A stretch of DNA of 56,489 bases. Origin: a virus. The stretch is from IMG/VR virus record IMGVR_UViG_3300009149_000038, positions 1 to 56,489 of that record. One strand, written 5' to 3'. Below the pieces are notes generated by a model. It was not told the DNA's origin and did no database searches. It saw only the letters and a list, made by a program, of their open reading frames with translations. The position numbers and the translations under genes are program-made. Shown piece after piece: positions 1 through 56,489 of the stretch. Position 1 is the stretch's first letter. Each line of letters opens with the position of its first letter.

Positions 1-1
1 C

Positions 2-349
2 TCTTCGAGTCATACTTATACTCCTACGACTAGAAGAAGATACATCCAGGCTACCTGGGGTACAAGTCCAGCTACTCTTGAATTATACATCGATTTAACC
101 AATTATGAGGTAGTTGGCAAACCATTTGAAGTGGATATTTTCGCACAACTTGGCTCTGGAGCTGGAATTTATGCAGATGCTTCAATCTACATCATTGATA
201 GTGCTAGCAATATTATTGATTCATATAACGCTTCTTCCGGTACAGCTGTTTACAGGAGGTTTACAGTTATTTGGCAGGGAGATATAGGGACTTCAGTACC
301 AACATGGTACGTTAAATCGCCTAATACTGGGGCAGCAACACAGCCTTAA
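2..349 (+). CDS. C-terminal part of a virion/tail-type protein (5' end outside window)
   Basis: The reading frame is open from the first bases of the window, so this is the 3' end of a longer gene. The GTG at 131 is an internal codon, not the start. The 115 visible residues are rich in Ser, Thr, Asn, Tyr and beta-forming residues, as in tail or baseplate proteins. The segment with ASIYIID and NIIDSY resembles the DASI/DSSI-type stretches in the other plus-strand structural genes (383-784 and 53869 onwards). No specific family is recognised. It is followed 33 bases later by the next plus-strand gene. Confidence 0.6.
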   Translation, partial: SSSHTYTPTTRRRYIQATWGTSPATLELYIDLTNYEVVGKPFEVDIFAQLGSGAGIYADASIYIIDSASNIIDSYNASSGTAVYRRFTVIWQGDIGTSVPTWYVKSPNTGAATQP

Positions 350-382
350 TGAAATATAGTTAAAAAATAAATAAAAAATATT

Positions 383-784
383 ATGGCAATTTTAATCCAA
401 AGAAATATTACAACCCCGCAGGGGTTTAGCACAAATCAAATCTACACCAGATTGGTTGTTACCAATAATTATCAGGGAAAGACTATTTTAGTTGAAACAA
501 AGAATTATATTTCTAAAGAAGCTTATCAATCTAATCCTTTGACAGGAGAAATCCCAGTCAGCAAAATACCAACTATGATAGAATATGAATATGATAGAGC
601 TATTAATGGTGTAGATTCATTGTTTTTTGCCCATGAAAAAACTATTGAAGCGATAAAAAGCAGGGGATATATTAAACAAATCTCAGTAGATCCCTCAACA
701 GGGGAAGAAACATCTGGATATGTTTTGGAAGATCCCTGGATAGTAGATTCTAGCATATCAATTATAGATATATCTATTGGATAA
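383..784 (+). CDS. Hypothetical virion-associated protein, 133 aa
   Basis: The ATG is preceded by an A/T-rich leader with no Shine-Dalgarno sequence. The protein has no signal peptide or membrane segment and ends in VDSSISIIDISIG, a Ser/Ile/Asp-rich tail like the D(A/S)SI repeats of the fibre-type proteins near the right end. It lies in a tight plus-strand run of structural-looking genes, 12 bases before the next start. I do not recognise a family; a tail or baseplate role is inferred only from position and composition. Confidence 0.55.
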   Translation: MAILIQRNITTPQGFSTNQIYTRLVVTNNYQGKTILVETKNYISKEAYQSNPLTGEIPVSKIPTMIEYEYDRAINGVDSLFFAHEKTIEAIKSRGYIKQISVDPSTGEETSGYVLEDPWIVDSSISIIDISIG

Positions 785-796
785 AAATTTAATATT

Positions 797-1609
797 ATGA
801 AAAAGTTTTTACAAGCAGTATGGAAATTCCTCAATAGCAGAATAGCTCTCTATATTGGTATAGTTGTGGTGGTTATTCTTTTTGCAGGGACATGTAGTCG
901 AAATGGAAATTTAAAGGAGGATCTTAAACTGAAAGATCAGAATATTTCAGCTTTAACTGATAGTATTAAAACAGTTAAACTTAAGAATGGGGATCTCCAA
1001 TCTTCAAGGGATTCTTATATGGCCACTGCTAAAGAACTTGCAGAATACAATAAGGAATTATCTAAAGACGTAAAAGCTCAAAAAGGAAAGGTTGTAACGC
1101 TTAATAAAATAGTCTTTAATCTAAAACAAGATACAGCTGATTTAAAAGAGTATATTAGAAATATGACTATAGCGGATCCTCCGGAGCAAGTTAATGATTC
1201 TACTTGGGATGTAAATTGGGCTTTAAATTTTGTTTATGATTCTACAAATTATGATTTTTACACTGGAAAAACTAGAGTTGGATTAAGAGGTCCATTTGAC
1301 TTGGAGAAAATATCCGTTATCGATGGGGGAACTACAATGCTATCGAGAGATTCTCAAATAGGTCTAATATGGGGTCAAAAATGGGAAGGTACTGGTAAGG
1401 ATAAGAGATTAAAAGTCTATGCTCAAACAGCTCATCCAGCATTTAGTACAAAATTATTAGAAGGAACCTATGTAGATTATCCAAAGAAAAAGCACTGGTT
1501 TACAGGATTTGGTGTCGGCCCTCAATTAGGAGTAGGGTATGATCCATTTGGACAAAAACCAGCCTTTTATATAGGGGTGGGGGTTCATTATAATATTTAT
1601 AGTTTTTAA
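797..1609 (+). CDS. Membrane-anchored coiled-coil protein with C-terminal beta-rich domain, 270 aa
   Basis: Residues about 16-32 form one hydrophobic membrane segment (ALYIGIVVVVILFAGTC). Residues about 36-120 are a charged, heptad-rich coiled coil, and the C-terminal third ends in an aromatic/Gly pattern (GFGVGPQLGVGYDPFG ... YIGVGVHYNIYSF) like the end of an outer-membrane-type beta domain. Such an anchored coiled coil with an envelope-type tail would fit a spanin-like or envelope-interacting role, but this is inference. It sits between two structural-type genes, 15 bases before the next start. Confidence 0.55.
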   Translation: MKKFLQAVWKFLNSRIALYIGIVVVVILFAGTCSRNGNLKEDLKLKDQNISALTDSIKTVKLKNGDLQSSRDSYMATAKELAEYNKELSKDVKAQKGKVVTLNKIVFNLKQDTADLKEYIRNMTIADPPEQVNDSTWDVNWALNFVYDSTNYDFYTGKTRVGLRGPFDLEKISVIDGGTTMLSRDSQIGLIWGQKWEGTGKDKRLKVYAQTAHPAFSTKLLEGTYVDYPKKKHWFTGFGVGPQLGVGYDPFGQKPAFYIGVGVHYNIYSF

Positions 1610-1623
1610 AATAAAAGGATAGA

Positions 1624-3396
1624 ATGGCTACAAACATCTCAAAATACGTACAATTAAATGACTTTCTGCTTTTAGAGTATGAGTTTAATAAGAGTGGGGA
1701 AGAGATTAATCTTTCAGGAATTAATTCTATTGTTGCTGAGACCACGCTGGGATCAAGACAATATTTTAATGAAGGCAGCCAAGGAATATTAAACAATGAT
1801 CTGAATTTAAACTCAGAACCTACAAATTCCAAAAGATCTTCCTGGTATGTCACAGATACGGATGATACTTCTGAATATTGGCAATTTTTTGATTCATCTA
1901 CTTTAATTTCTCAATCATCCTATCCATTCGATACAGTTAAAGTTCATATAATTTCTGGATATAATTTTGATGATGTTCCAGGATTTCTATTACAGGTAGG
2001 TGCGAAGGATGCTTCGACAGAGGATCTTGTGGATCTATCTAATTTTACATGGATTAATCAGGTCTTAGGCCCGGATGTATTAAAATTTTCATCGAATAGT
2101 TTATATCTTGCAAATAGGTTTTATGACAAATACGTAGAATTCAGAGTTCCATCAATTCAATCTCTTGGATCAAAAACAGGTAATATTGGAGCGGAATTGA
2201 ATATTGCTCAGCTTTCAGATGTTTATTTTACATATAGCACTATCACAGAAATAGATGGGGAAAGCTATCTTATAAGCGAAAAGATCTCTGTGCAGCTACC
2301 TGTAACTTCTCAAGCAGATAATTTCAATGCTTTTATAGCAGAATCAACTGGTGGAGATTTTATTGAATTTTACGGAACTTGGAACAATATAATTATTGGA
2401 GAATATATGGGGGATATAGAAAGTGGAAGAATTCCTCTCTATACTTCAAATAATCCAAATGATAATTTTGAGGATTTTGCAGATCAGTATGGCGCTGGTT
2501 CTGCTAAATGGGTTCTTATGCATGAATTATATGTTTATGAGCATATTCCAGGGGGGTCTATCCTAACCCAGCAATACGTGTTTACTCAGGAGAGTAATTT
2601 CAGCGATTCCAATTATTTTAGACCAGTTATCAAAAATGCTGATATTGCTTCATCCTATTCCATAGAATACATTTGTAGATTATCAAACCGAATGGATGGA
2701 ACTCAGATCATAAGAAAAGCATCGTTTGCATCTGCAGATCCTAAAAAATATGGAAGATATTTCAATAGATTAAACGTTGATAATTATATTCCTTATAAGG
2801 TTTTTAATAGGGTTGAAGGTGAAGCTTCTACAGAAGTAGTTATGACTGATAATAGGAAAACTAAATTCGTAAAGGTTTATTATGATTCTACTCAGGTATT
2901 ACTGGATATGAACAATAACGTTCTGCCGCAAGGAACTGGACCATTATTTCTTAAAAATGGAGATGGGACTTACAAATTTTCGTTTGATAAAATTGATCAG
3001 AATGCTAATGGAGAAAGGGTTAATGTAGATTTATCAGGCGCATTTAATTATGAGCTTCTTTTTGTATTAGATGATGATTCTAAAATATCAATCCCAGCGA
3101 CATTCTCAACAAATATGAATACAACTCTCGGGGAATTGGAATTTAAGATTCAAGACGAACAAACTATGAGATTATTACAACAAAATAATAATGCTTATTC
3201 TATAGTCATAAAAAATCCTGATGGGAGTCAATATACTTTTTATGAAGGAGTTTATTTTCCGTATTCCAACTACGATCAGGTAATATCTCAGTATTCAGCA
3301 TTATTTGATATAACTTCTTTACAAACTCAGATTGCATCTTTAGAGGCGGAAAACCAAGAATTAAAAGATGAAAATTCGTCTCTGAAATCTTCTTAA
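1624..3396 (+). CDS. Large beta-rich structural protein with C-terminal leucine-zipper coiled coil, 590 aa
   Basis: This is a long Ser/Asn/Tyr-rich protein typical of phage tail or decoration proteins. It ends in a clear heptad segment (residues about 565-588, LQTQIASLEAENQELKDE) that could oligomerise it. No enzymatic motif is visible. It is the last gene of the left plus-strand block and is followed immediately by a hairpin terminator at 3403-3427 shared with the convergent minus-strand block. A tail, baseplate or fibre role is inferred from composition and neighbours. Confidence 0.55.
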   Translation: MATNISKYVQLNDFLLLEYEFNKSGEEINLSGINSIVAETTLGSRQYFNEGSQGILNNDLNLNSEPTNSKRSSWYVTDTDDTSEYWQFFDSSTLISQSSYPFDTVKVHIISGYNFDDVPGFLLQVGAKDASTEDLVDLSNFTWINQVLGPDVLKFSSNSLYLANRFYDKYVEFRVPSIQSLGSKTGNIGAELNIAQLSDVYFTYSTITEIDGESYLISEKISVQLPVTSQADNFNAFIAESTGGDFIEFYGTWNNIIIGEYMGDIESGRIPLYTSNNPNDNFEDFADQYGAGSAKWVLMHELYVYEHIPGGSILTQQYVFTQESNFSDSNYFRPVIKNADIASSYSIEYICRLSNRMDGTQIIRKASFASADPKKYGRYFNRLNVDNYIPYKVFNRVEGEASTEVVMTDNRKTKFVKVYYDSTQVLLDMNNNVLPQGTGPLFLKNGDGTYKFSFDKIDQNANGERVNVDLSGAFNYELLFVLDDDSKISIPATFSTNMNTTLGELEFKIQDEQTMRLLQQNNNAYSIVIKNPDGSQYTFYEGVYFPYSNYDQVISQYSALFDITSLQTQIASLEAENQELKDENSSLKSS

Positions 3397-3402
3397 ATCA
3401 AA

Positions 3403-3432
3403 AAGGCTTATCAAAATGATAAGCCTTTCTTT
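3403..3432. terminator. Bidirectional intrinsic terminator between convergent blocks
   Basis: A perfect 10-bp stem, AAGGCTTATC / GATAAGCCTT, with a 5-base loop. It is followed by TTCTTTA on the plus strand and preceded by an A-rich run that gives U-rich RNA on the minus strand. It lies between the convergent genes ending at 3396 (plus) and 3467 (minus). Confidence 0.8.
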
Positions 3433-3466
3433 ATTCGATAGTAAACTATCTCATAGAAGGGTATTT

Positions 3467-3961
3467 TTATGCCCCGAATATCCATCCCCATACAGTTGAT
3501 AGAATAGGCCATTTTAAAAGAATGAAAGCTAAAATTCCAACCATCAGGGTCCGTGTTATAACCCATTTTAAAGAAAACCTTTTGAATCCAAAACGATAAA
3601 CAATTCCATAACTTAATGTGGGTTCACCCTCCTCATCATAAAATTGATTGAATTCGGGAATTATATAATCTGCAAATCCCAGATCATTATCTAAATATTG
3701 ATGCACTGGGGTTAGCGATTCTATTAATCTTAACCTTCTGATATCATCAGGCAAGGCCGAATCTTCTGGGGGTAACGTTACTGTTACATAGAGAATATAG
3801 AAAAAATTATGGCTAAGCTTATATTGAATAAACTTTGAATTTGGATTAGACCTTTCTTCCTGGATAGTCTTAATCCATTTATTATAAGCCTTGAAATCTT
3901 TTATGACTCCAACTAGTGCTAAACCTTTTCTTTGTTTCTTGTGTTTTTTAGTCTTCTTCAT
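3467..3961 (-). CDS. Hypothetical protein with C-terminal membrane helix, 164 aa
   Basis: The N-terminus is very basic (MKKTKKHKKQRKG). The body is soluble and acidic, and residues about 136-162 form a hydrophobic segment (TRTLMVGILAFILLKWPI), so it is probably a tail-anchored membrane protein. It overlaps the 3' end of the upstream sigma-factor gene by 14 bases, implying translational coupling. It is the last gene of the minus-strand block before the shared terminator. No family is recognised. Confidence 0.6.
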   Translation of the reverse strand: MKKTKKHKKQRKGLALVGVIKDFKAYNKWIKTIQEERSNPNSKFIQYKLSHNFFYILYVTVTLPPEDSALPDDIRRLRLIESLTPVHQYLDNDLGFADYIIPEFNQFYDEEGEPTLSYGIVYRFGFKRFSLKWVITRTLMVGILAFILLKWPILSTVWGWIFGA

Positions 3962-4571
3962 AATAGGCTTCTAACAAATCTGGGTGTTTTTCCTTCATTG
4001 ATTTTGCTATATCTTTTCTCGCTTTTCTTAAACGAGTTTTTACTGTTGAAAGATTCCAATCTAAATCCTCCGCAATATCTTGGAGTCTTTTTTGATTAAC
4101 TTCTCTTTCAATCATAACGGTCCTATATGGTTCTTCGAGCTCCTCGATTTCTTCAATAGTTTTATCATATAATACAGTTGTTAATTCATCCCCGGAAGGA
4201 CCAATAACTTCTATATCCATGGTAAAAATAGGACTATAGGATTTGAGAACTCTGGAATGGTTCTCTGTTAGCTTCTCGTGAGAGAGGTTCCTACTCTTTG
4301 TTCTTAATTGGCCAAGCGATTCGTTTTTTGCGATTGCATAAACCCAAGTTGAAAAGTTGTACTTCGGATTATACTGGTCTAATTTTTCCCACACTGCAAT
4401 AAATGTCTTGGAAATTATCTCTTGACAGAGATCCATGTCCTTGACATATTTATAAGTATAGGAAATTAAACCTGGCTTGAGCCTGTTAATTAATGTTCTA
4501 AATGTGGTGTTGTCCCTCTTTTCTAAAAATTCCAAAGCTACTGCTTGGATACTATTCTCTTTCTTTTGCAT
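3948..4571 (-). CDS. ECF-like sigma-70 family RNA polymerase sigma factor
   Basis: The protein is 207 aa, the usual size for ECF sigma factors. Region 2 is visible at about residues 30-95 (QEIISKTFIAVWEKLDQYNP, then FSTWVYAIAKNESLGQLR), corresponding to the core-binding and -10 recognition helices. Region 4 is visible at about 140-195 with a helix-turn-helix (RLQDIAEDLDWNLSTVKTRL). It would redirect host RNA polymerase to phage promoters. It is distinct from the gp55-type factor at 14332-14679. Other sigma-70-like phage regulators are possible, but the two-region architecture is clear. Confidence 0.85.
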   Translation of the reverse strand: MQKKENSIQAVALEFLEKRDNTTFRTLINRLKPGLISYTYKYVKDMDLCQEIISKTFIAVWEKLDQYNPKYNFSTWVYAIAKNESLGQLRTKSRNLSHEKLTENHSRVLKSYSPIFTMDIEVIGPSGDELTTVLYDKTIEEIEELEEPYRTVMIEREVNQKRLQDIAEDLDWNLSTVKTRLRKARKDIAKSMKEKHPDLLEAYYEED

Positions 4572-4614
4572 ACATTATTCCTCTTATTTCTAAAAAAGTG
4601 AAAGTTGTTGAGGA

Positions 4615-4977
4615 TTAGTCCTCAACAACTTGTTCTACGTAATCAGTTACATGACCCATCAAAGGAGCTACGTCCTGATATGGGAAATTACCCAATACAT
4701 TAACCACCTGGTTAAGTTGATTATGATCCATTGATTCAACATTCACTGCTTGCATAATCTGAGCAATTTGATTGAAGGGATATTTTCCGATTGCTTTAAG
4801 GACTGCGTCCTTAAATTCAGGTTTTGCCTTGTAACGAGGTACATAAGAATCTTGTTCGATCGGTTGGTTCGGATCTAACGCTTGAGCCTCTTGAGCCTCT
4901 TGAGCCTCTTGAGCCTCTTGAGCTACATTTACTTCCTCTACAACTTGTTCCTGAACTTTAGCCGTTTTTTCTGCCAT
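4615..4977 (-). CDS. Small acidic hypothetical protein with EAQ repeats, 120 aa
   Basis: The N-terminal third is a low-complexity acidic stretch containing about five EAQ units (residues about 22-35) encoded by near-perfect 9-base repeats. The rest is a compact helical domain (FKDAVLKAIGKYPFNQIAQI). No enzymatic motif. A 125-base leader lies upstream and contains a weak early-type promoter (5061-5090). The gene stands alone between the sigma factor and the 85-aa gene. Function unknown; an abundant small virion or nucleoid-type protein is one possibility. Confidence 0.55.
   Translation of the reverse strand: MAEKTAKVQEQVVEEVNVAQEAQEAQEAQEAQALDPNQPIEQDSYVPRYKAKPEFKDAVLKAIGKYPFNQIAQIMQAVNVESMDHNQLNQVVNVLGNFPYQDVAPLMGHVTDYVEQVVED
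4881..4922. repeat. 9-bp tandem repeat (about 4.6 copies) inside a coding region
   Basis: The unit CTTGAGCCT is repeated head to tail with no mismatches. It encodes the EAQ repeats of the 120-aa protein and is in frame, so copy-number changes would lengthen or shorten the protein without a frameshift. Confidence 0.85.
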
Positions 4978-5060
4978 AATTTTTCGTTTTTAAATTTTAT
5001 TTGTCTAATCTTTATTATATGGAATCTATATATTATAGATATTAATTTTGATAAGTTTTA

Positions 5061-5090
5061 TGCAATATAAGGTAAAAACCTCGTTAATTT
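5061..5090 (-). promoter_or_regulatory. Weak candidate early promoter for the 4615-4977 gene
   Basis: The minus strand carries TTATATTGC (5062-5070), matching the -7 element of the strong early promoters of this phage. The matching upstream position (5088-5090) reads AAA rather than TTG, so the call is weak. It would give a leader of about 80 bases. Confidence 0.35.
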
Positions 5091-5102
5091 TTCCAAAAAA
5101 AG

Positions 5103-5360
5103 TTAATCATTGGTTAATCTTTCTTCCCATCCTATATTCTTATGCCATCCGATCCACTCCTGGAGATCTTTCTTGATTATGCAATCATCGTGCATAACGA
5201 CTCCTGATTTTGTTCTGTATTCTACACAATTAATAAACCATCCATCCGGATCATTAGTGCAAAAAATAACACTATGCGGGGATTTCTTCTTTTTCATCCG
5301 CATAATTTCTTTATATGCGGAAAATCCAGAAATGTTTTTAACTTCTTTCTTTTTTGCCAT
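5103..5360 (-). CDS. Hypothetical protein, 85 aa
   Basis: A small basic protein beginning MAKKKEVKNISGFSAYKEIM. It has two Cys (FCTNDPDG..., NCVEYRTK) but no clear zinc motif. Its start codon lies at the end of the dTMP kinase gene (shared base 5360), indicating an operon with translational coupling. No family is recognised. Confidence 0.55.
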   Translation of the reverse strand: MAKKKEVKNISGFSAYKEIMRMKKKKSPHSVIFCTNDPDGWFINCVEYRTKSGVVMHDDCIIKKDLQEWIGWHKNIGWEERLTND

Positions 5361-6076
5361 TATATAGGGTTTGCTAAAACCTGGTCTAAAGAAGATCTAT
5401 ATCTTTCGAAAAGATTTTCCGGAGATAATACATGCCATCCAGTTTCTCCCCCCATATCTCCTGATCTGATAGCACAAGATACGATTTTATAATTGGTAGC
5501 ACCAACCAATCCAAGGTAATTATCTCTTACCCTACTTTGAAAATCCAAATCAGCTTCATGTATATCCTGTTTCCCTTTTAGATAATCTCGATCGGATCCT
5601 TCTCTTTTACTTTCCAATCTCTCCTTTACTACATCCATCGGGACATCAAAAAATAAAGATAAATCCGGATATGGAAGTCTTAAAAACCCAAATTCAAATT
5701 GATGAATCCAGTTTTTAATTTTTTCACTTTCCTTTCCTTCGAGTTTGGCCCCTTGATATCCGAGATTGGAAAAAACATAACGATCTAAAAGAACCACGTC
5801 ATTTTCTGCTAATGCTTTTTTCAATTCTGGTAAAAACATAAAGCGATCCATTGCGTAGATATTTGCTACGAAATATGGATCTACTTCATCTACATTTCCA
5901 AATTCTCCTCTAAGAAATGCTGAGATTACGTCACTGAATTCATTATGACCATACATTGGAAAATGGAAAAATTCGTATTTTAGGGAGTTTAAATTGAAGT
6001 AGTTCTTGACTTTTTCGACCTGGGTGCTCTTACCTGCCCCATCTCCCCCTTCTAAACATATTAATTTTCCTGCCAT
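5360..6076 (-). CDS. tmk: Thymidylate (dTMP) kinase
   Basis: This 238-aa protein should phosphorylate dTMP to dTDP for phage DNA synthesis. The P-loop is at residues 10-18 (GGDGAGKST). The DR(Y/H) signature is at about residue 98 (DRYVFSNLGYQGAK), followed by the lid region with Arg/Lys (RLESKREGSDRDYL). The size is close to usual family members. Its start overlaps the end of the upstream homing-endonuclease-like gene by 16 bases, and its end touches the 85-aa gene. Confidence 0.9.
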   Translation of the reverse strand: MAGKLICLEGGDGAGKSTQVEKVKNYFNLNSLKYEFFHFPMYGHNEFSDVISAFLRGEFGNVDEVDPYFVANIYAMDRFMFLPELKKALAENDVVLLDRYVFSNLGYQGAKLEGKESEKIKNWIHQFEFGFLRLPYPDLSLFFDVPMDVVKERLESKREGSDRDYLKGKQDIHEADLDFQSRVRDNYLGLVGATNYKIVSCAIRSGDMGGETGWHVLSPENLFERYRSSLDQVLANPI

Positions 6077-6951
6077 TCCTTGTATTTTTTCTGGTACCTA
6101 TTTATTAGCTTTATTTTATTAGAGATTATTAATTCTTTTATCTCAAAATCAGATAAAAGTTTTGACGGATCTATTAATTTATAAATCATCAGGTTTTTAC
6201 TGCAAAATCTTTCCGCTGCCAATGATTTTAATATAACTTCTGATGATGAATGAAGACTTTTTGGTTTTATTTCCACCAAATACTTTTCATTAATAATAAA
6301 GTCTGCATAGTATGTTCTCGGGTTCAAATTCTTATCCAAATAGGATATTCCGTAATTCTGTTTTTCTGCAGATTCCCACTTAAACCCGAATCTTTCTATA
6401 ACATTTATCATATATGATAATTCATGAAAGCTCCGGAAGTACCATCCATTATACCATCCGGACCATCCATTACCGGATCCTATCGGGGAAGGTCTTCCAT
6501 ACATTGGGTTATTCGTTCCTCTTGTATTTTGGGAGATTCTTTTCTTTAGGGCTGGGGCTCGATCCCCATATATTTCTTCAAAGGTTTTTCCCTTTAGATT
6601 TTTGTTCCATTCTACTAGTCCCTCAGTATGCTCAATATTACCATACATAGGATTATTTTTTCCTCTGGAAGATTTTGATTGGGATTTTTTAATTTTTTCT
6701 TCCTGTTCCTTTGTATAAAAATCCGAGTATTTTTTTCCCTTCATTTTATCTTTAGCTGCTTCACCAGCCTTAAAATATTGCAATTCCCTTCTACATTTTA
6801 AACATAAATCTCTTCCATATTTGGATAATCCGGAAATGTAAGATGTATATTTTGGGAAAGTATGGGATTCATTGCATTTATCACATATAATGGAAACCGT
6901 TTGTCTTATTTTGGGGTTTCCCCCATTATATAGAATTTTGCTTGTTCTCAT
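6061..6951 (-). CDS. Putative homing endonuclease: zinc finger + NUMOD3 repeats + PD-(D/E)XK-like nuclease
   Basis: Residues about 22-57 hold two CxxC pairs (CDKC ... CLKC), a probable zinc finger. Residues about 95-155 carry two NUMOD3-type repeats (RGKNNPMYGN and RGTNNPMYGRPSP), DNA-binding modules of mobile endonucleases. The C-terminal part has ADFIINEKYLVEIKPK, the D-x(n)-E-x-K arrangement of PD-(D/E)XK nucleases, preceded by SFHELSYM. It is probably a free-standing mobile endonuclease inserted before tmk, whose start it overlaps by 16 bases. The nuclease class is inferred from the motif, not from a search. Confidence 0.7.
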   Translation of the reverse strand: MRTSKILYNGGNPKIRQTVSIICDKCNESHTFPKYTSYISGLSKYGRDLCLKCRRELQYFKAGEAAKDKMKGKKYSDFYTKEQEEKIKKSQSKSSRGKNNPMYGNIEHTEGLVEWNKNLKGKTFEEIYGDRAPALKKRISQNTRGTNNPMYGRPSPIGSGNGWSGWYNGWYFRSFHELSYMINVIERFGFKWESAEKQNYGISYLDKNLNPRTYYADFIINEKYLVEIKPKSLHSSSEVILKSLAAERFCSKNLMIYKLIDPSKLLSDFEIKELIISNKIKLINRYQKKYKEWQEN

Positions 6952-7008
6952 GGATTATATATCCAAATTATAATCCGGATATTTCGATTCCCTTTAGAAC
7001 AATTATAC

Positions 7009-7323
7009 CTATTTACGTTTGGAAAGTTTTAAAATAATTGTTAAAAAGTGATTAAGGAGAAATCCTACACCTAATATGCTAGTAAATTTCCAATCTGTTG
7101 AAAATATAGCTTTGAGCCCGAATCCATAAATCAGTGAGGTTGATAGAACTCCAAAGATTTTATATCCTTCGTTTATGAAAAATTGTTTATAAGTCATCCC
7201 AGTTTGATTGACCACTTCTTTATTAGGTTCATAATATGGTTTTGGGGGTAGTGGGGGACTTGGAATTGGTTTCCCACTTCTTACTGCTGACAATCTTTCT
7301 TCTAATGAGTTATGACTTATCAT
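7009..7323 (-). CDS. Small two-helix membrane protein, 104 aa
   Basis: The N-terminal half is soluble and proline-rich (PIPSPPLPPKPYYEP). Residues about 55-75 and 80-98 form two hydrophobic segments (IFGVLSTSLIYGFGLKAIF and SILGVGFLLNHFLTIIL). The start directly abuts the stop of the upstream Lys/Glu-rich gene. No family recognised; it could be a phage-induced inner-membrane protein, but a holin role cannot be supported from sequence alone. Confidence 0.55.
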   Translation of the reverse strand: MISHNSLEERLSAVRSGKPIPSPPLPPKPYYEPNKEVVNQTGMTYKQFFINEGYKIFGVLSTSLIYGFGLKAIFSTDWKFTSILGVGFLLNHFLTIILKLSKRK

Positions 7324-7806
7324 TTATTTAATAGTATCTTCTTTCTTCTTAGGTTTCTCCTCCTCGTCCTCAGCAGTTTTTACCTTTCCTGAAATATTAG
7401 ACTTTTTTGGTTTTTCCCCTCCTGTAGATTTTTCAGCTTTCTTTTCTCCTGCTGGCTTATTTCCTTCAACCTCTGCTTGAGTTTGCGCTGTATCTTTCTT
7501 TTCTTTTTTAGCACCTTCGTTGTCAGAAGTTTTGACCTCGCCAAACATACCTGGCTTGAAGTCATTAACAGATTTAAGATTCGTTTGAAGATCATATCCT
7601 GGTTCGAACTTGGATCCTCCCATATTGATTTCGACTTTTACCTCGGTCTTACCTTTTTCATATTCTCTCTTTAGCCAATCAAAAGATTTTTTGTTTTCAT
7701 CAGGAATAAGAATCCCGTCTTTTTGATTTGGTGCTAAATTTCCTTCTTGAGCATTTTCTTCAAGTTTTTCGAGGTATTCGTGTATGTTAAAAGATCCAGC
7801 TTTCAT
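7324..7806 (-). CDS. Lys/Glu-rich protein with disordered tail, 160 aa
   Basis: The N-terminal 90 residues look ordered (EYLEKLEENAQEGNLAPNQK); the C-terminal 70 are almost entirely Lys, Glu, Ala, Thr and Gly and are likely disordered. A GATATATA late-type element sits 21 bases upstream of the start (7827-7834), so it is probably expressed late with the virion genes around it. Function unknown. Confidence 0.5.
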   Translation of the reverse strand: MKAGSFNIHEYLEKLEENAQEGNLAPNQKDGILIPDENKKSFDWLKREYEKGKTEVKVEINMGGSKFEPGYDLQTNLKSVNDFKPGMFGEVKTSDNEGAKKEKKDTAQTQAEVEGNKPAGEKKAEKSTGGEKPKKSNISGKVKTAEDEEEKPKKKEDTIK

Positions 7807-7820
7807 AATTTGATATTTGT

Positions 7821-8273
7821 TTATTTTATATATCCATTTTTTATAATTAACATTTCATTCAAAGATTCAGGAACTAATTTAGATGTGGAATTCTCAAAAA
7901 TGTTTTCTCCCGGTTTTGGCATTCTAACTAAAACCCATTTTTTGGTTATGGGGTTTTTCTTACAGTATTTCGGAAGAAGTCCAGGCATTTTCCAATTTCC
8001 ATATAATTGATTGGTCCAATATCCTCTAGAAGCTCTTAATTTTCCTGATTCTGGTTTCCAATCGCTAGGATATCTTTCATCAGAAGTTTCTCTAAAGTCC
8101 TCTTCTGAATATCCTTTCAAATCATAAATAAAACGTTGTATTTCAGTTAGTCCGGCCCCTTCCTCTCCTTTGCTTCCGATGAATTCAAGTACTTTCCAGG
8201 CCTTAGTTTCCTGTTTTTTTCCATATCCCAATCCCATGGATTTCATTGGATCCTTTCCTCTTTCGAAATTCAT
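7821..8273 (-). CDS. NFERG-module small protein, 150 aa
   Basis: It begins MNFERGKDPMKSMGLGYG, the same module found at residues about 11-26 of the 8726-9211 protein and twice in the 9201-10034 protein. After the module comes a domain of unknown fold with WKVLEFIG and a C-terminal region ending in a basic segment. A late-type GATATATA box lies 20 bases upstream (8293-8300). The module starts at the initiator Met with no leader peptide, unlike its relatives. Probably virion-associated (inference). Confidence 0.6.
   Translation of the reverse strand: MNFERGKDPMKSMGLGYGKKQETKAWKVLEFIGSKGEEGAGLTEIQRFIYDLKGYSEEDFRETSDERYPSDWKPESGKLRASRGYWTNQLYGNWKMPGLLPKYCKKNPITKKWVLVRMPKPGENIFENSTSKLVPESLNEMLIIKNGYIK
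7827..7834 (-). promoter_or_regulatory. Candidate late promoter (GATATATA)
   Basis: GATATATA on the minus strand, 21 bases upstream of the start at 7806. Same type and spacing as the GATAAATA boxes elsewhere. Confidence 0.45.
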
Positions 8274-8292
8274 ATACAGATGTTAATTTATC

Positions 8293-8300
8293 TATATATC
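8293..8300 (-). promoter_or_regulatory. Candidate late promoter (GATATATA)
   Basis: GATATATA on the minus strand, 20 bases upstream of the start at 8273, just after the tmRNA terminator. This is where a new promoter would be needed. Confidence 0.5.
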
Positions 8301-8302
8301 AC

Positions 8303-8333
8303 AAAAAAAAGGCATCCACTTTCGCAGGATGCC
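8303..8333 (-). terminator. Intrinsic terminator of the tmRNA gene
   Basis: On the minus strand, GGCATCC ... GGATGCC forms a perfect 7-bp stem with a GAAA-containing loop, followed by eight T residues (complement of 8303-8310). It ends the tmRNA transcription unit. Confidence 0.85.
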
Positions 8334-8334
8334 C

Positions 8335-8605
8335 AGTCTCGTGAACTAGGGTGCGTCTTACGCTACCATTGCTAGTTCTCTTGTTTCAAATGCGCCGTTT
8401 AGTGCATTATTAAATATCATCATTACTACTTGCGTTGTCGCTGTCAAAAGCCAGGTCACCCCCAATTCCGGTTTTAAGGAGCCCCGGAAACCCATACCGT
8501 ACTAACGCGACGGGTTAGCGTTCATTGGCAAAACCCCTTTCGGGGAGTTGTGGAGGTGCGGGGAGTCGAACCCCGGTCCAAACGACTGCCTCTCATAACT
8601 AGCTC
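8335..8605 (-). ncRNA. ssrA: Circularly permuted (two-piece) tmRNA
   Basis: Reading the minus strand, the acceptor piece comes first. Its T-arm GGACCGGGGTTCGACTCCCC is followed by the 3' acceptor strand CACCTCC (8558-8552) and discriminator A at 8551; CCA is not encoded. After an 87-base intervening segment containing a CCCC-GAAA-GGGG hairpin, the coding piece starts with GGGGGTG (8463-8457). This pairs with CACCTCC over 7 bp with one G-U, and continues TGGCTTTTGACAGCG, matching the tmRNA D-like region. The proposed tag runs from GCA at 8405 to TAA at 8358 and encodes ALNGAFETRELAMVA. The role is rescue of stalled ribosomes with tagging for proteolysis. Exact mature ends are not determinable by eye. 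Confidence 0.9.
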
Positions 8606-8689
8606 CGAAGAGCGAGATACTTAATTTCTTAACATTCTATTTATGGAAAAGAACGTATATTGTTTTGTTATGGTATTGTTAAAATTATA

Positions 8690-8720
8690 GCCCAATATAA
8701 TAAAAATTTTGCAATTACAA
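8690..8720 (-). promoter_or_regulatory. Early/host-type promoter of the tmRNA gene
   Basis: On the minus strand, TTG (8718-8720), a 17-base spacer beginning TAATTGC, then TTATATTGG (8692-8700). The layout is identical in spacing to the promoters at 48349, 50909 and 34855. Transcription would start about 80 bases upstream of the acceptor piece. Confidence 0.75.
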
Positions 8721-8725
8721 TGATG

Positions 8726-9211
8726 TTAGGACCACTTTTTAGTCCATTTTTGAATCTTTTTTTCTGTCTCTATATAGTCTTGGAGCGAGGACTGTAATGC
8801 TCGTATACGTCCCTCTATGTCATTGTAGTGAGTCTCTATGATGTATTTGATAATGGGATATGGATTATCGAACCATTTTCTTGGACTTTTTGAGTCCATG
8901 GGCATAAAACTCCAGCCCATTCCAGTTATACTTGAATTATTCGAATCTGATTTTTGAATTGGTTTGGTTTGCAGAAATACGGTTTTTCCTTGTATGGATG
9001 GTGGAAGTTCATTATCAACTAAATCCCAGAGAATAGTATCCTTCCATTGCCTTATTGTTTGTTTATTAACTGCTATTCCAAAATCTTCCATTGCTTTTTC
9101 AAAATCCTCTATATATTGGGGTTTTGCCGGTCCATAGCCAACTCCCATTTTTCCTTTAGGATCTCTCCCACGTTCGAAGTTTATGTCTTCCTTTATTAAT
9201 CTAGCCCTCAT
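8726..9211 (-). CDS. NFERG-module protein with M[RK]A[RK]xxxE leader, 161 aa
   Basis: The ATG at 9211 is preferred over an upstream TTG because it gives MRARLIKE, matching the leaders of the 9201-10034 and 28310-28699 proteins. The leader is followed by DINFERGRDPKGKMGVGYG. The rest is a soluble domain (WKDTILWDLVDNELPP; FLQTKPIQK) with no known motif, ending in a helical Lys-rich segment. The start overlaps the upstream gene by 11 bases. IKE before D fits the T4 prohead-protease consensus (I/L)xE. Internal head protein is a hypothesis. Confidence 0.6.
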   Translation of the reverse strand: MRARLIKEDINFERGRDPKGKMGVGYGPAKPQYIEDFEKAMEDFGIAVNKQTIRQWKDTILWDLVDNELPPSIQGKTVFLQTKPIQKSDSNNSSITGMGWSFMPMDSKSPRKWFDNPYPIIKYIIETHYNDIEGRIRALQSSLQDYIETEKKIQKWTKKWS

Positions 9212-10034
9212 AAATATCAAATCTATTTTCCCATTGCTGATCCGTAGCTTCTACTGGACCTCTCAAATAACTTTTAGGCTCCTCATATAACCCATCCTCT
9301 ATTATTTTTCTAACTTTCATAGCTTCGGGCAAATCCCAACATTTATGTAATCCTATAGCATAACCATTTCTCATAAAACTATTTGACCATACTGCAGCTC
9401 TACGTATTTTGTATATTACTACATAATCTTGGGGGTATAAAGTCATTCCACCTTTATATGATGGGGGTTTAAATTTATCTCTAACAATTTTGGATTCTTT
9501 CTTTGGAATTAGAATATCACCAGGCCTCAGTTTATTCCAGGTTCTTTCTCCTATACGCATAGCTCTTTTGGGGTCTTGACCTCTTTCAAAATTAATGGAT
9601 TCATTTACAGGAAAGCCTGGCTCTATTATATCTAAGCGATAATCAAATTTTCTTTTTGTAATATTATCGAAAAAACCAGCTCTTACCCCATACCATTCTA
9701 ATCCTTTTGATCCGGATTCTTTGAATTTTTCTCTTTGATCATAAACCTTTGTTTCACTGGAATGATGATATCTTTTCCATGATATATTTTTTTTTCCGTC
9801 CCCCTGATCCCTAACATCTGTAACTAAAAGCCAATCCATCTTCGCAATAGATAATGCTGAAGAATGATATCCGCCAATAACTCCTGTACTTTTGGTGACC
9901 CCAAAAGATTTTTTGGATCTTAAAATAGCACCGGGCTGTAATGTATCAAAAGATAATCCACCCAGTCCCATTGCACCTAGCGGATCTACTCCTCTTTGGA
10001 AATTTACATTTTCAAAAACATATCGAGCCTTCAC
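9201..10034 (-). CDS. Tandemly duplicated NFERG-module protein, 277 aa
   Basis: Two homologous halves are visible. Half 1 (residues about 1-138) has MKARYVFE then NVNFQRGVDPLGAMGLG and LQPGAILRSKK. Half 2 (about 139-277) has VNESINFERGQDP, then RAMRIGER and LRPGDILIPKK. Each half continues with a beta-type stretch (DWLLVTDVR, DYVVIYKIR) and ends near FDI(I/Y)E. This is an internal duplication of a small domain plus its linker. It is flanked by a membrane protein and the 161-aa relative. The (V/I)xE sites before each NF(E/Q)RG could be processing sites (inference). Confidence 0.65.
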   Translation of the reverse strand: MKARYVFENVNFQRGVDPLGAMGLGGLSFDTLQPGAILRSKKSFGVTKSTGVIGGYHSSALSIAKMDWLLVTDVRDQGDGKKNISWKRYHHSSETKVYDQREKFKESGSKGLEWYGVRAGFFDNITKRKFDYRLDIIEPGFPVNESINFERGQDPKRAMRIGERTWNKLRPGDILIPKKESKIVRDKFKPPSYKGGMTLYPQDYVVIYKIRRAAVWSNSFMRNGYAIGLHKCWDLPEAMKVRKIIEDGLYEEPKSYLRGPVEATDQQWENRFDIYEG

Positions 10035-10044
10035 TTATTGGGGT

Positions 10045-10362
10045 TTATTTTCTCTTTGCCCTTCTCTTTTTGAATGCTTCTTCAGCACCAAAGAATTTCC
10101 AGAATAGAAAATATCCTATTAAAACAAATAGCCATAATCCTATAACTGTTGAATATCCAGGTTGTGTATCAACATCAAATCCTTTATATGCAACTAATAA
10201 AACTAGAAAGTTTACAATTAGCATCCAATTCTTATAAAGAGATGGAAGCGCCGTTTTAAGGACCCAATTTTTGAGTTTAGTCCAGGGCTTTTTAACCCAT
10301 TCAACAACTTCGTCCCATAATCCGACAAAGAAGTCTTCAATTTTTTCCCATAATTTTTTCAT
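10045..10362 (-). CDS. Small membrane protein with amphipathic N-terminus, 105 aa
   Basis: The Trp/Lys-rich amphipathic N-terminal half (LWEKIEDFFVGLWDEVVEWV) precedes two hydrophobic helices (about 46-62 and 73-89: MLIVNFLVLLVAYKG; VIGLWLFVLIGYFLFW) and a basic tail (KKRRAKRK). It lies 18 bases downstream of the portal gene. Membrane insertion is clear, function is not; assembly-site anchoring of the prohead would fit the position but is speculative. Confidence 0.55.
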   Translation of the reverse strand: MKKLWEKIEDFFVGLWDEVVEWVKKPWTKLKNWVLKTALPSLYKNWMLIVNFLVLLVAYKGFDVDTQPGYSTVIGLWLFVLIGYFLFWKFFGAEEAFKKRRAKRK

Positions 10363-10380
10363 GGTATATTATTATTTTAT

Positions 10381-12228
10381 TTAAAATTCTACTTCCTCAC
10401 CGCCTCCGCCGAGATCTTCATCGCCTCCACCGAGATCTTCACCACCTCCAAAGTCTCCTCCACCAAGATCTCCACCACCGAAATCTCCACCACCGAAATC
10501 TCCACCACCGAAATCTCCACCTCCGCCTAGATCTCCTCCGCCAAAACCACCCTCTTCACCTCCGAATCCGCCTTCTTCACCACCTCCGCCTTGGGTAGCA
10601 GCAATTCTTGCATAAGCCTGGGCAAGTCTCTTAATTTCTTCTGCTCTTTCTTTCCTAAATTTCTCATTGAGCTTAAGATCATCATCATTATAACTCATAT
10701 ACTTCTGAATTAAGAATCTCATATCAAAGAATGGAGTTTCTCCCGGAGTTCCGTCTGGATTTACTGTAGGCTCGGTTAATCCTGCTAGAGATGTTACAGT
10801 ATCAGCTCCTTTTTGAGCCATATCTCTTTCCTTCATTAATTTGAAGAGATTTTCTTCGTTGAATACGAGACCTATAGAAGATTTTAAAGATTTATCTTCT
10901 TTAAATTCAGGATGCTTTAGTACAAATTGAAGCCATAATGGTTTTAGTAAAATATCCTGGAAAATAGATCTAACCCTATTAATGAAGTAAGAAAATCTGA
11001 TTTCATCTCTATTTGCTGAATCTGCTCCCGATCCCCATGGACTATCTCCTCCTTCACCAGTTAGCTGATTCGAGAACCTACTCTGCGGAACTTTTGTTTC
11101 TACAACAAATCTTAACCAGAAATATTTAAGTGATTCTACATTGGATAAATCATACCCTTCTGGTTGAAATCCTCCAATTTCAGTTTGTTCCCCATTCTTA
11201 GTAGGAATGATAAATGTTTTAGCAAAGTTAAATTGAGGAGATCCGTTATAAGTTACCTCACCAGACTGATCATCAATATTAAGTTCTTCCTTATACATAC
11301 CACGTAATTCGGAAAGACGTGTTCTGGCTTTGCTCTCTGATTGTGATCCTATCGGAACTAAGATTTTCACCCTCATTTGAGAGTTCCACACATTCCATAT
11401 AATCCTTGAATTTTCAAGGGTTCTAAGCATGTTGAATGATCTAACTAATCTTTCAACATAAGATAATCTAGAAATAAAGTTACCACGTGCCCATGAAATA
11501 TAAATAAGGTTGGAATCTAATAATTCCCTTTGTTTCATTGTGTCCCCCCGATACTGAATCCATACCCTGTATTCTTTTCCATCATCGCCAATGCGGATTT
11601 CTGGTTCTAATGAAACTGGATCAACTTCTTTTAATCCAATAATATTTTTAGCATCATTCTCTCCTTCACCATCGTATATTATTTCAAATGATAAAAATCC
11701 ATCAATTAGGAATTTTTTGAAATAATGCCAGCCATCATGTCCATCATTGAATCGGAAAGCTTGATATACTTGTTTATAAGAAGCATTGAGATCATCAACA
11801 ATTTCTTTGGCTTTTTCTTGTTTAAGAACTGCTTTTAGATTTTTAGTATCTGGATATGCGAAATAATTACCCTGATCATAGATAATCGATTCGTCTGCAA
11901 TAACCTCCAACACGTGTTCAATTTCTCCGTTCATAGCAAATTTACGAAGGAAATCTCTTCTTGTGGGATATTCTTTATCGTAAAATGCAATAAATTCTTT
12001 CTGACCGTAGTCAGTTCCCATGTAATTGCCTTGATAATAAAGGCCATACATGGAATCCATTTGAGCCTCCGCAATACCTATAGATTTGGATTGCGTAATA
12101 AGCTTGTCCTCCCAGGTCATTCCTAGTTGTGCGAGGTAACGTATATTTCTTTGAATATTCTTAACCCATCCCATTTGGGATCTATCCATGGATTTCAACG
12201 TGAACCCACTTTCATTTAATCTTGCCAT
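10381..12228 (-). CDS. 20: Portal vertex protein, T4 gp20-like
   Basis: The 615-aa protein forms the dodecameric DNA-entry ring of the head. Supporting segments typical of the T4 family are EIEHVLEVIADESIIYD (about 95-115), the long central portal fold with DSNLIYISWARGNFISRLSYVERLVRSFNMLR split across about 238-275, and QSRFSNQLTGEGGDSPWG followed by DEIRFSYFINRVRSIFQD. T4 gp20 is 524 aa; the excess is a C-terminal tail of about 70 Gly/Asp/Glu-rich repeats (GGGDFGGGDF). A late-type GATATATA box lies 21 bases upstream. Confidence 0.88.
   Translation of the reverse strand: MARLNESGFTLKSMDRSQMGWVKNIQRNIRYLAQLGMTWEDKLITQSKSIGIAEAQMDSMYGLYYQGNYMGTDYGQKEFIAFYDKEYPTRRDFLRKFAMNGEIEHVLEVIADESIIYDQGNYFAYPDTKNLKAVLKQEKAKEIVDDLNASYKQVYQAFRFNDGHDGWHYFKKFLIDGFLSFEIIYDGEGENDAKNIIGLKEVDPVSLEPEIRIGDDGKEYRVWIQYRGDTMKQRELLDSNLIYISWARGNFISRLSYVERLVRSFNMLRTLENSRIIWNVWNSQMRVKILVPIGSQSESKARTRLSELRGMYKEELNIDDQSGEVTYNGSPQFNFAKTFIIPTKNGEQTEIGGFQPEGYDLSNVESLKYFWLRFVVETKVPQSRFSNQLTGEGGDSPWGSGADSANRDEIRFSYFINRVRSIFQDILLKPLWLQFVLKHPEFKEDKSLKSSIGLVFNEENLFKLMKERDMAQKGADTVTSLAGLTEPTVNPDGTPGETPFFDMRFLIQKYMSYNDDDLKLNEKFRKERAEEIKRLAQAYARIAATQGGGGEEGGFGGEEGGFGGGDLGGGGDFGGGDFGGGDFGGGDLGGGDFGGGEDLGGGDEDLGGGGEEVEF
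10384..10590. repeat. Repetitive Gly/Asp/Phe coding tail of the portal gene
   Basis: The DNA consists of imperfect 12-18 base units (TCTCCACCACCGAAA and variants) encoding GGGDFGGGDFGGGDLGGG. The region is low-complexity and prone to length change. Confidence 0.8.
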
Positions 12229-12247
12229 ATTAAGATTATTTCTTTTA

Positions 12248-12946
12248 TTATATATCTTTATTAATAGATCGTTTGTGGCTTACAATTCCCCACGGTGTAA
12301 ATTCTTTTCCGCAGTGTTCACAAACTATCCTTTCTACATTTTTTCCTGCTTCACTTAACCTCTTTTTTTGTCCTTCAGATATCTTTCTGCCTTTTAAAGT
12401 ATCCGATATTTTTTGTTTTACCTCATCATCTCGTTTTAGACCATAATAATGATGTTTTTTCCCAGATGTAAGACCCTTCCTGTTTTCTGACATTTTTATA
12501 ATAGATTCGGACTTATGTTTTTTTCCAAAAAACGGATGCTTTTCTCCGACAAGCTTCTTTTTTATATCAGATATTTTTTTCTTTGTTTCCGCGGATCTAA
12601 TTTGACCTGTATTACCATCACTTATTTTTTTTCGAGTTATATGACTTCTTGTGGATCCAGGGTATCCCCACCCGCCTTCAGCACTAACATTATACCCCAA
12701 TGGAGTCAGCGTATTATATTTTATAATCATAGGCTCCTCGAGTTTTCGAGCTTCTATTATAGTTTTGCATTCTTGAAGAATTTTTCTTTTGAAATTATCT
12801 TTCCCGGATTTTTTTAAGGCTTGTTTGAAGATTTTACCGCTACCCAAATAATTATCATGCAGATCATTTGTCGCGTGAGACCCTATATATTGCTTACCGT
12901 TTGCTAGATTGGTTGTAATGTATACAAAGTTGTATTTCTTTTCCAT
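12248..12946 (-). CDS. GIY-YIG homing endonuclease with NUMOD3 repeats
   Basis: The 232-aa protein has a GIY-YIG-type catalytic domain in residues about 1-95 (FVYITTNLANGKQYIGSHAT with the downstream Tyr/Arg/Glu pattern), then NUMOD-type repeats (TRKKISDGNTGQ; GEKHPFFGKKHKSE) and a C-terminal CEHCGKEF zinc-like motif. It lies between the portal gene and the 223-aa gene, a typical insertion site next to a conserved late gene. It has its own late-type box (12966-12973). The paralogue at 41217-41909 shares the same architecture. Confidence 0.85.
   Translation of the reverse strand: MEKKYNFVYITTNLANGKQYIGSHATNDLHDNYLGSGKIFKQALKKSGKDNFKRKILQECKTIIEARKLEEPMIIKYNTLTPLGYNVSAEGGWGYPGSTRSHITRKKISDGNTGQIRSAETKKKISDIKKKLVGEKHPFFGKKHKSESIIKMSENRKGLTSGKKHHYYGLKRDDEVKQKISDTLKGRKISEGQKKRLSEAGKNVERIVCEHCGKEFTPWGIVSHKRSINKDI
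12249..12256 (-). promoter_or_regulatory. Candidate late promoter of the portal gene (GATATATA)
   Basis: GATATATA on the minus strand, 21 bases upstream of the portal start, overlapping the last codons of the GIY-YIG gene. Confidence 0.5.
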
Positions 12947-12965
12947 AATGGCTGGTTTGACACTT

Positions 12966-12973
12966 TATATATC
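12966..12973 (-). promoter_or_regulatory. Candidate late promoter (GATATATA)
   Basis: GATATATAAAG on the minus strand, 20 bases upstream of the GIY-YIG gene start at 12946. Confidence 0.45.
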
Positions 12974-13645
12974 TTACCTAGACTTCCCATATAATTTATA
13001 GATCTGAGAAAACGAAAGTTTCCTAAAAGCGTCTTTAGGTTCGTAAAATGGAAGATATTTCCACTCCGCATACTCAATCATACGAAGATTCTTAACTTTT
13101 GGCAATAAATAATTTCTATATCCAAAATTGAAATTTTCGCTTGTGGATTTATTGAACATATCTATCATCATTTTGCCCTTGCCGCCCGCAATGAAGCTTA
13201 AAAATCTTTTATTTAGTGCTAATTTATCATTCTGAGCTAACAAATCTACTTCTCTTTCTAAAAAACTTTGAAAATTATCATAGAAAGATTGAAGAAATTT
13301 CACTCTGGCTTGATATGGAATAGTATTCAAATTAATCCCTGAAAAAGAGGTCTTGTCATTCTTCATGCAAAAAACCATAGGAACTATATCAGAATATTTT
13401 TTCTTGGAATTTTTTACCACTACATCCGGCCCTCCATAAAGAAATGTATAAATCATTCCTGGCAAAGGTGCACCTCCGGTTTTGGCAAGCATTAGGCTTT
13501 CCTGATCCGTATCTTCAATTTGTATTACTTTTTTTTGCCCCCTTAAATTATATTTCATATATTTTTCAAAAAGGGTATAATAAGCTACATCCGTAATATT
13601 TGCCAGATTTTTTAAATAATCATATTCTTCAATAGGTGAATTCAT
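12974..13645 (-). CDS. Hypothetical T4-like head/neck-region protein, 223 aa
   Basis: A soluble protein with SDIVPMVFCMKNDK and SFSGINLNTIPYQARVKFL. This hydrophobic-Pro ... GINL-xx-(I/L)P-xxxR pattern is one I associate with structural proteins of T4-type phages without being able to name the family. It overlaps the end of the gp4-like gene by one base (TAATG), so it is co-translated with a head-completion gene. A head-completion or baseplate role is inferred from position only. Confidence 0.5.
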   Translation of the reverse strand: MNSPIEEYDYLKNLANITDVAYYTLFEKYMKYNLRGQKKVIQIEDTDQESLMLAKTGGAPLPGMIYTFLYGGPDVVVKNSKKKYSDIVPMVFCMKNDKTSFSGINLNTIPYQARVKFLQSFYDNFQSFLEREVDLLAQNDKLALNKRFLSFIAGGKGKMMIDMFNKSTSENFNFGYRNYLLPKVKNLRMIEYAEWKYLPFYEPKDAFRKLSFSQIYKLYGKSR

Positions 13646-14319
13646 TATAATGTTCTGTAATGTTTTTTATTCTCAGCTCTGTGTATATCAAACATACTTA
13701 GCCTGTTCCCATGAACCTTTTTATTGAAAACAATTCCCAATCTATCTAATACATCATCATGAAAAATCATAAATTTAGACCCGCTTCTAATAGCATATTG
13801 ATTAGCGGCTTCAAATTTTGATTCATTTATCATATATTGTTTTAGCGCGTTGTTGTATTTTTTGATGTCCTTTATCTTAGCCTCTCTTGAAATAGGTTCG
13901 GGCTTTACCAATTGTCTTTTTGGCTTAACTTCAATAATCCATTTCTCCGTATCTCCATTAGAGGCTTTCACCTTAGCCCAGAAATCGGTATTATAATTTT
14001 TTCTGACCCAATTATGGGGATTATTAGGATTTAATCCTAATTTTTTGCATTCCTCTAATTTAGATATCTTATCAAAATATGGAATCTTAAATGGCTCTGA
14101 TGACCATTCTAGAACGGACGGAGAGTAATCAGCCCACATGCAAACAGAAAATTCCCAAGCACTTCGAAAAATTATAAGATTCGGATCACCAATATATTTT
14201 CCCCTATTTTGCGGAATATAATATCCTTGATGAGTTTGTCCTTTTCCTAGAGAACCGTTTTCTTTGAATGTGTTCTTTACAGGTTTATGCCAGCGTTTAT
14301 AGCTATCATTCGGGGCCAT
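13645..14319 (-). CDS. 4: Head completion nuclease, T4 gp4-like
   Basis: T4 gp4 (also gp50) acts at head completion, after DNA packaging. The 224-aa protein shows the family pattern: GYYIPQNRGKYIGDPNLIIF, then RSAWEFSVCMWADYSPSVLEWSSEP split over residues about 48-75, IPYFDK, and a PD-(D/E)XK core NTDFW ... EKWIIEVKPKRQ (about 105-132). The Asp, Glu and Lys of the nuclease core are present. It is longer than T4 gp4 (about 150 aa), with an extra C-terminal region of about 90 residues. The start follows the gp55-like gene by 12 bases. Confidence 0.8.
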   Translation of the reverse strand: MAPNDSYKRWHKPVKNTFKENGSLGKGQTHQGYYIPQNRGKYIGDPNLIIFRSAWEFSVCMWADYSPSVLEWSSEPFKIPYFDKISKLEECKKLGLNPNNPHNWVRKNYNTDFWAKVKASNGDTEKWIIEVKPKRQLVKPEPISREAKIKDIKKYNNALKQYMINESKFEAANQYAIRSGSKFMIFHDDVLDRLGIVFNKKVHGNRLSMFDIHRAENKKHYRTL

Positions 14320-14331
14320 ATATAATCTTTT

Positions 14332-14679
14332 TTATAGACTATATATATTGTTGTGAGATACAGATATCTTTTTTGATTTAGGCATGTTACCATAGAGCTT
14401 TCTCCATCCCTTTGCGAAACCATTCTTAATGATTTGTGTGATATAAGCAAAAGCGTTTGCAGATTTTTCCGGATTATATCCTCTCCAATATTGATAACAA
14501 TCCATTACTGCGAAAGATATGCAGTCTTCTTTATCCTCTGGATAAATGTATTTAAACTTGGCAGAAAATTTATCCGCCATTAACATAAACATATCTAATG
14601 CCTCTGCTGTTAGTTCATCTTGAGCTTTTGATACAATTAGAGCTTCCCTCAAATCTTTATTCTTTACGTAAGCGGCCAT
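14332..14679 (-). CDS. 55: Late-transcription sigma factor, T4 gp55-like
   Basis: The 115-aa protein matches the T4 gp55 pattern: YVKNKDLREALI at the N-terminus, AEALDMFMLMADKFSAKFKY, and the region-2-like core NPEKSANAFAYITQIIKNGF. In T4, gp55 binds host RNA polymerase and recognises TATAAATA late promoters. This version is shorter than T4 gp55 (185 aa) and lacks most of the C-terminal part, including an obvious copy of the clamp-binding tail, though it ends in hydrophobic NNIYSL. It fits the GATAAATA boxes found upstream of many genes here. Confidence 0.82.
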   Translation of the reverse strand: MAAYVKNKDLREALIVSKAQDELTAEALDMFMLMADKFSAKFKYIYPEDKEDCISFAVMDCYQYWRGYNPEKSANAFAYITQIIKNGFAKGWRKLYGNMPKSKKISVSHNNIYSL

Positions 14680-14712
14680 ATATTTGTTTTTAACGTTATT
14701 TTAGATTTATAC

Positions 14713-14742
14713 AAAAAAAGACACAACAAGTTTCGTTGTGTC
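14713..14742 (-). terminator. Intrinsic terminator upstream of gp55
   Basis: GACACAAC / GTTGTGTC stem with a 7-base loop and a run of seven T residues on the minus strand. It ends the transcript from the 14768-15058 gene and isolates gp55. Confidence 0.8.
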
Positions 14743-14767
14743 CGGGAGATCATTTCTAGTGAATGTT

Positions 14768-15058
14768 CTACTTGGTTTCAGTAGAGGTTATATTCTTAAC
14801 TGTCTTATTTAGAGCATCTATTTCTACTCCTTGTTCTGAAAGCTGCTTTGCTTGGATTTTTATAGCAGAATCTATTTCCGGGATCTTTGTATCAAGATAT
14901 CCGGATAATTCAAAATATTCTGTTTTTACTTCATCCAAACCTGATTTGATTTGGGGTTTTGTCTTAGTCAAATCGATAGCAATATAAGAAAAAATAGTCA
15001 GAATAAGAGCTATTACAATTAATGATTGAAGTGATGTCCATTTTTTTTTCTGAGCCAT
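14768..15058 (-). CDS. Small membrane-anchored coiled-coil protein, 96 aa
   Basis: One N-terminal membrane segment (about 12-29, LIVIALILTIFSYIAI) is followed by a helical, heptad-like region (EIDSAIKIQAKQLSEQGVEI). It has the same design as the neighbouring 175-aa protein, 13 bases upstream in the operon. A pair of N-anchored coiled-coil proteins could form a hetero-oligomer. A spanin-like role is conceivable but unsupported. Confidence 0.55.
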   Translation of the reverse strand: MAQKKKWTSLQSLIVIALILTIFSYIAIDLTKTKPQIKSGLDEVKTEYFELSGYLDTKIPEIDSAIKIQAKQLSEQGVEIDALNKTVKNITSTETK

Positions 15059-15071
15059 TGTAACAATTCTT

Positions 15072-15599
15072 TTAATTATTTCCGGAAGTGGTATCCACCG
15101 GATTATTATTTTCGTCTAGCTGAATCGCTTGGAACTGATAATCTTTTTTAGGTTTATTGTCATTTAAGTTCGGCTTTTCTATATTAGGCTGATAGGCCCG
15201 AGATAATCGTTCAAATGATTCATTCAAGAGCATTATTTTTTCTACAATGTCATCTGCATTTGAATTTCCAGATGATAAAATCATATCTAATTTTCTATTT
15301 GTAGTGGCATTTAGGTCCTCCACCAAAGCATGAAGGTTATGTAGGTAATCAAGGATTTCTTTATTATATTGATCTTGCTCTGAACGAAATTCATCAAAAT
15401 TATCAATTAATTCATAGGTAGCAACAATGCCTCTCTTCATCTGATCAATTTCGGCTACATGATTAGCATCTAATCTTTTAGAGATCAGAAAATAAGAAAC
15501 TACGATAAAAATTGCAAAAATAAGAATGTATTTAAGAGCGTTTGGTGTTTTCTCCCAAAATCTATTAAGATTAAATTTGTCTAGTGGTATGGCCCCCAT
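15072..15599 (-). CDS. Membrane-anchored coiled-coil protein, 175 aa
   Basis: Residues about 22-42 form a membrane helix (ALKYILIFAIFIVVSYFLI). Residues about 50-140 are helical with heptads (DQYNKEILDYLHNLHALVED), and the C-terminus is Asn/Asp/Lys-rich and probably disordered. It is followed closely by the related 96-aa anchored protein. No family recognised. Confidence 0.55.
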   Translation of the reverse strand: MGAIPLDKFNLNRFWEKTPNALKYILIFAIFIVVSYFLISKRLDANHVAEIDQMKRGIVATYELIDNFDEFRSEQDQYNKEILDYLHNLHALVEDLNATTNRKLDMILSSGNSNADDIVEKIMLLNESFERLSRAYQPNIEKPNLNDNKPKKDYQFQAIQLDENNNPVDTTSGNN

Positions 15600-15634
15600 T
15601 TATCATGTCAGTTACTTTATATTGTGTAATTATT

Positions 15635-16291
15635 TTATATGGATACTGAAACAAGTTCTCTTGGAACGTTATCCAATTGCATATCGCCATCTGGATTTAA
15701 AATAATTCTAACATTATCCGATGCACCGATTGCTGCTGTAAAATCTATTGAATTAACTAAAATAGGAATTGGTACTCCATCTGGACCATCAATTGTTCCC
15801 TCCACATAGTCTTGTGGATTTGCAAAATCATTAGGATCTTCAAATACTTGAACTTGTTCTTTAGGCATTTGGACCATTTGTCCGTCAGAATAAACATTAA
15901 TATTTTCATTCATTTTTGCTTGATTCCAGTTGGAATACCTTACATAACAATTAGTAGTTTTCACGGGGGTTCTTCCCATAAAAATTCCGCATCTTACAAA
16001 TTGTTCGAATAATACTTTTTGAGTTTTCTCATCAAATTTATAAGGGAGTTCCATAGTTTTGGCTTTCATTCCCACAACTTTTACATCTTTGGGATTTACA
16101 AAATCTGAAGATCCTTGAATTTGAACTAACCAATCTCCATTCTGAGCTTGGCCAATGATATATCCTCTCTTGCCCGCATAAGTAACTTTGTCACCTACCT
16201 GAGCCGATTGATTTTCATTAAGAGGCTGAGCTTTTTTCTTGTTAACGATTTTAAACTCAACCGTTTTTTGACGGAATTTTTCCTTAGCCAT
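15635..16291 (-). CDS. Hypothetical protein with KOW/SH3-like N-terminal segment, 218 aa
   Basis: Residues about 30-70 (QVGDKVTYAGKRGYIIGQAQ then WLVQIQGS) look like a small SH3/KOW-type beta barrel. The remainder is beta-rich (ILVNSIDFTAAIGASDNVRI). It lies 8 bases downstream of the 692-aa structural gene and probably shares its late transcript. The role is unknown; a head or core component is suggested by neighbourhood only. Confidence 0.5.
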   Translation of the reverse strand: MAKEKFRQKTVEFKIVNKKKAQPLNENQSAQVGDKVTYAGKRGYIIGQAQNGDWLVQIQGSSDFVNPKDVKVVGMKAKTMELPYKFDEKTQKVLFEQFVRCGIFMGRTPVKTTNCYVRYSNWNQAKMNENINVYSDGQMVQMPKEQVQVFEDPNDFANPQDYVEGTIDGPDGVPIPILVNSIDFTAAIGASDNVRIILNPDGDMQLDNVPRELVSVSI

Positions 16292-16299
16292 ATTGTGTA

Positions 16300-18378
16300 T
16301 TATTTCTTTTTCTTCTTCAAATAAACTCGTTTTTTAGTACCAGTCTTTTCCATGGTGCTATCTTCGATTTTTTCTTCTTCTTCGTCTTCTACTTTTTCTT
16401 CTTCACCATCTCCAAGATCCAATTCCTCTTCGTCCCCAACTTTGATTTCTCCTTCGTCACCACCTAATTCTTCTCCGCCTTCTCCTTCAATTTCTCCGCC
16501 TTCTCCTTCAATTTCTCCGCCTTCTCCTTCAATTTCTCCGCCTTCCCCTTCTTCATCTTCACCGCCTTCTTCAGAGCCCATTTCAACATCTGCTTCAGCT
16601 GCATCAGCATCAGCCTCAATTTGATCCGCTCCTAGACTAACTTCGTCCGAAGCAATAGTTGGGGAATCGCCCAATAATTCGGTATCTACATCATCAAATG
16701 TAACCGCTGAAGCAGGTTCGCTTGTAACATCCTCCGCTCCTACTTCCGTTCCGAATTCAGAATCAAATTCTCCTTCTCCTTCTGCTTCTGCAGGGATTGG
16801 TACTGTATATTTTTGACCCCCAACTTCAATTTGTAAAGGCCCATCAATTTCTAAAGAAATAGTAGCTTCATTAAGGTCTTCTTTTGGGAGTCTCATATAA
16901 GCTTCTACTAGATTTAGATAATCTTTGTATTCGTTTTTGATATCATCTAATTCCTCCTGTAAAGCAGCAATAACTTCTTCGTTTACTTCTTTCGCAAATG
17001 GATTAGATCTAAACTCTTGAATTTTATTTTGTAATTCTATAATATAATCTGTATATTCTTTCCTAGTTTCTATGATTTCCTCATTGATTTTTTCCTCATT
17101 AGGAAGTAGATCTGAAAAAGCTTTGGATACATCAAATCTTAGATGCTCCATCATAAGGTTTTTAGCCTGAATTGGATTGATATTTCTATAGAAAGTACCT
17201 TTTCCCATTTCTGGGTTATAAGTCGCTATGGAAATATTTCCCCTTAGCTTGAATATATCAGCAGCATATTCTGTATTTTCTTTTAGAAAAACTCTTTTTG
17301 CAAAATCAACCTCTGCTATTTCATGGAAATTCTTTCTGAATGTTTCCACCAAAGATAAAAATCTACCTTTACCTGTCCAATTAGCAATTTCAGCGGAATT
17401 TTTATATTCCTCATTGGTAAATTCTTGATTGTTTACTAAAATTCCTTTATCCGAAATAACTGCTTTGTCACTTCCTTCGTAAATGGTAACGGATTTTCCA
17501 TCTATAACAATGTTTGGATCGTTAATTCTCTCGCAAAGGGATACAAATTCTTTATCCAATCTTTTAACACTTTCGTTATTAAGTTTAGAAAGAGTATTTC
17601 CTTTCTTAACATAATAAGATCCGCGAACCCCAAAGACAGCTTCGTTTTCACCTAAATAAAGAACCGGAGAATAAACTTTCTCCATATCGCAGGTGGCGTT
17701 AGCATATTCTAATTGAAGATTTGTAGCATCAACTGTAACGAGATTGATAAGGTCTCTTACGAAAGGATCATAAGAAAATTTAATAAGCCCCTCTTTTAAA
17801 GAACTCTTTGTTTGCGTATTCTTATCATCAAGGTAATTTTGAACGAGATCCTCAATTACAGGAACTAGATAACTACTTCTAGATTTTTTCATAGTTTCCA
17901 TAATCTTAGTTATAGAAACATCAGATTCGTAAGTATCTACTCTATCCTTAATTGCTTTTATAGCATTTCCAACTTTTGGAAAATAGTGGAATGATTGCAT
18001 AGCGGATATAAAGCTCTCATATAAAAGAGCCTCTGGCTGGGATTCAAGCTGTTCTTCAAAATAGTTAAGACTTTCTTTTAGACTAGCGTTTTCCTTAGCC
18101 TCAGTATCCATTAAAGTATTAATAGCATCCCTAACCCCTAGGTTGCGAACTTCCCAAAGCCTTTTTGTATTTTTTAGCCATTCCTGAGTTGGCTCATCCT
18201 TCACAGAAGAAAGACCTTCAAAAAGGTTTTTAACTATCGCTTTCTCAAACTCTACCCTCGCTTGGGAAGGCATGCTTTCGTAAATTCCGGAATTAAGAGA
18301 GGCGGAAGCTTTTTGACATAAAGCTTGCACGTTTTTATTTTCCGTCTTGCTCTTTAAAGAATTAATTTTTTCTATCAT
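16300..18378 (-). CDS. Large putative virion protein with acidic repetitive C-terminus, 692 aa
   Basis: The first 480 or so residues are mixed helical with a central domain (VYSPVLYLGENEAVFGVRGS). Residues about 430-480 are a coiled coil. The last 150 are extremely acidic, with EGEGGEI repeats, and finish in a basic KKRVYLKKKKK tail. A CATAAATA late-like element lies 39 bases upstream. T4-type scaffold and core proteins can be acidic and helical, so a prohead core role is possible, but no family is recognised. Confidence 0.55.
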   Translation of the reverse strand: MIEKINSLKSKTENKNVQALCQKASASLNSGIYESMPSQARVEFEKAIVKNLFEGLSSVKDEPTQEWLKNTKRLWEVRNLGVRDAINTLMDTEAKENASLKESLNYFEEQLESQPEALLYESFISAMQSFHYFPKVGNAIKAIKDRVDTYESDVSITKIMETMKKSRSSYLVPVIEDLVQNYLDDKNTQTKSSLKEGLIKFSYDPFVRDLINLVTVDATNLQLEYANATCDMEKVYSPVLYLGENEAVFGVRGSYYVKKGNTLSKLNNESVKRLDKEFVSLCERINDPNIVIDGKSVTIYEGSDKAVISDKGILVNNQEFTNEEYKNSAEIANWTGKGRFLSLVETFRKNFHEIAEVDFAKRVFLKENTEYAADIFKLRGNISIATYNPEMGKGTFYRNINPIQAKNLMMEHLRFDVSKAFSDLLPNEEKINEEIIETRKEYTDYIIELQNKIQEFRSNPFAKEVNEEVIAALQEELDDIKNEYKDYLNLVEAYMRLPKEDLNEATISLEIDGPLQIEVGGQKYTVPIPAEAEGEGEFDSEFGTEVGAEDVTSEPASAVTFDDVDTELLGDSPTIASDEVSLGADQIEADADAAEADVEMGSEEGGEDEEGEGGEIEGEGGEIEGEGGEIEGEGGEELGGDEGEIKVGDEEELDLGDGEEEKVEDEEEEKIEDSTMEKTGTKKRVYLKKKKK
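16464..16553. repeat. 21-bp tandem repeats encoding EGEGGEI
   Basis: About three to four near-identical 21-base units (CTCCGCCTTCTCCTTCAATT) encode the acidic EGEGGEI repeats of the 692-aa protein. In-frame length variation is expected. Confidence 0.8.
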
Positions 18379-18416
18379 TGCTCGTTCAATTATTTGATAA
18401 ATTGTATTTTTCTATA

Positions 18417-18424
18417 TATTTATG
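18417..18424 (-). promoter_or_regulatory. Possible late promoter (CATAAATA)
   Basis: CATAAATATATAG on the minus strand, 39 bases upstream of the 692-aa gene. One mismatch to GATAAATA and wider spacing than the others. Confidence 0.35.
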
Positions 18425-18454
18425 GCTTATGCCAATTTTATTCCCTTTTTCGTA

Positions 18455-19786
18455 TTATACGATGATTAGATCCCCCGCTACCCCAAATACATCATCATTG
18501 GTAGCATTAGAAATATTGATATCTATCTTTTTATAGTCTACGGTTCCTGGGAACCAGATAGATGTATCAGAGGAGATAGTTACTGGATTTGTAGTGTCCA
18601 ATTTATTATATCTTATATTAGCCCAGACCTTCCCATCTTCAGTATAAAAAGTTTGTCCGGAATCATCTTTCATTTCTAATTGAATATTTATAGATGCATC
18701 CGGAGATGGACATAAGAAATACCCTTCTGAAAAGGCTTTAAATGAATCCTCCGTAATTTCTCCAGTAGTTATATCTGGAATGATTGATACAAGAGGCATT
18801 CTAGATACGGCTATGGAAGAATTTTCTTCCCAGAGAATGTCGGGTTCCTTAAAATTAGTAAAATCCTCTGGTACATTCCAGATATAATATTCATGATTTG
18901 GAGCTCCAAGCTCTATATTATGATAATCATTATCCCCTACAAGAAGCCATCTTACATTTACATTTCTCATTATTCCACCTTCTCTGGTGAATACCCATTC
19001 AATCCATAATGGATTTCCTTTTGGAATAGTGATACCATTGGATGGGGTTTTTACTTCTATTGCTCCATAGTTTTTCTCACCCGCATCGTATAGATTAACG
19101 CCAAAACTTCCTATTTTATTATTTGCTGGCATTTCAGTCGTTGGATCAAATACAGGTTGATAAGCTTCTACCTCGACCTGAAATGTAATTTTGACCCTGT
19201 TTTCTTCATCATGGGAATATTGTATCTTTTTATCAATTCCTACTCTTTCCGGAAATCCAGCGGTGCATCCTACTCTCATCCCCTTATAATAAACATAATA
19301 AGTGATATTTTTATAAAATACCTCTCTGATTTCTTGTTCAATCTTTAAACCAGTAATTTCTGTATCCGCCCATAATTCACATTCAAAACTAACATTTAGA
19401 GGAATCGAATAGAGATAGGAAACAAATCCTTCGAGTTTGCCATCAAGCTCTTTAACATAGCGGCCTTGTACATATCTGGATGTAATTCTTTGTGAATCGA
19501 TATCAGAGCCGGAGTAAGTAATGACTCCCCTCGGGATCATATCAAAATTGCCATCCACCGGTCTTGGAGGAACACAATCTCCATAATGGGTATAGAAGTC
19601 TTGCATAAAACGCTGATCCCCAGATTGGTTATAATACCAGGGAACATTAATTTGTTCTATATCTTCTATAGGATCATTACCCCATACTTGATTATATTGG
19701 ATATGATTGTTCAAAACATCAAGGAGGCCAGCGATAACCGCCCTTATTAAAATGTTTTCGTTATTATATTTCTGAAATAATGCCAT
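18455..19786 (-). CDS. Putative tail completion/sheath stabiliser, T4 gp15-like
   Basis: The 443-aa protein begins with a helix (ILIRAVIAGLLDVLNNHIQY), then INVPWYY, RGVITYSGSDIDSQRITSRY, a stretch of IPLNVSFECELWADT and EIREVFYKN, then KITFQVEVEAYQPVFD. This order of N-terminal helix, P-hydrophobic-Y, basic/aromatic strand, iP...F.l strand and EI...F helix is like T4 gp15, which caps the tail sheath. It is longer than T4 gp15 (272 aa), with an added beta domain of about 190 residues. Similarity is by pattern only. Confidence 0.5.
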   Translation of the reverse strand: MALFQKYNNENILIRAVIAGLLDVLNNHIQYNQVWGNDPIEDIEQINVPWYYNQSGDQRFMQDFYTHYGDCVPPRPVDGNFDMIPRGVITYSGSDIDSQRITSRYVQGRYVKELDGKLEGFVSYLYSIPLNVSFECELWADTEITGLKIEQEIREVFYKNITYYVYYKGMRVGCTAGFPERVGIDKKIQYSHDEENRVKITFQVEVEAYQPVFDPTTEMPANNKIGSFGVNLYDAGEKNYGAIEVKTPSNGITIPKGNPLWIEWVFTREGGIMRNVNVRWLLVGDNDYHNIELGAPNHEYYIWNVPEDFTNFKEPDILWEENSSIAVSRMPLVSIIPDITTGEITEDSFKAFSEGYFLCPSPDASINIQLEMKDDSGQTFYTEDGKVWANIRYNKLDTTNPVTISSDTSIWFPGTVDYKKIDINISNATNDDVFGVAGDLIIV

Positions 19787-19796
19787 AATCTATATA

Positions 19797-20153
19797 TCAA
19801 TAATCCCACCAGGACATGCCCTGAGTTAAATAATTCCAATTTTCAAGTGTTAATCCCATGGATTTAGCAAATTTCTTTGTGGATAAATGCTGTATTAGAT
19901 AAGATGATAATGCCCACAGTCCTAAAGCCACTATAAAGAAGAAAATTCCTAATAATAAATTCCAGAATTCTAAATTGCTATTGTTATAAATAATTCCTAG
20001 AACAGCAACTGATAATATGGAAAAAACAATCGTTACCCCCAGATATTTTTTATAAAAGTGATAAAACCATCTACAATACTTTGGTGGTTTGAAATCTAGA
20101 ATTTTTCTAGTTTCCTCACTGCTTAAATCTTTCCATCTTTTTAATACCGCCAT
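19797..20153 (-). CDS. Two-helix membrane protein, 118 aa
   Basis: Residues about 38-54 and 60-87 are hydrophobic (VTIVFSILSVAVLGIIY; LLLGIFFFIVALGLWALSSY), followed by a soluble C-terminus rich in Trp (ENWNYLTQGMSWWDY). It lies 10 bases upstream of the gp15-like gene. No family recognised. Confidence 0.5.
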   Translation of the reverse strand: MAVLKRWKDLSSEETRKILDFKPPKYCRWFYHFYKKYLGVTIVFSILSVAVLGIIYNNSNLEFWNLLLGIFFFIVALGLWALSSYLIQHLSTKKFAKSMGLTLENWNYLTQGMSWWDY

Positions 20154-20220
20154 TCTGCCATTAAATTAAGGAGGCCAATCCAGGCCAACTACTTATGTTC
20201 ACGATCATCGACCATTCATT

Positions 20221-20391
20221 CTATTTATTCATGGGATTCTGACTAGTTAAGTGAAAATCCTGACAACAATTACATTTATAAACAAATACCTTTTCATATC
20301 CATATTCAAGATTTATATCGTCAGCCCTCAATTGAGCAACCCACTCTGAAAAAAATCTAACTTTTTTTACACATTGAACTTGTCCTGGCAT
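20221..20391 (-). CDS. Small Cys-containing protein, 56 aa
   Basis: An ATG-initiated frame starting directly after the helicase stop, with three clustered Cys near the C-terminus (YKCNCCQDFHLTS) and one at position 7. These could form a minimal metal site with His46. The tight coupling to the helicase gene and intact frame support a real gene. Function unknown. Confidence 0.5.
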   Translation of the reverse strand: MPGQVQCVKKVRFFSEWVAQLRADDINLEYGYEKVFVYKCNCCQDFHLTSQNPMNK

Positions 20392-22101
20392 TTATTCGGA
20401 AATTGCCTGGATCCTTTGATAAAAATCCAGAGGAAATAATTTTCTATTTTTATGAATAAGATCGGAAAGCGAGGCATCTAGAAAATAAGTAACCCCCCAG
20501 TCATTTTCATTCCTGACAATTCTTCCAATCCCCTGTAATATGGAAATACTAGTTTTAAATGAATACCACATAGGGTCTAGATCCATTTTAGCCTTAACTA
20601 ATCTATCCATTAAATTAGGATATGGAACTTTGGCAAATATCTGAAATCTACCGAAATTATCTTTCATATCTAAACCTTCGAGAAGAGATGGACCCAATAA
20701 TATTTTGTCCGTGTTTAATTTCAAATCTTCTAAGAAATGTCGTTTTTCTTCAGTTCCATTATAGATTAGGACACGTTTACGATTCTCCGGAGATAATCCG
20801 TTAAATATGTCCATCGATAACTTATAAGATGCTGAATGGATCAAACCGGATTCGCCTTCATGATTATTAATAATCTCATTTACTTTTTGTTGAAGCCATG
20901 GGAGGTTTTGTTCAATATAATTGTATGACATCTTCCTCCTATTATAAAAATAGATTGGGGATTTATCAAAATTAAACTGGCTTTCTAATCGAATATATTT
21001 TGCTCCATTTAAAGAGATACTTTTTAGATATGAAGATGGATCTGAAAAAGTGGCACTCATTAATACGGTAAATCCCGTATGTTTGTGAAAATATTTGTGC
21101 ATTAGATATCTTTCCTCTAGACAATTGAATACTATCTGATCCCCATTAGGATTTTTTATAAGATTTCTAATATCTGTATTTTGGAGAATTTTTACATAAG
21201 CCACTAATTTATCCTGAAAACTCATAAGCCAATCTGAAGCCCATAATGATTTTCTCCATTCCTTTGGCGGTTTCTTTGGATATTTTTCTTTGACGGATTT
21301 TCTAAAAATACTTATTGGTTCTTTAAAATTATCTATGGAAAGGGCTATTCTAGCAATGAGACCAAGGAGTTTATTTTGATCTTCCTCGTCTTTCATTTCA
21401 TGTATAGCAATTTTTATAGTGCTTACATCTTCATGATAATTTCCCATTTTATGAACTTCAAAAAATTCTGCTAATCTTTCTATTTTTTCTGCAATCTTCT
21501 GAGAAATTTTTGGGGAATATGAATTTTGTATGATATCTAGAATCTTGTGACCCTCATCACAAAAAGTAAAATCCCTTGGAGGAAATAATGGTTCATCCAT
21601 CTTGGGGTTGACGTCATTCATCATAACAAGCCAATAGGCATAGTTAAGCATGGCTGTTTGACTATTTGAGGCTTTAGCTCTTGCAGAATAATATGGGCAA
21701 TCAATATAGCATGGAAATTTCTTAGGATCTTTCCCCTGTATCTTACAAGTTCCTAGAGGGGTTTTTTCTAAGTTATCGGTGCAAACATAGTTATCAAGTC
21801 CTTTTACACTTCCCCATGACATTCTAAATTTGTTCAGATCCTTTTCATATTGATCTTGTAAAGAAATATCAGAGGATAAAATATATCCATCATGCCCCAT
21901 TTGATTTAATATCCAAGAGGCACACATAGCAATCAATGATTTTCCAGATCCAACCGGAGCATCCAAGATAACTGTATGATAATCTTTATCATAATAGGCC
22001 TCTATTATTTGTTGAATTGCTTCTCTTTGTCCTTTTCTCCATGAGAAATTTGGAGGCATAAATGATTCCTCGAAGTCTTCAAAATACTGTTTTAGATCCA
22101 T
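20392..22101 (-). CDS. DinG/XPD-type superfamily 2 helicase
   Basis: The 569-aa protein has Walker A (APVGSGKS, about 50), four Cys between motifs I and II (YVC ... GTC ... FPC ... DC, about 105-140) consistent with an iron-sulfur cluster, a DEGH box (about 185), VLMSATF (motif III) and GRIVRNENDWG (motif VI). These are the hallmarks of XPD/DinG-family 5'-3' DNA helicases. It could serve repair or recombination with the gp46/gp47/UvsX set. T4 itself uses UvsW and Dda rather than this family. Confidence 0.85.
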   Translation of the reverse strand: MDLKQYFEDFEESFMPPNFSWRKGQREAIQQIIEAYYDKDYHTVILDAPVGSGKSLIAMCASWILNQMGHDGYILSSDISLQDQYEKDLNKFRMSWGSVKGLDNYVCTDNLEKTPLGTCKIQGKDPKKFPCYIDCPYYSARAKASNSQTAMLNYAYWLVMMNDVNPKMDEPLFPPRDFTFCDEGHKILDIIQNSYSPKISQKIAEKIERLAEFFEVHKMGNYHEDVSTIKIAIHEMKDEEDQNKLLGLIARIALSIDNFKEPISIFRKSVKEKYPKKPPKEWRKSLWASDWLMSFQDKLVAYVKILQNTDIRNLIKNPNGDQIVFNCLEERYLMHKYFHKHTGFTVLMSATFSDPSSYLKSISLNGAKYIRLESQFNFDKSPIYFYNRRKMSYNYIEQNLPWLQQKVNEIINNHEGESGLIHSASYKLSMDIFNGLSPENRKRVLIYNGTEEKRHFLEDLKLNTDKILLGPSLLEGLDMKDNFGRFQIFAKVPYPNLMDRLVKAKMDLDPMWYSFKTSISILQGIGRIVRNENDWGVTYFLDASLSDLIHKNRKLFPLDFYQRIQAISE

Positions 22102-22114
22102 ACCTATCTTACAT

Positions 22115-22141
22115 AAAAAAGGCCCTAGAGTTTCTAGAGCC
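22115..22141 (-). terminator. Intrinsic terminator after the 596-aa gene
   Basis: GGCTCTAGA / TCTAGGGCC stem (9 bp, one mismatch) with a 3-base loop, followed by TTTTTT on the minus strand, between the 596-aa gene and the helicase gene. Confidence 0.8.
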
Positions 22142-22163
22142 TTGATCTTTTTTGAAAATATTC

Positions 22164-23954
22164 TTATAAGTATCCGGTTTGTTTAAGCACTCTTGATGCT
22201 TTGGCAGCATCTTGTCCGGAAGCACCAGATTTGGGTTCTACAGCATCATAAGCTTTTGCCAGTCTAGCAAAACTAGATATATCAATTCCATTTAATAAAC
22301 TTTTACCGATATCTTCCTTATTTGCTTTCCATGCATACCCCTTTCTTAGATCATCTATAATGTCATCTAATACTGAATCAAAATTATCCATAACGGATTT
22401 TTTGAGTTTTTCTTTCTCATCATCAACTTTTTTGTCAATCCCTAGTCTTTTCTTAGTTGAATATCTTTTATATCTTTGTTGTTGTGATAAACTTGAATGG
22501 CTCCATCCAATATCTCCAGGTTTTAAAGGATCGGGATTTTCCTGTCGAGCTTTACTTCTTTCCTTCTGTGTTTCCCCCCTCTTTTTATCCCCACGTATTA
22601 GCTCTACTGTAACATCACCATCCAATCCCTGAATAAATTCTGATAAACCTTGTCCGGAATAACTACCTTTTAGTCCAGGCTGATAATTATGATATCCTCT
22701 TTCATTCAGATTTTCATTTTGTCTTTCCAGCTCTCTCTGTCTTTCTCTTTCTTTTCTTTCTTTCTTTCTCTTATATTCATCATCCTCGTATTTTCTAATT
22801 GAATCTAAATCATATAATTCAAATTTTCTTTCAGATTCTCTTTTAAAAAAATATTTCGGAATTCCATCTACTGTAATTACTCCTCCCCTGAAATCGGTTT
22901 TTAAAACACTTGAAAATTTCTTGGGATCTTTTGGAACTTCAATTATTTCGACTTCTGAATCTCTTCCAGCAGATCCCCATCCTCCTGACGAGGTCATTCG
23001 TCTGATGATTTGATTAGGGAGATTAAATTTCTTTAGATTTCCCATATCCTCATTTAAAAACTCCTTAAATGAAGGAACTAAATTTTCTGCCCACATATAT
23101 CTTTTCATTTTTTGTGTTGATTGATATTTAGGATGTCTAGAACCAAATCCGGTTTTAGCCGGAACTGCTATATGAGGGCCGGATCTCAATTCGATTGACC
23201 ATTCCCCGCTTCCCGTATAATCTTTAATCTTTATCAATGTAGCATTTTCTGCCTGATCCCAATCCCCCCAAGAAGAATCATTGAATTTTTTTCTGCTAAG
23301 CTTTTTATCAATTATTTCTATATACCAGTCGTTCTCATTTATATAAAGGGGTTTTTTATACTTTTCTCTAAACTCCTCCTCTATATCTCTTATAATTTCT
23401 ATAAGTTTTTCTTTAGTCGGTGGATAATCCCAGAATGAAATAATTCGATCATTTATCCAAACTCTTCCGGCATATTCCATCGACATTCTTCCTTTGAACC
23501 CCTCCATATCTGGATATAAATTGTAGATATCTGGGTGAATCCCCCTCAATTTTCCAATTCGCATAGTTCCATTATAATATCCAAACGGAAATTGAAATTC
23601 TTCGGTCCCTAATGTCGGGGTACCGGGCCTTATAATACTAAGATTATCAGCCTCTATCATATCCGGGCTTTCTTTTAGCATCTTAGCATATTTAGATTTC
23701 AGAGATTCCCAGAGGTTAATACCATCTAGTTCATCCCTCCGGATTCGAAAGAAGAATAAAAGTGCATCTTTTTCCTCTGGTGTATTAAGTTTTTCGAGCA
23801 TCCTGACTGTAGCTTTTTTCAGACGTCTCGGATTATCAATAAGAGCTAGAAAATTTTCATAGAAAGATTTAGCATAAAGAGCCCAATACTTTACAGGTTC
23901 GGGGATTTTCTCTTTTTCAATTCTCGGTAGACGGTCAAGCCAACTATAATCCAT
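22164..23954 (-). CDS. Large hypothetical late protein, 596 aa
   Basis: The N-terminal part has many aromatics (FPFGYYNGTMRIGKL). The middle contains a 40-residue Arg/Lys/Glu-rich segment (KRKKERKERERQREL) that is probably a long charged helix, and the C-terminal 100 residues are helical. A clear GATAAATA box lies 18 bases upstream, so it is probably late and may be a virion component. It has its own terminator. No known domain is visible. Confidence 0.5.
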   Translation of the reverse strand: MDYSWLDRLPRIEKEKIPEPVKYWALYAKSFYENFLALIDNPRRLKKATVRMLEKLNTPEEKDALLFFFRIRRDELDGINLWESLKSKYAKMLKESPDMIEADNLSIIRPGTPTLGTEEFQFPFGYYNGTMRIGKLRGIHPDIYNLYPDMEGFKGRMSMEYAGRVWINDRIISFWDYPPTKEKLIEIIRDIEEEFREKYKKPLYINENDWYIEIIDKKLSRKKFNDSSWGDWDQAENATLIKIKDYTGSGEWSIELRSGPHIAVPAKTGFGSRHPKYQSTQKMKRYMWAENLVPSFKEFLNEDMGNLKKFNLPNQIIRRMTSSGGWGSAGRDSEVEIIEVPKDPKKFSSVLKTDFRGGVITVDGIPKYFFKRESERKFELYDLDSIRKYEDDEYKRKKERKERERQRELERQNENLNERGYHNYQPGLKGSYSGQGLSEFIQGLDGDVTVELIRGDKKRGETQKERSKARQENPDPLKPGDIGWSHSSLSQQQRYKRYSTKKRLGIDKKVDDEKEKLKKSVMDNFDSVLDDIIDDLRKGYAWKANKEDIGKSLLNGIDISSFARLAKAYDAVEPKSGASGQDAAKASRVLKQTGYL

Positions 23955-23971
23955 TTACGGGATACATTTTC

Positions 23972-23981
23972 TTTATTTATC
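23972..23981 (-). promoter_or_regulatory. Late promoter (GATAAATAAA)
   Basis: GATAAATAAAG on the minus strand, 18 bases upstream of the start at 23954. It matches the box at 28712-28722 over 11 bases. Confidence 0.65.
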
Positions 23982-23985
23982 CCAA

Positions 23986-25698
23986 TTATAATTCTATTAT
24001 TTCTTCATCAAGTTTTTCCACCTGTAGATCCGAAAATCCTGCATTTTTTTGGATCTCTATTTTATAGGCAAAATGTTCTATAGGTAAGGGAGAGTGATTG
24101 ATTATGAAGATATTCATCTTCATTTCTTTTGCAGTTCTCTGAAGAAGACCGATAATGTCATAAATTCCATCGCCATCAATTGAAGATAAAACCTCATCGA
24201 GCATGAAAATATTAAGGGACGGATATTTTCTTTTTAGCATTCGAATAATAGAGATTAGAACTGCAAGATCCACCCTCTTTTTTTCTCCGGTGGATAGGGT
24301 GCCAACATTTATATCAATCCCTAGATGCTCCAGCTGGGGTTCAAAATCGGAGTCAAATTTAAGACTATATGGGAAATGTAGTTCATTCAGCGTAAATTCA
24401 ATTTCTTTATTTAACGTTGGAAGATAGCTTTCAAGTATTTTTTTCTTTACCCCTGAATCAGAATATAATTCTTCTAATACCGCCATATACTTAAAATTTT
24501 CATCAAGATCAACTTTTTCCTCCTCTTTCTTACTGATCTGAATTGTATTTTTTGAAATGATATTTTCTATTGAAGTAAACTCTTCTGGCTTGGATTCCTT
24601 AAGCTCTACTAATCTTTCATTGAGATTTTCATATCCGGATTTTGCTTGAATAAGAAACTGATTTAGTTTTTGTATGCTCTCTTTAATTTTTATTAGGGTT
24701 TCATCATATTTAGAAGCGGAAGATTCAAGCAATTCTCTATAGCTCTTCTCTCTTTCCTCCTTTTCTTCATTAAGATTTTCTTTTATTAATGAGAATCTCT
24801 TGTCTGAAAATGGGGTTTCGCAAGTAGGACACTGATCTTTATTGTAAAGATCCAATTTTTCATCAAGGCTAGATATATCAGATTCTAATTTTTGCTTTTG
24901 AGAAATAAATGATTCCTTCGCATTTTTTATCGCAGTTTCCTTATTCTTTGCTTCTTTTAATTTTTCCTGAGCTTCTGCGAATTTTGGTTTGATAGCAAGC
25001 ATCCGGTCTACTATTTCCTTTATTTTCTTGCTATTATCTTCCTTAACCTTATCCTTAAGTTTTTCTAATTCCTTTGTAGCACTTTTGATAGAGGTGCTTA
25101 ATGATTTAATTTCCCTATCATAAAGATCTATATTGATTTTAATATCCCGGAGATCTTTCCGAACCATATCGTTCATTTTGTTTATGATCTCCATGGCAAA
25201 AAGCTTGTCAATAATAATACGCTTATCTTTTGGTGTCATTGCTATGAATGACTTAAAATCATTTACTGATAAAGATATAATATTGGAAAATATATTATAT
25301 GGAAGTCCGGTAACTTCTAAATCAATATAATCCTGATAATTAGCAATCCCGGCCTTTCCTATATCATTCTTCTCATTGGGTTCTTCCCCCTTCCTATATT
25401 TGTGAACTTTTAATTCCTGAGGTGAAATATTTCTTTCTATTGTTACAAGATTACCTGGACTAACTTCTACCTCTCCCTTAACCCAGCCATGTTTATTTAG
25501 CCTATTTGCAATCTCTTCTTTCAAAAATCCGTCAAGTTTTCCATAATAGAGTATCTTCGGGAGATTTACTACAAATGACTTTCCATGGCCATTTTTTCCC
25601 AATACCATCCACAGACCTCCTTCATCAGAAAGTTCTAACTTTTGAAGTTTATTTCCATATGGTCCGATATTCCTCCAAGAAATGCTGCGTAGTTTCAT
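23986..25698 (-). CDS. 46: Recombination endonuclease subunit, T4 gp46-like (Rad50/SbcC family)
   Basis: The 570-aa ATPase has Walker A GKNGHGKS (about 35), two long coiled coils around a zinc-hook CPTC (about 295), the ABC signature LSTGEKKR (about 465) and Walker B with D-loop FMLDEVLSSIDGDG (about 500). T4 gp46 is 560 aa. With gp47 it resects DNA ends to feed UvsX-dependent recombination and host DNA degradation. The 122-aa gene separates it from gp47, unlike the direct adjacency usual in T4. Confidence 0.93.
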   Translation of the reverse strand: MKLRSISWRNIGPYGNKLQKLELSDEGGLWMVLGKNGHGKSFVVNLPKILYYGKLDGFLKEEIANRLNKHGWVKGEVEVSPGNLVTIERNISPQELKVHKYRKGEEPNEKNDIGKAGIANYQDYIDLEVTGLPYNIFSNIISLSVNDFKSFIAMTPKDKRIIIDKLFAMEIINKMNDMVRKDLRDIKINIDLYDREIKSLSTSIKSATKELEKLKDKVKEDNSKKIKEIVDRMLAIKPKFAEAQEKLKEAKNKETAIKNAKESFISQKQKLESDISSLDEKLDLYNKDQCPTCETPFSDKRFSLIKENLNEEKEEREKSYRELLESSASKYDETLIKIKESIQKLNQFLIQAKSGYENLNERLVELKESKPEEFTSIENIISKNTIQISKKEEEKVDLDENFKYMAVLEELYSDSGVKKKILESYLPTLNKEIEFTLNELHFPYSLKFDSDFEPQLEHLGIDINVGTLSTGEKKRVDLAVLISIIRMLKRKYPSLNIFMLDEVLSSIDGDGIYDIIGLLQRTAKEMKMNIFIINHSPLPIEHFAYKIEIQKNAGFSDLQVEKLDEEIIEL

Positions 25699-25701
25699 TA
25701 T

Positions 25702-26070
25702 CTAATATTTTATAATTGCTTTTGCTGATTTCATTAATTCCTTAGCAGGTTTGTCTTCATTTTCCCATCTGCCATCATATTCTGAAAGGATATACAAATC
25801 TTCTTCCAATGCGTTAGCAACTTCTTTTAATTTTGTTTCATCTAGAGTTACATCTAGATCACCATGCCATACCTTTCCCCTAGTTTCTATGACAATATTA
25901 GCATTAAATACTATGATATTATCAGGATGAGCGTCTCTATATCCAGATTTGGATCCACCGATCATACGGCCTATTGGAAGTCCTTTTGATAAAAAAATCT
26001 GATACATATCACCATCTGAAAGAAATTCGGATGGAAATTGCTGATAATCCGGGATGTAATCTTTTGCCAT
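25702..26070 (-). CDS. Hypothetical protein between gp47 and gp46, 122 aa
   Basis: The ATG at 26070 (MAKDYIPDY) is preferred: it lies 17 bases after the gp47 stop, whereas the upstream ATG at 26106 would overlap gp47 by 20 bases. The protein has conserved-looking GSKSGYRDAHPDNIIVFNAN and WHGDLDVTLDE segments, which read like a compact beta-rich enzyme or binding domain, but no family is recognised. Its position between the two nuclease subunits suggests a DNA-processing connection. Confidence 0.55.
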   Translation of the reverse strand: MAKDYIPDYQQFPSEFLSDGDMYQIFLSKGLPIGRMIGGSKSGYRDAHPDNIIVFNANIVIETRGKVWHGDLDVTLDETKLKEVANALEEDLYILSEYDGRWENEDKPAKELMKSAKAIIKY

Positions 26071-26086
26071 AATATTAATTTTAATT

Positions 26087-27205
26087 TTAGGTAAGCTCCT
26101 CTTCAAGTTTTGTTGCCTTCTCGTGATATTCTCTATTAAGAAGCTTTAATTTAACAATCATTTCCATATTATATTCTGTACTTTCTATGGAATTTTCCAG
26201 AAGAGTTATAATATCCTTTATTTCTTCACCATCTAAAATTTCATTGAATGAATCGTCTATTTGATTCTTTTCTCCGCGAGTTTCAAGCCTTTTATATTGG
26301 CAATCGCTCAGGAGATCAATAAATCTAGTAAGATTAAATAAATGAATATATTTATCAGGAACAATAATATCTGTGTAATTATTCTCTAGAGCTCTATAAG
26401 CCTTTTCTAATGTCATCTCCATCAACTCTTCCAGAGGAATTCTTTGAAATATTGGGGATATAGTATTTGGCTTGAATACTTGTTCGTGATTGTGAGGATC
26501 TAACATATAAACCCCCTTCTTATTCCCAATATCAGATCTTTTTGTAGAATAAGGGGATCCGATATAAACAGAATCTTTATGCTCCTGCCTCTTGTGAATA
26601 TGACCGGAATAAAGGGCTTTTACCCCTGGCAGCCTTTTTAATCTTGCCCCTTTTCTGATGTTGAATCCATTATCATATTGGAATCCTGCGATATCTGTAT
26701 GGGCGAAGATGTAGTCTGTTTTGTTTGCTTTTGCGTAGGCCTCTTCTTTTTCTCCTGAACCAATCCACGGCAAAACAAGTATAGAGGAATTATTATGTTT
26801 AATTATTACCGGATCTTCAAATATGGTTACGTTTGGTATAAATCTAAATGCAGCTAATGAATTGACATCAGTATCATTTTTCTTGTAAATGTCATGATTT
26901 CCTGTCATGAAATAAACAGGAAGAATATCTGATAGATCAAATATTAGATCTATAGATTTATTCATTACGTTAATATCAAGTAATTGCCTATTGTCAAACC
27001 AATCACCTAAAATGAACAATACATCTCCTTTAATGTAATTTTCTTTTAGGTATGGAATATAGAATTTATAAAAAAAATCGAGATGGTTTTCCAACCACTC
27101 AATTGAATTAGCTCTAACCCCAAAATGGAGGTCGGATATCATAAAAATTCTATTAAAAGGTATGTCTAGGGTAGGTACTTTGTACTCAATCTGTTCAATG
27201 TTCAT
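26087..27205 (-). CDS. 47: Recombination endonuclease subunit, T4 gp47-like (Mre11/SbcD family)
   Basis: The 372-aa metallophosphoesterase has the phosphodiesterase motifs in order: SDLHFG (about 24), GDWFDNR (about 66), GNHDIYK (about 98), HTDIAG (about 165) and SGHIHKRQ (about 195). T4 gp47 is 339 aa. It is the nuclease partner of gp46. It is preceded by a terminator and a TTGTGTAAAAAGA element 20 bases upstream that also precedes the clamp gene. Confidence 0.93.
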   Translation of the reverse strand: MNIEQIEYKVPTLDIPFNRIFMISDLHFGVRANSIEWLENHLDFFYKFYIPYLKENYIKGDVLFILGDWFDNRQLLDINVMNKSIDLIFDLSDILPVYFMTGNHDIYKKNDTDVNSLAAFRFIPNVTIFEDPVIIKHNNSSILVLPWIGSGEKEEAYAKANKTDYIFAHTDIAGFQYDNGFNIRKGARLKRLPGVKALYSGHIHKRQEHKDSVYIGSPYSTKRSDIGNKKGVYMLDPHNHEQVFKPNTISPIFQRIPLEELMEMTLEKAYRALENNYTDIIVPDKYIHLFNLTRFIDLLSDCQYKRLETRGEKNQIDDSFNEILDGEEIKDIITLLENSIESTEYNMEMIVKLKLLNREYHEKATKLEEELT

Positions 27206-27224
27206 ATCTAAGTATTAAGCTTAT

Positions 27225-27237
27225 TCTTTTTACACAA
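27225..27237 (-). promoter_or_regulatory. Shared 13-base element upstream of gp47
   Basis: TTGTGTAAAAAGA on the minus strand, identical to 39701-39713 upstream of the clamp gene. It may be a middle-type promoter or operator for replication and recombination genes. Confidence 0.45.
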
Positions 27238-27270
27238 AAAAAGCCTGGGAGTTTTAAGTCCCAGGCTTTT
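27235..27270. terminator. Bidirectional intrinsic terminator
   Basis: AGCCTGGGA / TCCCAGGCT stem (9 bp) with an 8-base loop. It is flanked by A7 on the left and T4 on the right and separates the exported-protein pair from gp47. Confidence 0.85.
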
Positions 27271-27293
27271 GTATCTTACTATATTGTTAAATC

Positions 27294-27776
27294 TTAATTA
27301 CCCAATAATGGAAATCCTAATGTAATACCCCACGAAGTTCCTGATCCGGAAGCGCTCCATCCATATCCTACATCAGCAGCCAAATACCAAGAATAGTCTC
27401 CTACTTTATATCCAAGCGAAATGATATTCATAGCTTCTACATAACTATCTGTCCATGCTCCCCCGTTATAAGACATTTGAGAACGATAGCCGACAGTATT
27501 TAAAGCATAACTTAAATAATATCCGGACTCATCCCATTCAGGACCCCATTTAATATTCCATACTACGCCTGATACGGGGCTGCCATCGCCGGGCATTTTA
27601 GTTGGCATATATCCCAATGTAGTGGAAAAAGATCCAAACTGATAACCTGCGGCTACTGCGCCTTCAGACCACGAATACCCTCCTTGAACTAATACTGCTC
27701 CTTGTGCTTTTGTCTCTGAAGTTGTAGCAAAAAGCATCGTAAAGACCACAACTATTGATAATAGAATTCTTTTCAT
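27294..27776 (-). CDS. Exported outer-membrane-type beta-barrel-like protein, 160 aa
   Basis: A classical signal peptide (MKRILLSIVVVFTMLFATTS, cleavage likely after TKA or AQG) is followed by alternating aromatic/Gly beta strands (YYLSYALNTVGYRSQMSYNG; YSWYLAADVGYGWSASG) ending in FPLLGN. This resembles small outer-membrane beta-barrel or porin-like proteins of Bacteroidota. It lies 7 bases downstream of the lipoprotein gene and before a terminator. It may modify the host surface during infection, for example superinfection exclusion; that role is inference. Confidence 0.65.
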   Translation of the reverse strand: MKRILLSIVVVFTMLFATTSETKAQGAVLVQGGYSWSEGAVAAGYQFGSFSTTLGYMPTKMPGDGSPVSGVVWNIKWGPEWDESGYYLSYALNTVGYRSQMSYNGGAWTDSYVEAMNIISLGYKVGDYSWYLAADVGYGWSASGSGTSWGITLGFPLLGN

Positions 27777-27783
27777 TTTATAA

Positions 27784-28215
27784 TTATTTGGTTACTAAAT
27801 TAGGTTCTACTAATTCGCCATTTCCGATATCCAAAACAAATGGACATCCGTTGGCAGATTTTTTCCCAGTTAAATACCATGTATATGTTAAATCCTCACA
27901 TGAACTTAAGCTTTCATAATTATAAGCCCAATCATATCCATCAAAGGATACCCAACATTCAATACTTCCTGCTTGAACACGAGTATATTTATATGAGTTA
28001 CCGTTGTAAAGTAGTTTTTCGTAGTTTTCAGACATACTTCCCCACGTAACGTCAACCCATACATTATAACCTGTAGAGTTTTTAACTGTTACAGATCCGT
28101 AGCTGTTGATTTCACAATCCGGGCGTGGAGGTATAGGATCTTCACAAGAAGTTAGAAAAATTGAACTTGCAGTGAGCACTACAAATAAAAAAAGTAGATT
28201 TAGAATTTTCTTCAT
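27784..28215 (-). CDS. Phage-encoded lipoprotein, 143 aa
   Basis: The ATG at 28215 is chosen because it gives a typical signal (MKKILNLLFLFVVLTASSI) with lipobox FLTSC; an ATG 45 bases upstream adds residues that do not belong in a signal peptide. After the Cys come acidic residues (EDPIPP), consistent with Bacteroidota surface-lipoprotein export signals. The mature part is beta-rich with Trp/Tyr and three further Cys (DCE, SCED, GCPF). It forms an exported pair with the adjacent barrel-like protein. Confidence 0.7.
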   Translation of the reverse strand: MKKILNLLFLFVVLTASSIFLTSCEDPIPPRPDCEINSYGSVTVKNSTGYNVWVDVTWGSMSENYEKLLYNGNSYKYTRVQAGSIECWVSFDGYDWAYNYESLSSCEDLTYTWYLTGKKSANGCPFVLDIGNGELVEPNLVTK

Positions 28216-28309
28216 ATTAGATGTTTTCGTTAAAAATGAGTGTAAAATAATTTTACTCAATTATAATGAAAAGTTTCCAGATATAAAAACGTTAAATGTT
28301 AGAGAAACG
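28216..28309 (-). promoter_or_regulatory. Leader region with paired TAACG repeats
   Basis: The 94-base gap upstream of the lipoprotein gene is very A/T-rich. On the minus strand it contains TTAACGTTTCTCTAACATTT followed by AACGTTTTTAT, related to repeats near 48395-48415 and 50700-50723. No clear TTG...TTATATTG promoter is seen. Confidence 0.35.
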
Positions 28310-28699
28310 TTAAAATAGATTGGTCATATCTATTAAATCCCCCATGTCTGCTTCGAATGTTCCCCAGCTGGTAATGAATCTGAAACTATCTTCGGAGAGG
28401 TCTTCAATTCCTTGAATTTCTAGATAATCTTCTTCCTCCCACTTATCCTCTGCACTAATTCCTAGTTGTTCAGCTGCAAAAAGATCGAAAGTTTCGGGAT
28501 CAATATATCCCGTTTCCTCATCCCATTCATCTTCGGCAGAATAATTGTATTTCCTTTTAATAGAAAGCTCCTGATCATCCAAATCTAATTCAAAATTTGA
28601 GTCGTCTTCTTTTTCGTTCCATGGGGCGCGAGGATCTTCAGCCGCTCCTAGAGGATATCCTCCCATAGATCCATATTCATTTATAGTTTTAGCTCTCAT
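28310..28699 (-). CDS. Small acidic late protein with MRAKTINE leader, 129 aa
   Basis: The N-terminus MRAKTINE-YGSMGG matches the M[RK]A[RK]-x-[IV]-x-E leader of the two NFERG proteins near the portal, although the following module differs (YPLGAAEDPRAPWN). The body is strongly acidic with repeated SAED(E/K)W(D/E)EE units. A GATAAATAAAG late box is 14 bases upstream. Together these suggest a late, possibly head-internal protein; function unknown. Confidence 0.55.
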   Translation of the reverse strand: MRAKTINEYGSMGGYPLGAAEDPRAPWNEKEDDSNFELDLDDQELSIKRKYNYSAEDEWDEETGYIDPETFDLFAAEQLGISAEDKWEEEDYLEIQGIEDLSEDSFRFITSWGTFEADMGDLIDMTNLF

Positions 28700-28711
28700 A
28701 AGATGATTTTT

Positions 28712-28722
28712 CTTTATTTATC
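28712..28722 (-). promoter_or_regulatory. Late promoter (GATAAATAAAG)
   Basis: On the minus strand, 14 bases upstream of the start at 28699, filling the gap after the upstream gene. Confidence 0.65.
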
Positions 28723-29223
28723 TTAGAAAAGTTTCTTAGTCTGGATCTTGCTGGATAATCCTTGATGATTATGAAGTTCTTTTAAGAGATTTTCTTTGTC
28801 CATAACTCCTATTTCCCCATAGAGTTGGTCATAATTTATTTGGAAAAATTCGGCGAAACCCATAAAGATTTGTGAGCTAGAATAAGATTTTTCTTTTACA
28901 AGCCTTTCTTTAAAATAGTAATACATTTTTACCATATCACTCTTGTCCACTCTTTTGGGGTTCTTATATTTTTCCAAAAATGGGGATTGCTGAAAGATCT
29001 GATAAATTTCCTCATTCAGGGCCTTCAATGTCTGAACTTCAAACATATTATCACTATGCTGATCGTCATATCTTGCAGCCACTCTGGAATCTATCTTCAT
29101 TTCTCCCGAAAAAGCTTCGAATTCGAGCTCTCCCGTATTATAGGAATTGTTAATAATTTTGTCTTCTTTCATTATTTCTTTAGATTCGTCATCCTCCAGA
29201 AAATCATCTTCGTATTCTGTCAT
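28723..29223 (-). CDS. Acidic hypothetical protein, 166 aa
   Basis: The N-terminal 60 residues are acidic and probably flexible (EYEDDFLEDDESKEIMKED). The C-terminal 100 are helical (MVKMYYYFKERLVKEKSY). A GATAAATA box lies 22 bases upstream. It sits immediately downstream of the gp41 helicase gene. No family recognised. Confidence 0.5.
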   Translation of the reverse strand: MTEYEDDFLEDDESKEIMKEDKIINNSYNTGELEFEAFSGEMKIDSRVAARYDDQHSDNMFEVQTLKALNEEIYQIFQQSPFLEKYKNPKRVDKSDMVKMYYYFKERLVKEKSYSSSQIFMGFAEFFQINYDQLYGEIGVMDKENLLKELHNHQGLSSKIQTKKLF

Positions 29224-29244
29224 TATAATGTGATATTTTTAGGG

Positions 29245-29252
29245 TATTTATC
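29245..29252 (-). promoter_or_regulatory. Late promoter (GATAAATA)
   Basis: GATAAATACCC on the minus strand, 22 bases upstream of the start at 29223. Confidence 0.6.
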
Positions 29253-29265
29253 ACATTAAATTTCA

Positions 29266-30738
29266 TCAAAATAAGTTATTTCCTGATTTATCTTCTTTGG
29301 GTGACTGGTTTATAGTTTCTGTTGGTTTATCTGGATCAATATTGCTTCCAACCGTAGCAGCTATTTGGCTTTGTGAACCAGCCCCTCCTCTTTGTCTGGT
29401 ATGTCCGCCAACGGTGCTATTCAATATAAAATCCATGTCTTCAATCTGAGCATTTTTATCTTCTTCTATCCTTGCATATTTCCAATTCAGTGTAAAACGT
29501 TTCCTCGTATTTTCTAATCCTGCAACCCTATTGGCTAAACATTTTAGATAATATTCGGATCTTGCTTTCATTTCTGCGGAAGTAATGATACCAAATAACA
29601 TGTCAACCGTATGAATAAGTGCAGCGGATTCTGAAACGTTGGTAATATTTAGATCTTCATTTTCCCATCCCCCTCTGTTTGTTTGAGTTACGGTAATTAC
29701 TGCCCAATCATGTTCCATTGCCATTGCACGAAGATCTTCTGATATCTGTTTAATCTTCATGTAGGTATTTTCCGTATTTGGGTTTCTCCAATTCTTCATG
29801 ATATTAATATAATCTATGAAGACGTTGTCAAATTTAATACCAAGCATTTCCTGTACCTTTAAAAGATAGGTAGTAATATCATTGGTTGAAGCAGTTGATG
29901 ATGGAAATTCTTTTACATGTAAGCTTCCCAGAGGTTTGAAAGCATTTTGTTTAAGCGAGTTTAACTTCTTTTTTAATAAGTCCTGATCCTCTGTTACTTT
30001 TTCATAATCATCCATTGGGATCTCAAGCAAGTTGGATCCAATACGCATGTTTACTATTTCTTCCTGAAGCTCAAAAGTAATGTAAGCTGTGTTAAATCCT
30101 CCAGAAACGGACCTGGCTGCAAGATTATTTAGCCATAGGGATTTTCCACTCTTTGGCCCTCCGAGAAACCCTATTAAGGAGCCTTTCCAATAACCACCCT
30201 TCATACATGTATCGATATAATCATATCCTGTAGAAGTTCTTGCTAATCTAGTTTGGAGGTGGGATGCTGCGTCAAAGAAGTCGGATCCTAAGTGAAAATC
30301 AAAATCAATTGCAGTTTCTGAGGTTAACATACTGCGGACTTTTTCTACAGTCTCCGCGGCATTTTCTGCAGTAATTTGAGAGGTCTTCATAAATGCGATT
30401 GCCTTACGCATCACATTGTCCAAATTACGTATTCTAATCCAAGGACCTACATTTTCATCAAGCCACTTTGGATCGTATGATTTTAGCTGTTCTTTTGCAT
30501 TGTATAGAGCATTTATAATGTCTTCTGATATAATTTCATTGGCGCCCTTGACTCTAACAAGCTCCGCCATTTGTTCTCTTTTCGGAGCATCCCCATACCT
30601 TTCGGCATGTTCTTTTGCTATCCCAAACATTTCCCGCAATGTCGGATTCGTGAAGAATTCAGGTTTAGCGGTATTTAGATAAAGTTTATTACCTAAAATA
30701 TAATGCCAAAATATTTGCTCTTGATATGCCTGGATCAC
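29266..30738 (-). CDS. 41: Replicative DNA helicase, T4 gp41-like (DnaB family)
   Basis: The 490-aa protein starts at a GTG. The helicase domain has Walker A GGPKSGKS (about 190), the H1a-like FELQEE, Walker B VFIDYINIM, and AVITVTQTNRGGW (sensor/Arg region). T4 gp41 is 475 aa. It is the hexameric 5'-3' helicase of the replisome. The C-terminus is Ser/Gly/Asn-rich and ends KSGNNLF, a possible flexible partner-binding tail. Confidence 0.9.
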   Translation of the reverse strand: MIQAYQEQIFWHYILGNKLYLNTAKPEFFTNPTLREMFGIAKEHAERYGDAPKREQMAELVRVKGANEIISEDIINALYNAKEQLKSYDPKWLDENVGPWIRIRNLDNVMRKAIAFMKTSQITAENAAETVEKVRSMLTSETAIDFDFHLGSDFFDAASHLQTRLARTSTGYDYIDTCMKGGYWKGSLIGFLGGPKSGKSLWLNNLAARSVSGGFNTAYITFELQEEIVNMRIGSNLLEIPMDDYEKVTEDQDLLKKKLNSLKQNAFKPLGSLHVKEFPSSTASTNDITTYLLKVQEMLGIKFDNVFIDYINIMKNWRNPNTENTYMKIKQISEDLRAMAMEHDWAVITVTQTNRGGWENEDLNITNVSESAALIHTVDMLFGIITSAEMKARSEYYLKCLANRVAGLENTRKRFTLNWKYARIEEDKNAQIEDMDFILNSTVGGHTRQRGGAGSQSQIAATVGSNIDPDKPTETINQSPKEDKSGNNLF

Positions 30739-30843
30739 TCTTTTTGAATTATTTTAATTAGATCGTGACTTGAATATTAAACACACGATTTATCTTTATA
30801 ATTTCTTGCTTCTTTAGGGTTCTGTTAGAATCAATAGGGTTTG

Positions 30844-31389
30844 TTAAAATGGTAATTCTTCTTTATATTTTTTTTCAATAACTTCAACGATTGTATTGAC
30901 ATTATCCTTGGTTGCTTCAATTTCTAATAAATCCCCTCTTTGTGATCCCACCATATTATAAAATTCATCATCAATAGCTTTTGCCTCCTCTAATGTCTGC
31001 AATCTCCCGTTTGGATTATAATCCTTTTGTCTTCTAAGAAAAACATTCAGATTTTCGAATGTTTCATGATACTTTATAAGAAGATCCCTGAATTCCTGAG
31101 GCTCTTTCCTCCCATAATAGGTTGCAAGAAGTAATGGAGAATCTGTTAATATAATTTGAACTTTTCCTTCTAATCTCTTCAGCCTGTGATATTGTTTTCC
31201 AGAAACATAGAATTGATTATTTAATACATGTTCCGATCCTTCCCAAACTTTATCCTTTGCATATTCGGTGGCCATCTCACAATCATAGCCTTTCCATTTC
31301 AATTCTGCAAAACAATGGGCCATCGTGGTGGATTTACCAGTCCCTGGCCCTGCGAAAAAATTTACTACTAATGTTCTGTTGTATTTCAT
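30844..31389 (-). CDS. P-loop ATPase/kinase-like protein, 181 aa
   Basis: Walker A GPGTGKST is at residues about 15-22 and ILTDSPLL is a likely Walker B or LID Asp. The body resembles small phage AAA_28/NadR-type nucleotide-binding proteins that bind or phosphorylate small substrates. It overlaps the gp21-like gene by 4 bases, so it is translated together with it. A role in nucleotide or NAD metabolism is possible but not proven. Confidence 0.65.
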   Translation of the reverse strand: MKYNRTLVVNFFAGPGTGKSTTMAHCFAELKWKGYDCEMATEYAKDKVWEGSEHVLNNQFYVSGKQYHRLKRLEGKVQIILTDSPLLLATYYGRKEPQEFRDLLIKYHETFENLNVFLRRQKDYNPNGRLQTLEEAKAIDDEFYNMVGSQRGDLLEIEATKDNVNTIVEVIEKKYKEELPF

Positions 31390-31903
31390 TCTTTAATATT
31401 TAAAAAATCGTTTTCTTTTATGTTTGAAAATGCGTCGGATTCAGCAATTATATCAAAAGAAATAATCTGTTCTATTTCTATTTCCTTGTTTTCATTAACT
31501 GTTCCTATTGCTCTAGGTCTGCAATATAAACCCGTTGGACTTCCATGGGATATTTCATTCAGTATTGTTTTAACAGTTTTTCCCGCAGGAGTTTCCAATA
31601 TACGAATAGTTCCAGCGACTGTATTATTTTTTTCATCCAAATGAATTTCTTCACCTCATGAGAAACGTTAGCTAGATTCGAAAAATTTCCTTCTTTGGGA
31701 TATCCTAGCTGACCTAGCATCGTATCACATTGAAACCACTGATTATTTGGGTCCATTCCCCCCGACATTCCATCAGGGGCTTCAGCAAGACCTTTTTTCT
31801 TCATATTAAAGTATTCAACCATTTTCTCCGCACATTCTTTGGTGTAGATACGGCCGTTCAAATTTTCTTTACCATAATGAATAAAATTTCCTGTTAGCTT
31901 CAT
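31386..31903 (-). CDS. Prohead-protease-like protein (T4 gp21 family), interrupted by a -1 frameshift
   Basis: Two overlapping frames join into one gp21-like chain. Frame A starts at ATG 31903 (TAATG overlap with the upstream stop) and reads NLNGRIYTKE, GQLGYP, NVSHEVKKFIW. Frame B continues with TVAGTIRILETPAGKTV, GLYCRPRAIG and IISFDIIAESDAF. They meet at seven A residues (31627-31633), where one extra A restores a single frame. T4 gp21 shows GELNHP and GVSSRG at the catalytic His and Ser; here the positions read GQLGYP and GLYCRP, so both residues seem lost. It could be an inactive homologue, a slippage-expressed gene, or affected by a sequencing error. Confidence 0.65.
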
Positions 31904-32172
31904 TACCATGGATGTTTTATGAGTTGATACTTGGTCCATCCCTTATGCTCGATGAATCCAGAATCCTGAAGAACCCTTAGGTCTAGTTCTAGATCTTCTT
32001 TAATTCGACATCTAGTTTTTAGACTTACTTCTTCCTTATTGAATTCGTCCTCAAGACGATCCTCACGCTCTAAAAAAGATACGATTTCAAAAAGTAGATC
32101 TTCGTGGGTCGGATTATCAACTATACCAATAAGGTTTTTAATCTTAATCTTCTCCTTCTTGATCCCCTTCAT
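31903..32172 (-). CDS. Small basic/acidic helical protein downstream of uvsX, 89 aa
   Basis: It begins MKGIKKEKIKIKNLIGIVDN and has a helical middle (DLLFEIVSFLEREDRL). It overlaps the uvsX stop by 29 bases and the gp21-like start by one base, so the three genes form a tightly coupled cassette. No family recognised. Confidence 0.5.
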   Translation of the reverse strand: MKGIKKEKIKIKNLIGIVDNPTHEDLLFEIVSFLEREDRLEDEFNKEEVSLKTRCRIKEDLELDLRVLQDSGFIEHKGWTKYQLIKHPW

Positions 32173-33424
32173 CGATTAGTTCTTTAGTGATTTCTGCTAA
32201 ATCTTCTAGGGATTCAATGGAAGGCAACATAAATGTTGGTTTGATGACCTTCTCATCAAGTTCTTTCAGAATTTCTTTTGAGAATACTTTTTCTGTAAAT
32301 AATTCAGCCAAAGGGATTTCTCCCCCAAGATGTTTACATACTAAGAAAAATGCTTTTGGGTTGGGGTTTGCGTATCTTTTTCCATCATCTTTTTCATTTT
32401 CCGGCGTAACTTCGAAATATTTACATTTCTTTTGATCGGCCGGAGATAATTTAATGAATTCTTTTTCTTTAATACACCTCCCCCTAATAATACCAACTGA
32501 TTCCCATGAAACGAATGGCTCTAATCCAACAAAAGGATTAATAGGTTTATAAAATGGAATATGAAATTGAACCTTGATGGGTCTGGCAAATCTCTGTTTT
32601 ATAGGGGTAACAAAAATAGTTACTCCCACTCTTACAGCGTCCACACCTTTTTTCTCCGCTTTCTTTTCTGACTCGTCATCCTTTAATTTTCCCTTTCCGA
32701 GCTGGAATATAATAGACGCATTATATTTTACACCACCACCCCCAGATATTTCCTTAGCGGTAAACATGCTCATTGAATCATAAACATGATTGTTAATTAC
32801 AAAAGGAATACCATATTTTGCAAATTGAAGACCATTTACTCGAAAGAGCTTTCTAATGGCCTGCTGCTTGGTCATATCCCTTTTATTATCACCGGATTTG
32901 GTATCTTCCGATTCTTTTATGGATGAAAGGTTTCCAAGTGAATCCAATACCACTAATATCTTTGGCGGTTCTTCCCCCCTCTTTTTAGCATCCTCGAATT
33001 GTCCTGTTATTTGAGCAGCAATATGAGAGAATTCTTCCACAGTATACACCGGCTGTAGACGAACCCTTGAAGTATCTACCCCAAGTTTTGCTACAAAATC
33101 CACGTCTATAGAGCCTTCAGAATCAAAGTAAATTACATCATATCCCATTTGTTGAGCATGCCTAACAATGCTCATTGCAATAAATGTTTTGCCAGTTCCT
33201 TCTTCCCCAGCTAATACAAGGGATCTTCGGTTGGGTAGTCCTCCAAATAAAGATCCTGACAATGCAGCATTAAGAATATAAGATCCTGTAGGGATCCATT
33301 CATCAATTTTAGCAATGGGATTTATATCAAGGATTTCACCATCTGGGGCGATGGTATTTAGAAAATCATTCAACTGGGAGAAACTCCCAGGTTCTCCTTT
33401 TTTCACAGAAGTCTTTTTTGCCAT
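32144..33424 (-). CDS. uvsX: Recombinase, T4 UvsX/RecA family
   Basis: The 426-aa protein has Walker A GEEGTGKT (residues 73-80), Walker B ILVVLDSLGNL (about 160-170), and the L2-type region around GIPFVINNHVYDS. T4 UvsX is 391 aa. It catalyses strand exchange for recombination-dependent replication and repair with gp46/gp47. The C-terminus is acidic (DEGDQEGED), as in other RecA-type proteins. Confidence 0.93.
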   Translation of the reverse strand: MAKKTSVKKGEPGSFSQLNDFLNTIAPDGEILDINPIAKIDEWIPTGSYILNAALSGSLFGGLPNRRSLVLAGEEGTGKTFIAMSIVRHAQQMGYDVIYFDSEGSIDVDFVAKLGVDTSRVRLQPVYTVEEFSHIAAQITGQFEDAKKRGEEPPKILVVLDSLGNLSSIKESEDTKSGDNKRDMTKQQAIRKLFRVNGLQFAKYGIPFVINNHVYDSMSMFTAKEISGGGGVKYNASIIFQLGKGKLKDDESEKKAEKKGVDAVRVGVTIFVTPIKQRFARPIKVQFHIPFYKPINPFVGLEPFVSWESVGIIRGRCIKEKEFIKLSPADQKKCKYFEVTPENEKDDGKRYANPNPKAFFLVCKHLGGEIPLAELFTEKVFSKEILKELDEKVIKPTFMLPSIESLEDLAEITKELIDEGDQEGED

Positions 33425-33467
33425 AATATAATTGTTTATTATTTTATGGACTTACGGGGGAAAGTTT

Positions 33468-34079
33468 TTATAATTCTAAATCTATTTCGTCCTCTTCCTT
33501 TTTCTTTCCTTTTTCTTCTTCCCCTTCAGCTTCTTCTTTAGAAACTATATCTTCACCTTCAGCTTCTGTGTCTACTTCCTCATCTTTTGCTTCTTCCTCA
33601 TCTTTTTGAAGCTGATCAGCTAGCTCTTGATAATCCTCCATCTGATCAAGAACAGGTTTTAGCCTCCAGAAAATACGAGCCTCAGCATCTTCGGGAAGAA
33701 TAAATCCAGCCCAGTCAATTTCGGCCTTATCCGGAATAATTTGTGATTGTTTGATGGGATCCTTTGGAGCTGCAAAGAAATAATAAACTCTTTTATAAAG
33801 ATTACCTTCTTTATCCTTATAATCAATAAAATCTGGTTTGGTTGGATTTAAAATAGCTTCGGGATCAATAGTTATGCCAACTTCTTCCCTGGTTTCTCTA
33901 ATAGCAGCTTCTACTAAATCTTCTCCTTCTTCAACATGACCTTTTGGAATAGAATAAGTTCCATACCATTCTTGTCCTTTTGGGTGACCTAAAAGAATTG
34001 CTCCCTTTTGAATTATAGCTAATCCTGCAGAAAGCTGCAGCTGTTTTTTCTCAGTAATTAAAGATTCTCTTACTAACAT
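33468..34079 (-). CDS. Nudix hydrolase with acidic C-terminal tail, 203 aa
   Basis: The Nudix box is complete: GHVEEGEDLVEAAIRETREE (about residues 46-65), followed by VGI. The C-terminal 60 residues are almost all Glu, Asp and Lys. The N-terminus MLVRESLITEKK contains an LITE site reminiscent of prohead-cleaved leaders, and a GATAAATA late box lies 19 bases upstream, which is unusual for an NTP-sanitising enzyme. The substrate cannot be predicted. Confidence 0.85.
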   Translation of the reverse strand: MLVRESLITEKKQLQLSAGLAIIQKGAILLGHPKGQEWYGTYSIPKGHVEEGEDLVEAAIRETREEVGITIDPEAILNPTKPDFIDYKDKEGNLYKRVYYFFAAPKDPIKQSQIIPDKAEIDWAGFILPEDAEARIFWRLKPVLDQMEDYQELADQLQKDEEEAKDEEVDTEAEGEDIVSKEEAEGEEEKGKKKEEDEIDLEL

Positions 34080-34097
34080 ATTAGTGGACTATTTTTA

Positions 34098-34105
34098 TAT
34101 TTATC
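34098..34105 (-). promoter_or_regulatory. Late promoter (GATAAATA)
   Basis: GGATAAATATAA on the minus strand, 19 bases upstream of the Nudix gene start at 34079. Confidence 0.6.
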
Positions 34106-34110
34106 CAAGA

Positions 34111-34137
34111 TAAAAAAACGGGATTAATCAATCCCGT
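34111..34137 (-). terminator. Terminator overlapping the stop codon of the phosphoesterase gene
   Basis: ACGGGATT / AATCCCGT stem with a 4-base loop and a run of seven T residues on the minus strand. The stop codon (34124-34126) lies within the stem-loop. Confidence 0.85.
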
Positions 34138-34852
34138 CTAATCCATTATCGTAATAGACCCCTTCACCAAATTCTTTTTCCTTTTCTTTCATGAGAAGGG
34201 TAAGTTCATAAAGGTTAATAGGTCTCCAGTTTATTTCGGAATTATCAATCCCGACATCCATGGAAAGACCTCGGTTTTGATATCTCCCGTGGACGTGTCC
34301 GTACAATTGCCATCCTCCATTAGGTTTAGATGGCCAGGAAGCCATTGGATAGTGACAAAGATCTATTCGTATTTCAACTCCGGGTCTCTTGAATTTGAAC
34401 TCCTTGATCTGAGTTACCTGAGAAAATCTGGTAGAATTTTTTATATTCTCATCATGGTTACCTAATATAAGAGTCTTATTACCATTGAGCCTATCCACGA
34501 ATTTCTCAGCTTCCTGTCTCTTTGCCATCGAAAGGTCTCCAAGAATAAAAACTGTATCCTTCTTGCCCACCCATTTATTGAAGACTTCCTTGACCAACCA
34601 CTGGTCATGGATTTTATTCATATCTTCTCTCCATTCCCTATCTTGCCAAATTTTGAAATATGGTTTCGATTCCAATATTTCAGCTTCTTTTTTTGCAAAA
34701 TATTCGGTTCTTTCCTTATCAAGATATACAGGACGATTACAAATAGGCACAATCTTAGGGTGACCCTGGTGTAGATCCGCGGTAAACCAGATGGTTTCCA
34801 TCTCCTTTTTAATTTCAGGAGTCAGATTCTCTAATATTTGTTTTACAGTCAT
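34124..34852 (-). CDS. Calcineurin-like metallophosphoesterase, 242 aa
   Basis: The metal-binding motifs are present in order: FTADLHQGHP (about 23), ILGDLS (about 100), GNHDENI (about 132) and GHVHGRY (about 188). It resembles small phage and bacterial phosphoesterases rather than gp47. A strong early promoter (34855-34885) has its -7 element 6 bases before the ATG, so the mRNA is probably leaderless. It follows the polymerase fragment. The substrate is unknown. Confidence 0.85.
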   Translation of the reverse strand: MTVKQILENLTPEIKKEMETIWFTADLHQGHPKIVPICNRPVYLDKERTEYFAKKEAEILESKPYFKIWQDREWREDMNKIHDQWLVKEVFNKWVGKKDTVFILGDLSMAKRQEAEKFVDRLNGNKTLILGNHDENIKNSTRFSQVTQIKEFKFKRPGVEIRIDLCHYPMASWPSKPNGGWQLYGHVHGRYQNRGLSMDVGIDNSEINWRPINLYELTLLMKEKEKEFGEGVYYDNGLDGID

Positions 34853-34854
34853 AG

Positions 34855-34885
34855 GGGCAATATAATGAAAAAAATGTTAAAACAA
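34855..34885 (-). promoter_or_regulatory. Early promoter, leaderless type
   Basis: On the minus strand, TTG (34883-34885), 17-base spacer, TTATATTG (34858-34865), then CCCCT and the ATG at 34852. The sequence ATCGTTGT around the upstream element is shared with the promoters at 48379 and 50909. Confidence 0.7.
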
Positions 34886-36061
34886 CGATCTAGCATAGAT
34901 TAAATTCCCGGGTATTGGATTAAATCCTAATACTTCGATAAACCTATTGAAGGGCTCAATTACTGCTTTTTCAAATTGACGATCATAATCAATTTCAGGA
35001 GCAAATTCATAAGGATAATTGCCTGGTAAAAAAGCAAATACTTCATAATCTCCTTTTGCATAATAGTATTTAACTTTATCTCCGGTTTTTATAAGATTAT
35101 ACTTATTCTTAAATTCGGAATGGAAAAGCATATAATTATAAACAGAAGATGATCTTACATTAATTGGGCATTTATCCGCAAGAGTTATTGTTTTCCTATC
35201 ATCCAAAACATATTTTTCGTAATCACCGATTGATACACCTTTTGCAATATCATCAGGATCCTGCATTACAAATTGAGCTTTATATTCTTTCATCCTCTTA
35301 ACTGCATCCGAATAATCCAATTCCTTTCCCTTATCAAAAATATAGTTTACAAGCTCTTTTAATACTTTTCTAACAAATTTTGGGGTTGAGCTTTGAACAA
35401 TTTCTACTCCAGTAAAGGAAATCTTTTCCAACTTTTTATAATTTATTCCCGGGTCTGCCCATGCAGTATCAAGAATATATTTTTTCTTAGCCATCATAAG
35501 ACCAGAAAAAGCAATCTTTTCTAATTCGAAATTCTGGATGTTTTTGGTATTGAATTTCGCTGCATACTTTCCAAACTCTTCATTAAAATAAGCATCCAGC
35601 TTAACTTCTTTTAATTTTAAGATAAAATCTTTTGGATCGCCTCCCCAATCACACGAGTTTAATACTGGTTCAAATGACATATATGTGGAGTCTGTATCAT
35701 TATAAACTACTACGGTATCTCTGTCGGTGGTTACCTGTGTTACTTTTTTTAATCCAAGTTTTTCATGAGTTTCAGTATCAAGGTGCCATTTATTTAGAAA
35801 ATAATCATCTAGAATCTCGTTTGCAAAGAAGATAAGGTCTTGTCCCTGTAATGTAATTGCTTCGGCTACATAGACATTGTAACCGGTAAAATATATGGAA
35901 GCAGTAGCTCCATAAACAGAATTAATGAAAATTTTAATGGAATGTTGTTTCCCATTATACTCATCTTTTAGATCCTCTAATCGCTTAATCTCCGCTTTTA
36001 ATTCATCGGTTGTACAATTATGCGGATCAATATTGGTTAATTCAAATTTGATATTAGACAT
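34877..36061 (-). CDS. 43: DNA polymerase C-terminal fragment, T4 gp43-like (family B)
   Basis: The 394-aa protein contains motif B (KIFINSVYG, about residues 43-52), motif C (VYNDTDSTY, about 120), the KKKY motif (MAKKKYIL, about 190) and the thumb domain. It lacks motif A (DxxSLYPS) and the exonuclease and N-terminal domains. T4 gp43 is 898 aa, so this is roughly its last 40%. The remaining part is not in the window, so the polymerase is split between motifs A and B, inside the fingers. It must pair with a separate N-terminal subunit to work. Confidence 0.88.
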   Translation of the reverse strand: MSNIKFELTNIDPHNCTTDELKAEIKRLEDLKDEYNGKQHSIKIFINSVYGATASIYFTGYNVYVAEAITLQGQDLIFFANEILDDYFLNKWHLDTETHEKLGLKKVTQVTTDRDTVVVYNDTDSTYMSFEPVLNSCDWGGDPKDFILKLKEVKLDAYFNEEFGKYAAKFNTKNIQNFELEKIAFSGLMMAKKKYILDTAWADPGINYKKLEKISFTGVEIVQSSTPKFVRKVLKELVNYIFDKGKELDYSDAVKRMKEYKAQFVMQDPDDIAKGVSIGDYEKYVLDDRKTITLADKCPINVRSSSVYNYMLFHSEFKNKYNLIKTGDKVKYYYAKGDYEVFAFLPGNYPYEFAPEIDYDRQFEKAVIEPFNRFIEVLGFNPIPGNLIYARSLF

Positions 36062-36110
36062 TTATCCTTCTTTTTATACTTCTTATGAAGGGATCTGCCA
36101 AAAGGTTTTG

Positions 36111-36326
36111 TTAATTTTTACAAATTGTGATAGGCCATTCAAACCCCTCTAATGGATATGCTTTGAAAAGCTTGTGTCCTTTCTTAATCATGTTATTTAA
36201 TGCAGCTTCCTCAATCCACAAAAATAAATCAAAACTTATACCGCTTTTGTCATAGTAAACCCGGTAAACCTCAGTTAGTTTACTATCCAATTTAGGTCTC
36301 GCAATATATTTAGAAGCATCTTCCAC
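36111..36326 (-). CDS. Hypothetical protein, 71-77 aa
   Basis: The frame continues upstream to an ATG at 36344, but the GTG at 36326 is preferred here. A TTATATTG element identical to that before the 34852 gene covers the upstream ATG and lies 7 bases before the GTG, the spacing seen at leaderless starts. The protein is soluble with aromatic residues (FDLFLWIEEAALNNM). It lies just upstream of the polymerase fragment. No family recognised. Confidence 0.45.
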   Translation of the reverse strand: MEDASKYIARPKLDSKLTEVYRVYYDKSGISFDLFLWIEEAALNNMIKKGHKLFKAYPLEGFEWPITICKN

Positions 36327-36330
36327 TAGG

Positions 36331-36360
36331 GGCAATATAATCATTTTTTGGTTAATAAAA
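36331..36360 (-). promoter_or_regulatory. Weak candidate early promoter
   Basis: TTATATTGCCCCTA on the minus strand is identical to the element at 34852-34865 over 14 bases. The upstream position reads TTT rather than TTG. Confidence 0.4.
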
Positions 36361-36364
36361 AAAT

Positions 36365-36397
36365 AAAAGGGGAATTTTTGTATCCCCCTTTTTTTAA
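36365..36397 (-). terminator. Probable terminator after phoH-like gene
   Basis: AAAGGGG / CCCCTTTT stem with a 12-base loop, followed on the minus strand by TTTTATTTTTTT. Confidence 0.65.
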
Positions 36398-37159
36398 TTA
36401 TTCTTCGTCTTTTAGTAATTTTAGTAGCTCCGGAATAATAGGATTTCTAACACTGTCTTCATCCACAAAGGGAACGGATCCTGCATATTCTTGTCCCTGA
36501 AATAATTCGGAGACCCTTTCCAAACAAGATAGTTCTTTGTTTTTTAGATCAATCTGCTCTGTATCTCCCAGAAATACCATTTTGCAGCTCCTTCCGATTC
36601 TAGTAATGATTGTTCTAAAGGTGTGCATAGATAAGTTCTGCGACTCGTCCACAATTACAATACAGTTGTCCATAGTAACCCCTCTTATGTAGGCAATGGG
36701 AAAAATTTCTATTACTCCTTTTTCGATGAGCCCTTTTGTTATCGATGGAGTTCCAAGAATTTTATCCAGATTGCCGGTAAAAGAAAACATATAAGGTTCC
36801 ATTTTATCCCAGAGAGTTCCTGGAAGGAATCCTAATTCTTCGCCTTTTATGGTTTGTAAGGATTTTACTAAGACCAAACGCTTGTACTTTGGTTCTGTCT
36901 TCATGAGATGTAGAGCAGTAAGTAGACTCATGTAGGTCTTTCCTGTTCCTGCTGGTCCTGTCGATATAGTTACCGGTTTTTCTTCGATGGACCTTCGAAG
37001 GTCTTTTTGTTTTTTGTTGGCGCATTTGATCTCCAATTTAATGTCGTGAAGTCTAATGCCCCCTTTAGATTCGTAAAATGTTTGTGCTGACTTATCCTCA
37101 TAGATGCTCACATCTTCAAGGTCGTCTTTCGTAAGGTTCTTTTTTCTAGCCAACTTCAA
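36398..37159 (-). CDS. phoH: PhoH-like ATPase, 253 aa
   Basis: Walker A GPAGTGKT is at residues 68-75, Walker B CIVIVDESQNLS is at about 165, and FLGDTEQID follows at about 195, the usual PhoH order. PhoH-like genes are common in T4-type phages, especially environmental ones; biochemical roles in RNA processing are proposed. It lies upstream of the polymerase fragment and is bounded by terminators on both sides. Confidence 0.9.
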   Translation of the reverse strand: MKLARKKNLTKDDLEDVSIYEDKSAQTFYESKGGIRLHDIKLEIKCANKKQKDLRRSIEEKPVTISTGPAGTGKTYMSLLTALHLMKTEPKYKRLVLVKSLQTIKGEELGFLPGTLWDKMEPYMFSFTGNLDKILGTPSITKGLIEKGVIEIFPIAYIRGVTMDNCIVIVDESQNLSMHTFRTIITRIGRSCKMVFLGDTEQIDLKNKELSCLERVSELFQGQEYAGSVPFVDEDSVRNPIIPELLKLLKDEE

Positions 37160-37208
37160 AATTTATTTTAGTTGTTGGGCTCAAAATATGTATGGACCCC
37201 CTAGATGC

Positions 37209-37234
37209 AAAAAAAGCCTGTAAGTGTTACAGAC
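37209..37234 (-). terminator. Intrinsic terminator after the 519-aa gene
   Basis: GTCTGTAA / TTACAGGC stem (8 bp) with a 3-base loop and seven T residues on the minus strand. Confidence 0.8.
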
Positions 37235-37245
37235 TTTTGGATTCT

Positions 37246-38805
37246 TTAACGGAGATCTTTTAATTTATCAAATTTTTCTATTTCCACAATGACCTGTGCT
37301 ATTTTTGATTTTGGCTGATTGGATCGTATATAAATGCTTACCACATAAACCCAGCTATCAAATACCACCCAATAAATAAGTTTTACATTACTAGCCTTAT
37401 TATTATCAATAATCCATATCTTGTCATCATATTCGGATCCTGGTGCATGATATAGTTCTACACCTCCTTCTCTACGGAATTTCTCCAAATGATCCTCAAC
37501 TTTATCTGGGTCTCCTTCGTTATTACCAATAAGTTTAAAGAATGTTGGATTAACTCCAAGAGATAATCCATAAGAAGCTAATTCAATGAATACATTTTCA
37601 TTTTTAACTGCTTCCTCTATGAAGAATAACAACATTTTTAAAGATCCATATTTACCGAGATAGTTGGCTTTATCTTCTATTCCTTCACCAAATTTACCGA
37701 TATTTTGATCTTTAGTTTTATGAACAAAGATGTTATCCGAATCCTTGGCAATTTCTTGTTTAATTTTCTTTCGAATTTTTGTTATTTCATCCTTAATTTT
37801 TGGATTATCACCAAACCATTCCTTCTCCTCATCAGTTAGATTGTATTCTACTCCTTCCGGAGTTTCAATACTATCCACATAGCTTTTAGCATTTCCTGCT
37901 CGAGCCTTTTGTTCTTTTAATGATATTGCAGCAATCAAACTTGCGGGATTTTTACTATCTAGATCATCTAAGAATAGTCCATTAATCTTCCCAAGTTGAA
38001 GCTCCTTGCTTTTTTCATTTTTAGCTTCCTTAATAATATTAGAAATTTCTGGTTCCCTTCCTCTTTTAACTAATATTACATCCATCGGACACCACTTATC
38101 TTCCGGATATCCAGAAGCATCTTTACCAGCTTTTTTAATATCGTTAAATAATTTATCTCGATGAATAGACCAATCACCAATATCCGGATGGTTTTTTAAA
38201 TAATTTCCTATAGACATTGCATTGTATACGGAATCCAATACACCTGGATCATAATCAACCAAACTATTTTTTAGAAATTCCAGATTCTCTTTAGTAGCTT
38301 TAGGATCCAATCCACTAATCCCATCTTTTTCTATTTCTTTAATGATTTTTTCTAATAATGGAATATATGCTTCTTCAGCAGTTTCATCCTTATTAAATGG
38401 TTCATATTCTTCCGTGGAGTCAAAAAAGAAACATACCATTCCCTCTTTAAAATCTGTAGAGGTCTTGCCCTTTCCCGAAACCGGGGTTAAAATGAGCCCA
38501 AAATCATTTTGAGATGGGTCTTTTAGCTTAACATGAACTGTGCTATAAGTATCGGATAAGGCTTTGGGATTTTCCCTTCCGGGGGGAATTATCTGAGTTT
38601 GAAGTACTTCATATCCTAATTCATTAGCAGCTTCTTCAATATCTTTTCTAAATTCTTCCAGAGATACATTCTTTAGATTTTTAAATCTTTCGTATCCATT
38701 TTTATGGGGTGCATACTTATCTCCTAAACTAGATGCGATTTTTTGGTGAACCGCATTTCTCTCTGGAAATTGCTTTGCCTCTAAAAGTAAGGGATAGAAA
38801 TTCAT
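37246..38805 (-). CDS. Large hypothetical late protein, 519 aa
   Basis: The N-terminus MNFYPLLLEAKQF contains LLE-A, an exact match to the T4 prohead cleavage consensus LxE|A. The middle holds KWCPMDVILVK followed by NGLFLDDLDSKNPASLIAAI and SLKEQKA, a pattern I have seen in phage proteins of unknown role, possibly nuclease-related. The C-terminus is beta-rich. A GATATATA late box is 16 bases upstream. A virion-internal enzyme is a reasonable hypothesis only. Confidence 0.5.
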   Translation of the reverse strand: MNFYPLLLEAKQFPERNAVHQKIASSLGDKYAPHKNGYERFKNLKNVSLEEFRKDIEEAANELGYEVLQTQIIPPGRENPKALSDTYSTVHVKLKDPSQNDFGLILTPVSGKGKTSTDFKEGMVCFFFDSTEEYEPFNKDETAEEAYIPLLEKIIKEIEKDGISGLDPKATKENLEFLKNSLVDYDPGVLDSVYNAMSIGNYLKNHPDIGDWSIHRDKLFNDIKKAGKDASGYPEDKWCPMDVILVKRGREPEISNIIKEAKNEKSKELQLGKINGLFLDDLDSKNPASLIAAISLKEQKARAGNAKSYVDSIETPEGVEYNLTDEEKEWFGDNPKIKDEITKIRKKIKQEIAKDSDNIFVHKTKDQNIGKFGEGIEDKANYLGKYGSLKMLLFFIEEAVKNENVFIELASYGLSLGVNPTFFKLIGNNEGDPDKVEDHLEKFRREGGVELYHAPGSEYDDKIWIIDNNKASNVKLIYWVVFDSWVYVVSIYIRSNQPKSKIAQVIVEIEKFDKLKDLR

Positions 38806-38820
38806 GAAATACTTTTTCTC

Positions 38821-38828
38821 TATATATC
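38821..38828 (-). promoter_or_regulatory. Candidate late promoter (GATATATA)
   Basis: GATATATAG on the minus strand, 16 bases upstream of the start at 38805. Confidence 0.5.
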
Positions 38829-38831
38829 AAA

Positions 38832-38857
38832 ATAGGCGAACCGTAAGATCCGCCTAT
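38832..38857 (-). terminator. Terminator after the clamp gene
   Basis: ATAGGCG / CGCCTAT stem (7 bp), 12-base loop, followed by TTTTG on the minus strand. Confidence 0.65.
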
Positions 38858-38877
38858 CTCTTCATGTATGCAAAATA

Positions 38878-39675
38878 CTAAAATTCAGTTCCGTCTTCCT
38901 CGTACTTTTCATCCTTAACTACCATAGATAATACAGTAAATGTATCACTATCCTTGGACTCAAATACTAGTTTATCATCGCCAAATTTAACAGAATAGGT
39001 TTCATTATCCAATTTAGAAAATTGTTCTTTATAAATTGTAATTAATGCTTTTTCATCACCATTGTTTGCAATGTCTAATTCAAAAACCTTGCCCTTTACA
39101 AAGACCTTTTTATCTTTAACTAAGAATTCCAAGAATTTATATTCCTTATCTAGATCTGATAGAGAACTAATTCTTTCTATTGTTACATTTGGCAGATCAA
39201 ACAATGTGATAACATTGGTATTAGCGATATGATTTAGAAAAAGATCATCAGATATGTAATTGAATACTTTTAAAGATGAACATCCTATTTTCATCTTTAA
39301 TGAAGCACTCTTTAACAAAAGAGAAGCTGCAGCAAGTTTTGTTGTGGATTCAACTAATACTTCATTATATTGAATATCCATAGTAAATTCTCCAGCCGAG
39401 AAGTGATCCAATGATTTCATAACCCTTACAACATCATAAATACCCATTTGGATAAGTTGTGGATTTCCAGATGATTTGTGTGTAAATCCAGCATCAACAA
39501 AAGAAATCTTAGAGAATTTAACCACGCTCTTCTCCTCATTATAGGATTTAGCATTAAAGCATTGATTAGCTTCATCAATATCAATCAATAGAGATTTTTC
39601 TATTGACGAAAATTTCTTAAGCCATGCAGAAAATGTTTTTGCATTCTTTCCTGTGAAGGAAACTGTTTTAGCCAT
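38878..39675 (-). CDS. 45: Sliding clamp-like protein, T4 gp45 type
   Basis: The 265-aa protein shows the PCNA-like alternation of beta strands with a helix after an initial strand (FSAWLKKFSSIEKSLLIDID), then AGFTHKSSGN and GIYDVVRVMKSL, and a second similar half. T4 gp45 is 228 aa. It is preceded by the 13-base element TTGTGTAAAAAGA, also found at gp47. The clamp identity fits the operon but is by fold pattern, not a catalytic motif. Confidence 0.6.
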   Translation of the reverse strand: MAKTVSFTGKNAKTFSAWLKKFSSIEKSLLIDIDEANQCFNAKSYNEEKSVVKFSKISFVDAGFTHKSSGNPQLIQMGIYDVVRVMKSLDHFSAGEFTMDIQYNEVLVESTTKLAAASLLLKSASLKMKIGCSSLKVFNYISDDLFLNHIANTNVITLFDLPNVTIERISSLSDLDKEYKFLEFLVKDKKVFVKGKVFELDIANNGDEKALITIYKEQFSKLDNETYSVKFGDDKLVFESKDSDTFTVLSMVVKDEKYEEDGTEF

Positions 39676-39700
39676 AATTATGTTTTTAAATGTTCTTTGA

Positions 39701-39713
39701 TCTTTTTACACAA
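39701..39713 (-). promoter_or_regulatory. Shared 13-base element upstream of the clamp gene
   Basis: TTGTGTAAAAAGA on the minus strand, 26 bases upstream of the start at 39675; identical to 27225-27237 before gp47. Confidence 0.45.
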
Positions 39714-39716
39714 CAA

Positions 39717-39741
39717 TGGGACTTAAGTTTTTAAGTCCCAG
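39717..39741. terminator. Hairpin after the topoisomerase gene
   Basis: GGGACTTAA / TTAAGTCCC stem. A T-run follows only on the plus strand, so termination of the minus-strand transcript here is uncertain. Confidence 0.5.
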
Positions 39742-39763
39742 AGTTTTTTATCAAATAATTTTA

Positions 39764-41185
39764 TTATTCATCAAATACTTCAAGAGATTTCTCGAATGGG
39801 TCTTCGCCATCCCAAATCTGAATCCCGTTATCTTCTGATAAATCTTCTGGACCGAATAAATCGGTAGTATTCCTTCGAGAAGTAATCCCTCGTTTACTTG
39901 TCGGATCGGGGGTGGCTTCGTATAGTTTTTTGGCCTTTGTATGCTCTCTTGTTAATCTCTTTAATTCACTTTCTAGAAAACTGATGGTCTCAGTAGTTTT
40001 TCTTAGTTCATCTTTAGTAAATTTTTTAGATGTCATTCCTTCAAGACGGGCTTTAAGATCTTTCGAATATGGCTTTAGAAAAATATCAACCTCAGCAATA
40101 GTTCTTTGCTTTTGAAGGATGAATTGTATAAATAATCTTTTAGCCCGATTGAACTCTAATTCTCGATCAGTCCAATTCATTTTATACCCCTTATCCGTCA
40201 TATCAAGCCTAAGAAGTTGCCATTTATAATCATCAAGATATTCCTCTATTTTTTCATAAACAAGAACCTGACCATCTTTAATAAAAACTGGGGTTTCTGT
40301 AACAATAACGGAAAATGCTTTAGTTACAAATTGAACAATCTCCTGAAATTCTTTAGAATCTTTGCCAGAATAAATTACATCTACTTTAACCGTAGTGTTG
40401 GAGTTGTTTAAAACCCTTACTTTTCCATCAAAATGATTAAATAGAAAATCTAATCTTTTAATGGCTAAAGCATATTTCATTACCGGAGGAAGTTCTCTGA
40501 TTTCTATTCTGTTTCCATCAATATTAATATCGGAACTTATAATCCAGGCTTTTTCTAGATTCTTATATCTCTGTATTTTACCATTGAAATTGGTAAAGTA
40601 TGGTTTGACATTCTTTCTTTTACCTTCCCAGTATTCTTTAATATCTTCTAGTTTTCTTGGAAGTATGGTGGTTTTATATCCAGGAGCAAGACCTATAATA
40701 CCAGTAACTAATCCAATAGGATAATCCATCCATACTGGTTTATATGCGCCTTCATCGGTTCTCTCTTGAAGATAATTATATGCCTTGATTATTTCTCCTG
40801 GCTTTTTTCCAAGTTTTACAGAAGTGTATCTTGGTGCAGCAGGCTCCGGAGATACTTCGGATCCAAAGAATCCATCTCCTTCTAAAATTCTCATAGAAGA
40901 TCCAAAGGGACGGGCAAGTTTTGAGATGGCTTTACCCAGACTCATATCTCCATGGTGATATCCATCTTTGATAGCTTCTCCAAGTACAGATAATGTTTTA
41001 GTTTTGGTAGCGGGTGTATTCATAATAATATACCGCTGAACTGGAGTCAATGCATCATAAAAGGAGGGAATCCCTCGATCCTCAAGAGCATAGAGAGCAT
41101 AGTCTCTATATTTGGTATCAATAAGTTTACTTATCGGTAAGGAAATTATCCTTTCAATATTATGACCTGTTTTTTTATTTTTCAT
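39764..41185 (-). CDS. 52: DNA topoisomerase II medium subunit, T4 gp52-like (GyrA/ParC type)
   Basis: The 473-aa protein carries the breakage-reunion core: YALYALEDRGIPSFYDALTP and QRYI at the N-terminus, DGYHHGDMSLGKAI (about 75), and the active-site region PAAPRYTSVKL (about 115-125), in which Tyr is the DNA-linking residue. T4 gp52 is 442 aa. It partners the ATPase subunit at 45576-47384, separated from it here by about ten small genes. Confidence 0.9.
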   Translation of the reverse strand: MKNKKTGHNIERIISLPISKLIDTKYRDYALYALEDRGIPSFYDALTPVQRYIIMNTPATKTKTLSVLGEAIKDGYHHGDMSLGKAISKLARPFGSSMRILEGDGFFGSEVSPEPAAPRYTSVKLGKKPGEIIKAYNYLQERTDEGAYKPVWMDYPIGLVTGIIGLAPGYKTTILPRKLEDIKEYWEGKRKNVKPYFTNFNGKIQRYKNLEKAWIISSDINIDGNRIEIRELPPVMKYALAIKRLDFLFNHFDGKVRVLNNSNTTVKVDVIYSGKDSKEFQEIVQFVTKAFSVIVTETPVFIKDGQVLVYEKIEEYLDDYKWQLLRLDMTDKGYKMNWTDRELEFNRAKRLFIQFILQKQRTIAEVDIFLKPYSKDLKARLEGMTSKKFTKDELRKTTETISFLESELKRLTREHTKAKKLYEATPDPTSKRGITSRRNTTDLFGPEDLSEDNGIQIWDGEDPFEKSLEVFDE

Positions 41186-41216
41186 TTTAGAGTTAATAAG
41201 TTTGCATATATATTAT

Positions 41217-41909
41217 ATGAAAAGGTTTCACTACGTGTATATAATAACTAATAAAGTCAATGGTAAACAATATGTCGGGGATCATTCCACCAATGATTTG
41301 GATGATCAATATATGGGAAGCGGTATCCTGTTAAAAAAAGCATATAACAAATATAATAAAAAAATATTTAATAAAAAAATATTAGAGCAATTTAATTCAA
41401 AAGAAGATGCATTTTTTGCTCAAGAAAAATGGATTAATGAATATAATACATTGGTTCCTAATGGATATAATATAAGTCCTAAAGGCGGAAATGGAATTAG
41501 TGGTTGCCATTCAAAAGAAACCATAGAAAAATTAAGAACTCCAAAAAGTGAAAAAACCAAGCAAAAAATAAGCCAGACCCTTTCTGGAAGAGAGGGACCT
41601 AATAAAGGAAGGGTTTTTTCAGATGATTGGAAATCTAACATGTCAAAAGCTCAAAAAGGATTAAAATCGGGTGAATCTCACCCTCTATTTGGAAAATTTC
41701 ATTCTATAGAAACCAAGCAAAAAATTAGCGAATCTAAAAAGAAAATCATACCATCTGAAGAAACTAGGAAAAAAATGAGTGAGTCCCACATAGGTCGGAC
41801 TTCTCCGAACAAAGGAAAAAAACTCTCGATTGAACAAAAGAATAAAATAAGATCCTCTATGATAGGTAAAAAAAGAGGGCCCTATAAAAAATCCCATAAA
41901 TTGACTTAA
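41217..41909 (+). CDS. GIY-YIG homing endonuclease with NUMOD3 repeats (opposite strand)
   Basis: The ATG at 41217 (MKRFHYVYIITN) is preferred to an upstream TTG. Residues about 1-90 are the GIY-YIG domain (YVYIITNKVNGKQYVGDHST); NUMOD-type repeats follow (SGESHPLFGKFHS; GRTSPNKGKK). It is the only plus-strand gene inside the 47-kb minus-strand block, inserted between gp52 and a small zinc-ribbon gene. It is a close paralogue of 12248-12946. This orientation indicates an autonomous mobile unit. Confidence 0.85.
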   Translation: MKRFHYVYIITNKVNGKQYVGDHSTNDLDDQYMGSGILLKKAYNKYNKKIFNKKILEQFNSKEDAFFAQEKWINEYNTLVPNGYNISPKGGNGISGCHSKETIEKLRTPKSEKTKQKISQTLSGREGPNKGRVFSDDWKSNMSKAQKGLKSGESHPLFGKFHSIETKQKISESKKKIIPSEETRKKMSESHIGRTSPNKGKKLSIEQKNKIRSSMIGKKRGPYKKSHKLT

Positions 41910-41911
41910 AT

Positions 41912-42085
41912 TCATTGAGCAGGAAAATAGGGGTATCTTATTGAAAATGATTGTTTATATCCGCAGGAATTACATGAATGCTCATATTGATTTCCTTGAA
42001 CTATACCATTTGGTCTCATGTATCCATTTCCACACACAGGGCATTTCTGATCGACCTGAACTTGTTCGCCTTTTCTGACTTCCAT
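41912..42085 (-). CDS. Small zinc-ribbon protein, 57 aa
   Basis: Two Cys pairs, CPVCG (residues 15-19) and CNSCG (38-42), are 18 residues apart, the standard zinc-ribbon layout. The tail is aromatic (RYPYFPAQ). The ATG is at 42085 and the TGA overlaps nothing. Such small ribbons occur in phage transcription or RNA-processing proteins; the partner is unknown. Confidence 0.65.
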   Translation of the reverse strand: MEVRKGEQVQVDQKCPVCGNGYMRPNGIVQGNQYEHSCNSCGYKQSFSIRYPYFPAQ

Positions 42086-42111
42086 TTTTTTAACGTTTCT
42101 TTAACTATATA

Positions 42112-42540
42112 TTACAAAGTATGATTTTCCCAATACCCTTCTGGATAATGTTTATTAAGATAGAACTTTAATTTAGTCCATCCTTTATGATCTTCTTTTG
42201 AAAAATAGCCCATGAATGAATCTTCATCATGAAAAGGGTTCAATTTCATTTCATCTAATTCATTTCTTATAAACGCAGTATATTTTCTTAATTCTTGCTC
42301 ATCTGTAGTTTTTACTTCTATTTCTCCAGCAACCCAAGGAGTTATCATGTTTAAATACTTTCCCCCGTCTGTATATTCTAATAATTCACAATAAAATACA
42401 ATTCCTAAATTCCATTCCTGAAGATCCGTTTTCTTACAAACATATTGAGTATCTTCTTGATTCCATCCATGTTCTTTAAATTTTTCAATAAAGAAAAATA
42501 ACTGATCATCTACATAAGGCTTTAGATTTATTGCTTTCAT
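42112..42540 (-). CDS. Hypothetical protein, 142 aa
   Basis: A soluble protein with LFFFIEKFKEHGWNQED and KYLNMITPWVAGEIEVKT; it ends in a short Tyr/Trp-rich region (YPEGYWENHTL). It shares one base with the upstream gene's stop. No family recognised. Confidence 0.5.
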   Translation of the reverse strand: MKAINLKPYVDDQLFFFIEKFKEHGWNQEDTQYVCKKTDLQEWNLGIVFYCELLEYTDGGKYLNMITPWVAGEIEVKTTDEQELRKYTAFIRNELDEMKLNPFHDEDSFMGYFSKEDHKGWTKLKFYLNKHYPEGYWENHTL

Positions 42541-42899
42541 TATTTTAATTTTTCATTTTCAAGCATCATTACTCCTCCTGGCACAGTAGGATAAAATGTT
42601 ATGCTAACTCTATATTGTTTAAATCTTTTCATCAATAGGGTTGCAAGTTCTATGGCCCTGTTTTTAATTTCGGGTTGGCTCATTGGGAATCTTGGGTAAT
42701 TTATGAAACCAATAATTAAGCCTGGTTCATTCCCATCCACATAAATAAATTCTGTGGGAGATACATTAACACATTGTTTTTTTCCTGTACACCATCCTTC
42801 GATAAATCCTTTTACAGTTTTTGCATCTTCAATTGTATCTGTATACCCCTCGCGAAGTCCTAGCCAAATTTTGGCCTCGTAATTATCAACTATTTTCAT
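42540..42899 (-). CDS. Hypothetical protein, 119 aa
   Basis: The ATG at 42899 is preferred (just after the lipoprotein gene's stop) over an upstream start that would overlap it by 43 bases. The protein has WLGLREGYTDTIEDA, a Cys-containing GWCTGKKQCVN loop, and PRFPMSQPEIKNRAIELATL. No family recognised; it lies in a cluster of small accessory genes. Confidence 0.5.
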   Translation of the reverse strand: MKIVDNYEAKIWLGLREGYTDTIEDAKTVKGFIEGWCTGKKQCVNVSPTEFIYVDGNEPGLIIGFINYPRFPMSQPEIKNRAIELATLLMKRFKQYRVSITFYPTVPGGVMMLENEKLK

Positions 42900-42901
42900 T
42901 T

Positions 42902-43345
42902 TTATCTTATTTCTAGTATATTTTTGGTAAAATCCAATCGACAATTATTGGCTTCCAAAAAGTCCACGCCTAGAATTCCTATTATGTGTATATCATCTCT
43001 ATTAAAATATTCTTGTATATGTGTTAGGTCAGCTCCTAAAAATGTTACCCAAGGGCCTTCTATCTTATAGTCATAAATGACATAGATATCTGTAACCCCT
43101 CCTAATCCTACATATTGTTCACCTAGCAAAATGTAGCTAAATCCATACTCTTCAGATTTGGATATATCCAGCAAGGATTTACTAGCTCCTGTATCTACTA
43201 AAAGTTTGCCCGACTTACCATTGACTTTAATATTAACGAAATGCAAATCATAATGCTCTATTAATTTAACCTCTTGCGGCCCCCAGAAATTTGTTCCCGC
43301 GCAAGAGGTTAAAAATATTAGAAATATGATTAACCATTTTTTCAT
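42902..43345 (-). CDS. Retropepsin-like aspartic protease lipoprotein, 147 aa
   Basis: A short lipoprotein signal (MKKWLIIFLIFLTSC, Cys15) is followed by the clan AA aspartic-protease motif VDTGASKSLLD (Asp51) and the later hydrophobic-hydrophobic-G motif IIGILGVDFLE, then CRLDFTKNILEIR, as in single-domain retropepsin-like bacterial proteases. As a lipoprotein it would act in the periplasm or on the outer membrane of an infected cell. A phage copy with a lipobox is unusual. Catalysis would need dimerisation, which cannot be shown here. Confidence 0.75.
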   Translation of the reverse strand: MKKWLIIFLIFLTSCAGTNFWGPQEVKLIEHYDLHFVNIKVNGKSGKLLVDTGASKSLLDISKSEEYGFSYILLGEQYVGLGGVTDIYVIYDYKIEGPWVTFLGADLTHIQEYFNRDDIHIIGILGVDFLEANNCRLDFTKNILEIR

Positions 43346-43621
43346 TTAAAACCAATTTCCCTGACTATCTTGAAGTACCTCTTTACCGCATACCGGGCAT
43401 ACTCCATTTGCTGAGCATCCATCAAATCCCTGTTCCTTTGGTGCCTTATGCCAGCCAAAGACATTACAAAACCAAATGCTTTCATGAAACCATGAAACGA
43501 CCATGGATATCATAGCTAAAGGAATCATTGGAATAAATACCAGGATTATAAATGCTGGATTATCTCCATGTTTGTCGATAAATCTTCCAAGTTTCCAACC
43601 TGGGGTGTTTTCAGTTGTCAT
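43346..43621 (-). CDS. Membrane protein with C-terminal zinc-like motif, 91 aa
   Basis: The ATG at 43621 is preferred to one 18 bases upstream. A hydrophobic stretch (PAFIILVFIPMIPLAMISMVVS) is followed by WHKAPKEQGFDG, then CSANGVCPVCGKEV, a probable small zinc site. It overlaps the upstream gene's stop by 11 bases. Function unknown. Confidence 0.5.
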   Translation of the reverse strand: MTTENTPGWKLGRFIDKHGDNPAFIILVFIPMIPLAMISMVVSWFHESIWFCNVFGWHKAPKEQGFDGCSANGVCPVCGKEVLQDSQGNWF

Positions 43622-43970
43622 TTTTATCATAGATTGCATGCCACTCTCGTAGCATATTTTTAAAGCTTTTTCCTTCAGTAGGTTCTAATGGTTCTGCCAA
43701 AACTATTTTCCTCCCAAATGCAAACGCTACTCCCATATCAAAATGAGTCCCTTGAGAATCCGGATTGTAGAAGATATGAACTTCGTGAGCCATTGCAATG
43801 GCCTTGGAATTTTGACTACAAATTTCCCATCCAGAAGCATCTTGCTTTGTATCCCGATGCGGAAGATGGACTTCATGTCCCTCAGATTCTAGTTTGGCAA
43901 CATAATCTTCAAGCTTCTGTTTGTATTCATCAGAAGCCCCTCTTACTGTGCAAATTATAAATATTCTCAT
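43611..43970 (-). CDS. Nucleoside 2-deoxyribosyltransferase-like protein, 119 aa
   Basis: The small Rossmann-like protein begins IFIICTVRGASDEYKQKLED and contains SQGTHFDMGVAFAFGRKIVL, which matches the S-x-GT-x-(F)-(D/E)-x-G-x-A-x-A-x-G pattern of the nucleoside 2-deoxyribosyltransferase-like fold. This would exchange or hydrolyse nucleoside bases. It is in a cassette with a DUF488 protein and an AAA ATPase. The catalytic Glu cannot be fixed by eye. Confidence 0.65.
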   Translation of the reverse strand: MRIFIICTVRGASDEYKQKLEDYVAKLESEGHEVHLPHRDTKQDASGWEICSQNSKAIAMAHEVHIFYNPDSQGTHFDMGVAFAFGRKIVLAEPLEPTEGKSFKNMLREWHAIYDKNDN

Positions 43971-44344
43971 TAAAATAAAGGTTTTATTATATCTTTTGGA
44001 TCATCATCTCCTGGGTTCCATTCTGGCACTTCGATATTTAGATTTTCTTTAATCCAATTTGCAACTATTCTGCGATGACAAAAATCTCCAGGCGGTTCCC
44101 AACATAGCAAAACCTGGTCCATAAACATGTCGTAGATCTTTTTAGGATCCTGTTTTGATAAGACCAATTCTTTGTATTGCTTTTCATATTCAGCTTCATC
44201 AATCTCGCCAGCTTTCTTTGCAAAAAATGTTTGACGATCTGGAGCTAGACCTGGATATTGGGCTCCATTATAATCCAGCGGGGGATAGATGCAAATAGCT
44301 ACCCCTTTGTCTCCTTTGTATGTTTTAAAATTTGAGGTTTTCAT
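43970..44344 (-). CDS. DUF488 family protein, 124 aa
   Basis: The C-terminal half has LLCWEPPGDFCHRRIVANWI, the signature of the DUF488 family (LLC-x-E-xxx-x-FCHR-xx-(I/V)A-xW). The N-terminal half is a small basic alpha/beta region (VAICIYPPLDYNGAQYPG). The family's function is poorly known. It overlaps the AAA ATPase gene by 4 bases and shares its last base with the next gene. Confidence 0.75.
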   Translation of the reverse strand: MKTSNFKTYKGDKGVAICIYPPLDYNGAQYPGLAPDRQTFFAKKAGEIDEAEYEKQYKELVLSKQDPKKIYDMFMDQVLLCWEPPGDFCHRRIVANWIKENLNIEVPEWNPGDDDPKDIIKPLF

Positions 44345-45591
44345 TTTCCAAATCCCATTTTTTTTCTGTCTAAACTCCCACTATCAGAATTTTTATCTCC
44401 ATAAAAATAGATTTCTGCTAATGTCATCGGCTCATTTATTTTCACATCTTTACCGGTTTTATCCATAAGAGATTGAGCTTTATGTACATCCAGTTTATCA
44501 AATTTATACTCTCTTAATAATCTTCCTTGCCTTCTTAATGCTTCGTCGATTTCGCTGGTATTGGTATTAAAAGTAGCAACAATAGATATATTTAAGCAAT
44601 CTGAAAGCAGACCATCTGTCATATTTAGTATGTTAGATACCGCACCTGATCTTGTATCACCGGCCCTTTTATGCAATGCCGGTTCTGCATCTTCAATAAT
44701 AAGGACAGAATTACTATTGTCCATTAGAAATGGAATAAAGTCTGGGGAAGTGATATGGTCGACCATATCTGGAGATATAAAAATGATATCTCTTTTAAGT
44801 TTACCAGCTAAATATCTTATATAAGTTGTTTTACCAGTTCCAGGATCTCCATGAAGTATAACTAGACCAGTCTTTTTAATATTATTTAGTTTTTTAATAA
44901 TATCTTCAGATACCTCTGAAAAGTCATCATTATAATTATCGTTTAGATCAATCTTCTTCTTCTTAACTTTAAATGGTTTTTTCTGGAATCCATGTTCAGT
45001 TTTATAAACTACATATAAAGTATTTTTAACGACATCCGGTCTTTTATATGATTTTACTAATCCAAAAAGAGTATAAAGTGGATTTTCCAGATCCCCTATC
45101 ATAGCTGGATCATATATAATATAAGTATTGTGCCCATCAAAATATAGGAGGATTTTTTCCATAGCTAAATGAAAGTACCCCATCTCAACCTTCTTGTTAT
45201 CATATCTGCTGCTAGTATCATATGAATTAAGAGGAGGGTTAAGATTTTTTATGAGATTATCAAAGAATCCCCTTGGAAGAACCCCGTTATCCAGGGATAG
45301 AAATGTAGGGACTACATCATATTTCTTCATATACTTATAAAGAATGAATGAAAATCCATAATCTGCTTCTAATGCGGCCTCGTGAATATCATCGAGACTG
45401 TATACCTCCGACCATGGAGAGAATTTTATTTTAGATAGCGAGGGATCTTTCCAAGTTACTTTTTGTATCTTCCTAAAATCCAGGGATTTTGTAATTTGTT
45501 CAATATTCTCATCCTCATCTATAAAATAAGGCATATCTATTTCGTCGTACATATTGGAAGTTATTAATCCATTTCTTAACCTTCTAGCCAC
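44341..45591 (-). CDS. AAA+ ATPase, 416 aa
   Basis: The C-terminal half is a AAA+ domain: Walker A GDPGTGKTT (about 250), Walker B SVLIIEDAEP (about 295), and RRQGRLLREYKF with the Arg finger region (about 350). The N-terminal 230 residues are a separate alpha/beta domain (MDEDENIE...). It lies just downstream of the topoisomerase ATPase subunit, overlapping its end by 16 bases. The order resembles BCS1/FtsH-type AAA proteins. The substrate is unknown. Confidence 0.75.
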   Translation of the reverse strand: MARRLRNGLITSNMYDEIDMPYFIDEDENIEQITKSLDFRKIQKVTWKDPSLSKIKFSPWSEVYSLDDIHEAALEADYGFSFILYKYMKKYDVVPTFLSLDNGVLPRGFFDNLIKNLNPPLNSYDTSSRYDNKKVEMGYFHLAMEKILLYFDGHNTYIIYDPAMIGDLENPLYTLFGLVKSYKRPDVVKNTLYVVYKTEHGFQKKPFKVKKKKIDLNDNYNDDFSEVSEDIIKKLNNIKKTGLVILHGDPGTGKTTYIRYLAGKLKRDIIFISPDMVDHITSPDFIPFLMDNSNSVLIIEDAEPALHKRAGDTRSGAVSNILNMTDGLLSDCLNISIVATFNTNTSEIDEALRRQGRLLREYKFDKLDVHKAQSLMDKTGKDVKINEPMTLAEIYFYGDKNSDSGSLDRKKMGFGK

Positions 45592-47384
45592 TCTTTTCTT
45601 TTCTTTGGTGAATCTCCAAAAACAATATCTAAGTATTTTTTAGCAGAACGATCCTCTGTTATTTCGAACAGGATCTTATTTTCCATCACCCATTCCCAAT
45701 CTTCAATATTAAGCGATCCTAATCCTTTTAGATAATTAACATTTGTGGGTTTTTTGTTTTTGGAAAATTTAGCGAATTCATTCAAAGTATAAAAATAATG
45801 TTTACCTCCTTGCCAATCACACACCACTAGAGGAGTAACTAATTTCTTTAATCTCCCATCTCTGATAATATCGGGAAACCATTTATGGAAGAAGTTTATA
45901 ATTAAAGCAGCAATATGCTGGCCATCAGGGTCTTCATCAGTTGCAATAATAATATTATTATATTCTGGCGGGCTGATCTTCGATGGATCTATTCCCAGTA
46001 TACTCATAATCTCTAGAACTTCTTTATTCTCTGTTAGGTCGCTTAGCTTCTTTGTATTTTTGATTTTGCCCTTAAGAGCATAAACCCCCTCGAGTTCGCT
46101 ATCTCTAGCCTGCTTGACAGAACCTGCAGCAGATAAACCCTCTGTGATGTATAGAGCCTCCTTTTTTCGGGATGCAGGGGAGTACTTGTGGGAAATGACC
46201 CTTTTAGAGGTTCTCTGGGCCTTTCTGATTTTTCTGATATTTTCAGCATACATCTTTTCTTCTATCTCCGCTTCAATTTCTTTTGTGATCGGAGAGTTTT
46301 TCAGCCCTCTTATAAGTTTAGATTTGAAATTGGATTCTAATAATTCTTCAATCTCAAATCTGGTCACATCATACTTTGATTTATTTTGATCACCAAATCT
46401 CATAAGATCTGATGGGACATCTAAAGCAATCAAAGTATTGTAGAAGTGATGGGCAGCAGAATATTTGAAAAAGTCGTTGCCCCAGTCGTTGATTATCTTC
46501 TGGTGAATGCCAGTACATCTTGAACCATTAACAAATGAAACAGTTGCGGAGTCTTCATATGACTTCCATAGGAGCACTGTACCCAACTCGTTTTTTACTG
46601 CTATATGTTGTTCCGGAATAAAATCTTTAATGATGCCTGCGTCTTCTTTGACCCCGTCACGGATGAATTCCCCACTAATGTTTAGGTGTTTTATCTTGGG
46701 ATCAATGGATACAAGGTATGCTTTGAAAGATAAGTAGGTTCTTACGATATCCTCGTCCCATTTAAAATTTGGGAATACATCTGGGGATGGTATAAATGAT
46801 ACGGACGTACCTCTTTGTTCCCCTGTTTCTTTTTTTCTTTTAAATTCTTTAGTTACCTGAAAATCCTCCCATTCATAATGAACATGGGAAGTTCCATTAA
46901 CTGTAGTTATTTCAAATTCTTTAGAAAGTATATTAACTACAGCAGATCCTACTCCATGAGTTCCTAGAATATTTGTTGATGAATCTATAAAGTTGGATCC
47001 TGCGTGAAGATCTTCCATTGCAGTTCGAACTACATTCTTTTTGGTTTTCGGATGTTTAGAAGTAGCTTTATGAAATCCCCCGCCTCCATCTTTTACCGTT
47101 ACTCTGTTAGTATCAAGATCTACAATAACGTGGATTCCTTTCATTTTTCCCTTCATCCTTTTTGCCTCGTCTAAAGCATTCTCCAAAACCTCAACAATAA
47201 GGTGCATAAAACCAGGTGACCATGATTTATCTGCCACCTGTAATTTCTTATCACTGATGACAGGAACCTTTTCATCAACCATAGAAACTAGTCCCACATA
47301 CATACCAGGGCGAAGCCTTACAGCTTCAAATGTATTGAGAGCTATTATTTCTTTTTCGTGCTTTTGATTAACTTTTATTGCCAT
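45576..47384 (-). CDS. 39: DNA topoisomerase II large subunit, T4 gp39-like (GyrB/ParE type)
   Basis: The 602-aa protein has the GHKL ATPase motifs VLENALDEAKR (about 67), VKDGGGGFH (about 95) and NILGTHGVGSAVVNIL (about 140). The Toprim part contains ALYITEGLSAAGSVKQARD (about 412) and IIATDEDPDGQHIA (about 487), with Glu and DxD for metal. Downstream residues end in GDSPKKRKEWLEG. T4 encodes this as gp39 plus gp60; here one gene spans both. Confidence 0.92.
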   Translation of the reverse strand: MAIKVNQKHEKEIIALNTFEAVRLRPGMYVGLVSMVDEKVPVISDKKLQVADKSWSPGFMHLIVEVLENALDEAKRMKGKMKGIHVIVDLDTNRVTVKDGGGGFHKATSKHPKTKKNVVRTAMEDLHAGSNFIDSSTNILGTHGVGSAVVNILSKEFEITTVNGTSHVHYEWEDFQVTKEFKRKKETGEQRGTSVSFIPSPDVFPNFKWDEDIVRTYLSFKAYLVSIDPKIKHLNISGEFIRDGVKEDAGIIKDFIPEQHIAVKNELGTVLLWKSYEDSATVSFVNGSRCTGIHQKIINDWGNDFFKYSAAHHFYNTLIALDVPSDLMRFGDQNKSKYDVTRFEIEELLESNFKSKLIRGLKNSPITKEIEAEIEEKMYAENIRKIRKAQRTSKRVISHKYSPASRKKEALYITEGLSAAGSVKQARDSELEGVYALKGKIKNTKKLSDLTENKEVLEIMSILGIDPSKISPPEYNNIIIATDEDPDGQHIAALIINFFHKWFPDIIRDGRLKKLVTPLVVCDWQGGKHYFYTLNEFAKFSKNKKPTNVNYLKGLGSLNIEDWEWVMENKILFEITEDRSAKKYLDIVFGDSPKKRKEWLEG

Positions 47385-47426
47385 GTATCTTATATCTTCT
47401 TAATCAATTTAGTTTTCCTAATTAAA

Positions 47427-47451
47427 GGGAGGGGTTGTTAAAGCCCCTCCC
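47427..47451 (-). terminator. Terminator after the DUF932 gene
   Basis: GGGAGGGG / CCCCTCCC stem (8 bp) with a 9-base loop, followed by TTTAATTA on the minus strand. Confidence 0.75.
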
Positions 47452-47480
47452 TAGGTGTAATCAAAACTTGGAAATGGAAA

Positions 47481-48326
47481 TTAACAAGTTTCATTGAGGA
47501 AGCTTTCGGTAAGCTCCCAAAGGTCTTTATTAAATTCTAAGTTACGAGCGGCATTTGAAATTACTCTTGCCTGTGATTTGCGGCCTTTTGGGGATTTCTG
47601 CTCGAAAAGTCCTTTTACTGTTCTCTCCTGAACGACATTGAAGAGGGTCCAGAGATCATTAGAATCGTCTTGCGGGCGGACGGGCTCGAAGATATCAAAG
47701 ATATCGATTGAAGCGTTAATTGCGTCCTCGTCTGGAGTTTTATCCTCTTTTGCAAATCTGTCTGAATCCCTGAGTGCGATGGTTTTCATTGCAAATTCGA
47801 TCTTATCATCTTCGCTTACGAAAATGCTTTGCATTTCCTTGATATGATCAGCAACCGTGCGGTATCCTTCAGCGATATCGGAAATGATTTCCATAAGTTT
47901 CGACTGGTTAACACCGACGTGGAGGAATTTGTATGAGCAAGACATACCCGGGATATTAAGAATAAGACCAGTTTCGCTGACCATTCTGAAAAGACCAAGG
48001 TGGATACGAGCTTTAGTGAACCCGTCATGAGAGTTGTCCAAAATAAGTTGTGGGCGGATTTTGTCCCCTTTTACTGGGATGAATCCAAAATCGTCGTTAT
48101 GAAGACGAATGATATGGCGAGCATAAGGACCTACACCGTTTTGTTTCACTGAATAAGGATACCAACCCAATTTTGAGAAAGCGTCCAGAAATTGTTCAGT
48201 AGAGAAGAATGAATAGCGTTCTGTAAGAATCGGGGAGATGTCCCTGGAAAAAGCTGCCGGAGCAACCATTTCAATTTGTTCTTTTGTTTTTGCTTTGTAA
48301 CCGATTGAGAGAAGTTCGTTTTCCAT
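47481..48326 (-). CDS. DUF932-type phage/plasmid protein, 281 aa
   Basis: The pattern YSFFSTEQFLDAFSKLGW, HIIRLHNDDFGFI, PQLILDNSHDGFTKARIHLG, SCSYKFLHVG and the helical C-terminus match the DUF932 family found in phages and plasmids. Function is unproven, with proposed links to replication or host interaction. It has one of the strongest early promoters in the window (48349-48379) and its own terminator, so it is probably expressed highly and early. Confidence 0.75.
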   Translation of the reverse strand: MENELLSIGYKAKTKEQIEMVAPAAFSRDISPILTERYSFFSTEQFLDAFSKLGWYPYSVKQNGVGPYARHIIRLHNDDFGFIPVKGDKIRPQLILDNSHDGFTKARIHLGLFRMVSETGLILNIPGMSCSYKFLHVGVNQSKLMEIISDIAEGYRTVADHIKEMQSIFVSEDDKIEFAMKTIALRDSDRFAKEDKTPDEDAINASIDIFDIFEPVRPQDDSNDLWTLFNVVQERTVKGLFEQKSPKGRKSQARVISNAARNLEFNKDLWELTESFLNETC

Positions 48327-48348
48327 TTTGTTTTGTTTTTAATTACAT

Positions 48349-48379
48349 AGCTAATATAAGACATTCTATGCAATTACAA
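48349..48379 (-). promoter_or_regulatory. Early promoter of the DUF932 gene
   Basis: On the minus strand, TTG (48377-48379), 17-base spacer beginning TAATTGC, TTATATTAG (48351-48359). It shares TATCGTTGTAATT with the promoter at 50905. Leader about 20 bases. Confidence 0.75.
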
Positions 48380-48394
48380 CGATACTTCAAGAGT

Positions 48395-48416
48395 AAAAAC
48401 GTTAAGAAACGTTAGG
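48395..48416 (-). repeat. Paired TAACG repeat upstream of an early promoter
   Basis: CCTAACGTTTCTTAACGTTT on the minus strand, about 20 bases upstream of the -33 element of the DUF932 promoter. Related pairs occur near 50700-50723 and 28288-28316. Confidence 0.45.
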
Positions 48417-49137
48417 GAAGTAAATTAATTAATTTCTCTGCAAGCTCCGCAGTCTTTTTTACATCTAATTCGCAATAGGTCTTTATTCTTTCCACCTCAC
48501 CTTTGTAATAAGCCTCTTTAACTTTGTCTCCGGATAAATCTCCCTTAGAACTTTCCATACCCATTGATACTGCGGCTAATTCAAATGGGGTGTAACTTTC
48601 TTGCATATTTCCCTGACCCCAGACTTCCGGAACATCAAATACTTCAACTTCCCATGGCTTTTTTCCATATACTGAAAGATTGGGTGGGGGAGTAAGACCA
48701 TTTATCATCATTCGCTTTGCAAGCCAAGGCATATCAAATCGCTTTATCATATATCCGCACAGATACATTCCAGCAACATTTACCTTATCAAATACTTGTT
48801 GAGCACCAAGAAGAATTTTCTTCTCATCTTCACCATATAATGATTGGATTTCAAACAGGGCTGGATCAAATTTGCTTGACTTCTTTTTATAATATCCATA
48901 TGATACACATACCATCTTGCAGAACTCTGGATGGAAATGAGCCTTCTCTTCCCACCAAGCATCAAGATCCCCAAATTTATCCAGTCCATTAACCATTCGA
49001 TCATGCTCCCATTTTTCTACTCGATGTTCAAATACATCGGCAAGGGCCGAATGATCCATTTTAAGACTAAAATAGTCCTGGGCTATTGGAACCCACTCGC
49101 AATCGAAATATAATAGTTGTTCTTTTGTTGGTTTCAT
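48412..49137 (-). CDS. 3'-5' exonuclease, DEDD type (PolB_exo2-like), 241 aa
   Basis: The ATG at 49137 is chosen because it directly follows the stop of the upstream gene; upstream ATGs would overlap it. Motifs in order: LLYFDCEWVP (Asp12/Glu14), LCGYMIKRFDMPWLAKR (ExoII-type) and YCELDVKKT (ExoIII, Tyr then Asp). This matches the stand-alone exonuclease related to the proofreading domain of family B polymerases. It could proofread for the split polymerase or act in DNA/RNA turnover. Confidence 0.75.
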   Translation of the reverse strand: MKPTKEQLLYFDCEWVPIAQDYFSLKMDHSALADVFEHRVEKWEHDRMVNGLDKFGDLDAWWEEKAHFHPEFCKMVCVSYGYYKKKSSKFDPALFEIQSLYGEDEKKILLGAQQVFDKVNVAGMYLCGYMIKRFDMPWLAKRMMINGLTPPPNLSVYGKKPWEVEVFDVPEVWGQGNMQESYTPFELAAVSMGMESSKGDLSGDKVKEAYYKGEVERIKTYCELDVKKTAELAEKLINLLP

Positions 49138-49141
49138 AAAT

Positions 49142-49336
49142 TTAGTTTTCATCAGCATCCGGATATTCGCCATCCTCGAAAAAATCTACGAACTCCTGAT
49201 AATTTACTAGTGCATGATTTATAGCATCTGATTGGGTACAAGTTCCGGTCCCATCTTCTTCCTTTGGTAAGGAATACATTATATCATTAAAGACCATTTC
49301 GGCTTCATCTGATAAAGTTACAGTTATCTTTTTCAT
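49142..49336 (-). CDS. Ribbon-helix-helix-like small protein, 64 aa
   Basis: The ATG at 49336 gives MKKITVTLSDEAEMVFNDIM, the strand-then-helix start of MetJ/Arc/CopG-type DNA-binding proteins. The second helix (SDAINHALVNYQEFVDFF) follows, and the tail is acidic. It is probably a small transcriptional regulator, the first gene in a pair with the exonuclease. Confidence 0.55.
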   Translation of the reverse strand: MKKITVTLSDEAEMVFNDIMYSLPKEEDGTGTCTQSDAINHALVNYQEFVDFFEDGEYPDADEN

Positions 49337-49349
49337 ATCATTAATATAC

Positions 49350-49380
49350 AAAAAAAGCCCGGATGTTTCCGAGCTTTTTT
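49350..49380. terminator. Bidirectional intrinsic terminator
   Basis: AAGCCCGGA / TCCGAGCTT stem with a 4-base loop, flanked by A7 on the left and T6 on the right, between the lipoprotein and the ribbon-helix-helix genes. Confidence 0.85.
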
Positions 49381-49399
49381 GTTAAATAAATGTTAAGGA

Positions 49400-49744
49400 T
49401 TATTTATATTTACGGTCTTTTGTACGTTGTAATACCATAACATGATAAGTAAGGGAGTCGCAAACACAAGTTGTAAAGTTTATTATAATTTCGGTTTTAT
49501 CATTCCATATGCCTTGATAGACTCTTTCCACTTTATATCCACCTCCTACATATTCTTGATATGTTAACCAATCTTCAAATGGAATAGAATCCTTTTTATA
49601 TGCATCCAACCACCATAAGGCATCATTGGCGGCTTCTATTCTTGCTCCGTCCCCATAGTAAGATTTTTGATAGACTACGGTTTTGCTGTTAACCCCACAT
49701 CCTAATAAAAATAAAAGGAACAGAAAAATAAAAAACCTTCTCAT
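49400..49744 (-). CDS. Lipoprotein, 114 aa
   Basis: The signal MRRFFIFLFLLFLLGCG has a lipobox (LLGC, Cys16). The mature part has tryptophans and a CVC motif (FTTCVCDSL). It is the third lipoprotein in the window, after 27784 and 42902. No family recognised; probably in the host envelope. Confidence 0.65.
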   Translation of the reverse strand: MRRFFIFLFLLFLLGCGVNSKTVVYQKSYYGDGARIEAANDALWWLDAYKKDSIPFEDWLTYQEYVGGGYKVERVYQGIWNDKTEIIINFTTCVCDSLTYHVMVLQRTKDRKYK

Positions 49745-49799
49745 CAGCTTTTTATTTTATCTATCCCCTTCTTGGGTCCCCTAACAAAATTGAGAATTC

Positions 49800-50330
49800 T
49801 TAACGGCATAGGGAATCAGCAACCTTTGTTGCAGCCCAAGCATAAGGTTTTCCTTCCGCTTCATATCCCATTCCTTGAGCATAGCCTAGACCTGCTGCGA
49901 AAAGAACATTGGAGAATTCTCCTTCATCTGAATTGTAATCAACATGAATTTTAATTTTCTTATCACAGTCTGCAAGTAAATTAGCTGCTTGGATAGTATA
50001 TTCTACTTCTTTCCAAAGCTTTCCTTGTAGGACGGAGGTATCAAAGGATTTTTTTCCTCTGTTATCAACCTTAAGGTGGCCTTTTGGTGTTTTTACCCTT
50101 TTATCATTGAAAACACATTTGATACAGTGAGCACCATGACCTACTCCGGACTCATCTTTTCTGTGCATCACAATCGCAATTGCATAAGTTACATGTCTAG
50201 AATGTTCTTGTGAGTCACAACCAATTATAACTTGGCCATTAGGATTTTTCTTAGCCCAATCTTTTACATATTGGTTTACGTCATTAATTAAAGTTCCATC
50301 GTATTTTCGGAATACTAGTTTTTCTGTCAT
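49800..50330 (-). CDS. RNase H-like protein (YkuK/DUF458 type), 176 aa
   Basis: The GQVIIGCDSQEHSRHVTYAI motif (residues about 32-51) contains the first catalytic-type Asp. IKIHVDYNSDEGEFSN carries a second Asp and Glu, and the C-terminus ends KVADSLCR, as in the YkuK RNase H-like family. T4 has its own RNase H of a different fold. The start is preceded by a strong Shine-Dalgarno, AGAAAGGAGG, unusual for this phage. Confidence 0.7.
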   Translation of the reverse strand: MTEKLVFRKYDGTLINDVNQYVKDWAKKNPNGQVIIGCDSQEHSRHVTYAIAIVMHRKDESGVGHGAHCIKCVFNDKRVKTPKGHLKVDNRGKKSFDTSVLQGKLWKEVEYTIQAANLLADCDKKIKIHVDYNSDEGEFSNVLFAAGLGYAQGMGYEAEGKPYAWAATKVADSLCR

Positions 50331-50345
50331 GATATTTCCTCCTTT
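50331..50345 (-). promoter_or_regulatory. Strong Shine-Dalgarno of the YkuK-like gene
   Basis: AGAAAGGAGG ends about 7 bases before the ATG at 50330 on the minus strand. Almost all other starts in the window lack such a site. Confidence 0.7.
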
Positions 50346-50362
50346 CTGCTTTTTGTTTAAAT

Positions 50363-50390
50363 AAAAAAGGTCCTTAATTGCTTAAGGACC
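50363..50390 (-). terminator. Intrinsic terminator after the 63-aa gene
   Basis: GGTCCTTAA / TTAAGGACC stem with a 4-5 base loop and six T residues on the minus strand. Confidence 0.85.
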
Positions 50391-50406
50391 CTATCTGATC
50401 GAAATA

Positions 50407-50598
50407 TTATATTCGTTTGAGAAAATTATCTCTTCGAAGTTTCAGATGTTGTCCTTTCTTTTTATCCGGTACCATTTGGGTTCCAAATCTACCATCATAA
50501 AATCCTTGCTCCTTAGCGGAATCACGATTTGCCGATAACGTGAGCGCATATAGCTTCTCCGCTGCAATTTCGATTTTATGTGTATTACTATTACCCAT
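50407..50598 (-). CDS. Small basic hypothetical protein, 63 aa
   Basis: It begins MGNSNTHKIEIAAEKLYALT and is basic in its C-terminal half (VPDKKKGQHLKLRRDN). It is the first gene of the long minus-strand block, next to the divergent control region, and is bounded by a terminator. No family recognised. Confidence 0.5.
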   Translation of the reverse strand: MGNSNTHKIEIAAEKLYALTLSANRDSAKEQGFYDGRFGTQMVPDKKKGQHLKLRRDNFLKRI

Positions 50599-50665
50599 GA
50601 TTTGGATTTTCTTTATATATGATACTTACTTATATGCAAAAGCATTCCAAATGTTTCATAATCGG

Positions 50666-50695
50666 GCCAATATAATAATTCTAATTTAAAATCTA
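50666..50695 (-). promoter_or_regulatory. Weak candidate early promoter
   Basis: TTATATTGG on the minus strand with the correct context, but no TTG at the expected upstream position (reads TAG). Leader about 60 bases to the 50598 start. Confidence 0.4.
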
Positions 50696-50908
50696 TGATT
50701 AAAACCGTTAGAAAATCGTTAGGAAGATTCTTTAACAAATCTTAACAATCTTAACAAAACTTTTTTTCAGTTGTTCATAAAATTAGAGCTTAAGAACTCA
50801 GGAAAGAAAGTCCTTAGATATATCTAAAAAAATCTCTTCCTTCGCGCGGGCGTAACGCGTGTTAATATGATATCCCCCTTTAGACGAAACTTTTTCCACA
50901 GATTATCG

Positions 50909-50939
50909 TTGTAATTAAAAAAGATTTATTATATTGGGT
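50909..50939 (+). promoter_or_regulatory. Early promoter of RNA ligase, leaderless type
   Basis: TTG (50909-50911), 17-base spacer beginning TAATTAA, TTATATTGG (50929-50937), then the ATG at 50944, so transcription would begin at or very near the start codon. Confidence 0.75.
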
Positions 50940-50943
50940 CTGT

Positions 50944-52107
50944 ATGAAATATCAACTTACATATCAGGACGCACAGGAGATTGCTAAAAAGTATCATAAT
51001 AACAATTTCCGTGAATATCAATATACAATCAATGGTTACAAGGTTGCAGCCTTTGACTATTTTATTTGTGGATGGGATGATTTCGAAAAACCCCTTCCTA
51101 ATAAGCCTGAAGTCAATGCTTTTGACATGAGAGGTACTACCTTTGTTTTTAATAAGGATGGATCTTTATACAAAAAATTCCTTATGCTTCCTAAATTTTT
51201 CAACATTAATCAGGTAGAGGCTACTCAACTTGGAAATCTGAAGGATAAAGAAGTTATTGACATTGTCGCTAAAGAAGACGGATCATTGGTAGCATTCATG
51301 GGATTACCTGATGGAAAGTTATTTGCTAAGACAATTGGATCCTTTGTTTCTGATCAGTCTAAGCAAGCATTTAATTTTCTTTATGCTTGGGAAGAAAAGG
51401 TTCTTTATGTAAAACAAGCTATAAGATCCGGATATACACCATTATTTGAATATGTTTCTGGTCCTAATCGTATAGTCCTTAAATATTCCAAAGAAGACCT
51501 AAGATTTTTAGGACTTAGAAATAATACTACAGGAGAATGGGTTCCAGCTCATGTTCTTAATCCTATTGGAAATATTCCTTTTACCACCCCAGAAACTCAT
51601 AAATTAGTTTCTTTGGAAGAATTATTGGAAGAGGCTCAAACCATTGAAGATAAAGAGGGCTGGGTGGTTAGATTGCCAAATTTAATGATTAAGGTAAAAA
51701 CTGCATGGTATTTTAAATTACATGGTCTTCGAACTGAAAATGTATTTAGGGAGGATTATGTTATCAAAAACTATTTGGGAAAAACATTGGATGATCTTAT
51801 GTCACAATTGGACCCAAAAGATGACTCTGATGCTTTTGATTTTGTGAAAACTGTTACCGGAGCAATCGATAAATGGATAAACCATATTGATGATTGCGCA
51901 TTTAAACTTAAAGAGAAGTTTGAGACAGAATACAAATCTGAAATGCACTATTTTGCCAAGTTCAATAACAAGGAACCATATTTTGGATTAGCCAGAAATT
52001 TAATTGAGGTTCCTGAAGATTATAATCGAAGAAAAATTGATATGATTTTGAAAAAAACTTATCGCTTGAAAGCCGCTAAAAATCTTATAGAAAAATGGAG
52101 CAAATAG
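50944..52107 (+). CDS. rnlA: RNA ligase 1, T4 RnlA-like
   Basis: The 387-aa ligase has motif I KEDGS with the adenylated Lys at about 110, motif III-type FEYVSG (about 165), motif IV GWVVRLPN (about 239) and motif V MIKVKTAWYFKLH (about 248-260). T4 RnlA is 374 aa. It repairs tRNA or other RNA breaks made by host defence nucleases. It is the first plus-strand gene after the divergent control region. Confidence 0.92.
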   Translation: MKYQLTYQDAQEIAKKYHNNNFREYQYTINGYKVAAFDYFICGWDDFEKPLPNKPEVNAFDMRGTTFVFNKDGSLYKKFLMLPKFFNINQVEATQLGNLKDKEVIDIVAKEDGSLVAFMGLPDGKLFAKTIGSFVSDQSKQAFNFLYAWEEKVLYVKQAIRSGYTPLFEYVSGPNRIVLKYSKEDLRFLGLRNNTTGEWVPAHVLNPIGNIPFTTPETHKLVSLEELLEEAQTIEDKEGWVVRLPNLMIKVKTAWYFKLHGLRTENVFREDYVIKNYLGKTLDDLMSQLDPKDDSDAFDFVKTVTGAIDKWINHIDDCAFKLKEKFETEYKSEMHYFAKFNNKEPYFGLARNLIEVPEDYNRRKIDMILKKTYRLKAAKNLIEKWSK

Positions 52108-52247
52108 AATTTGAAATAATGGAAGAAGCTGCCTCCCTTATGAGAGAGGCCCAGCAAAAATTGGAGCAACTTAATTCCAAAGATGAAGAATGGAATAAAG
52201 ATGTCAGAGCCGGAATTGATGAAATGTGTTCAATACTTACAGTTTAA
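52095..52247 (+). CDS. Small acidic helical protein, 50 aa
   Basis: The ATG overlaps the end of rnlA by 13 bases. The protein MEQIEFEIMEEAASLMREAQ is followed by a helical segment (KLEQLNSKDEEWNKD) and it ends one base before the phosphatase ATG. Continuous tight spacing on both sides supports a real coupled gene. Function unknown. Confidence 0.6.
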   Translation: MEQIEFEIMEEAASLMREAQQKLEQLNSKDEEWNKDVRAGIDEMCSILTV

Positions 52248-52248
52248 T

Positions 52249-52737
52249 ATGGAAAAAATAAGGATAAGAGTTCTTAGCAAGCCGGAATTTAATCAGGCAA
52301 TGGGACAAAATAATATTACTGATGAAAATGTAGAAACCCGGATGAAAGACTCCGCTTTGATATCTATTAATGATACGGAGGGGAGTTGGAATAAATCATG
52401 GTTTGATCGGGATCACCCAAATGTTATTCGTCTATGGTTTGATGATGTAGAGAATGATGAGCAAAAATCCCCGACAAATGCATTCACCTGTAAAGCATTT
52501 TCGGTTGAACAAGCCGAACAGCTATTCAATTTTATCAAAAAAAATGCGGATAAGGATTTTATAGTTCACTGCTCTGCTGGGATTTCCAGATCTGGAGCAG
52601 TGGGATCCTTCATTAATGATTATTTGAATAGTGATATGGAATATTTTGAAAAAGCTAATAGGCATAGGATATTACCAAATTCACACGTTAGTCGTTTACT
52701 TAATAAATTAGCATGGGATGAGCAAAGTAATAATTGA
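52249..52737 (+). CDS. Dual-specificity/tyrosine phosphatase-like protein, 162 aa
   Basis: The ATG at 52249 is preferred to one upstream inside the small gene. The protein has the PTP signature VHCSAGISRSG (residues 106-116; Cys108 nucleophile, Arg114), a likely acid loop in WFDDVEND (about 63-70), and ends with a helix. It would remove phosphates from proteins or nucleotides; substrate unknown. Phage-encoded phosphatases of this kind are uncommon. Confidence 0.8.
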   Translation: MEKIRIRVLSKPEFNQAMGQNNITDENVETRMKDSALISINDTEGSWNKSWFDRDHPNVIRLWFDDVENDEQKSPTNAFTCKAFSVEQAEQLFNFIKKNADKDFIVHCSAGISRSGAVGSFINDYLNSDMEYFEKANRHRILPNSHVSRLLNKLAWDEQSNN

Positions 52738-52948
52738 TTTCACAATGATTGGAGAACCAGTCAACATGATGCAAACTCTTTTAAGAGAAGTAAATACCCT
52801 TTGTACCGAGCAGGGAAAGGAATTTGAACCGTTGAAGGACGAAATTATGGGTGCTCCAACAATCCCCGAAATTGAGGGAATACTCAAAAGAGAATTTGGA
52901 AATGAATTAATAATTCGGGATAAATATAGAGCAAATAATCAAGCATAA
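52718..52948 (+). CDS. Hypothetical protein, 76 aa
   Basis: A soluble alpha/beta protein (MSKVIIDFTMIGEPVNMMQT then TIPEIEGILKREF). It overlaps the phosphatase gene by 20 bases. No family recognised. Confidence 0.5.
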   Translation: MSKVIIDFTMIGEPVNMMQTLLREVNTLCTEQGKEFEPLKDEIMGAPTIPEIEGILKREFGNELIIRDKYRANNQA

Positions 52949-52950
52949 TT

Positions 52951-53145
52951 ATGAATATCTGGACAATAATAACGATAATAGGCATTTTATTTGTAATCGG
53001 AATGGGTGCTTATAATATAAGATCCCTGATAATGAAATGGCAAAATGATAAATCCGCTTGGGAGGATCTTGCAATTGGGATTTTCATATGGTCATTTGCC
53101 ATAGGAACTCTAGTATCATTTTTTTTCCAAGAATTATCACAATAA
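52951..53145 (+). CDS. Two-helix membrane protein, 64 aa
   Basis: Two hydrophobic helices (IWTIITIIGILFVIGMG; LAIGIFIWSFAIGTLVSFFF) separated by a charged loop. Two bases after the preceding stop. A small membrane protein of unknown role. Confidence 0.5.
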   Translation: MNIWTIITIIGILFVIGMGAYNIRSLIMKWQNDKSAWEDLAIGIFIWSFAIGTLVSFFFQELSQ

Positions 53146-53170
53146 TTACCATTTTTTTCTTATATTAGCC
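53140..53170 (+). promoter_or_regulatory. Candidate early promoter, leaderless type (weak upstream element)
   Basis: TTATATTAG (53160-53168) followed by the ATG at 53174, same distance as the other leaderless starts. The upstream element reads CAA instead of TTG. Confidence 0.4.
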
Positions 53171-53173
53171 TTA

Positions 53174-53668
53174 ATGAAAGAACCACCTACTTTTAATCAA
53201 ATGTATAAAATGGCTCCTCTGGAAATACAGAAGCTATTAGATAAATGTGCTGATACTCCGCAAAGCGAGAAATGGCATCCCGAAGGAGATGTGCTAAAAC
53301 ATACCAAAATCGTATACGAAAGAGCAAGAGCTACTGGTGATATTAATATTGTTATTGCAGCAATATTCCACGATCTTGGAAAAGTAAAAGCTACTAAACT
53401 TAATAAGCATGGATCATGGGCAGCTCATGGGCATGAATTCATCTCGGCAAAGCTAGTCGAAGAACACAAACAATGGATTGGATCTATTGGAGGCAAATTT
53501 ATGATTGTAAAAGAGATTGTTGAAAATCACATGAGAATTAAGCAAATGGATCAAATGAGAAAACATAAACAACAGGCTTTAAGGGAGCATAGAGTTTATG
53601 ATCAGCTTGTAAAATTTACTGCTTGCGATGATATGAAAACTCTTACCGATGAGGAGATGAAAATTTAG
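53174..53668 (+). CDS. HD-domain phosphohydrolase, 164 aa
   Basis: The conserved HD pattern is present: H43 (VLKHTKIV), HD at 65-66 (IFHDLGKVKA), then H85 (AAHGHEF) and the C-terminal Asp (CDDMKT). It is probably a metal-dependent phosphohydrolase on nucleotides. It begins at a leaderless-type start. It ends abruptly at EEMKI; a -1 shift at this point would continue the reading frame to 53763. Confidence 0.75.
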   Translation: MKEPPTFNQMYKMAPLEIQKLLDKCADTPQSEKWHPEGDVLKHTKIVYERARATGDINIVIAAIFHDLGKVKATKLNKHGSWAAHGHEFISAKLVEEHKQWIGSIGGKFMIVKEIVENHMRIKQMDQMRKHKQQALREHRVYDQLVKFTACDDMKTLTDEEMKI

Positions 53669-53763
53669 ATATTCCGATGTCTGAAGAGCATGGTCTTCAA
53701 AAAAAGTCAGCCGGGGAGACTATAAAATTCAAACTGATGAGACCCGGACGAAAACAAAGTTAG
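53650..53763 (+). other. Possible frameshifted C-terminal extension of the HD gene
   Basis: In the -1 frame the sequence continues open after the TAG at 53666-53668 as NLDIPMSEEHGLQKKSAG and then ETIKFKLMRPGRKQS, stop at 53761-53763. Alternatively the ATG at 53679 would start a separate 28-aa peptide. No classical slippery heptamer is seen. Confidence 0.35.
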
Positions 53764-53784
53764 TTTCCCACACCGACTATGTTT

Positions 53785-53816
53785 AACCCAGAAGATTTAT
53801 ATCTCCTGGGTTTTTT
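53785..53816 (+). terminator. Intrinsic terminator
   Basis: AACCCAG / CTGGGTT outer stem with an inner GA...TC extension and TTTTTT on the plus strand, separating the HD gene from the fibre genes. Confidence 0.8.
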
Positions 53817-53840
53817 GTTCTATCCCTCTTTTATTCTGTA

Positions 53841-53848
53841 GATAAATA
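53841..53848 (+). promoter_or_regulatory. Late promoter (GATAAATA)
   Basis: GATAAATAGA, 21 bases upstream of the start at 53869 of the 584-aa structural gene. Confidence 0.65.
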
Positions 53849-53868
53849 GAATAAACGATAAGGCAAGA

Positions 53869-55623
53869 ATGCAGTTTTCCAACTTTACAAGAGTAGAAGA
53901 AGGTAATGTAATTAAATTTTACACACCAAATCCTCTAAAAGGGGTTACCGATATTAAGTACTATAGTGATAATGCCACCGGGTCTTTTCAAAAGAAGGAG
54001 TTTCGCTGGTCATTTAATAGTGATTATTGGTCCTCATGGGAAACCCTCAATCAGGGAAACCTGTCCTCCGTGGATATAGGAACAAATACCTATTTATTTT
54101 TAGAGATACGATATACGGCTTCCACTACGGGAAAAGTTACATCTTTTGTTATTAATTATGATGGGGCTGCTCAAACAGCATATACGGGTCAATCATGCCC
54201 TCCCGATTCTACTTATGTTGCTCCGGATCAAACTGTAAGAGATACATATACCCCCGGAACTGCACCCGGTACTACATCTTCAACCAATGCTCTAACACTA
54301 TGCGGGAAAGCGTGTGATTACTATTTATGGAGGCCAAATCAAAAAGGTACTCAACCGATTTCTACGGTTACTGACCTCCAACGAATACTAAATGAATTAG
54401 CAGCAGCTGTATCCAACGTAGATGTGGCTGGGGCAGCTAATGTTGATGAACCGGGCATAGGGGTTTATTATGACACCGAAAATAAGATTATTCGATTTAA
54501 AACTATTGTCGGAGAAAACAGGATCGAAATATCGGAAAATCTGGATGGCCAAATAACTATAGAATTTGATGGTGATGCAATAACAGATGGATCTTTAGGA
54601 CCTGGATTTGCATGGGGTCCTGGGGGAGTATTATATGTGGATGCTTCCGCTTCCGGGGTTAATAAACTTTATGTTGATGGTAGTTTAGCGGCTAGAGATG
54701 CATCTATTAATAAATTATTTGTAGATCAATTTAACTTATTTAATTATATAGATGGGAGCTTAGCTTCAAGAGATGCTTCTATTAATTTATTATTTCAACA
54801 AAATCAATGGTCGGATAGGGATCCGATTTCTGCAGAAGTTGGAGGAATTCATTCTGGGGATATACTTGATGGATCGACCTCTATTCAAATTCTCGAAAAA
54901 ATGCTTTATGAGTATTTTCCTCCAAGGGTAAATATTAATATTAATCCGTCTTCCGGGTATTATGAAAAATGGGATCCGTTTGTTTCGACCGCGACCATTT
55001 ATGGAACTTTTGATAATCAGGATTTTACAAAAGTACGGGTTACTGATATTTCAGCATATGTTTCCATAGAAGGGGGTTTATTACAGCCTATTAATATGGC
55101 TCCGACCCATATATCATATCCAGATTCTAGTGATGGAAGTTTCTCCTTCTCAGATGGAAGTTTCTCGAATTGGGAGGATGTAATATATTATATAAAAACC
55201 TATAACAATGTAAATGGAATACCTATGTCAACTTTAGACTCGTCCATCGCTTTAAAATTTGTAAATCCATATTATGCAGGAATAGTGGATAATTCCATTA
55301 ATAAGGATAATATATCAGAAGTTGATATATTATCTCTAGAAAAATTTATTTTGCCAAAACAAACCCAAGAAATTGATTTTGATGTTAGTGCTAACTATTC
55401 TCGAATAAAGTTTGTTTATGCTTATCCCTATGAATACGGAAACTTAAAAAGTATTTTTGATGTGAAGAATGATTTTAACGTAACTACATCTTTTGATGAT
55501 ACCTCCGTTAATATTACAACCACATCTAGTCCTACACCGATTGCGTATAAAGTTTACATAAAAAATCACTGGATTAGTTTTACCCCGGATGTTTCAATCT
55601 TTAAACTAATCTTTAATATATAA
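53869..55623 (+). CDS. Fibre/baseplate-type structural protein, 584 aa
   Basis: The N-terminal region is beta-rich. A central part repeats YVDGSLAARDASINKLF and YIDGSLASRDASINLLF (residues about 265-310), a Asp/Ser/Ile repeat style shared with the next gene. The C-terminal third is Asn/Tyr-rich beta (FPPRVNININPSSGYYEKW). It has its own late promoter and is preceded by a terminator. Probably a tail fibre or baseplate component; exact position in the tail is unknown. Confidence 0.6.
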   Translation: MQFSNFTRVEEGNVIKFYTPNPLKGVTDIKYYSDNATGSFQKKEFRWSFNSDYWSSWETLNQGNLSSVDIGTNTYLFLEIRYTASTTGKVTSFVINYDGAAQTAYTGQSCPPDSTYVAPDQTVRDTYTPGTAPGTTSSTNALTLCGKACDYYLWRPNQKGTQPISTVTDLQRILNELAAAVSNVDVAGAANVDEPGIGVYYDTENKIIRFKTIVGENRIEISENLDGQITIEFDGDAITDGSLGPGFAWGPGGVLYVDASASGVNKLYVDGSLAARDASINKLFVDQFNLFNYIDGSLASRDASINLLFQQNQWSDRDPISAEVGGIHSGDILDGSTSIQILEKMLYEYFPPRVNININPSSGYYEKWDPFVSTATIYGTFDNQDFTKVRVTDISAYVSIEGGLLQPINMAPTHISYPDSSDGSFSFSDGSFSNWEDVIYYIKTYNNVNGIPMSTLDSSIALKFVNPYYAGIVDNSINKDNISEVDILSLEKFILPKQTQEIDFDVSANYSRIKFVYAYPYEYGNLKSIFDVKNDFNVTTSFDDTSVNITTTSSPTPIAYKVYIKNHWISFTPDVSIFKLIFNI

Positions 55624-55647
55624 AGAAAGAAAAATAAGAAATAAAAA

Positions 55648-56489
55648 ATGGCTATATTTATTGTCGATCAATTTTCTCTAAATACGGATTTACCCCTGGA
55701 TATAAGATATGTCCCAGATGGAGGTTCGTATAATGACGTATCAGCATATTGGTACCCTGGTATGCAGGTTTATCAAACTTCAGACCAAACCATTTGGTAT
55801 GCAGATAACAGCTTAAACTGGCATCCTATAAGTGAAGGCATCGATGCTTCGATAACAGCTTTATATCAAACGGTTATTGATTTATCAACTTATGTAACAA
55901 ATATAACTAATATTTTGGATGCATCGGTTGGGGATCTTTATGATATTACAAATATTCTGGATGCTTCCATAGGGGCAATAGATCTATCATTAAATGATTA
56001 TGGTCAATTATTAGCCATTCATGATATTTCAATAGGAGATCTTTATAATATTACTGGTTCATTAGATGCATCTATTGTTAATTTAGACTCATCAGTAGGA
56101 TCGTTGGATGGACTTATACAAACGAACATTTCAGATATAACTAATTTGGAATCTTCGGTAGGATCTTTAGATGGTTTAATTCAAACCAATATAACTGATA
56201 TAACCAATATCGAGTCCTCTGTAGGAACCTTGGATTTGCTTACACAAATACATGATATTTCGATAGGAAACCTTGAATCATCGGTCGGAACTCTTAACGG
56301 TCTTATCCAGACTAATATAACTGATATAACAAACGTTGAGTCTTCTCTAGGTACTTTAGATGGTTTAATCCAGACCAATACAGAAGACATTACCAATATT
56401 GAGTCCTCACTGGGTCTATTTGTTGCAAAAGCCGGTGATACAATGACGGGTCCTCTTACTATTTCCGCTGGGGGCTTACAAGTTTCCAA
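55648..56489 (+). CDS. Tail fibre protein (3' end outside window)
   Basis: The frame stays open to the end of the window (280 visible residues). After an N-terminal region (MAIFIVDQFSLNTDLPLD) come imperfect 20-residue repeats centred on SSVGSLDGLIQTNI and ITDITNIESS (residues about 145-255). The last residues, AGDTMTGPLTISAGG, match the GDTMTG-PL motif common in phage long tail fibres. It is probably a trimeric, receptor-facing fibre; the receptor-binding tip lies beyond the window. Confidence 0.75.
   Translation, partial: MAIFIVDQFSLNTDLPLDIRYVPDGGSYNDVSAYWYPGMQVYQTSDQTIWYADNSLNWHPISEGIDASITALYQTVIDLSTYVTNITNILDASVGDLYDITNILDASIGAIDLSLNDYGQLLAIHDISIGDLYNITGSLDASIVNLDSSVGSLDGLIQTNISDITNLESSVGSLDGLIQTNITDITNIESSVGTLDLLTQIHDISIGNLESSVGTLNGLIQTNITDITNVESSLGTLDGLIQTNTEDITNIESSLGLFVAKAGDTMTGPLTISAGGLQVS
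56085..56420. repeat. About five imperfect 60-bp repeats in the tail-fibre gene
   Basis: Units encoding SSVG-(S/T)-LDGLIQTN-(I/T)-(T/S)DITN-(I/L/V)E are repeated with small changes. They would allow in-frame length variation of the fibre shaft by recombination. Confidence 0.8.

Follow-up and report, generated by a model that had tools for sequence, protein, structure and literature searches.

The stretch of DNA analysed here (the window) is a 56,489-base viral contig from IMG/VR. Its minus strand carries, at positions 8303-8626, a circularly permuted tmRNA gene in which the acceptor piece comes first and is followed by an intervening sequence (IVS), the coding piece and a terminator (Table 1). 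Under the standard two-piece model, the IVS is missing from the mature RNA. The two strands of the acceptor stem, which lie on either side of the IVS, pair at all seven positions, a G3.U70 pair included, and the T loop TTCGACT fits UUCRANU. The original prediction had placed the gene at 8335-8605 and noted that CACCTCC precedes GGGGGTG by 87 bases on the minus strand and pairs with it over 7 bp. Spacing and pairing are both correct and the gene is real, but it extends farther, from a 5' hairpin at ~8613 to a terminator ending at 8303.

Table 1. Features of the permuted tmRNA locus (window coordinates).
Feature	Position	Strand	Details and basis
Portal protein gene	10381-12228	-	syntenic anchor upstream of the tmRNA gene; PHROG 213, E=9e-48; also the marker of the clade tree
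5' hairpin of the acceptor piece	8602-8613	-	GCTC-TTCG-GAGC, then conserved TAGTTATGAG; comparison with relatives
Acceptor (tRNA-like 3') piece	8551-8601	-	
H2 strand, acceptor piece	8586-8581	-	GTCGTT, then GGAC
T arm	8575-8559	-	CGGGG-TTCGACT-CCCCG
Acceptor 3' strand	8558-8552	-	CACCTCC
Discriminator	8551	-	A; CCA not encoded (CAC/AA)
IVS	8550-8464	-	exactly 87 nt, between the two acceptor-stem strands
IVS module A	8497-8520	-	CGCTAACCCGTCGCGTTAGTACGG, candidate H-type pseudoknot
Module A, putative helix 1	8518-8514 / 8506-8502	-	CTAAC / GTTAG
Module A, putative helix 2	8513-8510 / 8500-8497	-	CCGT / ACGG
Coding (mRNA-like) piece	8358-8463	-	GGGGGTG, then TTTTGACAGCGAC, tag frame and stop
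Acceptor 5' strand	8463-8457	-	GGGGGTG
H2 strand, coding piece	8442-8437	-	AGCGAC, within TTTTGACAGCGAC
Tag reading frame	8358-8396	-	GGC...GCG + TAA = GAFETRELAMVA; ARAGORN tag; TAAAYGGC context
Intrinsic terminator	8303-8333	-	GGCATCC 8333-8327 / GGATGCC 8317-8311 + 8 T 8310-8303; sequence

The contig has PHROG matches to a portal protein, a UvsX-like recombinase, a DnaB-like helicase, topoisomerase II, DNA polymerase, an SbcD-like nuclease and a sigma factor. Judged from these matches, the gene content is a T4-type set and the virus is a T4-like phage. Among 50,697 phage records, the best portal matches were LR756500 and the Prevotella phages Lak (42%), followed by other huge phages and then by Tenacibaculum and other phages. 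In a portal tree of 61 rows, the phages with a permuted gene form a single clade (99/97), and its sister group consists of Lak-A2 and L057 (100/100), two long branches flagged by the program. The outgroup includes Tenacibaculum and Chryseobacterium phages, and Bacteroidota are the likely host phylum.

Several other features of the contig and of the portal matches were recorded. The DNA polymerase ORF (34877-36061, minus strand) matches PHROG 262 in its C-terminal half alone (497-841 of 856), and the polymerase gene may be split. Two ORFs, 12248-12946 on the minus strand and 41202-41909 on the plus strand, resemble GIY-YIG homing endonucleases by eye (YITTNLANGKQYIGSH... and YIITNKVNGKQYVGDH...), and one of them adjoins the portal gene. 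The minus-strand ORFs 7821-8273, 8726-9220 and 9201-10034 all contain [IVM]NF[EQ]RG.DP...MG.G near their N termini, with a second copy within 9201-10034; none of these three neighbours matches PHROG. Finally, a 606,700-bp contig of a SAR324 MAG (L180, CAJJCY010000001) has a portal gene of the megaphage type and could be a megaphage genome binned in error.

When the whole window was searched with cmscan, RF04321 (tmRNA_permuted) scored 51.8 bits against a gathering cut-off of 47 (E=2.6e-7), with the entire model aligned, and it was the sole Rfam family over threshold. ARAGORN called a single RNA gene in the 56 kb, a 'tmRNA*' of the permuted form at 8267-8643. Together with the T4-type genes, these two calls bear out what was proposed, a T4-like phage with a permuted tmRNA gene. 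The standard model RF00023 gave only a 5'-truncated match to the window (38.4 bits, cut-off 47), and a one-piece order was not found. The lineage models RF01849, RF01850 and RF01851 (alpha, beta and cyano) reached 16.2, 33.7 and 26.4 bits in the window against cut-offs of 50, 84 and 70, and none of 14 phage records reached the cut-off of any of them; these models are narrow, and a Synechococcus elongatus control likewise stayed under the RF01851 cut-off. Confirmation by Rfam, for which the alpha, cyano and standard models had been suggested, came from the permuted model, while those three remained below their cut-offs. The lineages named in the original prediction (alphaproteobacteria, betaproteobacteria and cyanobacteria) do not fit as far as tested, the gene lying under all three cut-offs and looking Bacteroidota-like. 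A blastn search of the tmRNA region against INPHARED gave no match.

Portal searches added ~90 further IMG/VR loci to the comparison. A permuted tmRNA gene is present in 17 further contigs of the clade (16 parsed by script, and L139 read by eye), which makes 18 phages with the window. The distance from the portal stop was determined in 17 of them, the window among these, and in every case the gene follows that stop on the same strand after 59-2817 bp. The acceptor stem between the pieces is fully paired (7/7) in 18 of 18 phages, that is, at 126 of 126 pairs. Pair 5 occurs as G-C, C-G, A-U and U.G, and both sides change at pairs 5-7, while G3.U70 and the discriminator A are found in every one of the 18. 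The H2 helix between the pieces is retained in most relatives (GTCGTT/AGCGAC, GATATGCA/TGCATATT, GGCGTGAA/TTCACGTT); its mean length is 7.2 bp with the own partner piece versus 5.3 bp with mismatched pieces, a covariation partly confounded by the helix search, in which 47% of the mismatched pieces also get to 6 bp. Most relatives have a 5' hairpin directly upstream of a conserved TAG/TAA motif (TAGTTA). Its stem sequences differ (GACAC/GTGTC, GTCAT/ATGAC, GTTCTT/AGGAAC, ATCCC/GGGAT), and its loops are often GNRA or UUCG. Beyond the tag, nearly all relatives have a hairpin and a T run.

Not every copy is equally regular. In L022, L026, L143 and L145 the UUCGANU consensus of the T loop is lost (e.g., GGCAGAA, GGCGGAA, GTCGGAT), despite which the acceptor stem, G3.U70 and the tag are intact. 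Some copies may therefore be decaying or unusual, and the change in these four reflects decay or else a T loop of an uncommon kind. One clade member, L044, has no tmRNA gene at the portal locus. A relaxed hand-made scan of intermediate relatives (L055, L057, L058 and others) likewise found none, a negative of little weight because the same scan missed the L139 gene that was later read by eye.

The tag frame comprises a resume codon and a stop in the window, where ARAGORN reads GAFETRELAMVA*, and it is preserved across the relatives. TAAAYGGC or TAAACGAC precedes the tag in nearly all of them; the TAAACGGC/TAAACGAC context also occurs in tmRNAs of the probable host phylum, where TAAACGGC is identical in L200. 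Because this context is kept in relatives and is the same in Bacteroidota tmRNAs, GGC at 8396-8394 is the most likely resume codon and GAFETRELAMVA the predicted tag. Among 31 Bacteroidota tmRNAs, all but one of which were picked for a high RF00023 score, the resume codons are GGC (10), GAC (10) and GCN (11). The frame from GCA to TAA described at the outset does exist and reads ALNGAFETRELAMVA, but GCA is an unlikely tag start given the TAAACGGC/TAAACGAC context, and the 15-residue tag starting there was dropped in favour of GAFETRELAMVA. The tags of the relatives are stop-terminated frames that mostly end in M-A-A or near variants, with GENKTEMAMAA, GETVNEMRMAA and GENSYALQMAA as types; that of the window ends in MVA, not MAA.

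The IVS varies between 15 and 186 nt among the relatives, and most of the longer ones contain one of several recurrent modules. Of 2.9 million IMG/VR contigs, 11 contain the exact 17-mer core of module A, the module of the window, and in each of them (11/11) this core lies within a permuted-tmRNA IVS, across unrelated phages; it has no full match in phage and plasmid collections. Module B is found in L002 and L025, module C in L142, L147 and L139, and module D in L023 and L144, and IMG/VR scans showed their specific motifs to be confined to permuted-tmRNA IVSs. In related phages, different compact modules hold the same IVS position, as if exchanged.

An H-type pseudoknot can be drawn for each of the modules A-D. 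Both sides of helix 2 change in module B (TGTATGG/CCATACA versus GTGCGG/CCGCAC; two sequences, by eye) and in module C (GGTTAT/ATAACC versus CGTTAT/ATAACG versus ATCAT/ATGAT; three sequences, by eye); modules A and D are near-invariant and hence show no covariation. Single-sequence pseudoknot scores were not above those of dinucleotide shuffles for most IVSs, module A included. Because these scores mostly fail to beat the shuffles, we treat the putative pseudoknots as a guess, supported by conservation and a few covarying pairs, and not as a result. The module is not essential, since the six relatives with an IVS of at most 32 nt have none. Its most likely role would be to guide processing of the precursor, or to make the loop closing the precursor's acceptor stem more compact.

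A standard tmRNA scored above cut-off in 362 of the 395 Bacteroidota genomes surveyed, and a permuted one was found in a single genome (1/395), surrounded by phage genes. This locus (L188, G272:C1:976000-995900) lies on a 1.6-Mb Bacteroidota contig, where the permuted tmRNA, tRNA-Met and tRNA-Ile sit amid phage replication genes; the same genome has a standard tmRNA of its own on another contig (G272:C5). The L188 locus is either a prophage or a chimera. The phage genes resemble most of the Bacteroidota tmRNAs examined in that CCA is not encoded, the resume codon is GGC or GAC and the context is TAAAY, and by these signatures the window gene looks like a Bacteroidota-type tmRNA. Since the relatives carry the two-piece form though their probable hosts use the one-piece form, the gene appears to form a separate phage lineage.

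Related megaphages (Lak, MK250019; LR756500; LR756504) offer one comparison. In Lak-A2, a standard tmRNA (tag DDEIDFRMAA) lies upstream of the portal gene at a distance of 120 bp, and standard tmRNAs are also present in LR756500, LR756504, G033 and G034. As in the window, the Lak gene adjoins the portal gene; its tag, like that of LR756500, ends in RMAA. In contrast to the window, these phages have the one-piece order (RF00023, 58-95 bits), and the Lak gene lies upstream of the portal gene instead of downstream. Permuted tmRNAs were also found in PolA-type phages (L187, L219-L227) and, by ARAGORN, in the Crassvirales cr10_1 (NC_055875) and cr60_1 (NC_055891), whose annotation just calls them SsrA. 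The two crassviral genes share with the window the permuted form, a probable Bacteroidota host and tags beginning with G, and cr10_1 is over the RF04321 cut-off; they differ in belonging to an unrelated phage group, in their tags (GNNFVTDYTQLAVA and GNTSYVMDYTRLAA) and in having no module A. We found no discussion of these two permuted tmRNAs in the open-access literature. In cr60_1 (L239), a RAGATH-20 RNA (463-564, 122 bits) lies directly upstream of the permuted tmRNA.

How the clade came by its permuted gene can be read in more than one way. There is nearly an even chance that the gene was acquired ready-made from other Bacteroidota phages, PolA-type or Crassvirales, and displaced a standard copy. 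The permuted tmRNAs of L187, L219-L227, cr10_1 and cr60_1, phages that are unrelated but probably infect the same phylum, point that way, as do the sharing of module A between different phage groups and the differing positions relative to the portal gene, standard upstream in Lak and permuted downstream. The similar tag ends of LR756500 (GNNAEMRMAA) and L009 (GETVNEMRMAA), however, suggest that permuted and standard megaphage genes may be connected. A maximum-likelihood tree of the tmRNA only (68 columns) was too short to separate permutation within the lineage from transfer between phages. We tentatively propose, at somewhat less than even chances, a further two-piece lineage beyond the alpha, beta and cyano ones, which would have arisen in Bacteroidota phages and circulate among them, with a dedicated, exchangeable IVS pseudoknot that may guide folding or processing or be released as a small RNA. 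It is improbable that the gene instead came by horizontal transfer from the alpha, beta or cyano lineage, a route suggested for OM43 phage Melnitz, whose copy is of the alphaproteobacterial type (PMC9004378). RF04321, which merges these three lineages and was built only from them (PMC11915505), does score the window above its cut-off, yet the window stays under each separate lineage model, as do all 14 phages (S. elongatus also failing RF01851), and the unencoded CCA and the GGC or GAC resume codons in a TAAAY context fit Bacteroidota tmRNAs.

Taken together, the locus is very probably a transcribed permuted tmRNA gene of a T4-like phage whose clade is sister to the Lak megaphages and which probably infects Bacteroidota. 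For two-piece tmRNAs, the roles of RNase P, CCA addition, AlaRS and SmpB are established. A single precursor would comprise the acceptor piece, IVS, coding piece and terminator. Host tRNA-processing enzymes would excise the IVS, RNase P cutting before G8463 (GGGGGTG) and 3' trimming and CCA addition taking place after A8551, and the two resulting RNAs would stay joined via the H2 helix and the acceptor stem. This two-piece RNA would then be charged by AlaRS through G3.U70, and SmpB, either that of the host or a phage copy off this contig, would bring it to stalled ribosomes, where Ala plus GAFETRELAMVA would be appended. Ribosomes would thereby be freed and unfinished proteins marked for proteolysis during infection, and in lytic growth the gene may keep ribosomes free as mRNA is degraded. 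The original prediction of an own trans-translation system is borne out as far as the tmRNA gene goes; SmpB was found neither on the window contig nor in a related 162-kb contig, although more distant megaphages do encode it.

An RNA that instead acts as a decoy, binding SmpB or AlaRS and damping host trans-translation like the tag-less form of phage DS6A, seems unlikely to us. RNAs of the DS6A type, consisting of a tRNA-like domain only, inhibit the E. coli tmRNA (PMC4131195, PMC11915505), and the degenerate T loops of four relatives and a contig without SmpB would suit such a role; but tag frame, resume context and stop, all needless for a decoy, are kept in essentially all 18 phages. That the locus is a chance call or a mis-scored tRNA is refuted by the comparative data and hardly conceivable: tmRNA models are known for tRNA false positives (PMC11915505), but ARAGORN called no tRNA at the site, and the pieces covary with each other and are syntenic across related contigs.

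Two-piece phage tmRNAs as such are already known from Melnitz and pelagimyophages, and 53 unique ones, 50 of them marine or aquatic, were counted in a 2021 database (PMC9004378). Of the sequences in the 2025 tmRNA database, 79 come from phages and 11,946 are permuted (PMC11915505), and Bacteroidota-phage copies may be among these entries. Melnitz, like the window, is a T4-like phage with a permuted tmRNA gene, but its copy is linked to a glutamine riboswitch (PMC9004378), whereas the window gene has Bacteroidota-type signatures, a place behind the portal gene, IVS modules and no riboswitch above Rfam cut-off. In the open-access literature we found no description of permuted tmRNAs in Bacteroidota phages, of the contrast with hosts and sister phages, or of the IVS module. 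What is new here is a permuted clade whose sister group, the Lak megaphages of Bacteroidota, carries the standard form. Permuted tmRNAs have been described in three main bacterial lineages, and to our knowledge phage copies have until now been assigned to lineages of this kind. With a standard gene in 362 of 395 genomes of the probable host phylum and standard-bearing Lak sisters, it becomes testable whether permutation can be a phage invention, and likewise whether a split tmRNA benefits the phage, e.g., by nuclease escape or by interference with the host tmRNA. The conserved IVS module provides a concrete handle on the maturation of permuted precursors.
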